Shown here: positions 1 to 31,612 of the stretch, in pieces | Layout of the letters: each line of letters starts with the position of its first letter | How positions within the stretch are numbered: position 1 is the stretch's first letter | Assembly (NCBI GenBank): GCA_002372855.1 | Contig: DFIZ01000064.1 | Coordinates: 31,566 to 63,177, forward strand | Length of the DNA stretch: 31,612 bases | DNA from: Bacteroidales bacterium UBA3684 | Lineage (GTDB): Bacteria; Bacteroidota; Bacteroidia; Bacteroidales; P3 | Direction of reading: 5' to 3' | Made by a program: the position numbers and the translations under genes | The notes under the pieces: generated by a model | Told to the model about the DNA's origin: nothing | The model's input: only the letters and a program-made list of their open reading frames with translations | Databases searched by the model: none

Positions 1-19
1 ATATAAGAAGGGCCGAATT
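1..19. repeat. Left end of window: imperfect inverted repeat of the right end
   Basis: The first 19 bases match the reverse complement of the last 19 bases (31594-31612) at 17 positions. Only positions 10 and 11 differ. A further GACC CC block about 13 bases inward also matches. The bases that follow, to about 45, contain a direct repeat of TTTGACCC (18-25 and 29-36). No gene is visible here. Confidence 0.6.
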
Positions 20-45
20 TGACCCAAGTTTGACCCCAGTCAAAC

Positions 46-193
46 AATTAGAAATTAGGAATTAGAAATTAGGAATTAATTAAAAATTAGGAATTAGAAA
101 TTAGAAATTAGAAATTAATTAGAAATTAGAAATTAGAAATTAGAAATTAGAAATTAGAAATTAGAAATTAGAAATTAGAAATTAGAAATTAGA
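46..193. repeat. Heptamer tandem array, AATTAGA/AATTAGG (left arm)
   Basis: The 7-base unit AATTAGA is repeated with few interruptions. Bases 117-193 are eleven perfect copies. Bases 46-112 mix AATTAGA and AATTAGG with two irregular joints near 74-84 and 113-116. The unit contains no C on the + strand. The array lies downstream of the giant gene and its terminator, and faces an inverted array at 227-268. Confidence 0.95.
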
Positions 194-226
194 AATTGAT
201 TTTAATTATTTATTTTTAATTTCCCC

Positions 227-268
227 AATTCCTAATTCCTAATTTCTAATTCCTCATTTCTAATTCCT
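227..268. repeat. Inverted heptamer array, AATTCCT/AATTTCT (right arm)
   Basis: Six consecutive 7-base units (AATTCCT, AATTCCT, AATTTCT, AATTCCT, CATTTCT, AATTCCT) are the reverse complement of the unit type at 46-193. The two arrays are separated by 33 AT-rich bases, so they could fold into a long imperfect hairpin of about 42 base pairs. The array begins just past the terminator T-tract of the giant gene. Confidence 0.9.
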
Positions 269-275
269 AATTAAC

Positions 276-315
276 AAAAAGGGAAAGGGCTCCGGAGGTT
301 GATCCGGAGCCCTTT
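276..315 (-). terminator. Rho-independent terminator of the giant surface-protein gene
   Basis: Bases 284-296 and 303-315 form a perfect 13-bp stem with a 6-base loop (AAAGGGCTCCGGA / TCCGGAGCCCTTT). Read on the - strand, the stem is followed by CCC and a T-tract (A276-A280 on +). It starts 23 bases after the stop codon at 338-340, the expected place for termination of that transcript. Confidence 0.9.
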
Positions 316-337
316 CGGGGATTAGCGTTATGCGAGG

Positions 338-570
338 TTAGCGAACCACGACGACGCGCTTGGCAGGAGCATTGCCGACCTTGACGAGGTAGACACCAGT
401 GGTGTTCATGGTGAACTCGACGGTCTCGGTGGCGTTGGCCTGCGTGCGGACGACACGGCCGTTGACATCGTAGACATAGATATCCATGTTCTCAGCACCC
501 TTGACGATGATCTTGCTGTCAGCACTGTAGATGGCGACGTTGGCGTCCTCGGCGTCCTCGATGCCCGTAG
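338..570 (-). other. T9SS type A C-terminal sorting domain of the giant protein
   Basis: The last ~77 residues show the family pattern: a start with VAIYSAD, a central VYDVNGRVV strand pair, TTGVYLVKVG, and a terminal KRVVVVR. In T9SS organisms this domain targets cargo through the SprA pore, and PorU-type sortase then cleaves it and attaches the protein to the surface. No sortase gene is present in this window. Confidence 0.88.
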
Positions 571-3500
571 GATCGGCCTCGAAGTAGGCGACGAGTTCAA
601 CATCGGCCTCGGCGGTGAAGATGTAGTGGTCATCGGTGGTACCGTCGCTCCAGCGGACGAAGTGGTAGCCGCTGTTGGCGACAGCCGTGAGGGTCACCGT
701 GGCACCGGCAGCATATTCGCCGCTACCGAGGACGGTACCCATGGTCTCGTCGTTGGAGGTGGCGCTGATGGTGTAGTTGATGGCCTCGAAGTTGGCGGTA
801 AGGGTGGTGTCGGACTCGACGGTGATGGTGACGGTCTCGGTGGTGGCGCCGTTGCTCCAGCCGGCGAAGCGGAAGCCGTCGTTGGCCTCAGCAGTGGCGG
901 TGAAGGTTTCGCCAGCGGCGACGGTGAAGGTACCGGCGGGGTTGACGTTACCCATGGCGGCGTTGTTGGTGCCGACGGTCACGGTGTAGGTCTGAGTCTC
1001 GATGGTGAGGATGAGGGTGACAACGCTGTCGCAACCGTTAACGGTCTGGCCGTTGAAGGTGTACTCGCCGCTCTCGGTGTAGACATTGCCATTCCACTCG
1101 TAGCTGCCGACGGCGGTAGTTTCGATGGTGGAGATGGAGCTGCTGTTGATCGTGAGGTTGAGGGTGACAGTGCTGTCGCAGTGGGCTGCAGAACCGTTCT
1201 CGAAGGTGTAGAGGTAGGTACCCGTGGAGGTGTACTCAACACCGTTGGTCTCCCAGGTGTAGGTGTCGCAGGCGGTGACGTCGAGGACAGTGTTGACAGC
1301 CTGGTTGATGGTGAGGTGGAGGGTGACGGTGCTGTCGCAGCCGTTAGCGGTCATGAGGTTGAGGGTGTAGTCGCCGCTCTGGGTGTAGAACTCGCCGTTC
1401 CATTCGAAGCTGCCGCAGGCAACAGCGGTGCTGTCGCCACCGGCGACGGACTCGAGGACAGTGAGCTGGAGGGTGACGATGCTGTCGCAACCGTTGACGC
1501 TGGTGGTGGTGTAGGTGTACTCGCCGGAGGCGTCGTAGGTCTGACCGTTCCACTCGTAGCTACCGCAGGCGGTGGCGGTGACGGTCTCGGTCACAGCGCC
1601 GCTGATGGTGAGGGTGAGGGTGGCGGTGGCATCGCAGCCGTTGGCATCGGTGATGCTGGCGGTGTAGACGCCGCTCTCGGTGTAGGTCTGGTTGTTGACG
1701 TTCCAGGTGTACTCGGAGCAGGCCTGGGCGGTCTCTTCAACGTTGACCGGAGTGTTGATGGTCAGGGTGAGGGTGACGACGCTGTCGCAACCGTTGGCGT
1801 TGGTGGTGGTGTAGGTGTAGACACCGCTTTCATCGTAGGTGTTGCCGTTCCAGGAGTAGGAGCCGCAAGCCTCGGCGGTGACGGCGCCGGTGGTGGCGTT
1901 GTTGATGGTCAGGTGCAGCGTGGCGGTGCTGTCGCAGCCACCTTCAGTGGTCAGGTGGACGGGGTAGTCGCCGCTGGCGGTGTAGGTGTTGCCGTTCCAG
2001 GTGTAGCTGCCGCAGGCAACCTGGGTCTCTTCACCGGTGATGTTGATGGCGTCGAAGATGGCCATGAGGGTCACGTTCTCGGTGGCGGTGAAGATGTAGG
2101 GGTTGTCGGTGCTGACGACGGTGTTGCCGTTCATCCAGCCAGTGAACTGGTAGCAGTTGTTGGGAGTGGCGGTGAGGGTAACCTGGGCGCCATCGGCATA
2201 GGAGCCGGTGCCTTCAACAGTACCGTTGATGGCGGTGGCACCGATGTAGTACTCGGCGGGAGGCAGGGCCTCGAAGAGGGCGGTGAACTCCATGTTGCCG
2301 GTGATGGTGATGGTGCGCGGGTTGGTGACGACATCGTCGTTCCACTGGACGAAGCGGTAGCCTTCGTTGGCGTTGGCGTTGATGACAACCTCAGTGCCGA
2401 AGGGGTACTCGCCGGCGCCGGTCACAGAGCCCATGGTGGCATCGGCCAGGAGGGTCAGGGTGAAGTTCTCGGCGGTGAAGCGGGCGGTGAGGGTGACATT
2501 GTCGGTCACGGTGTACTCGAAGGGGTTGGCCTCGGAGAGGAGGGTGGTGTTGGTCTCGTCGTACCAGCCAGCGAAGCCGTAGCCCGTGGCGGGAGTGGCG
2601 AAGAGGGTGGCCACCTGGTTCTCATAGAAGGTGCCGGCGTTGCCGGTGACGGCGCCATGCTCAGCGATGACGGTAACGGTGTACTCGGCATCGGTGCGGA
2701 AGCTGGCGGTGTAGGTCACTTCGCCGTCGACGGTGACGGTGCGGGTGGCATCGGTGTTGCCGTCGTTCCACTGCAGGAAGGTGAAGCCTTCGTTGGCAAC
2801 GGCGCTAATCTCGACCTGGGTACCATAGGGGTAGATACCACTACCGGTGGCGGTACCGCGCTCCTCATTGTCGCTGACGACGGTGAGGGCGAAGTCGTGG
2901 AAGTTGAAGTTGGCAACGTAGTTGGCATTGTCGGTGATCTGGACGGTGGCGGGGTTTTCGGTGGAGACTTCGGTGCCATTGAGGGTCCAGTTGATGAAGT
3001 CGTAGCCATACTCGGCGGGAACAGCGGTCAGGACAACCTCTTCCTCGTAGGCGGCGACATAGGAGGTCTGCTCGGCGTCGTCATTGATGTAGGCAGTGCC
3101 CATGACGTCGTTGTTGCTGGCCACGGTGACGGCGAAGCCGACGAAGTTGAAGTTGGCGGTGAGGGTGGTGTTCTCAACGATAGGCATGCTGAAGGAGGCC
3201 TCGGTGGAGACTTCTTCGCCGTTGTTGGTCCAGTTGACGAACTCGTAGCCCAGGTTGGGAGTGGCGGTGAAGGTCACGTTGGTGTTGGGCAGCACGGTGT
3301 TGTGTGCGGGGATGGTGAACAGGACAGCGCCGTCCTCGACAGCATCGAGGGTGTTGGCAGCCTGAGTGTAGACGTCCTCACCATTGTAGTTGATGACGAA
3401 GGAGGCCTCGTAGTCGTAGTCACCCTCGCGGTTCCAAACGAACTCGACAGGCATCTTGGTGTCAACCGTATAGTTATAGGTCGTACCGTTGGTGCCACTG

Positions 3501-6500
3501 CCGGGATTGACATTCAGGACTTCCTCGTTGTTCTGCATGACGCTGAGGTTGGAGTTCTGCCAACCATCGTTCCAGCTGTCGTTGACAGTGATGACAAGGT
3601 TGCCGGTGAAGCCATCGTCCCATGTGGCAGTGCCCTGCTCGGCATCGGCCTCGGCGATGACCTCGTAGCTGTTGACGAAGAAGTTGGCGGTGAGGGTGAT
3701 GTCGCCTTCAACGGTGATGGTGCGCTCAGCGTCCTCGACGCCGTCGCTCCAGTTCACGAAGTGCTGGTGCTCGGCGGGAGTGGCGGTGAAGGTGAGCTCG
3801 TGGCCATAGGGGTAGTTGCCGCTCTCAGCGCCTTCGATGGTGCCGAGGGCCGGGTCGTTGACGGCGAGGGTCACGCTGTGCGTGTCGATGACGGCAACGA
3901 CGTTGATGGCCTCAGGAGCCTCGAGGAAGGAGACGGTCTTCACCAGGGTGGTGCTGCCGTTCTCGACGAAGTGGTAGTGCTCGTTGGCGGTGAAGGTCAG
4001 CTCGAGCTCGGAACCGTAGAAGTAGCGGGCGTCGAAGTGCTCAACATCGGTGTAGAGCTGGTCGTCGACGTCGGCCACATCGTTGGTGACGCTGACGGTA
4101 CCATTCTCGATAGCGACTTCGAGAGGATAGGTCTGGAAGCCGAAGATGGCCTTGTAGGTGTTCTCCTCGTTGGTGCCGACGGTGACTTTACGGGTGGCGG
4201 CGGCGGTGGCGTCGTCTTCCCAAGCGGTGAACTCGTAGCCGTGGGCAGGAACAGCGGAGATGGTGACCTCGGTGTTGTACTCAGCGGTGGCGGGACCCTC
4301 GACAGCGCCGCGGACGGCGTTGTTGACCTGGTAGGTCATGGTCATGGGGTCGCCATCGAAGAGAGCGGTGAGGGTGCTGTCGCCAGCAACGGTGATGGTG
4401 GGATTGGCGTCGGTGCCAAGAGCGGTGATGGTGTCACCATGGGCGCCCTTCCAACCCACGAAGTGGTAGTGTTCAGCAGGAGTAGCGGTGACGGCGACAG
4501 GAGTGCTGAAGTCGACATCGGCGCTGCTGGTGGCCAGCGAAGGCACAGAGCCGGGGGCAGGAGCCTCGAGGACAACGAAGTCGTCGATGTACAGCACGTA
4601 CTGGTCATTTGCAGTATACTTGATGGCCATGTACTTGGTAGCAGCAGGGGCCGTGGTAGCATACTGAGTGTACGAAGTGTTGTTCGTGAACACCTCGGTC
4701 TCCCAGGTGAAGCTGGAAGGATCGTTGTCGGTGGTGGAGTAGCCGAACTCGAACGACTCGGTAAAGCCAGCGGACTGAGCCTTATAGTTGAAGGTGACAG
4801 TCAGATCGCCAGAAGCGTTGAATTCGGGCGAGATGAGGTACTGCGGCGGGTTAGTGGAATAGTAGAAACGGAAACTACTAGTAGAAATAATTCCAGTGTT
4901 GCTGTGGCAGTTATTCATCGTCCAGCCGCCATTGCCGTTATCGAAAGTCTCGTTGAAGATTTCGACGGGATCGGGAGCGTTGTTGGGATCGTTGACATAG
5001 ACGCCACCCATCTCGATGTCCTCGGTGTTGGCGGTGAGGGTGTAGACCTCGAAGTCGAGGACAGCGGTGATGGTGCTGTCGCGGGTGACGGAGATGGTCA
5101 GGGGGTTGGCGTTGCCAAGGCTGGTACCATTCTGATCCTCCCAGCGGAGCAGACGGTAATTCTCAGCAATGGTGGCGGTGAGGGTCACCTCGTCGAGATA
5201 CTCAACGGTGATGTTGTCCTCGGTGGTGCCAGTGATGGCCACGGAACCGGTGGCGCCATTGTTGAGCTGGGTGGCAGCGGTGATGGTGTAGGGGTTCTTG
5301 GCGAAGTTGGCGGTGTAGGTGATATCCTTGGTGGCGGTCACGTTGACAGGATTGTCGTTCGAGGTGGTAGCGTCGTCGCTATTGGTCCAGTTCTCGAAGT
5401 GATAGCCATAGTTAGGCGTGGCCTTGATGCCAACATTCTTATTGTACTTCACAAGAGCATTGCCGGTGGCAAGGTCGATGGCCACATCGGCATCGCCGGA
5501 AGCGGCGGGAATGTAGCTGAAGGTGGTCTTAGGCAGGAAGTTCTGTTTGCTCGGGCTACCATAGGAGGAACCACTAAAGTAAACTGAAGCATTGCTCTGG
5601 GACACACCATAGAAGGAGGCACCAGAATAGGTACCCGCCGTGGTGACAATGAGGTCGTACAGCAAATTGCCACCATTATAGGTATAGGGAGCATCGAATG
5701 TGACAGTCATCTCACTGCCGGAGACGGTCACGGCACCGGTATAGACGGTCGTTGCATTGGTCAAATCCTCGAACGAAGCACTGCTGTACGAATCATTTGC
5801 CACTTCGGCAACCTTAATTTCAACAACATTACCAGCCCAAGTCTTTGAAGCTGCACTGCTATAGAACTTCATGGAGGTGATGGAAGAGCCGGCAGGGATC
5901 TCAGTCAGCATGCTGGCAGGATAGATAACCTGGCTCTTGCAACCATAAGTATCAATGTACAGACCATAGACAGGAATATAGTTGTTGGTAGTCGTGCCAT
6001 CGGCGATGGTCAGCTCCTCGGCGGCGGGCAGCGGAACGGTGAACTCGGTGGTACCCATGGCCTCGTCGTTGGGCTGGGCAGCGATCACGTAGGCATGCTC
6101 GGTGAAGTGGGCGGTGTAGGTGATGTTGTCGAGGACTTGGACGGTGGCTTCGGCATCGGTCAGGACATCGCTGTTCAGGTTGTTGGTCCAGTTGACGAAG
6201 TCGTAGCCGTAGTTGGCCGTGGCCTTGATGGTGGTGGTGCCTTGATAGGCAACGGTGGCATCGCCCTCGACGGTACCCATGGCGGCGTCAGCGTTGGCAA
6301 CGGTGACGGTGTACTGGTTGGTGGAGAAGACGGGCATGAGCTTGATGTCGCCTTCGAGGGTGAAGGTGTACTCGTGGTTGGCATCGATGATGTTCTCGCC
6401 GTCGGTGCTCCAACCCATGAAGGTGAAGCCGTAGGCGGCAGTGATGTCGACGGTCACGTCGGTGCCGTAGTCATACTCGCCGTCGCCGGAGATGGACTCA

Positions 6501-9500
6501 ACCTTGTTCTCGGCATACTCGAAGGTCACATTGTGACGGTCGATGGCGAAGGTGGCGGTGTAGGTCACAGGCTCGGTGAGGATGAAGGTACGGGGGTTGT
6601 CCGTGTTCTCATCCTGCCACTCGACGAAGTGGTAGTGTTCCTTGGCGGAAGCATCGAGGGTGACGGTCTGGCTGTAGGCCAGGTCGATGGGGTTCAGGGG
6701 CTGGTTGTTGATGATCACATTACCCATGTTGGCATCGTTGGTCAGGGCCTCAACGGTGTAGTACTCGTAGTCGTAGACAGCGAAGAGCTCGTGGGCCTCG
6801 TTGGCGAGGACGTCGATGCTATTGCCGTTGACGTTGGTGTAGATGTCGTACTCGAGGCCGGTGGTGGGATCCACGTAGGTGGCGGCGAGGTCGATGTCGT
6901 TGCCATCGGCGTCAACCCACTTGGAGAAGTTGTAGCCGGTGTTCTCGTTGGCAGTGAGGGTGACATACTCAAGGTAGTCGGCGGCAGCGGTGCCGGCGAC
7001 GCGACCCATCATGCGATAGTCGGCGGCGACGGAACCCTTAACCTCGAACTGGTCTTTCTTGAAGTTGGCGAAGAGGTATGTGTCCTCGGTGAGGGCGAAG
7101 GGCAGCTCGACGACATTGCCGTCGGCGTCGGTCCAGTTGTCGAAGACATAGCCGTAGACGGGCACGGTGGTGAGCTGGGCGTTGATCTCGGTGAGGTAGT
7201 CGTAGGTGAAGCTGGCGTCGTTCTCGCTGACATAGGCAGCGCCGCGGATGTAGCCCTCGTCGTCGGCGTTAACGTCGACATAGACGGTGTAGGGCAGCGG
7301 GTTGACGGTGGCGGTGAGGACGGTGTCCTCGGTGACCTCGAAGGTGAAGGGGCTCTCGGTGGAGACGAGCTCGTTGTTCTGGTTCATCCAGCCGGCGAAG
7401 GAGTAGCCATAGCCTGCGGTGAAGGCGACGGTGGCGTAGGTGCCGTGGGTGAAGGGCTCGGTGGCCTCGACGCCGTTCTCGTCGGTGACGACGGTGGTGC
7501 CGTGGGTCTCATCGGCCACATTGGCGACGATGGTGTGGTTGTCGCGGACGAAGTGGGCAACGAGGTTCAGGGCCTCGAAGACCATCTCGCTGTATTCAGC
7601 ATCCTGGCTCAGCCAAGCATCCTGATCGGCATAGGTCCAGTGGCTGAACACCCAGTGGTCGTTGGCGGTGGCCGTGAAGGTCACGTTGTCGCTGAACTGG
7701 GGGTTGAGGCTGCTGGCGTCGACGGTACCGGCCTCGACGGGCTCGGCGGCGACGGTCACAGGATACTGGGCAAACTCGAAGTGAGCGGTGAGGGTGACGG
7801 GCTGGCTGACGGTGTAGAGGAAGTCGGCAGCGCTGCTGACGAGCTCAGTGCCGTTGTACCAACCGGCGAAGCTGCTGTAGTCGCCGGGGACGGCCTCGGC
7901 GATGACATGCACCTGGGTCAGGTAGTCGACGGTGACGCTGGTGCCCTCGTAGTCGGCGAAGCGGACGCTACCCATATCAGCATCGTTGGAGGCGATGGTG
8001 AGGGTCATCTCGTCGGCGGTGAAGACGGGGACGAGGACGGTGTTGCTCTCAACAGAGAAGGTGTAGGGGTTGGTGGAACCCTCGATGGGGGTCTCAACAG
8101 TGACGTTGTTATAGGTGGGGTTGCCTTCGCCGTCGAGGACGGGGTTGTTCTCCTCGTCGAGGACAGGCTCCTGGACGGTCTCGCGGAGACTCCAGTTAGC
8201 GAAGGTGTAGTGCTCGTCGATGGCGGTAGCCTCAACGGTAGCCTCGGTGGTGTAGACGAAGTCGTTGGTCTCGTTGCCCTCGGCATCCTTGACGGTGTAG
8301 GTGGCAACGGCGGGGCCGCTGACGGTCACGGTGTAGACATCGGGCTCGAAGACGGGATGGAAGGTCTTGGCCTCAATGACGCGGTAGGCGCGGGTGGCGT
8401 TGGTCATGTCGTCGTCGGCCCACTTCACGAAGTGGTAGTGATCGTCGGCGACGGCGGTGAGGACGACGGAGGTGCCGAAGGTGTAGGTACCCAGACCATC
8501 AACATGACCGTGCTCGGTTTCGGCGGTGACCTCGTAGGAGGCGATGCCGAAGTGGGCGGTGAGGGTCAGGGGCTGGAGGGCCTCAACGTTGACGGGGTTC
8601 TCGGTGCTGTACTGGTCGCCGTTCTCGTCGAGCCATTCGATGAACTGGAAGCCAGTGCTGGGAGTGGCGGTGAGGGTGGCGGTGGTACCGTAGTCGTACA
8701 TATCATTATTATAAGGGCTGTTGCCGGCCACAGAGCCCATGCGGGCCTGGTTTTCGTTGGCGGTGATACCCTTAATCTCGAACTGGCCATAACCGTAGAC
8801 GACGGTGATGGTGGTGTCGGAGGTGACAAGGATCTTAAGGTCGTTGGTGTCGACGGCGATAGCCTCGACGCCTTCAACGCTTGTCAGGTTGCCCGGATAC
8901 CAACCGGCGGTGCGCATGTTGGTGGCGGGGGTGGAGGTCAGCGTGACGGTACTGTTCCAATAAGGATTGGCGTTATCGGCAACAGCGCTGCCCATAGCAA
9001 CACCCTCATCGGTGAGGAGGTAGTTGAAAGCAACGGTGTGGCGAGGAGTCTCAGCAATTTCAATGTCGTCGATAGAAACACCATAGCCGTAACCATCAGT
9101 GAACTCGAAAGCAATCTGATAGGTGGCCGAGGGGTTGGGGAGAACAAATCGAGACTCGGTCCAGGTGCTAATCTGGTCAGTAAACTCTGCGCCGGGGATC
9201 AAAGTCCAATCCTCGCTAGCAGCGGTGCGATAGTAAACACGGAGTTCATCCTGATCACCAGACCAAGCGCGCTGAACGTGCCAGAAGGTGAGCATAGCAC
9301 TTTCAACCGAGGTAAGATCGATTACAGGAGTAATAAGCTTGGTAGCATCGCCTGTAGAAGAATGATTAATCTTAGCATTATACTCACCAGTGTGAGTACC
9401 GGTAGAAGTGGAGTAGTCTCCCTGACCCATAGTCCAGGTACCATTGCCATCGACAGTCCAGCAATTGACGTCCTCCTCGGAGGACTCAAAGCCCATGGCG

Positions 9501-11161
9501 TAGGGCAGTGTGCGAACATAGTTCTCGTCACAAAGGGTACGAGCATCGATGGACTCTGCCGTGGAAGCGTCATTGGCGCTGCAATTGGCAACAACGGAGA
9601 AGGTATAGGGGGTATTGGCAGTAAGACCAGTGATAGTGGCAGGCGAAGAGAGACCACTGATAGACTGATCGCCATAGGTGACAGTATAGGTGACACCTTC
9701 GGTATTATCAACATCGTTCCAGGAGAGGGTCACGCTGTTACTGGTAGTGGCATCGACAGCGAGATTGGTGACCGGCCAGCAGGAAGGCATGACATCGACA
9801 GTAAGATCGTCGATATAGAGATAGCTATACGAGCCTGCTGTACGGGTAAGCTTTAAGGCGATATAGGAATCGGTAGCAGTGGCATTGGTAAGCTTTGCGA
9901 TGTACTTTGTATAGGTGTCACCCTGAACAGAAATGGTCTGAAGAGTGGTGAAAGTAGAGACATCGTTGGGGTCGGTCATGGTTCCCACCTCAACAGAGAA
10001 AACGGAGGTGGTATTGTTAGTCCTAGCCCAGAAGGTAACCATGTTGGCATTCATGGGGTAGTTGGTCACGTCGACCTGCGGAGTTACAGCGTAGTATGAA
10101 GTAGTGCCGCTAGCATACAAATACAAGCAGCGTTCGCCGTTGTAGGAATAGGTCGAATAGGTCGAGTTGGCATAAGAATAGGGATAATTGCCAGAACTGG
10201 GACGAGTCCAGCAGTAAGGCATCTGACTGCTGCCGGAGGGGACATTCTCGAAGCCCTCGGTCCAAGGCAGACTGGAGATGATACCGCACTCGGTGCGGAA
10301 AGTCACGCTCTTGGCAGCGGAAGCATCAGATTCGGAGCAATTGGCAACCACAGAAAGGGTGTACTCGGTATTGCCCTCGAGGCCAGTCACAGAATAGGAA
10401 TAGACGCCAGCGGCCACGGTGCCGAGCAGCTGCTCGCCATTGTAGATGGAATAGGTGGCACCGGTGTTGTTAAGGTCGGCCCAAGTGAGGTCGACGCTGT
10501 TGGCGGTAAGATTGGAGAACACAAGGTTGGATACCGAACGGCAGGTGATGGGCTGGCCGCCGGTGAAGGTGAAGGTGGTCTTGGGAATGAAATTCCGGGC
10601 CGAACCAGTGATAGCAGCCACGCTGCTACCGTTGTTGCCCTGCCAGCTGGCGCCAGTGGAAGCGATGCCGGAGAAATAGGCACTCTTATAAGTGCCTTCC
10701 GTCAGCGAGGCGATTTCGAGCAGGAGGTTGCCACCGTTGTAGGTGTAGGGGGTGGTGAACTCGATGGTCATGGTCGACTGGGTGCCGTCGAGGGAACCCT
10801 CGTAGACCGTGGTGGCCGTCGAGACATCCTGCCAACCGCTGAGGGTGGCAGCGCTGACCTCGGTCAGCTTCACAGAGAAGGTGGCATCACCCCATGAGCC
10901 AGTGGCGGGGGTGGACAGATAGAAGGTCATCGAAGAGATGGTGCCTCCCGTCATGCCCACTGCCTCTGCTCCTTCCTCAATGACAGAGGCAGGGTAGATG
11001 GTCTGACTGCGCACGAAATCATCCACATACAGGCCGTAGACAGGAACGTACTGGTTGGTCGCGGTCCCATCAGCAACCGTAATGGTGTTGTTCTGCGCAT
11101 TCGCGGCCCACGGCACTATCATGAGTGCCATCAGGGCCAAAGTTCGTAGAAACTTTTGCAT
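338..11161 (-). CDS. Giant T9SS-secreted surface protein: FN3, jelly-roll, InlB B-repeats, type A sorting domain
   Basis: A 3607-residue secreted protein, probably a surface-anchored adhesin or structural protein. Its ligand is unknown. Residues 1-23 are a signal peptide ending in ANA before Q24. Next come an N-terminal beta domain (about 24-205), FN3 (207-290), a jelly-roll with PWTEGFEN (291-457), a second FN3 (461-545) and a second jelly-roll with LPYAMGFES (545-706). About 24 InlB/Listeria-Bacteroides B repeats follow (707-3040), with the pattern YTVT..N...MGTV...G..V.LTA.P..GY.F..W...F. Seven Cys/Trp repeats (3041-3388), two more B repeats, and a T9SS type A sorting domain (about 3531-3607; YDVNGRVV, TGVYLVKV, basic end) complete it. 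The leader before ATG is A-rich (10 A), which is usual where Shine-Dalgarno sites are absent. SprA, encoded in this window, is its likely exit pore. Domain calls rest on pattern recognition. The exact role is not determinable. Confidence 0.93.
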   Translation of the reverse strand: MQKFLRTLALMALMIVPWAANAQNNTITVADGTATNQYVPVYGLYVDDFVRSQTIYPASVIEEGAEAVGMTGGTISSMTFYLSTPATGSWGDATFSVKLTEVSAATLSGWQDVSTATTVYEGSLDGTQSTMTIEFTTPYTYNGGNLLLEIASLTEGTYKSAYFSGIASTGASWQGNNGSSVAAITGSARNFIPKTTFTFTGGQPITCRSVSNLVFSNLTANSVDLTWADLNNTGATYSIYNGEQLLGTVAAGVYSYSVTGLEGNTEYTLSVVANCSESDASAAKSVTFRTECGIISSLPWTEGFENVPSGSSQMPYCWTRPSSGNYPYSYANSTYSTYSYNGERCLYLYASGTTSYYAVTPQVDVTNYPMNANMVTFWARTNNTTSVFSVEVGTMTDPNDVSTFTTLQTISVQGDTYTKYIAKLTNATATDSYIALKLTRTAGSYSYLYIDDLTVDVMPSCWPVTNLAVDATTSNSVTLSWNDVDNTEGVTYTVTYGDQSISGLSSPATITGLTANTPYTFSVVANCSANDASTAESIDARTLCDENYVRTLPYAMGFESSEEDVNCWTVDGNGTWTMGQGDYSTSTGTHTGEYNAKINHSSTGDATKLITPVIDLTSVESAMLTFWHVQRAWSGDQDELRVYYRTAASEDWTLIPGAEFTDQISTWTESRFVLPNPSATYQIAFEFTDGYGYGVSIDDIEIAETPRHTVAFNYLLTDEGVAMGSAVADNANPYWNSTVTLTSTPATNMRTAGWYPGNLTSVEGVEAIAVDTNDLKILVTSDTTITVVYGYGQFEIKGITANENQARMGSVAGNSPYNNDMYDYGTTATLTATPSTGFQFIEWLDENGDQYSTENPVNVEALQPLTLTAHFGIASYEVTAETEHGHVDGLGTYTFGTSVVLTAVADDHYHFVKWADDDMTNATRAYRVIEAKTFHPVFEPDVYTVTVSGPAVATYTVKDAEGNETNDFVYTTEATVEATAIDEHYTFANWSLRETVQEPVLDEENNPVLDGEGNPTYNNVTVETPIEGSTNPYTFSVESNTVLVPVFTADEMTLTIASNDADMGSVRFADYEGTSVTVDYLTQVHVIAEAVPGDYSSFAGWYNGTELVSSAADFLYTVSQPVTLTAHFEFAQYPVTVAAEPVEAGTVDASSLNPQFSDNVTFTATANDHWVFSHWTYADQDAWLSQDAEYSEMVFEALNLVAHFVRDNHTIVANVADETHGTTVVTDENGVEATEPFTHGTYATVAFTAGYGYSFAGWMNQNNELVSTESPFTFEVTEDTVLTATVNPLPYTVYVDVNADDEGYIRGAAYVSENDASFTYDYLTEINAQLTTVPVYGYVFDNWTDADGNVVELPFALTEDTYLFANFKKDQFEVKGSVAADYRMMGRVAGTAAADYLEYVTLTANENTGYNFSKWVDADGNDIDLAATYVDPTTGLEYDIYTNVNGNSIDVLANEAHELFAVYDYEYYTVEALTNDANMGNVIINNQPLNPIDLAYSQTVTLDASAKEHYHFVEWQDENTDNPRTFILTEPVTYTATFAIDRHNVTFEYAENKVESISGDGEYDYGTDVTVDITAAYGFTFMGWSTDGENIIDANHEYTFTLEGDIKLMPVFSTNQYTVTVANADAAMGTVEGDATVAYQGTTTIKATANYGYDFVNWTNNLNSDVLTDAEATVQVLDNITYTAHFTEHAYVIAAQPNDEAMGTTEFTVPLPAAEELTIADGTTTNNYIPVYGLYIDTYGCKSQVIYPASMLTEIPAGSSITSMKFYSSAASKTWAGNVVEIKVAEVANDSYSSASFEDLTNATTVYTGAVTVSGSEMTVTFDAPYTYNGGNLLYDLIVTTAGTYSGASFYGVSQSNASVYFSGSSYGSPSKQNFLPKTTFSYIPAASGDADVAIDLATGNALVKYNKNVGIKATPNYGYHFENWTNSDDATTSNDNPVNVTATKDITYTANFAKNPYTITAATQLNNGATGSVAITGTTEDNITVEYLDEVTLTATIAENYRLLRWEDQNGTSLGNANPLTISVTRDSTITAVLDFEVYTLTANTEDIEMGGVYVNDPNNAPDPVEIFNETFDNGNGGWTMNNCHSNTGIISTSSFRFYYSTNPPQYLISPEFNASGDLTVTFNYKAQSAGFTESFEFGYSTTDNDPSSFTWETEVFTNNTSYTQYATTAPAATKYMAIKYTANDQYVLYIDDFVVLEAPAPGSVPSLATSSADVDFSTPVAVTATPAEHYHFVGWKGAHGDTITALGTDANPTITVAGDSTLTALFDGDPMTMTYQVNNAVRGAVEGPATAEYNTEVTISAVPAHGYEFTAWEDDATAAATRKVTVGTNEENTYKAIFGFQTYPLEVAIENGTVSVTNDVADVDDQLYTDVEHFDARYFYGSELELTFTANEHYHFVENGSTTLVKTVSFLEAPEAINVVAVIDTHSVTLAVNDPALGTIEGAESGNYPYGHELTFTATPAEHQHFVNWSDGVEDAERTITVEGDITLTANFFVNSYEVIAEADAEQGTATWDDGFTGNLVITVNDSWNDGWQNSNLSVMQNNEEVLNVNPGSGTNGTTYNYTVDTKMPVEFVWNREGDYDYEASFVINYNGEDVYTQAANTLDAVEDGAVLFTIPAHNTVLPNTNVTFTATPNLGYEFVNWTNNGEEVSTEASFSMPIVENTTLTANFNFVGFAVTVASNNDVMGTAYINDDAEQTSYVAAYEEEVVLTAVPAEYGYDFINWTLNGTEVSTENPATVQITDNANYVANFNFHDFALTVVSDNEERGTATGSGIYPYGTQVEISAVANEGFTFLQWNDGNTDATRTVTVDGEVTYTASFRTDAEYTVTVIAEHGAVTGNAGTFYENQVATLFATPATGYGFAGWYDETNTTLLSEANPFEYTVTDNVTLTARFTAENFTLTLLADATMGSVTGAGEYPFGTEVVINANANEGYRFVQWNDDVVTNPRTITITGNMEFTALFEALPPAEYYIGATAINGTVEGTGSYADGAQVTLTATPNNCYQFTGWMNGNTVVSTDNPYIFTATENVTLMAIFDAINITGEETQVACGSYTWNGNTYTASGDYPVHLTTEGGCDSTATLHLTINNATTGAVTAEACGSYSWNGNTYDESGVYTYTTTNANGCDSVVTLTLTINTPVNVEETAQACSEYTWNVNNQTYTESGVYTASITDANGCDATATLTLTISGAVTETVTATACGSYEWNGQTYDASGEYTYTTTSVNGCDSIVTLQLTVLESVAGGDSTAVACGSFEWNGEFYTQSGDYTLNLMTANGCDSTVTLHLTINQAVNTVLDVTACDTYTWETNGVEYTSTGTYLYTFENGSAAHCDSTVTLNLTINSSSISTIETTAVGSYEWNGNVYTESGEYTFNGQTVNGCDSVVTLILTIETQTYTVTVGTNNAAMGNVNPAGTFTVAAGETFTATAEANDGFRFAGWSNGATTETVTITVESDTTLTANFEAINYTISATSNDETMGTVLGSGEYAAGATVTLTAVANSGYHFVRWSDGTTDDHYIFTAEADVELVAYFEADPTGIEDAEDANVAIYSADSKIIVKGAENMDIYVYDVNGRVVRTQANATETVEFTMNTTGVYLVKVGNAPAKRVVVVR
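997..2040 (-). repeat. Seven tandem ~46-residue Cys/Trp repeats inside the giant protein
   Basis: Residues ~3041-3388 are seven copies of a unit with ACGSYxWNGxxYxxSGxY, then GCDSxVTLxLTI. Each of the first six copies has two cysteines (one in ACG/ACS/ACD, one in GCDS/HCDS), consistent with one disulfide per unit. The seventh has AVGSYEWNG and so keeps only the second cysteine. Repeats of this type are seen in other Bacteroidetes T9SS cargo. The block splits the InlB array, with two further B repeats after it. Confidence 0.88.
3295..3640 (-). other. Small unidentified beta module inserted in a B repeat
   Basis: Residues ~2508-2622 interrupt a B repeat between EQGTATWDDGF and the NVTFTATPNLGYEFVNW half. 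The insert contains ITVNDSWNDGWQNS, EVLNVNPGSGTNGTTY and EASFVINYNGEDVY. I do not recognise a named family. The composition suggests a compact beta-sandwich. Confidence 0.65.
4550..4975 (-). other. Jelly-roll module inserted in a B repeat
   Basis: Residues ~2063-2204 hold a cleaved-adhesin/MAM-like fold: an IFNETFDNGNGGWTMNN start, LISPEFNASG in the middle and YLYID-type VLYIDDFVVLE at the end. The module interrupts a B repeat between MGGVYVND and the VAVTATPAEHYHFVGW half. The DNA is AT-richer than the flanking repeats (one sampled 60-base row, 4861-4920, has 23 G+C). Confidence 0.78.
5500..6020 (-). other. Second copy of the N-terminal domain, inserted in a B repeat
   Basis: Residues ~1715-1887 resemble the protein's own N-terminal domain. 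Shared landmarks in order are TIADGTTTNNYIPVYGLY, YPASM, ITSMKFY, PYTYNGGNLL and LPKTTFSY, against TVADGTATNQYVPVYGLY, YPASV, ISSMTFY, PYTYNGGNLL and IPKTTFTF in the first copy. The insert interrupts a B repeat between its MGTTEFTV strand and its VGIKATPNYGYHFENW half. Confidence 0.85.
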
Positions 11162-11458
11162 GATGTTTTTTTTTTGGTTGTTAATAAATGTTTTATTTTA
11201 CGTTTTTTTTATTTCCTAATCAATTGTTTTTGTCTCCGCGGCTTCCCTTTCCATCGTACAGCGTGCTTCCGGGCCATTCCCTGCGCCTCCTTTTTTTCAC
11301 CCTCCAAAATCCTGTCTTTTTCGTCCGCACACATTCCACTACACCACAACCGGACGTAAATTGCCCACAGCAATACATCATCCTACCCCGCACTAAATAG
11401 TTCTTGTCTAGTTAGTTGTAGTACAAATTGGCAGTTCTCTGCATAGTATTATGTCCTG

Positions 11459-11488
11459 CAAAAATACAAACTTTTTTCCAATCACCAA
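11459..11488 (-). promoter_or_regulatory. Candidate Bacteroidetes promoter for the giant gene
   Basis: On the - strand TATTTTTG (11466 down to 11459) fits the Bacteroidetes -7 consensus TAnnTTTG exactly. TTGG (11488-11485) stands 18 bases upstream as a -33 element. Transcription from here would give a leader of about 290 bases before the ATG at 11161. No experiment supports it, and AT-rich spacers produce such matches by chance. Confidence 0.45.
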
Positions 11489-11579
11489 CTTTTTTTTTGC
11501 ACACACACTTACTTTTAACGTTTTTCACCACGCAGAACCACCCGTGTTTCGGCCCTCTAGAAGGTATCTATAGAATAAA

Positions 11580-11603
11580 TAGGTACAATATATTTAGTAC
11601 CTA
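11580..11603. repeat. Inverted repeat TAGGTAC / GTACCTA
   Basis: A perfect 7-bp inverted repeat with a 10-base AT-only loop. It is not followed by a T-tract on either strand, so it is not a standard terminator. It could be an operator or an element end. Confidence 0.5.
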
Positions 11604-11632
11604 CCCCCTGCCACCGCCCTGCCAAGACCGTA

Positions 11633-11658
11633 CCATCTCCCACCATGGTAGGAGATGG
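11633..11658. repeat. Inverted repeat CCATCTCC / GGAGATGG
   Basis: A perfect 8-bp inverted repeat whose 10-base loop contains the palindrome ACCATGGT. Its right arm runs directly into the G-rich 11-mer array at 11657. Function is unknown. It may be a structured regulatory DNA site or an RNA hairpin. Confidence 0.5.
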
Positions 11659-11700
11659 GTGGGAGTTGGGTGGGAGTTGGGTGGGAGTTGGTAGGGAGTT
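11657..11700 (+). repeat. Four 11-mers GGGTGGGAGTT, potential G-quadruplex
   Basis: Three perfect copies (11657-11689) and one variant (GGTAGGGAGTT, 11690-11700). The array has seven GGG runs (11657, 11661, 11668, 11672, 11679, 11683, 11694) with loops of 1, 4, 1, 4, 1 and 8 bases. This meets the usual G-quadruplex motif several times over. It lies on the coding strand 121 bases upstream of the aminopeptidase start. The unit has no C. Confidence 0.85.
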
Positions 11701-11820
11701 GATGGCTATTTATCAGTGGTTTATGTGTTTTTGGTTTTTAGGGCGATTTTTCGTCGGGAAACGGAAACAATAAATCTGTTTTTTTTGCGTTATGAAGACA
11801 AAAATTTAAAACTACATATC

Positions 11821-13209
11821 ATGTTCAAGAAAGAGACATACATGGCTCGTCGCGAGCAACTGCGCAAGGACGTGGGTCGCGGCATCATCATCATTCCGGG
11901 CAACCACGAGGCGCCCTGCAACTACAAGGACAACACCTACTGGTTCCGCCAGGACAGCACGTTTCTCTATTTCTTCGGCCTTCAGCGCGAGGACCTGGTG
12001 GGAGTGCTGGACTGCGAGACAGGCAAAGACTATATCTTCGCCAACGACTACGACATCGACGACATCATCTGGACGGGTCCGCTGCCGAGCGTGAAGGAGC
12101 TGGCCGCCAGCGTGGGCGTGGAGAACAGCGGCGACATGAAGGCCATGGCGGAGTTCTGCCGGAAGGCCGTGTGCAGCGCCACGCGCGTGCATTTCCTGCC
12201 GCCCTACCGCGCCGACATCCGCGCCGACCTTGCCGCATGGCTGGGCCTGGACTACCACGCCGTGAACAGCTACGCCTCGATGGAGCTCATCCTGGCCTGC
12301 GTGAAACAGCGCAGCATCAAGAGTGCCGAGGAGATCGAGGAGATTGAGAAAGCCATTGCCACGGCCTACAACATGCACGTGGGCGCCATGAAGCTGGCCA
12401 TGCCAGGCCGCTACGAGTACGAGCTGGCGGGATTCATGGAGGGCGAGGCCTGGAAGGGCAACGGCCCCGTGAGCTTCCCCGTCATCATGACGGTGCACGG
12501 CGAGACGCTGCACAACCACGGCCACAACAACCGCCTGGAGGTGGGCCGCATGCTGGTGATGGACGCCGGCTGCGAGACGCCGATGAACTACTGCAGCGAC
12601 ATCACGCGCTCGGTGCCCGTGGGAGGCAAGTTCGACGAGCGCCAGAAGGCCATCTACGAGATTGTGCTGGCCGCCAATATGGAGGCCGCCCGCGTGACGC
12701 GTCCGGGCATCACCTACAAGGAGGTGCACACCGCCGCCAGCCGTGTGCTGGCCGAGGGCTACAAGGGCCTGGGCATACTGAAAGGGAGCGTGGACGACAT
12801 CGTGGCCAACGGAGCCCACAGCCTGCTGATGCCCCACGGCCTGGGCCACATGATGGGCCTCGACGTACACGATATGGAGAACTACGGCCAGATCAACGTG
12901 GGCTACGACGAAGAGACGCGCCCGAGCGAGCAGTTCGGCCTGGGCAGCCTGCGCTGCGGCCGGAGACTGCAGCCCGGTTTCGTCATCACCGACGAGCCCG
13001 GTTGCTACTTCATCCCCGCGCTGATCGACAAATGGCATGCCGAGGGCACGAACAAGGACTTCGTCAACTTCGACGAGCTGGAGAAATGGAAAGATTTCGG
13101 CGGTATCCGCATCGAGGACGACGTCCTGGTGACCGAGACCGGCGCCCGCGTGCTAGGCAAGCCGATACCCAAGACGGTGAAGGAGATTGAGGAGGTGATG
13201 AATAGTTAA
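11821..13209 (+). CDS. pepP: Xaa-Pro aminopeptidase (M24B, aminopeptidase P family)
   Basis: This enzyme removes the N-terminal residue from peptides with proline in second position. It works in the cytoplasm with two metal ions. The 462-residue product has an N-terminal creatinase-like domain (about 1-165, including YFFGL) and a C-terminal pita-bread domain. The five metal ligands are all visible: D248 (VMDAG), D260 (SDITR), H343 (HGLGH), E392 (DEPG) and E432 (GIRIEDD). No signal peptide is present. I chose ATG 11821 because homology-like sequence starts there. The open frame extends upstream to 11716, but that part is low-complexity and runs through leader sequence. The gene is divergent from the giant gene, and a 9-mer array begins two to five bases after its stop. 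Confidence 0.92.
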   Translation: MFKKETYMARREQLRKDVGRGIIIIPGNHEAPCNYKDNTYWFRQDSTFLYFFGLQREDLVGVLDCETGKDYIFANDYDIDDIIWTGPLPSVKELAASVGVENSGDMKAMAEFCRKAVCSATRVHFLPPYRADIRADLAAWLGLDYHAVNSYASMELILACVKQRSIKSAEEIEEIEKAIATAYNMHVGAMKLAMPGRYEYELAGFMEGEAWKGNGPVSFPVIMTVHGETLHNHGHNNRLEVGRMLVMDAGCETPMNYCSDITRSVPVGGKFDERQKAIYEIVLAANMEAARVTRPGITYKEVHTAASRVLAEGYKGLGILKGSVDDIVANGAHSLLMPHGLGHMMGLDVHDMENYGQINVGYDEETRPSEQFGLGSLRCGRRLQPGFVITDEPGCYFIPALIDKWHAEGTNKDFVNFDELEKWKDFGGIRIEDDVLVTETGARVLGKPIPKTVKEIEEVMNS

Positions 13210-13213
13210 AGGA

Positions 13214-13246
13214 GTTAGAGAAGTTAGAGAAGTTAGAGAAGTTAGA
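13214..13246 (+). repeat. 9-mer tandem array GTTAGAGAA (left arm)
   Basis: Three perfect copies of GTTAGAGAA plus GTTAGA directly follow the aminopeptidase stop codon (13207-13209). The unit is C-free. The array runs without a break into the four-helix-bundle remnant, and its reading frame is open into that remnant. An inverted array of related 9-mers lies at 13489-13530. Confidence 0.9.
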
Positions 13247-13468
13247 GGCGATGACAGTTACAAACGGATAGGAAAAGATGACAAACTACGGTTTTTCAAC
13301 TATTCACAAGGTAGCCTGGAGGAATGCCGCTGCTTTATCATCCTTTCAGGAGACCTTGGATACATCAACGAGCAAGAAGCCGTAAATTTGACAACAGAAA
13401 TTGAAGACACAAGCAGACTACTTAATTCATACATTCTGGCAATAACCAACAAAAGAATCCAAGAATAA
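13247..13468 (+). pseudogene. Four-helix-bundle protein (23S rRNA IVS-protein/Avd-like), C-terminal fragment
   Basis: This frame encodes about 73 residues ending in TAA at 13466-13468. The order GDDSYKRIGKDDKLRFFNYS, QGSLEECRCFIILSGDLGYI, then TTEIEDTSRLLNSYIL matches the second half of the four-helix-bundle family (normally about 120 residues). The family's SLEE, DLGYI and final-helix LLN/I patterns are all present. The N-terminal half (FxxLxVWxxA and the SIPxNIAEG region) is missing. Where it should be, the 9-mer array stands, fused in frame with no start codon. I therefore call it a truncated remnant. An intact family member is proposed to bind nucleic acid or a reverse transcriptase partner, but this copy is probably not translated. 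Confidence 0.68.
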
Positions 13469-13488
13469 TATCCGTCGATGTCGCTATT

Positions 13489-13530
13489 GTCTTTAAATTC
13501 TTTATCTTCTATAACTTCTTTAACTTCTTC
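13489..13530. repeat. Inverted 9-mer array TTCTTTAAC-type (right arm)
   Basis: Consecutive 9-base units GTCTTTAAA, TTCTTTATC, TTCTATAAC, TTCTTTAAC and a partial TTCTTC. The reverse complement of the left-arm unit (GTTAGAGAA) is TTCTCTAAC, which differs from TTCTTTAAC by one base. The two arrays therefore form inverted repeats around the gene remnant. It ends 16 bases before the nucleoside kinase start codon. Confidence 0.82.
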
Positions 13531-13546
13531 AAAAAATAAACGAACA

Positions 13547-15238
13547 ATGAACCAAGTGGAAATAGTGCTTGCCAATACGGGCGAGCGAAAGATGGTGGCT
13601 CAGGGGACGCAGGTCGCCGAGCTGGCCGCCGAATATACAAAGAAGAAAACCGCCGAGGACGGCAAGGCCCCGTGGCCGATACTGGGCGCCCTGGTGAACA
13701 ACAAGGTGGAGCCGCTGCAATACCGCATCTACAATCCCAAGGTGATCCGCCTGCTGGACATCACCGACCGCCAGGGTTTCCGCATGTACCGCAACGCGCT
13801 GTGCATGATGCTGTACACGGCAGTGCACGACTGCTACCCGAAGTCGGTACTGAGCATCGACCATTCGTTGCAGAACGGTTTCTACTGCCGCATCGAGAGC
13901 GCGGTGGAAGGCTACGAGCTGCCGGACAAGATGGAGGTGTGCCGCACGGTGAGAGAGCACATGATTGAGCTGCAGGAGCAGGACATACCCTTCACGGCGA
14001 AGACGATGTTGCTGAGCGATGCCGTGGAGCTTGTGCGTCCGCGCCACATGCCGAAGACCACCGACTTGCTGGAGCACCTGAACCAGCTGTACATAGAGAT
14101 GAATTTCCTTGGCGACACCGTGCATAAAATCAACGGCAAACTGGCTCCCAGCACGGGTTGCCTGACGACATGGGACTTCCGCCAGTACGAGGATGGATAC
14201 ATGCTCCAGTGCGCCGACCCGGAGCATCCCGACAAGCTGTCGCTCTTCCAGGAGACGCCCAAGCTCTTCGCCATTTTCCGCGAGCACCACGAGTGGGTGG
14301 ACCTGCTGCACACGCCGACGGTGAGCGACTACAACCGCATCGTGCACGACAAGGGCGGGCAGCACCTGATACTGCTTGCCGAGGCGCTGCACGAGAAGAA
14401 GTATGCCGAGATTGCCGACCAGGTGCGCCAGAGCGGTGCCAAGATGGTGCTGCTGGCAGGCCCCAGCAGCAGTGGCAAGACGACGTCGTGCCGCAGGTTG
14501 AGCGTGCAGCTGAGCGTGCTGGGATACGACGTGAACCAGATGTCGCTGGACGACTACTTCCTGGGCCGTGAGCGCACCCCCAAGCTGCCCAACGGCGAAT
14601 ACGACTTCGAAGGCGTCGACGCTCTCGACATACCGCTGCTCAACGAGCACCTGCTGGCCCTGTTCCGCGGCGAGGAGGTGAAGATACCGACCTACGACTT
14701 CAAGAAAGGCGAGCCTTTCTACAGCGGCAAGACGCTGAAGATGGGTCCGCGGAGCATCCTGGTGGTGGAGGGCATCCACGCCCTGAACCCCAAGCTGACG
14801 GCGGAAATCGACGAAGGTCTGAAGTTCAAAGTGTACGTCAGCGCCCTGACCCAGCTGGCCATCGACGGACAGAACATTATCCACGGCACGGACAACCGCC
14901 TGGTGCGCCGCATTGTGAGGGACAACAATTTCCGTGGATGGAATGCCAAGGAGACCCTGCACCGCTGGCCCGAAGTGGTGCGCGGCGAAAGGAAACACAT
15001 ATTCCCATATCAGGAGAATGCCAACGTGATGTTCAACTCGGCCCTGCTGTACGAGCTGGGAGTGCTGAAACGCTACGCCGAACCGTTGCTGAAGCAGGTG
15101 CCGGAGAACTGCGAGGAGTTCTCGATAGCCAAGCAGCTGCTTGACTTCTCGGAGCTGGTGGAGCCAATCGACGACAAGTTCATCCCCCACAACAGCATTA
15201 TGCGGGAATTCCTGGGAGGAAGTGCGTTTGAGTACTAA
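13547..15238 (+). CDS. Nucleoside kinase with TGS/ThrRS-like N-terminus and uridine kinase domain
   Basis: A 563-residue cytoplasmic P-loop kinase, likely phosphorylating uridine/cytidine or a related nucleoside for salvage. Residues 1-60 resemble a TGS domain. Residues about 60-250 resemble the second additional domain of threonyl-tRNA synthetase. The kinase domain starts near 295 with Walker A GPSSSGKTT (305-313), then DDYF (335-338), the FEGVDALD substrate region, and EGIHALN (408-414). This three-part architecture is common in Bacteroidetes and Firmicutes, where it is annotated as nucleoside kinase or uridine kinase-like. I chose ATG 13547 (MNQVEI); an in-frame ATG at 13478 would translate the 9-mer array. 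The substrate is inferred. It faces aroK convergently. Confidence 0.88.
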   Translation: MNQVEIVLANTGERKMVAQGTQVAELAAEYTKKKTAEDGKAPWPILGALVNNKVEPLQYRIYNPKVIRLLDITDRQGFRMYRNALCMMLYTAVHDCYPKSVLSIDHSLQNGFYCRIESAVEGYELPDKMEVCRTVREHMIELQEQDIPFTAKTMLLSDAVELVRPRHMPKTTDLLEHLNQLYIEMNFLGDTVHKINGKLAPSTGCLTTWDFRQYEDGYMLQCADPEHPDKLSLFQETPKLFAIFREHHEWVDLLHTPTVSDYNRIVHDKGGQHLILLAEALHEKKYAEIADQVRQSGAKMVLLAGPSSSGKTTSCRRLSVQLSVLGYDVNQMSLDDYFLGRERTPKLPNGEYDFEGVDALDIPLLNEHLLALFRGEEVKIPTYDFKKGEPFYSGKTLKMGPRSILVVEGIHALNPKLTAEIDEGLKFKVYVSALTQLAIDGQNIIHGTDNRLVRRIVRDNNFRGWNAKETLHRWPEVVRGERKHIFPYQENANVMFNSALLYELGVLKRYAEPLLKQVPENCEEFSIAKQLLDFSELVEPIDDKFIPHNSIMREFLGGSAFEY

Positions 15239-15246
15239 GCTTCTGT

Positions 15247-15266
15247 GCGAAACGCAAGCGTTTCGC
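15247..15266. repeat. Perfect 9-bp hairpin between convergent genes
   Basis: GCGAAACGC and GCGTTTCGC are perfect inverted arms with a 2-base AA spacer, nine bases after the nucleoside kinase stop and 48 bases beyond the aroK stop. No T-tract follows on either strand, so it is not a canonical intrinsic terminator. It may still stabilise or end both transcripts. Confidence 0.55.
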
Positions 15267-15313
15267 CACGGGACAAAGCCGTCCTCGGCATTTGTATAAA
15301 ACTAAAGAAACGG

Positions 15314-15793
15314 CTAAAAAGCGACGGTTGGATTGAGGCCGTCCAAGATGATGGGAGCGCGGAGGTAGAAGCCTTCGCGCTCCTTCAGTTGCTGGGCTAT
15401 CTTCTCGCGGAGCCGGTCCTCCGGAAGGCCTTTCACGAGGGGCCGGGGGTTGTGGCTGCGAAGGGCGCGGACGACGAGGTCGTCGACCGTCATGCGCAGG
15501 TAGACGGCGGTGCCATTGGCGAGGATGAAATCCATGTTTCCGCTATGGCAGGGTGTGCCACCGCCGGTTGCGACGACACAATTGTCGAGGTCGGCGGTGG
15601 AATGGAGCAGCTGGGTTTCGAGCTGGCGGAATGCCGTTTCGCCGAAGGAAGCGAAGAATCGGGGGACAGTGTAGTGGTAACGTTCCTCGAAGGCACGGTC
15701 GAGGTCGAGGAAATCCATATTCCTCTCGGCCGCCAGGCGGCGGCCGAAGGTGGTCTTGCCCGAATACATGTAGCCAACGAGGAAATACTTCAT
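15314..15793 (-). CDS. aroK: Shikimate kinase
   Basis: It phosphorylates shikimate with ATP, the fifth step toward chorismate and aromatic amino acids, in the cytoplasm. The 159-residue product has the P-loop GYMYSGKTT (7-15), the shikimate-binding D32 within FLDLDRAFEE, R56 (FRQLE), the GGG turn at 77-79 (ATGGGTPC), and the lid region with RPLV at 117-120. Length is close to the usual 165-175. The P-loop differs from the common GxMGxGK by Y10 and S11. It follows recN by 19 bases and is the last gene of the leftward series. Confidence 0.92.
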   Translation of the reverse strand: MKYFLVGYMYSGKTTFGRRLAAERNMDFLDLDRAFEERYHYTVPRFFASFGETAFRQLETQLLHSTADLDNCVVATGGGTPCHSGNMDFILANGTAVYLRMTVDDLVVRALRSHNPRPLVKGLPEDRLREKIAQQLKEREGFYLRAPIILDGLNPTVAF

Positions 15794-15796
15794 TTC

Positions 15797-15817
15797 AGTT
15801 AAGAGTTATGAGTTAGG
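15797..15817. repeat. Three heptamers AGTTAAG AGTTATG AGTTAGG at the recN 3' end
   Basis: Three consecutive 7-base units share AGTT and differ at the last three bases. The recN stop codon (13-15 of the 15800 block, on the - strand) lies inside the third unit. The units are C-free on the + strand. Three copies is a short array, but it resembles the longer spacer arrays. Confidence 0.55.
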
Positions 15818-17501
15818 ACATCAGCTCGCGGGCGGTCTGGAGGGCGGCAGGAGTCGGCGGGTCGGAACTGAGCATAACAGCGACCTCGTTGACACGTTCG
15901 TCGGGGGTGAGTTGACGGATGCGTGAGACCGTACGGTTCTCGTTGTCCTCAATCTGTTTGTACACCTTAAGGTGCTGCGAGGCCCGGGCTGCGATTTGCG
16001 GGAGATGGGTGATAGCAATGACCTGCATGCTTTCAGCCATGCGGCACATGATGTTGCCGACGGCAATGGAGATATCGCCGGAGACGCCAGTGTCGATTTC
16101 ATCGAAGATGATTGTGGGGATTAGCGAACGGCTGTGTGTTGTGGCTGAATGGCCGAGAGGCTGGATGGCTTTGATGGCCAGCATGAGGCGAGAGAGCTCG
16201 CCTCCCGAGGCCACTTTGGCGAGGTCACGGAGTTCGCCGCCGCGATTGGCATTGAAAAGGAAAAACACGGCGTCGTGGCCCATGGGACCGTAGGAGGGCG
16301 TGGGGTCAAGCTGGACTGAGAAGCGTGCTTCAGGCATGCCCAGGTCGCGCAGGATGGGTTGAATGCCTGCAGTCAATTGTATGCCGGCGGCCTTACGGGC
16401 TTCGGTGAGAGTATCGGCAGCGGTCTGCAAACGGGCAAAAGACTTGTCGACCTGTTCCATAAGAGCATGGATACGGGAGTCGAGGGTTGACATGGACTGC
16501 AGCTTGGAGTCGAGGTCATCGCGGATGGCGATGAGGGCCTCAACGCTGTCGACACCATGTTTCTTCTGCAACCGATAGATAAGTGCCAGGCGATCGTCGA
16601 CCTGCTGCTGACGTTCCGGATTGTAGGAGACGCCGTCGGCCAACGAGGAGAGCGAAGAGTTGATGTCGTCGAGTTCGATGAGGGAGGAGTCGAGGCGGGC
16701 AAGAAGCGCTTCGACTTCGGGATGGAAGGAGGCGATATGGGAGAGTGCGCTCTTGGCCTGACGCAGACGGGAGAGAACAGACTGCTCCGTGTCGTCGTCG
16801 AGGAGAGACGCTGTTTCGCCAAGGCCTTCGCGAATGGCCTCGGCATGGGCCAGGAGTTGCAATTCTTGTTCAAGATCCTGCTGCTCGCCGGACTGCAGGC
16901 GAGCTTCAGCAAGCTCGTTGTATTGGAACTGGAGAAAATCTTGTTCTTTCCGGTTCTGGGACTCGGTGGCGGCGAGGGCTTCGAGGTCGCGCTTAAGCGA
17001 GGAGTAGGTCGAATAGGCATCCTGATAGGATGAAAGAGGGGACGCCTCTTCGGCTGAGAAGGAATCGAGAAGGGCGAAACGAAAGGAGCTCTCGGCAAGG
17101 GTGAGGGTCTGGTGCTGGGAATGGATGTCGACGAGACGGGTGCCAAGGGTGCGGAGGAACGGCAGCTGGACAGGCGTATCGTTGACAAAGGCGCGGCTTT
17201 TGCCGGAAGGAGATATTTCGCGACGAATCAGGAGGTGATCGTCATAGTCGATGTCGACGTCGTCGAACAAAGGCTTTAGGTCCAACGTGGAGATGTCGAA
17301 CTGGGCCTCGACGACGCACTTGCGCTCTTTGTCGGCCAACACAGCCGAATCGGCCCGCTGCCCTATCAGCAGTCCGAGCGCTCCGAGGAGTATGGACTTA
17401 CCGGCACCAGTCTCGCCGGTGATAGTCACGAAGCCAGGGCAAAAGGCGATATCGGTTTCGCGAATCAGCGCATAGTTTTCTATATGTAGATTTGTCAACA
17501 T
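15813..17501 (-). CDS. recN: DNA repair protein RecN
   Basis: An SMC-like ATPase that acts in early steps of double-strand break repair with RecA. The 562-residue length is typical. Residues 28-36 are the Walker A TGETGAGKS. The middle (about 150-370) is a coiled-coil arm rich in L, E and Q. Near 429 is the ABC signature VASGGELSRLMLA, and near 470 Walker B TIIFDEIDTGVSG, followed by AITHLPQIA. The start ATG at 17501 begins the conserved MLTNLHIENYALI. It lies 18 bases after sufS and so probably shares its transcript. Its stop codon overlaps a short heptamer array. Confidence 0.94.
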   Translation of the reverse strand: MLTNLHIENYALIRETDIAFCPGFVTITGETGAGKSILLGALGLLIGQRADSAVLADKERKCVVEAQFDISTLDLKPLFDDVDIDYDDHLLIRREISPSGKSRAFVNDTPVQLPFLRTLGTRLVDIHSQHQTLTLAESSFRFALLDSFSAEEASPLSSYQDAYSTYSSLKRDLEALAATESQNRKEQDFLQFQYNELAEARLQSGEQQDLEQELQLLAHAEAIREGLGETASLLDDDTEQSVLSRLRQAKSALSHIASFHPEVEALLARLDSSLIELDDINSSLSSLADGVSYNPERQQQVDDRLALIYRLQKKHGVDSVEALIAIRDDLDSKLQSMSTLDSRIHALMEQVDKSFARLQTAADTLTEARKAAGIQLTAGIQPILRDLGMPEARFSVQLDPTPSYGPMGHDAVFFLFNANRGGELRDLAKVASGGELSRLMLAIKAIQPLGHSATTHSRSLIPTIIFDEIDTGVSGDISIAVGNIMCRMAESMQVIAITHLPQIAARASQHLKVYKQIEDNENRTVSRIRQLTPDERVNEVAVMLSSDPPTPAALQTARELMS

Positions 17502-17519
17502 GATTGCATACTAAAAAAG

Positions 17520-18722
17520 TTATCCCAGCATAGGCAGGACTCGCTGGAGGGCGGCAATGAAAGCATCGACTTCCTCACGAGTATTGTAAACCGCGAAGGA
17601 AGCACGGACAGTACCCGGAATGCCGTAGCGATCCATGATGGGCTGAGTGCAATGATGGCCAGTGCGGACGGCGATACCCAGTTGGTCGAGGAGTGTTCCG
17701 ACGTCATAAGGATGTGCGTCGCCCACAAGGAAAGACAACACGGAGGTCTTACCGGGGGCCGTGCCATAAATGCGAACCCCGGGGATCTGCAGCAGGCACT
17801 CGGTGGCGTAGCGAAGGAGCTCATCCTCATGTGCAGCGATATTTGCGATTCCAACTTCCTGCATGAAAGATATGGCCTCGCCAAGCCCGATGACATCGCC
17901 CACCGAGGGGGTACCGGCTTCAAATTTGAATGGAAGCTGGTTGTATGTAGTGCGTTCGAAGGTGACATTTTCTATCATCTCTCCCCCACCCTGATAAGGA
18001 GGCAGCTCACTAAGGATTTCTTCACGTCCATACATGACGCCGACACCCATGGGCCCATACATCTTATGTCCGGAGAAACAGTAGAAATCGCACCCAAGGG
18101 CCTGGACATCGACGGTGAGGTGCGAGACCGCCTGGGCCCCATCGACAAGAACGGGAACCCCATGGGAATGGGCAATGCGAATGATGTCGGCTATGGGGTT
18201 GATGGTACCCAAGGAGTTGGAGACATGGTTGACCGCCACAAGGCGTGTGTTCTTCGAAAAAAGCCGTTCGTAAGTCTCGAGGTCAAGTACGCCCTCGTCA
18301 CTGAAAGGTATGGGGCGCAGAATGGCTCCTGCAAGCTGCCACGGGACGATGTCGGAGTGGTGTTCCATGCCGGAGACAATAACTTCGTCGTTGCCGCAGA
18401 AATAACGTTTGGCAAAAGACGAAGCGACAAGATTGATACTCTCTGTGGTGCCACGGGTGAAAACAATCTCGTAATCATGGCGGGCATTGACGAGTTGTTT
18501 CACCTGGCGCCGTACCAACTCATACTTCTCAGTTGCGAGAGTCGCCAAATGATGGGCGCCACGATGGATATTGCTATTAAGGTGGAGGTAATAGTTGTCC
18601 AGCGCCTCAATGACACGCAATGGCTTTTGTGTAGTGGCGGCGTTGTCAAGATAGACCAACGGACGACCATGCACCTGTGTGTCGAGGATGGGAAACTGCG
18701 AACGTATTTCAGAAAGATTCAT
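17520..18722 (-). CDS. sufS: Cysteine desulfurase SufS
   Basis: A PLP enzyme that takes sulfur from cysteine for iron-sulfur cluster assembly by the SUF machinery. The 400-residue product has YLDNAATTQKP at 24-34, the cofactor-stacking H121/H122 region (GMEHHSD), D194 (VDGAQ), the PLP lysine K220 (FSGHKMYGP) and the persulfide cysteine C358 (RTGHHCTQP). The RTGHHC context marks a group II (SufS/CsdA) enzyme. Its ATG overlaps the dedA stop by 4 bases (ATGA). The other suf genes (sufB, C, D, E/U) are not in this window, so in this genome sufS is separated from them or they lie elsewhere. Confidence 0.93.
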   Translation of the reverse strand: MNLSEIRSQFPILDTQVHGRPLVYLDNAATTQKPLRVIEALDNYYLHLNSNIHRGAHHLATLATEKYELVRRQVKQLVNARHDYEIVFTRGTTESINLVASSFAKRYFCGNDEVIVSGMEHHSDIVPWQLAGAILRPIPFSDEGVLDLETYERLFSKNTRLVAVNHVSNSLGTINPIADIIRIAHSHGVPVLVDGAQAVSHLTVDVQALGCDFYCFSGHKMYGPMGVGVMYGREEILSELPPYQGGGEMIENVTFERTTYNQLPFKFEAGTPSVGDVIGLGEAISFMQEVGIANIAAHEDELLRYATECLLQIPGVRIYGTAPGKTSVLSFLVGDAHPYDVGTLLDQLGIAVRTGHHCTQPIMDRYGIPGTVRASFAVYNTREEVDAFIAALQRVLPMLG

Positions 18723-19477
18723 TTCTTGCGGTTTTTCTTGATGAAGTAGCGCACTATGAAGAAAAGCGCTATAAGGATTACAAGTCCGATGATAACATGG
18801 CTGATTTCAGAGCTGTATTTCTCAACAACAGAGATATCGCCAGCGAGGTGTGCCAGATATCCAAGGAGAGCCAACACACAGTTCCAGATAAAGGCACCCA
18901 ATGTGGTGTAAAGCGCGAAGGTACCGATATTCATCTTGCTCAAGCCAGCAGGAATGGATATAAGCTGACGGACAACGGGGATGAGACGTCCCACAAGGGT
19001 AGAGGCCACACCGTGGTCATTGAAATACTTCTCCGCCCGCTCCATTTTTTCTCCAGAGAGTTGCAACATGTGACCGAACTTGCTTTCGACAAATGCATAG
19101 ATAATCGGGCGTCCCAGCCAACGGGAAAGGAAATAATTGATAAACGCGCCAACAAGAGCGCCAAGGGTGCCAAAAACCACCACAAGCCACCAGTTCATTC
19201 CACTCTGGCTACGCTCATCGAGTGCCACATAGACTGCAGGCGGAATCACCACCTCCGAGGGGAAAGGGATAAAAGAACTCTCAACCGCCATAAGACCTCC
19301 CACGGTCCAATAATTCATGTGTTTGTCGTATTTGTGCAACACCCAGGCGACCCAACCATTGGAGGTGCTATCGCCACGAACAGCTTCGGCAACGCCCCCG
19401 GCTTCCTGCGCCATAACCGGCTGAGAAAGGAGGAACATAAGCATCGACGCTATCAGAAAGAAACGTTTTTTATTCAT
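18719..19477 (-). CDS. DedA family membrane protein
   Basis: A 252-residue inner-membrane protein of the DedA/VTT (SNARE-associated) family. Some members flip undecaprenyl phosphate or phospholipids and support envelope homeostasis; the substrate of this one is unknown. Family motifs are visible: ESSFIPFPSEVV (first re-entrant loop), GALVGAFINYFLSRWLGRP, and GRLIPVVRQLISIPAG (the conserved F/GRxxPxxR block). Unlike many DedA proteins it begins with a signal-peptide-like segment (residues 1-23, ending VMAQ) and a polar stretch of about 40 residues before the core. It ends with a basic tail. It overlaps both neighbours by 4 bases (ATGA). Confidence 0.88.
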   Translation of the reverse strand: MNKKRFFLIASMLMFLLSQPVMAQEAGGVAEAVRGDSTSNGWVAWVLHKYDKHMNYWTVGGLMAVESSFIPFPSEVVIPPAVYVALDERSQSGMNWWLVVVFGTLGALVGAFINYFLSRWLGRPIIYAFVESKFGHMLQLSGEKMERAEKYFNDHGVASTLVGRLIPVVRQLISIPAGLSKMNIGTFALYTTLGAFIWNCVLALLGYLAHLAGDISVVEKYSSEISHVIIGLVILIALFFIVRYFIKKNRKK

Positions 19478-20919
19478 TGTTGTTGTTTTTTATTTTCTGG
19501 TGAATCAGTATAGGGGTCAGACGGTACCAACGGACCCAGGAGAGGGTGCACCATTATCTCGGGGCATATCTCTGCCAGCATGGCAGGAGACACATCGGGA
19601 AGCATCCGCCGTGCACGATTGTATCGGTTGGTATAGAAATAGGCCGCAGCCAAATAAGTGCTATAGAAAGAACTGTGAGGATATACGCCAAGAGACTCTT
19701 CGGCAAATTCTATCACTATGTCGAATACCTTGTGTTTGAAAAGGAACTGGGTGTAGAGTTGACACTGAGGTTCGGTGTAGAGCCCCGTTGCAATGAGCCG
19801 CTCAAAAAAGTCAGAAGCCTTGTAGAAATCGTCAAGAGCATCATAAACCATGGCAGCCGCACAAAGTACTTCTGGATTACCTTCTGGACAATCGGCCGAT
19901 GGGAAAGTTTCATCAAGCTGGACGGCTCGGTTGACCTTGGAAAGCGCTGTTGCGCTGTCGCCCAACTCCATGTAGCAAAGTGCCAATGACGCGAAAGCCT
20001 CTGCATCGTGAGGATTGCTTTCTGTGGCCTTTATGAAATAGGCCATCGCAGTGTCATAGTTGGCTTCGCGGGCATAAAGATTTCCAATGGTACGATAGAC
20101 TTTGGCATAATCGTCGTAGAAATCAAGCACCCGGAGCATTGTAGTCACAGCCTCACTGGTAAGGCCCATAAAGTCTTGCGTCTGCGAGAGGGCTATGTAG
20201 GCGTCGACATAGTTTTTGTCGATAGCAATGGCGAATTCAAAAGAGTCCACCGCCTTCTCATAGAGCGTCATGTCGCGATAGGCACAACCGAGACAGTACC
20301 AAGCCTCTTTGCAATAAGGATTATCTTTCACGAAATTCCCAAGGAAATCCACTGCCTGCTCAATGCGCCCGGCTTCATAGGAGACATCATAATAATTGTA
20401 TACCGTTATCTCGTCGTATGAATCGCTTTCCATTGCTTTGCGGTAGAAGTTCAGTGCAGCATCGTAGTCTTTCAGCTTGTAGTATTCTTCAGCCATGTTG
20501 GAGTAGACACGTCCCAGCATCCAGCCATCGCGAGCTGCCTCTTTGAAATAGGCTATGGCTTTTTCCGACTGGCCCACGGCACCATTGGCCACACCAAGAG
20601 AGTATGCCACGTCCGTGTTGTCAGGCTCGGCCTGACGCATCTGATTCAGCACTTGCAAAGCCTGCGCGTATTGTTCATGAGAAATCATAAGATGGGCTCG
20701 TCGGAGACGGATGGTGGTGCTGTTGGGGTAGAGCTCTTCCGCATACTCGACTGCACGTTCGAGTGGTTTCAGGTCGTTTACCTCAAAATAGTAGTCAATG
20801 ATTATCTCCAGTTCGTCGACGTCGAAGAACTGGGTCTTGCCTTTGAGCACTGTATTCTCAAAGTCGAGCACCAAATCGCGCACTTCATCATCGAAATTAT
20901 GGAATCTGTCTTTTTTCAT
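19474..20919 (-). CDS. Tetratricopeptide repeat protein
   Basis: A 481-residue cytoplasmic scaffold made almost wholly of TPR helices. Recognisable units include AYSLGVANGAVGQSEKAIAY, YSNMAEEYYKLKDYDAALNF, WYCLGCAYRDMTLYEKAVDS, YRTIGNLYAREANYDTAMAY and FASLALCYMELGDSATALSK. There is no signal peptide or membrane segment. The tail is polar and ends KKQQQ. The start codon directly follows the sprA stop (TAAATG on the - strand) and the stop overlaps dedA by 4 bases, so translation is probably coupled to sprA. This suggests a support role for secretion or envelope work, but no partner can be named from sequence. Confidence 0.88.
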   Translation of the reverse strand: MKKDRFHNFDDEVRDLVLDFENTVLKGKTQFFDVDELEIIIDYYFEVNDLKPLERAVEYAEELYPNSTTIRLRRAHLMISHEQYAQALQVLNQMRQAEPDNTDVAYSLGVANGAVGQSEKAIAYFKEAARDGWMLGRVYSNMAEEYYKLKDYDAALNFYRKAMESDSYDEITVYNYYDVSYEAGRIEQAVDFLGNFVKDNPYCKEAWYCLGCAYRDMTLYEKAVDSFEFAIAIDKNYVDAYIALSQTQDFMGLTSEAVTTMLRVLDFYDDYAKVYRTIGNLYAREANYDTAMAYFIKATESNPHDAEAFASLALCYMELGDSATALSKVNRAVQLDETFPSADCPEGNPEVLCAAAMVYDALDDFYKASDFFERLIATGLYTEPQCQLYTQFLFKHKVFDIVIEFAEESLGVYPHSSFYSTYLAAAYFYTNRYNRARRMLPDVSPAMLAEICPEIMVHPLLGPLVPSDPYTDSPENKKQQQ

Positions 20920-23900
20920 TTAAAACGAGAATCTTACTGTCAAACCACCTTTGGTTGTTGAATTTGGATACGAGTTGGAAATGTAGGGTGTATTGATATT
21001 GGTCTGGAAGAAAGCTTTTAGCGTAAGCGTCGTTGTCAGCGCATATTCTGCACTGAGTTCGGCCATCCATACAGAGCTACCAGACGATATCTGGGAGAGG
21101 TTCTGATTAATCTTGCGAATCGTGGTCTTGTTGGCGTTATAGGTAAGATTGAGCTTTACCACCAAGTCACTCTTGAGTTTATGGGTCTTGTCGGCAAATT
21201 TTACATCGAATGCAATGTCCTTGAAACTATAACCAGCGCCAAGTGTAAAACCGCTGCGGGTTGTCTCTGTAAGCTGGTTGTTGGAGAAGGAGAGCATCAG
21301 GGTACGGTTCTTTTGAAGAGAGAAGTTGAACTGGAAGCTGTTGACCATGTTCACCGAAACACGGATCAATGGGTTGAACTGTTCTGTAATCTGCACTCCT
21401 TCCATACTGACAGGAGGAACATAATCGCCGGTATTGTTGAGAACGCTTTCGGTACCATAGTCATAGTCATCCATTCCGGAAAGGGTGGCATCAGTGTAGA
21501 AGTTGCCGACTGCATAGGTAGATGAGTAGCGGTGCGATATAGCAATATTGGTAAACCACTTCTTTAAAAATTGTATTTTGTTCAATCCATTGTAGGTAAC
21601 GTTCCAGTTGGGCAGCGGGAACGACTGGAATGGCGAGAAACTGTAATTCTTTGCGTCTTTGCCCAAATAGGTCGCCAAGAAGGAGGTAAGAAGCACCGTC
21701 TGCGAGTTGGCACTGTATCCGGCTGGGAAATACTGTCCATTCATTGTATCCAGCACCATCTGGTCGTTGTATGGATCCGAATTGGCCTCCGCAAGGCGAG
21801 CTGCAATGATCGAACGGTTTTCAAGAAATTCGGCAAAGAGCGCATCGCCATCAGAAAACGATGTCATGAAACTCCACGTCGTGGTATTGTAACTACCCGT
21901 CATGCGATACGACATCGGGCCGTCCACATAGCCCACATCCGAAAGATACTTATAGTAGTACTCTTCACGGCTGTTGTATGTCTGCGAAGCATTGACGGAA
22001 ATCTTGAAATCACGTATCGGTTCGACATTGGCTTGCATCGACAACTCCCGATTGACCGTCATCTCATGAGGCGAGTTGAAAAGGGTGTCTCGCGAGAGCA
22101 GGTCGTTGCGCAACAAGTCCTCAGCCACATCATAGTCATAGCCAAGAATATATCCTGGACCCGGACTCCAATATGTCTGCGGATCAAGTCCAACAAAATG
22201 GGGTTCACCCATATAGCCTGGCAGTCGCGAGCCATTGGTGATATTGTATTGGATACGGGCATCTTTCACTCCGGTCAGCAGTCGCAATCCAAAGTAACCC
22301 ACTTCCTTCAGAATTTCTTGGAACCGAACCTGGCGCAGGCTGTCAGCCATGGCTATAGAATCCTGAACGCTGATCTTGGTCTTTTGGCGGTTGTTCCTTG
22401 CCGGCTGTTTCTTGTTGTTCTTCGGGGCATTGGCATCCTTCAGCAGCTTGATTTTGTTGTACAGCGTTGTCATATTGGCATTGACCGATGCCTGCATCGT
22501 TGTCGACCCCTGCATAGTGGCGCCCATGCTCTGCAGTGCCTGCGTCGTACCTTGATAGACATAGTTGGTTCGATAGTTCAACGGCACCTTCAAGAAATCA
22601 AGATAGGGAAGTTTGCTGATGGGCAACTCGTAGGTGGCAGTAATCGTCTGTTGGAAGTTCTGCATCGTCCCGCCGCGCGCAATCGAACGCCAGATAGAAT
22701 CGCTCGCCGACGACGTCTCTATTCTTCCTATCGGCTCTTCGATACGGGCATTGGCATTGGCGGAATACTGGATGTGGAACGTCCTCATCAGGTCGTATTG
22801 CACCCCATAGGTTCTTTGCCATGTAAACTGCTTGAAGTATGTAGGCTTGATGATAACCAGTGCTGCGCTCTTGTTCCTCAGCAGTGTTTCCTCGTAGTCT
22901 CGATAGATTTCTGTCGAGAAACTCAGGCTCTTCGGCAAATAATAGAAATTGAACTCTTTCAGGATTTTCCATGCCTTGTTCTTGAACAATTTCACCTTGT
23001 CGAACGGTTTCACGGGCTCCGGCTGCATACTGTAGTTGTATGTAAATCCGCCTCGATGTTGGTCTTTGCTGTAGCTTTCTATGTCCTCGTCGCTTGTCCG
23101 TTCCCTGCTATAGGCATAAGAAAACGAGAAATTCTCTATGTCGTAAATGTGTGGCTTCAGGTTATCCTTCCCTACCCTGTCCTTTCTCACATTGGCCAGC
23201 GTCAGGTTGGTTGCCGACTTTCTGCGCTGCGTCATCTGCCTGACGCTGTCGCGGTCGGCTTCGGAACCGAAAGTAGCCAGGTCGTCATACAACAACACGT
23301 CGGGATTGTACGGATTGTATTCCGGACTGCCAATCTCCCGACTGTAGTCAAGGTACAGCGGAATATGCATTCCCCATTCCTCCGGCAGGAATTTACCCAG
23401 TTCCATGTCGAAGGTGGTCTGGAATGTGAAGGTATTCATCAACTCTTCCTTGATGAGCGGGTCCTCCAGGTTGCCGAAGTTCGCTGTTGTATACGAACCG
23501 TATACCGACAGGTTGCCCACGTCCGCCAAATTGGTTCGCGCCAATGCCATTGCGGCCCATCCTCCTTTATTCAAGTAGTCCGTCAACCGCAACTCGTTGA
23601 TCCATATCGTTGCCGATTTGGGCAACATGTTGTTTCCGTCGGTAAGACTCTCTTTTTTCGGGTTGCGTACACCCACCATGATGACCTTCACCTTCCCCAG
23701 GTTGGGCGTGCCAAGCACCGTATATTTTTTCCCGTCAACCATCTCGCTATAGAGCAATGTCGGCGAATATCCACTCTCGCCATTGCGTATTTTCCTGTTG
23801 CGATTGGTTTTGATTTCCGTCATCTTTTGCAGGTCTATGTCCACATTGTTCTCTATCGGCCAAATGGCATAAGGGTCGTCGCTGGGCGTATACCACGGCG

Positions 23901-26900
23901 TCAACTTCAGCGGGAGTTCATACTCGTAATAGTTACTCGTGTAGTCCGTACCCAAACGCACAAACACCATCAGGTCATCGTCGTCCATCTGGTCGCCTGC
24001 ATATTTCTTCTCGGCATGGACAAACATCTTCACATGCCCATAGTGTCGCAAGTCATAGCTCGTCGAACGGTAGATGGCTCGCGCGTCGCCGCTAGCAAGT
24101 CCGTCCACATCCAGCGCAATCGACTGTTCGTTGAGCTGCGTGTAGCTGTTGCCACTCGAGTACCACTCCTCTCGCTCGATTCCCGGAGGCAGCACATACG
24201 GCACCGGGTCGCGGCTGCCGTTCTCCTCAATGTTCACCGTGGCGATGTTGAAACTTGTGTTCTCGCTCGTACCCGTAGTATAGTCGCCCGGCTGCAGCAG
24301 ATCCTCGCTGTATTTTCTCCAGGTCGAGTACACCAAATCCAACGTGGCGAAACGCAATATCACCGGCTCTTCAAACTGGTTCAGGAACATTCTCATGAAG
24401 CGGATGGACTGGTAACCGTTGATACTGCCGATTTTGGCATCCGGCTCCCGTATGGGGATACGGAACTGGTACCACCTGCAGGTTGTCGACTCCCCGTTCT
24501 CCAACTGTACATTGCGCGTCTCCTGAATGTCGACAATATGGTTCTCTCCGATGACCATCCTGTCCGGACGCAGGTCTATCTCGTATTGGTAATAGTTCTC
24601 CGCTTCGCTCAACGTGTTGTCCTTGTTGATGTCTTCCACGTTGGGGTAGGCGCTGGCGCTGGTCATGTATTCCTCGTCGCTGTCCTCGTCCACCGGCGAA
24701 TTGCCTTCGGGGTTGTTGTATTTCTTGTATCGGTCGGTGACCTTCACGTCGTTGTTGTCATAGTAGGTGCTGCGGAAATACATGAAGTCGTCGCCCGACG
24801 GGTCCTCGGCCGCCTTCTGATATGCCACCGACCCCGTGCCGAAGCGCTGGCCCACCTCGTCAAGATACCACCTGAAGAAGTCCTGTTCGTCTTCCAAACC
24901 ATGGGTCGACCCCAATCCGTCATATCCCACATCCTGATACATGCGGCTCTGGGCGTCATTGTCGAAGGCGTTCACTATCGGTTGCGTCGTCGGCACACGT
25001 CCCCAGATGGTGGTGTCCACATTGACTATCGTGGCACTCGTCGGCAAGCCGTTCTCAAAACTCTTCCGTCCGTCGCGCAGAATATCCTCGCTGATGTCTC
25101 CCAGGTTGATATACAGCTTGCCACCGCTGTGCGTGGGATTCTCGATGAAGGGGTCCATCAGCCAGAATTCGATGGTTTCTATGTTCTGTGTCTCGAAGTC
25201 GGTATAGTCCAGTTTTCTCATTATACCGCCCCATCGACTTGCCGGATTCTCCAGCGTGCCGCTGTCGGTGAGACCTGCGCTGTAGGCTGTCGGCGCCACA
25301 TCGTAGTTGTACGGACCTCTCTCCGAAGGATAGTAGGCCAGGTTCAACTCGTAGACATACGTCGGCTGGCCTGCCACCCGGTCTTTGTTCGGGAACACCT
25401 CCTGCTCATAGATCCTTCTCGCGTATGGTTTCGACATATCGTCTCGGGTGATATTGCTCGGACGGGTACCCGTATTGTAGAAGTCGTTGCTGATTCTGTA
25501 CCATGCCAACTTGGCCCTGTTCTTGCCATAGTCCAGACCGCTGCCGGGGGCCGTCTCCGGGAACATCGCCGTGCTCAAGCGCCAGTCCTGCGGCGTGCTG
25601 GCCAGGAACCACGAGTTCACCGTCGTCAGGTTGATACTGCTCTCGGCTCCTTCAAAGTCGTCCACATAGCTCACACTGCCCTCTTCGCTTCCCGTACTGC
25701 TCATGCCGGGAATGAAGTGGGCAAACTCGGCGGTCAGACTCAGGTTAGACGGTGCCTTGGTGTCGATTCCCGGCAGCAGGTCCACCAGTTTGGTCACCAG
25801 CGGCACCTCGCCTCTCCAGTTCACATCCAGGCCCCATATCGTATTGCTTGTTGGCTCATCGCCGAAGTTGTTCTTCTGCGTCAGCGGCTTCTCGTGCAGG
25901 TTCATCACCGTCGCACCGATGTTGAAGTCTTTCTCCACCTCGTAGTTAAGGTGCAGACCCAGCATCCGCTTGGTGGTCATGCTGAACGAGTTGTTCTCCG
26001 AACTCACACTGATGGGTGTCCCGGAGCTGAGGATGCTTTCGTTGATGATTCGCACCGTTCCCATGGTGTAGTCCACCGTGTAGTCCACATTCTCTATCAG
26101 CGGCATTCCGCCCGCCGTCACCGTGACACTGCCTTGCGTCACACTGTAGCCCAACGAAATCTCGCCGCTCACACTGCTCGTGTAATAGCCTTCCAGGTAG
26201 AACCTGTTTCTCTCTGCATACTGCTGTGCCAGGGCCTTGGTCATGGTGTAGAGCGAGTCGAAGCAGTACTTCCGCGCCATCTCCTCGTCGCCCAACAATT
26301 CCCTCAGGTCTTTGCCGAAGGGTTCCACATACGGGAAAAAGATTCTGCCCGTCGATGCTTGGATCAAACCGCCCTTGAAGGCCGCCGAGTCCATCCAGTC
26401 AAACACGCCGTCGGCGTAGTAATAGCTCTGGCTGGCATCCATCCTGTCGAGCCCGAACAGTTCAATCAGCGGCACACCCTCCCGCGGACCTTCGGTGAAG
26501 AATCCCACTCCGACACCGCCGTCCTCGCTCTCGTACAGCACATTCAACCGGAATCCGTCGCGACTCAGCTGGCTGCTCTTCAGGAAGTAGACGTTTTTCA
26601 TCATCAGCTTCCACAGCGGGCTCCGTGTATCCACCGTCGTACTCTTCAGCAGTTTTACTATCAGCGTGTTCGGGTCGTTCACACCGTCTGTCGTCAACTC
26701 GCCCACCTGATACACCGTCGTGTCGCCCACCACCTGGTACTGGTAGGCCACGGCAAGCACCTGGTCGTTGCTCAACGGCTGGTTCAGGGTGATGAATCCC
26801 AACTCGCGGTTGAAGGTGTATTCGTTCTGGTTCAGCAGGCGCGCGCTCTCCACTTTCTCATATTCGCTTCCCGCCGTAAATCCTATGCCCTGCATGAAAC

Positions 26901-28035
26901 TGGTCACCGAGTTCACACTGCGCACACTGGCCGGGTTGACCAGCGTCAGCAGGTCGTTGGCCCCGTTGCTCGGCTTCACATTGCCGTTGCCGTGCACACG
27001 CGGGCTCCACGGATTGCCTTCGCCAAGGTCCGTCAGGGCCAGGATGTTCCTGTTCTGCGTCACGGCGGCACCCACATTCGTCCTCCACACCTCGATTCTC
27101 AGAATCCTCACGTTCGTGTTGGCCACCGGCAGCGTGCTCATCGCACGGTTGTAGTTGTCGTAGAAGTATTGCGCTATGAAGTAGTGGCGGTTGTCCTCGT
27201 ATTCGTCGGCCCTGATTTCAAACTCGTGGCTGCTCGCTCCCCCCTGCACCTGCAGGTTCTCCGTGCTGGTCTCCTTTTCGCTCACCACGGCGTCCACCGT
27301 CAGCTTGCCGAACTTCAGCTTGGTGTGGAAGCCGAACAGTTGCTGGCTGCCCTTGATGAGGGTCGTCGTCAACGGGAACGAGACATCCGCCGCCTCGAAC
27401 AGCTGCAGTATGTCGTCCTCCTTGCCCTCGTATTTCAGCTTCAGCTGGTTCTCGAAGTCGAAGGTGGCATTGGTGTTGTGGTTGATGTCGAAACTGATCA
27501 GGTCGCCTATCTTGGCGTTGAGGTTGATTTGCAGGTTCTCGTCGAAGTCGAAGGTCGTCACGCTCCTCTCGCTGGCATCCCTCTGCGGGTCGTCGCGGTA
27601 GTTGTTCACTATCTGGAATGTCAGCTCCGCGCTTCCGCTGGGCGTAATCTTGATTTCCGGCTTGCCCATCAGGGCCTCAAGCTTCTGGCTGATCTGGTTG
27701 AATCCGGGAATCTTGCTCAGCAGGCCGCCGTCGCTGTTGTCGAGCACCGTGCCCCCGCGCTTCTCGTCCCAGTACTGGCGCATCAGCTGCTCCATCTTCC
27801 AGTCCTCGTAGTCCTCAAAACTCATGTATTCGCGACCAATCTCCATGTCGCCCACCATCTTCACCTTCACGTAGTCGCCATGTTCGGCGTCGTATATCAC
27901 AGTGTCCCTCACGCCCTTAGGCGTATAGCCACTGCCCATCGGCGTAAAGTCGACCGAATCGCTCTGTGCCATCGCCACAGCGTGGACACACAAAGCCACC
28001 GCCAATAGTAGTATATATCGAGTTATTGCTTTCAA
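20920..28035 (-). CDS. sprA: SprA (Sov), outer-membrane translocon of the type IX secretion system
   Basis: A 2371-residue outer-membrane protein. SprA forms a very large single-chain beta-barrel through which T9SS cargo leaves the cell, with PorV and a plug protein as partners. Residues 1-23 are a signal peptide (ends AMA before Q). Family landmarks are the early YDAEHGDYVKVKMVGDMEIG and SFEDYEDWKMEQLMRQYW segments, two related SprA N-terminal-type regions, a long run of alternating aromatic strands, and a final strand ending VRFSF. Length is in the family range. The ruvA-sprA order is known in Bacteroidetes. The next genes downstream are translationally linked. A near-match to the -7 element (AATATTTG, 28088-28081 on the - strand) lies 46 bases upstream without a clear -33 partner. 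Confidence 0.95.
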   Translation of the reverse strand: MKAITRYILLLAVALCVHAVAMAQSDSVDFTPMGSGYTPKGVRDTVIYDAEHGDYVKVKMVGDMEIGREYMSFEDYEDWKMEQLMRQYWDEKRGGTVLDNSDGGLLSKIPGFNQISQKLEALMGKPEIKITPSGSAELTFQIVNNYRDDPQRDASERSVTTFDFDENLQINLNAKIGDLISFDINHNTNATFDFENQLKLKYEGKEDDILQLFEAADVSFPLTTTLIKGSQQLFGFHTKLKFGKLTVDAVVSEKETSTENLQVQGGASSHEFEIRADEYEDNRHYFIAQYFYDNYNRAMSTLPVANTNVRILRIEVWRTNVGAAVTQNRNILALTDLGEGNPWSPRVHGNGNVKPSNGANDLLTLVNPASVRSVNSVTSFMQGIGFTAGSEYEKVESARLLNQNEYTFNRELGFITLNQPLSNDQVLAVAYQYQVVGDTTVYQVGELTTDGVNDPNTLIVKLLKSTTVDTRSPLWKLMMKNVYFLKSSQLSRDGFRLNVLYESEDGGVGVGFFTEGPREGVPLIELFGLDRMDASQSYYYADGVFDWMDSAAFKGGLIQASTGRIFFPYVEPFGKDLRELLGDEEMARKYCFDSLYTMTKALAQQYAERNRFYLEGYYTSSVSGEISLGYSVTQGSVTVTAGGMPLIENVDYTVDYTMGTVRIINESILSSGTPISVSSENNSFSMTTKRMLGLHLNYEVEKDFNIGATVMNLHEKPLTQKNNFGDEPTSNTIWGLDVNWRGEVPLVTKLVDLLPGIDTKAPSNLSLTAEFAHFIPGMSSTGSEEGSVSYVDDFEGAESSINLTTVNSWFLASTPQDWRLSTAMFPETAPGSGLDYGKNRAKLAWYRISNDFYNTGTRPSNITRDDMSKPYARRIYEQEVFPNKDRVAGQPTYVYELNLAYYPSERGPYNYDVAPTAYSAGLTDSGTLENPASRWGGIMRKLDYTDFETQNIETIEFWLMDPFIENPTHSGGKLYINLGDISEDILRDGRKSFENGLPTSATIVNVDTTIWGRVPTTQPIVNAFDNDAQSRMYQDVGYDGLGSTHGLEDEQDFFRWYLDEVGQRFGTGSVAYQKAAEDPSGDDFMYFRSTYYDNNDVKVTDRYKKYNNPEGNSPVDEDSDEEYMTSASAYPNVEDINKDNTLSEAENYYQYEIDLRPDRMVIGENHIVDIQETRNVQLENGESTTCRWYQFRIPIREPDAKIGSINGYQSIRFMRMFLNQFEEPVILRFATLDLVYSTWRKYSEDLLQPGDYTTGTSENTSFNIATVNIEENGSRDPVPYVLPPGIEREEWYSSGNSYTQLNEQSIALDVDGLASGDARAIYRSTSYDLRHYGHVKMFVHAEKKYAGDQMDDDDLMVFVRLGTDYTSNYYEYELPLKLTPWYTPSDDPYAIWPIENNVDIDLQKMTEIKTNRNRKIRNGESGYSPTLLYSEMVDGKKYTVLGTPNLGKVKVIMVGVRNPKKESLTDGNNMLPKSATIWINELRLTDYLNKGGWAAMALARTNLADVGNLSVYGSYTTANFGNLEDPLIKEELMNTFTFQTTFDMELGKFLPEEWGMHIPLYLDYSREIGSPEYNPYNPDVLLYDDLATFGSEADRDSVRQMTQRRKSATNLTLANVRKDRVGKDNLKPHIYDIENFSFSYAYSRERTSDEDIESYSKDQHRGGFTYNYSMQPEPVKPFDKVKLFKNKAWKILKEFNFYYLPKSLSFSTEIYRDYEETLLRNKSAALVIIKPTYFKQFTWQRTYGVQYDLMRTFHIQYSANANARIEEPIGRIETSSASDSIWRSIARGGTMQNFQQTITATYELPISKLPYLDFLKVPLNYRTNYVYQGTTQALQSMGATMQGSTTMQASVNANMTTLYNKIKLLKDANAPKNNKKQPARNNRQKTKISVQDSIAMADSLRQVRFQEILKEVGYFGLRLLTGVKDARIQYNITNGSRLPGYMGEPHFVGLDPQTYWSPGPGYILGYDYDVAEDLLRNDLLSRDTLFNSPHEMTVNRELSMQANVEPIRDFKISVNASQTYNSREEYYYKYLSDVGYVDGPMSYRMTGSYNTTTWSFMTSFSDGDALFAEFLENRSIIAARLAEANSDPYNDQMVLDTMNGQYFPAGYSANSQTVLLTSFLATYLGKDAKNYSFSPFQSFPLPNWNVTYNGLNKIQFLKKWFTNIAISHRYSSTYAVGNFYTDATLSGMDDYDYGTESVLNNTGDYVPPVSMEGVQITEQFNPLIRVSVNMVNSFQFNFSLQKNRTLMLSFSNNQLTETTRSGFTLGAGYSFKDIAFDVKFADKTHKLKSDLVVKLNLTYNANKTTIRKINQNLSQISSGSSVWMAELSAEYALTTTLTLKAFFQTNINTPYISNSYPNSTTKGGLTVRFSF

Positions 28036-28141
28036 TTAGTCCTTTTTCTCTTTCAACCCTACCAAAACGCAATTCCTCGACAAATATTGTATCGCCCCAA
28101 TAATAAAAATATAAAAATTATTAAAATCCCCCCAACTCCCC

Positions 28142-28208
28142 ACTACTCACTAAATACTAAACACTAAACACTGAACACTAAACACTACTCACTAAACACT
28201 AAACACTG
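28142..28208. repeat. Nine heptamers ACTAAAC in the ruvA-sprA spacer
   Basis: Nine consecutive 7-base units (28142-28204) plus ACTG. Six are ACTAAAC-like, with variants ACTAAAT and ACTGAAC. ACTACTC appears as units 1 and 7, hinting at a 42-base higher-order period. On the - strand the unit GTTTAGT is C-free. It lies ten bases after the ruvA stop and about 107 bases before the sprA start. The rest of the 183-base spacer (28036-28141) is AT-rich with no gene. Confidence 0.92.
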
Positions 28209-28218
28209 CCCCCAGCCC

Positions 28219-28818
28219 CTACAGCCTCCTCAACCCCTCTTTGATAATCTCTTCCACCGTCATCGGGCTGCCGTCGGCATTCTTCCAGTCGCCCGACGAG
28301 AGCAGCTTCTCCACGGCAGGCTTGGCGAAGCCCAGCATCGTCAGCGCCGTCTGCGCCTCCTCGAGTGTCCGTGTCCGTTCGCCACTCACCACACTCCTTT
28401 CACCACTCAACACGCCGCCCACCTTGTCGGCCAGCTCGAGCACAATCCTTTGGGCCGTCTTGGCACCGATGCCTTTCACGCGCTGCACCTTCTTCACATC
28501 CTGCGTCTGGATGGCCTCGCGAAGCTCGTCCACCGTCAGCGACGACAGCATCACCCTCGCCGTCTGGTTGCCCACGCCGTTCACACCCACCAGTATGCGG
28601 AACATCTCGCGCTCCGCCATGTCGTAGAACCCGAACAGCTGCTGTGCATCCTCCCGCACCACGTGGTGGGCGTAGAGCTTCACCTGCTCGCCCTCCGTGC
28701 GCCGCAGCGCCTCATAGGTATTCAACGTGATTTCCAACAGATATCCCACTCCTCCGCAATCCACCACAGCCTGTGTCGGCTCCAACGAGGCCAGTCGCCC
28801 CTGAAAGTATTCGTACAT
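28219..28818 (-). CDS. ruvA: Holliday junction branch migration protein RuvA
   Basis: RuvA binds four-way junctions as a tetramer and loads the RuvB motor for branch migration. The 199-residue product has the N-terminal OB fold (MYEYFQGRL, GYLLEI), two helix-hairpin-helix motifs (about 75-88, GVNGVGNQTA; about 113-124, VKGIGAKTAQ), a flexible linker and the C-terminal RuvB-binding three-helix domain (153-199). I chose ATG 28818 (MYEY) rather than the in-frame ATG at 28845, which would add nine residues read from A-rich leader. The linker carries a small duplication (SGERSV, SGERTR). ruvB and ruvC are not in this window. Confidence 0.94.
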   Translation of the reverse strand: MYEYFQGRLASLEPTQAVVDCGGVGYLLEITLNTYEALRRTEGEQVKLYAHHVVREDAQQLFGFYDMAEREMFRILVGVNGVGNQTARVMLSSLTVDELREAIQTQDVKKVQRVKGIGAKTAQRIVLELADKVGGVLSGERSVVSGERTRTLEEAQTALTMLGFAKPAVEKLLSSGDWKNADGSPMTVEEIIKEGLRRL

Positions 28819-28834
28819 ATTCGTTTTGTTTTTT

Positions 28835-28869
28835 TCAATTTTCAATTCTCAATTTTCAATTTTCAATTC
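28835..28869. repeat. Five heptamers TCAATTT/TCAATTC across the lipoprotein stop codon
   Basis: Five consecutive 7-base units (TCAATTT, TCAATTC, TCAATTT, TCAATTT, TCAATTC). On the - strand the unit is C-free. The lipoprotein stop (28856-28858) and its last three codons are made of this repeat, and the rest fills the 37-base gap before ruvA. Confidence 0.92.
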
Positions 28870-30154
28870 CCACCGGGAACTGGTACCCTATCCCCTCTGC
28901 CGGCGAGCCCTCCTGGAGGGTGTAGTCGTCCTCGCCGGGGTCGGCGAAGAGGGGGTCCTCGCTCCATTCGCCACCCTTCACAATGCTGTGCAAGCCGAGG
29001 TTATAGTTCATCTCATACCCCTCCAGCTCGCTCAGCAGCACCTCCTTTTGGTAGGTGCCCCACACGATGCAGTCCCTGAAGTCGGCCCTCAGCAGGTTGC
29101 CGCCCACGGGCTCACCGTTCTGTATCACATTGTTGGCCAGCACGATGGTCTCCACCTTGCGGGCGCTGTAGCTCCAGTAGTTGGCGAAGGTGCACTGGCG
29201 GAAGTCGTAGCTGCCGCCCCCCAGCACCGTCAGGCCCGCCAGGCAGTCGTACACCAGCAGGTTGCGCCCCACGATGGTGGCGCCCTGGCCTATGATGCCG
29301 CAGTCGCTCATGTTGCGCACAACGGTGTTGCTCACCGTGAGCTGCGCCCCGGGATAGCACCGCAAGCCGCCCACGCCGTTCTCTATCACCGCGTGGTCTA
29401 TCACATTGCCCGTGCTGTAGTTGTAGAACCACACCGTCTGCCACTGCCCCGGCAGGAACGAGTACCATCCGTCGTGCCTCACCGACGAGAACACCACGGG
29501 TTCCTCGGCCGTGCCCAGCGCACGCAGGTGGGCGTTGGAGTCCACTATCAGCATGGCCCCGGTACAGAAGTAGAGCTCCTCGCCGGGATTCAGCGCAAGC
29601 GTGTGACCGTCGAGCACCGCGGCAGGCTCCACGAAGACGTGGGGCCGCGTGTGGTCCCACCCCTCGCAGTCGATGACGGCAAACCAGGTCGAGTCGTCCG
29701 CGTTGCGGCGATGGTACACGGCGTTGCGCCCCCAGGCCGTCAGCGGCAGGCGCTGCCCGTTGCCGAAGAGGATGGCGTCCTCCACCAGGAAAGGCTGCGT
29801 CTCGTCGTTGGGGTTGATATTGGCATGGACAAAGATGAAGACACTGTCGCCGGCCTCGATTTCCACATTGCGGGCCACCATCGACGTGTCGCCGTCCACA
29901 TTCAGGCGGAAACGGCTGGCGCGGCCGCCCGCGAGGGTCACCGTGCTCAGGCGCACATTGTCGTCCGTGCGGTTGTACACCGTCAGCATACGTGTCGGCG
30001 TGCCCACGGTGGTGAACACCGTGTCGAAAGCCACCGTGTCGGCCGAGAAGTCCAGCTTCGCCGCACCGTCGTCCGTCACAAACCCTTCCCTCTCGCACGA
30101 GACGGACATCCACGGCAGCAAGCCCAAAACCATTATGTATAAAAACCTTTTCAT
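28856..30154 (-). CDS. Probable lipoprotein with right-handed beta-helix
   Basis: A 432-residue exported protein of unknown function. Residues 1-19 are a hydrophobic signal and C20 (SVSC) is a plausible lipidation cysteine. It is followed by E-R-E, an acidic start like the Bacteroidetes lipoprotein export signal, so a surface location is possible. The -3 residue is S rather than L, so the lipobox is not ideal. Residues about 180-390 are a parallel beta-helix with turns such as VIDHAVIENGVGGLRCYPGA and SNTVVRNMSDCGIIGQGATI. The end (DPLFADPGEDDYTLQEGSPA) matches the choice-of-anchor Q pattern. I chose ATG 30154 (MKRFLYI) over the in-frame ATG at 30175, which would place a polar stretch before the signal. 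Enzymatic activity, if any, cannot be told. Confidence 0.82.
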   Translation of the reverse strand: MKRFLYIMVLGLLPWMSVSCEREGFVTDDGAAKLDFSADTVAFDTVFTTVGTPTRMLTVYNRTDDNVRLSTVTLAGGRASRFRLNVDGDTSMVARNVEIEAGDSVFIFVHANINPNDETQPFLVEDAILFGNGQRLPLTAWGRNAVYHRRNADDSTWFAVIDCEGWDHTRPHVFVEPAAVLDGHTLALNPGEELYFCTGAMLIVDSNAHLRALGTAEEPVVFSSVRHDGWYSFLPGQWQTVWFYNYSTGNVIDHAVIENGVGGLRCYPGAQLTVSNTVVRNMSDCGIIGQGATIVGRNLLVYDCLAGLTVLGGGSYDFRQCTFANYWSYSARKVETIVLANNVIQNGEPVGGNLLRADFRDCIVWGTYQKEVLLSELEGYEMNYNLGLHSIVKGGEWSEDPLFADPGEDDYTLQEGSPAEGIGYQFPVGIEN

Positions 30155-30165
30155 CTGCTTAAAAA

Positions 30166-30221
30166 ACTCAGCCACTCAGTCACTCAGCCACTCAGTCACT
30201 CAGCCACTCAGCCACTCCGTC
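30166..30221. repeat. Seven octamers ACTCAGCC/ACTCAGTC after the M64 gene
   Basis: Seven consecutive 8-base units alternate ACTCAGCC and ACTCAGTC, with a last variant ACTCCGTC. The array begins two bases after the M64 stop codon (30224-30226, read on -) and fills most of the 69-base gap to the lipoprotein start. On the - strand the unit (GGCTGAGT/GACTGAGT) has a single C. Confidence 0.92.
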
Positions 30222-30223
30222 AC

Positions 30224-31480
30224 TCACTTCGCGTACATCGAGAACACCTCCTCCAGCCGCTTGGTGCACACCGGGCAGAAGGGCGCGTAGTCGCGCATCA
30301 TGCAGTGCATCGTGGGCCGGTAGACACCCTTGTAGGCATAGCCCGCGCCCTCGTAGACCCCCAGGGGGCCGCACTCGTTCTTCGGCACGTCGACATTGTC
30401 GGGCGTGGGCACCTTGGTGCCCGACGGGAGCATGGTCTTCCACTTGCGCCCGAAGTCCTTGAGGTTGGTGATGTTGGGTTCCAGGGGCTCGTAGTCGTTG
30501 ATGTGGAGGTTGCCGTAGGCCAGGTCCTCGTCGACATACTCGTCGGCCAGGCCGCCGAAGGCATGGCCGAACTCGTGCGGCAGCACGTACTCCGCCAGGC
30601 GGTGCATGCTGGCAACGGCGTAGAAGTTGTAGATGGCGCCGCCGCCGTAGCGCTCGTCGTTGACCATGATGATGATATAGTCGCAGGGCGTGGTGCCCAG
30701 CGCGTCGTGCAGCTTCCACAGGCTGAAAGTCATCAGGTAGCGGTCGATGCCGAAGGTGCCGAACTCCGCGTCCACGTCGGCCTTGACGCCGTAGACGTTG
30801 AAGTCGTCGCGATGGCTCTTGAAAGGCTCCTGCCCGAAGAGGATTTCCTTCATGCGGTAGTAGTCCACGCGCAGCTGCGGGTCGCTCATGCCGTTGTAGC
30901 CCTGGGCCACGATGGCCACGTCCACCTTGTCCTCCGGGGCGCCGTGCAGCTCCAGGTCGGTGCGCTGGCCGATATGGTAGTTGAAGTCGAGCTCCTGCTC
31001 GTCGGGGTCGAAGGGCACCACCGTCTGGTCCACCAGCTGCATGTTGTCGTCCCTGCGCTGCAGGGCAATCAGCACCTTGCGCTTGGGCATGGGCAGCAGC
31101 AGCGTCTCCTCGAAGCGCGCCTTCACCTTGCGGCCCTTGGCCGTGCCCTTGTATTCACGGAAGAGGTTGCTGTAGCCCTTGGAGTAGATGACCTTGCCGC
31201 TCTTGGCGTCGCGCATCTCCACGCGGTAGTCGCCGTTGTCGAAGGGGTCGACGAGCACCTCGCGGCTGCCGTGCCACTCGGCCGAACGGTCGAGCCAGCG
31301 GCTCACCCACACGGTGTCGCCCTGGGCGTTGCCCTCGCGCGAGCAGTCCAGACGCAGCGTCCCGCCGGTGAAATATTTCTTGAACCTCACGTTCTGCGCA
31401 CCGGCCGCACCCTGCACCATCACCATCGCCGCCGCAAGCAGCAGAACACTCATAAACCTATGCTGTTTCATCATTTTCAT
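30224..31480 (-). CDS. M64 family zinc metallopeptidase
   Basis: A 418-residue exported protease of the IgA-peptidase M64 family. Residues 1-28 are a signal peptide ending AGA before Q29. Residues about 30-165 form a beta N-terminal domain of the M64_N type. The catalytic domain begins near VDVAIVAQGYNG (187-197). The zinc motif HEFGHAFGGLADEY places H302, E303 and H306, with the conserved DEY at 313-315. Four C-terminal cysteines (C370, C393, C402, C405) may bind metal or form disulfides. There is no T9SS sorting domain and no lipobox, so it is probably periplasmic or released. IgA cleavage is known only for one founding member and should not be assumed. The start at 31480 has alternatives at 31471 and 31474. 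Confidence 0.9.
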   Translation of the reverse strand: MKMMKQHRFMSVLLLAAAMVMVQGAAGAQNVRFKKYFTGGTLRLDCSREGNAQGDTVWVSRWLDRSAEWHGSREVLVDPFDNGDYRVEMRDAKSGKVIYSKGYSNLFREYKGTAKGRKVKARFEETLLLPMPKRKVLIALQRRDDNMQLVDQTVVPFDPDEQELDFNYHIGQRTDLELHGAPEDKVDVAIVAQGYNGMSDPQLRVDYYRMKEILFGQEPFKSHRDDFNVYGVKADVDAEFGTFGIDRYLMTFSLWKLHDALGTTPCDYIIIMVNDERYGGGAIYNFYAVASMHRLAEYVLPHEFGHAFGGLADEYVDEDLAYGNLHINDYEPLEPNITNLKDFGRKWKTMLPSGTKVPTPDNVDVPKNECGPLGVYEGAGYAYKGVYRPTMHCMMRDYAPFCPVCTKRLEEVFSMYAK

Positions 31481-31593
31481 TTTTCAAGTCCTTAAGTAAC
31501 GCCACACGGAAAAATTTATTGTACACCGCCCCAAAAACTTCTTCCGCCACCCCTCCACCCCCCTGCCACCCGAGAGGGGTCGAAGAGGTACAT

Positions 31594-31612
31594 AATTCGG
31601 CATTTCTTATAT
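31594..31612. repeat. Right end of window: imperfect inverted repeat of the left end
   Basis: The reverse complement of these 19 bases matches bases 1-19 at 17 positions (ATATAAGAA then GCCGAATT). The 113 bases between the M64 start and this site hold no gene. They contain C-rich sequence and the 12-mer CCCCCTGCCACC (31559-31570), which also occurs at 11604-11615. Confidence 0.6.

Follow-up and report, generated by a model that had tools for sequence, protein, structure and literature searches.

The window, i.e. the whole stretch of 31,612 nucleotides that was analysed, belongs to a genome (G000) that is 79% complete. Between the genes for aminopeptidase P (pepP) and a uridine-kinase-type protein, it carries the C-terminal part of a gene of the four-helix-bundle (4HB) family, the gene family matched by PF05635 and TIGR02436, enclosed by two short tandem arrays referred to below as the 5' and 3' arms (Table 1). 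TRF places these arrays at 13204-13247 and 13490-13529 and finds them mutually inverted, in agreement with the preliminary description, which had reported inverted 9-mer arrays on either side of a gene remnant. Its picture of a compact element lying between two housekeeping genes likewise holds, with the array-to-array extent corrected to about 13204-13529 and the neighbours to the two gene types named above. The 5' arm begins at the stop codon of aminopeptidase P and is in frame with the gene fragment. The ORF tool set the kinase start at 13478; the ATG at 13547 was picked from alignments to relatives.

Table 1. Features of the element and its host genes (window coordinates)
Feature	Position	Strand	Details
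Upstream host gene, aminopeptidase P	11716..13209	+	PF00557, PF05195; first start codon taken, true start perhaps further in
5' arm, tandem array	13204..13247	+	AGTTAGAGA x4.9, 94% matches (TRF)
4HB gene, C-terminal part	13247..13468	+	PF05635 positions 50-106; stop TAA 13466-13468
Inner motif TATTGTC (GACAATA on the - strand)	13485..13491	-	resembles the motif just inside the arrays of related intact elements
3' arm, inverted tandem array	13490..13529	-	TCTTTAACT x4.4, 83% matches (TRF); read on the - strand, AGTTAAAGA type units
Downstream host gene, uridine-kinase-type protein	13547..15238	+	PF00485

The frame at 13247-13468 had been described as the second half of a 4HB protein, and the profile search proposed as a check bears this out: 13247-13465 matches PF05635 with 42.8 bits (cut-off 33.8, E 6.6e-11) and TIGR02436 with 42.3 bits (cut-off 24), but only over profile positions 50-106 and 45-106, respectively. 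Since the match is confined to the profile from about position 45-50, the N-terminal half of the window gene is missing. As also described, the repeats stand in its place and are fused in frame: 13205-13465 is free of stop codons, joins the repeats to the gene and gives an 87-residue translation. The inner motif was seen in the window in its 3' copy, with no 5' copy. In the predicted RNA fold of 13200-13545, the two arrays form the closing stem (z = -7.3), and an equally stable fold was obtained in 0/100 shuffles. Rfam gave no match in the window, and membership in a known RNA family was rejected after a scan of six sources, whose sole match was a tRNA in another locus (L225).

We compared the pepP-kinase gap in the best 30 kinase loci and sorted the gaps by eye; one locus is that of the window, and the other 29 came from a search of 119 genomes of the same genus. 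In 10 of the 30 gaps, the 4HB gene is whole or almost so and has inverted arrays; in one of these (L205), the 4HB frame continues beyond the usual stop. The window gap is a further one, with the N-terminal half of the 4HB gene lost. Gene-less inverted arrays are found in two gaps, with 4HB-type ends in L186 and GxxExxY-like ends in L203, and leftovers in four (L183, L188, L189 and L202). In eleven gaps, which measure 34 nt at most, no clear array can be made out; nine of the eleven have host genes overlapping at ATGA, so that relatives free of the element, which the preliminary description had proposed to look for, do exist at this site. Lastly, the L207 gap is cut by the end of the locus and the L208 gap holds other sequence. 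The slot is, in other words, occupied, empty or differently occupied among relatives; empty and filled sites differ at the ATGA overlap, with no clear target-site duplication by eye. Because the close relative G104 (L180), whose kinase is 99% identical to that of the window, has a full-length 4HB gene in this very gap, the window copy is a decayed one.

In the same comparison, in which unit labels were assigned by eye, the units follow the lineage of the 4HB gene more closely than that of the host, which is no demonstration of vertical change in place. Two further observations were made at this site. The 4HB proteins of L197 and L198 are 99% identical while the adjacent kinases are about 87% identical, a hint at recent transfer or local recombination, and in L185, L197, L198 and L061 the 3' arm and its inner motif together form a larger unit, repeated two or more times in each.

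Enrichment of inverted arrays around intact homologues, one of the checks that had been proposed, was measured by local alignment of the 300 bp upstream of each gene with the 300 bp downstream, the latter taken as the reverse complement (threshold score, 16); genes flanked on one side or both by fewer than 120 bp were left out (one in the first set, one in the combined set). In the first Bacteroidales set, the inverted flanks matched in 134/161 4HB genes, as compared to 8/161 in direct orientation and 11/735 control ORFs from the same loci; when arms were swapped between loci, 7.8% of 8000 pairs reached the threshold. In the combined sets, inverted flanks matched in 164 of 222 distinct 4HB genes (direct orientation, 11/222; Fisher p 7e-119), which leaves 58 below the threshold; these counts are not independent, as the sequences and pairs are related. 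The total breaks down into 79/82 in one set of loci, 63/88 plus 1/1 in the genus, 5/7 in G000, 10/30 in the phylum-wide set and 6/14 on plasmids, mostly cyanobacterial. In the phylum and plasmid sets, direct matches numbered 2/30 and 1/14, and swapped arms reached the threshold in 0.5% and 3.3% of cases. The lower rate outside Bacteroidales counts against full generality; many of the elements below the threshold there carry the same kind of repeat in a degenerate form. Control genes with real gaps on both sides reached the threshold in 6/223 cases, and dinucleotide-block shuffles of the 4HB flanks in 0/666. Neither of the refuting outcomes named in the preliminary description, a fragment lacking a profile match or intact homologues lacking enrichment, was observed. 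G000 itself has nine PF05635 matches, eight of which lie by eye between inverted arrays of differing units; seven full-length genes have arrays by eye, and five of them pass the threshold.

A longer (about 150 aa), low-scoring 4HB paralogue (L008:1459-1911 and its homologues in L036, L037, L316 and L324-L326) seems to be present once per genome in most same-genus genomes, and matching inverted flanks were found in 0/7 of its copies. Weak PF05635 matches, covering about positions 1-76 of the profile, occur within longer open frames in many same-genus genomes, and on cyanobacterial plasmids (L271, L275 and L277) 4HB genes lie between cas genes (cas10-cmr3, cas6-cas4).

The arrays near 4HB genes are built of short units, with a period of 7 to 11 bp in 267 out of 282. 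The units vary between loci yet match between the two arms of one element. This is best seen in the elements with GXAGT units: X (G in 41, A in 17 and T in 11) is identical in both arms in 69/69 elements, where 30 would be expected, an agreement matched in 0/5000 permutations, and the dinucleotide after AGT is concordant between arms in 60/64. Changes in the arms involve whole units, not single pairs. An intact element starts with an array, its units mostly 7-11 bp long, continues with a 4HB gene of some 125 codons and closes with the inverted array. In one protein subfamily, an inner motif of the GACRA type often precedes the gene and recurs inverted after it: the strict form, RRGACRA, is present on both sides in 34/167 elements of this subfamily and 0/49 of another (34/222 overall, 7/735 controls).

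We then compared pairs of elements with at least 1 kb of flank whose 4HB proteins are at least 80% identical; memberships overlap, so that the pairs are not independent, and 42 of them share both neighbours whereas 38 share none. For the latter, the median 5'-arm score is 25.75, as compared to 8.0 for 3776 pairs of 40-60% identity, and a score of at least 16 is reached by 89% of them, as compared to 2.7% of the 3776. Similar 4HB genes in different neighbourhoods are thus accompanied by similar arms, which indicates that gene and arms move as one unit. The suggestion, made at the outset, of a small repeat-associated mobile element is thereby upheld in part, as regards a recurring unit of gene plus inverted arrays and the association of the two in different neighbourhoods.

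Individual sites were also aligned. At one G000 site (L003) and its counterpart in G104 (L318), the flanks are 96% (1325/1377) and 90% (1203/1338) identical in DNA sequence, the 4HB proteins are 69% identical (81/117 aligned residues), and both arms are built of another unit (GTGTTTA in G000, GTGATGA in G104); the element may have been replaced, or may have changed fast in place. At the L025 site, the flanks of G020 and G026 are 91% and 97% identical; G026 carries a 4HB element, and G020 carries 214 nt of other repeats with the 4HB gene absent. At the guanylyltransferase site of L101, the relatives are too distant to compare. In 108/121 cases, the 5' arm has its outer end no more than 30 nt from the stop codon of the upstream gene (median +3). 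In gaps between co-directional neighbours, 142 of the 4HB genes share the direction of the neighbours and 12 run opposite to it, as compared to 270 and 144 for control genes; the neighbour calls behind both the stop-codon and the orientation counts come from a crude ORF caller. The sense orientation fits expression from the host transcript. Together with the placement at stop codons, it may reflect selection after random insertion rather than targeting.

Arrays are also found away from these genes. A survey of 1.59 Mb of loci, nearly all fetched for their 4HB genes, gave 842 arrays; 327 of them, mostly intergenic, are not near any 4HB or GxxExxY gene. Of the inverted array pairs, 122 have a 4HB gene between them; 20 others, at least 200 bp apart (the window's being one), surround no full-length 4HB gene, and a further 54 are short, with no gene inside. 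Direct-orientation pairs number 73, including 3 around 4HB genes. Because the sampling favours 4HB pairs, these counts are not genome-wide proportions. Gene-less copies with GACRA-type ends are present in L049, L050 and L130. High-copy mini-elements were considered and rejected on the basis of repeat searches in G000 and 31 genomes: a 71-bp stretch of a gene-less G000 element has eight matches, one of which is another full-length one (90% identical, about 1 kb away), and one further pattern was found once in the 31 genomes, at its own site.

Several gene-less arrays were noted individually. G000 has two gene-less inverted-array elements about 1 kb apart (L046:18790-18920 and 19820-19990), the cores of which are 90% identical. 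In the window, a gene-less inverted pair, (AATTAGA)n / (AATTCCT)n, the arrays of which are separated by 29 bp, lies at 46-272 beside a gene ending at 338, and single tandem arrays of 7-8 bp units lie at or just after stop codons (28141-28207, 28832-28868 and 30166-30226); the latter three have the unit in sense orientation, as in 5' arms, and are possibly remains of elements.

GxxExxY genes (TIGR04256; PF13366 nuclease fold, PD-(D/E)XK-fold) showed a similar arrangement. Thirty loci were fetched (L209-L238), six of which had no ORF by the pattern used; matching inverted flanks were found in 18/24, direct ones in 1/24, and 10.7% of swapped arms matched. Their flanking units are of their own type (CGAATTACT, GGAAATCT).

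The 4HB protein looks to be under purifying selection, judging from a median dN/dS of 0.088 over 37 measurable pairs (the other 172 of 209, mostly saturated, gave no value). The protein therefore does something, although dN/dS does not show what. Among 216 4HB proteins, one glutamine, one serine, one asparagine and two glutamates have conservation values that round to 1.00. The solved relatives by sequence are 2gsc (XCC0516) and 2rld, from Bacteroides thetaiotaomicron; no catalytic domain was found in the elements. PF05635 matches occur in 116 of the 148 genomes sampled across the window's phylum, often several per genome. An intact relative (L001) matches PHROG 3206 (E 1.7e-6) and falls below the cut-offs of both Avd models (NF033474, 31.6 of 80 bits; bAvd, 21.7 of 40 bits). 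PADLOC has no match for this protein, and membership in a known defence system was rejected. In the portions of the literature searched, no function of PF05635 proteins beyond Avd-like roles was found. Avd-like proteins are known to partner with reverse transcriptases, but a requirement for such a partner is not supported here: RVT_1 has 0 matches in G000 (79% complete) and is absent, as counted by eye, from 36 of the 62 genomes that have at least five PF05635 matches, including the single-contig genomes G147 and G213. On these grounds, the idea that the genome has to encode a reverse transcriptase was rejected.

Altogether, we consider it probable that the region is a decayed small mobile element, foldback-like and selfish, with a content akin to that of rRNA intervening sequences (IVSs). 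When such an element is single-stranded, its inverted arrays would fold onto each other and one arm could serve as the template for the other; templating of this kind would keep the array in step on both sides while the unit drifts. This arm-to-arm copying, which we infer, fits the 69/69 agreement, as would in-place gene conversion or selection for pairing, either of which would produce the same arm agreement. The 4HB protein, remotely homologous to Avd and to the IVS protein, would be read from the host operon transcript, bind the folded ends and thereby promote copying or insertion at gene ends; its role, a joining enzyme and the mode of movement are what we infer for the intact elements.

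Part of the evidence is shared with an IVS-like reading, in which the arms would form a transcript stem with the gene in its loop, putatively trimmed by RNase III to keep the host operon functional, and would co-vary by compensatory selection instead of copying. Indeed, the arms close a strong predicted stem even in the decayed window copy, the elements are mostly sense-oriented between host genes, and rRNA IVSs carry a 4HB ORF and undergo RNase III excision, with heptamers preceding the ORF in Coxiella, according to the available portion of PMC4990558. Yet whole units rather than single pairs change together, and a wobble asymmetry of the sense RNA, considered as a sign of RNA-level selection, was rejected, since arm mismatches that are G-U-compatible in the sense strand numbered 147 versus 173 of the antisense type (p = 0.16). 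We regard this reading as rather unlikely, and still less favour the idea that the arrays are ordinary host intergenic features and that the 4HB gene inserts into pre-existing inverted pairs. Arrays are certainly common, with 842 in the 1.59 Mb surveyed and 54 short gene-less inverted pairs, and the part of PMC4692102 available reports 70 and 75 inverted GGGAATC pairs in two Xanthomonas genomes; however, the pairs in different neighbourhoods mostly share similar 5' arms (89% of 38 versus 2.7% of 3776), and at 9 of the 30 pepP-kinase loci the host genes overlap with the array absent.

Very unlikely, in our opinion, is a retroelement in which the 4HB protein acts as Avd does, together with a reverse transcriptase provided in trans. 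Its remote similarity to Avd (PHROG 3206 and the 31.6 bits of NF033474 for L001) speaks for it, as does PMC10053308, the available text of which notes that PF05635 resembles Avd, including in structure, and is the most common Pfam in collected DGR data, a point that counts against a reading free of reverse transcriptase. The scores below the Avd cut-offs and the 36/62 multi-copy genomes lacking RVT_1, among them the two of a single contig, speak against it; past movement with a reverse transcriptase that has since been lost may have occurred. As for chance or low-complexity flanks, short repeats are frequent in these genomes, but the 0/666 shuffles, the 6/223 real-gap controls and the 69/69 unit agreement refute this explanation.

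More tentatively, and as a possibility to which we give somewhat less than even credence, the mobile elements proposed here could make up a widespread bacterial class of foldback-type selfish DNA, with one 4HB protein and self-matching arms, no transposase or reverse transcriptase of its own, mobility between gene ends, and arms rewritten together so that each element has a private code. The rRNA IVSs would then be a special case, many of the gene-less inverted arrays of Bacteroidota, cyanobacteria and Xanthomonas would be remains, and GxxExxY elements would represent a second family. Linked to arms that travel with them, PF05635 genes become a mobile-element family, which provides a lead on the job of a little-characterised protein family within what looks like little-noticed mobile DNA. 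This link also suggests where many of the short tandem arrays between genes come from and would make the spread of rRNA IVSs, an old question, testable in cultured bacteria.

Among known systems, the eukaryotic foldback (FB) elements end in long inverted repeats composed of short tandem units, and their loop may or may not contain a gene. The elements described here likewise end in inverted arrays of short tandem units, but are bacterial, span a few hundred bases and encode another protein, with no evidence of common descent. REPtrons consist of a small gene, encoding the Y1 transposase RAYT, flanked by inverted short repeats, along with many gene-less repeats per genome. By contrast, the gene between the arrays here matches PF05635 and encodes a 4HB protein rather than a Y1 transposase, and the repeat units vary from locus to locus. 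The Xanthomonas GGGAATC repeats (PMC4692102, in the part available) resemble the present arrays in being 7-bp intergenic arrays, often in inverted pairs, and the Nostoc GGGGA(T/C)T repeats in being short tandem heptamer repeats forming 7-bp intergenic arrays; in both cases, the accessible accounts follow one unit genome-wide and draw no link with a gene family. The Avd protein of DGRs shares remote sequence similarity with the 4HB protein and, according to the available text of PMC10053308, a structural likeness, whereas the protein studied here is below the Avd cut-offs and RVT_1 is absent from G000.

In titles and the openings of abstracts, a coverage that leaves most subscription papers and preprints outside, we found no earlier report joining 4HB genes to inverted tandem arrays, and the available portions of PMC4990558 and PMC4692102 do not join the IVS and Xanthomonas heptamer literatures. 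A further parallel is the 23S rRNA IVS. As described in the part of PMC4990558 available, it likewise comprises a 4HB ORF within inverted-repeat ends and is suspected to be mobile, tandem heptamers precede the ORF in the Coxiella IVS, and an older idea held that such an ORF served mobility. The ends of the window element are also predicted to pair around the 4HB ORF (z -7.3). Unlike an IVS, however, this element lies between the aminopeptidase P and kinase genes instead of within a 23S rRNA gene; elements of its kind sit between protein genes at stop codons, in many copies per genome, and have on either side a tandem array whose unit is specific to the locus.
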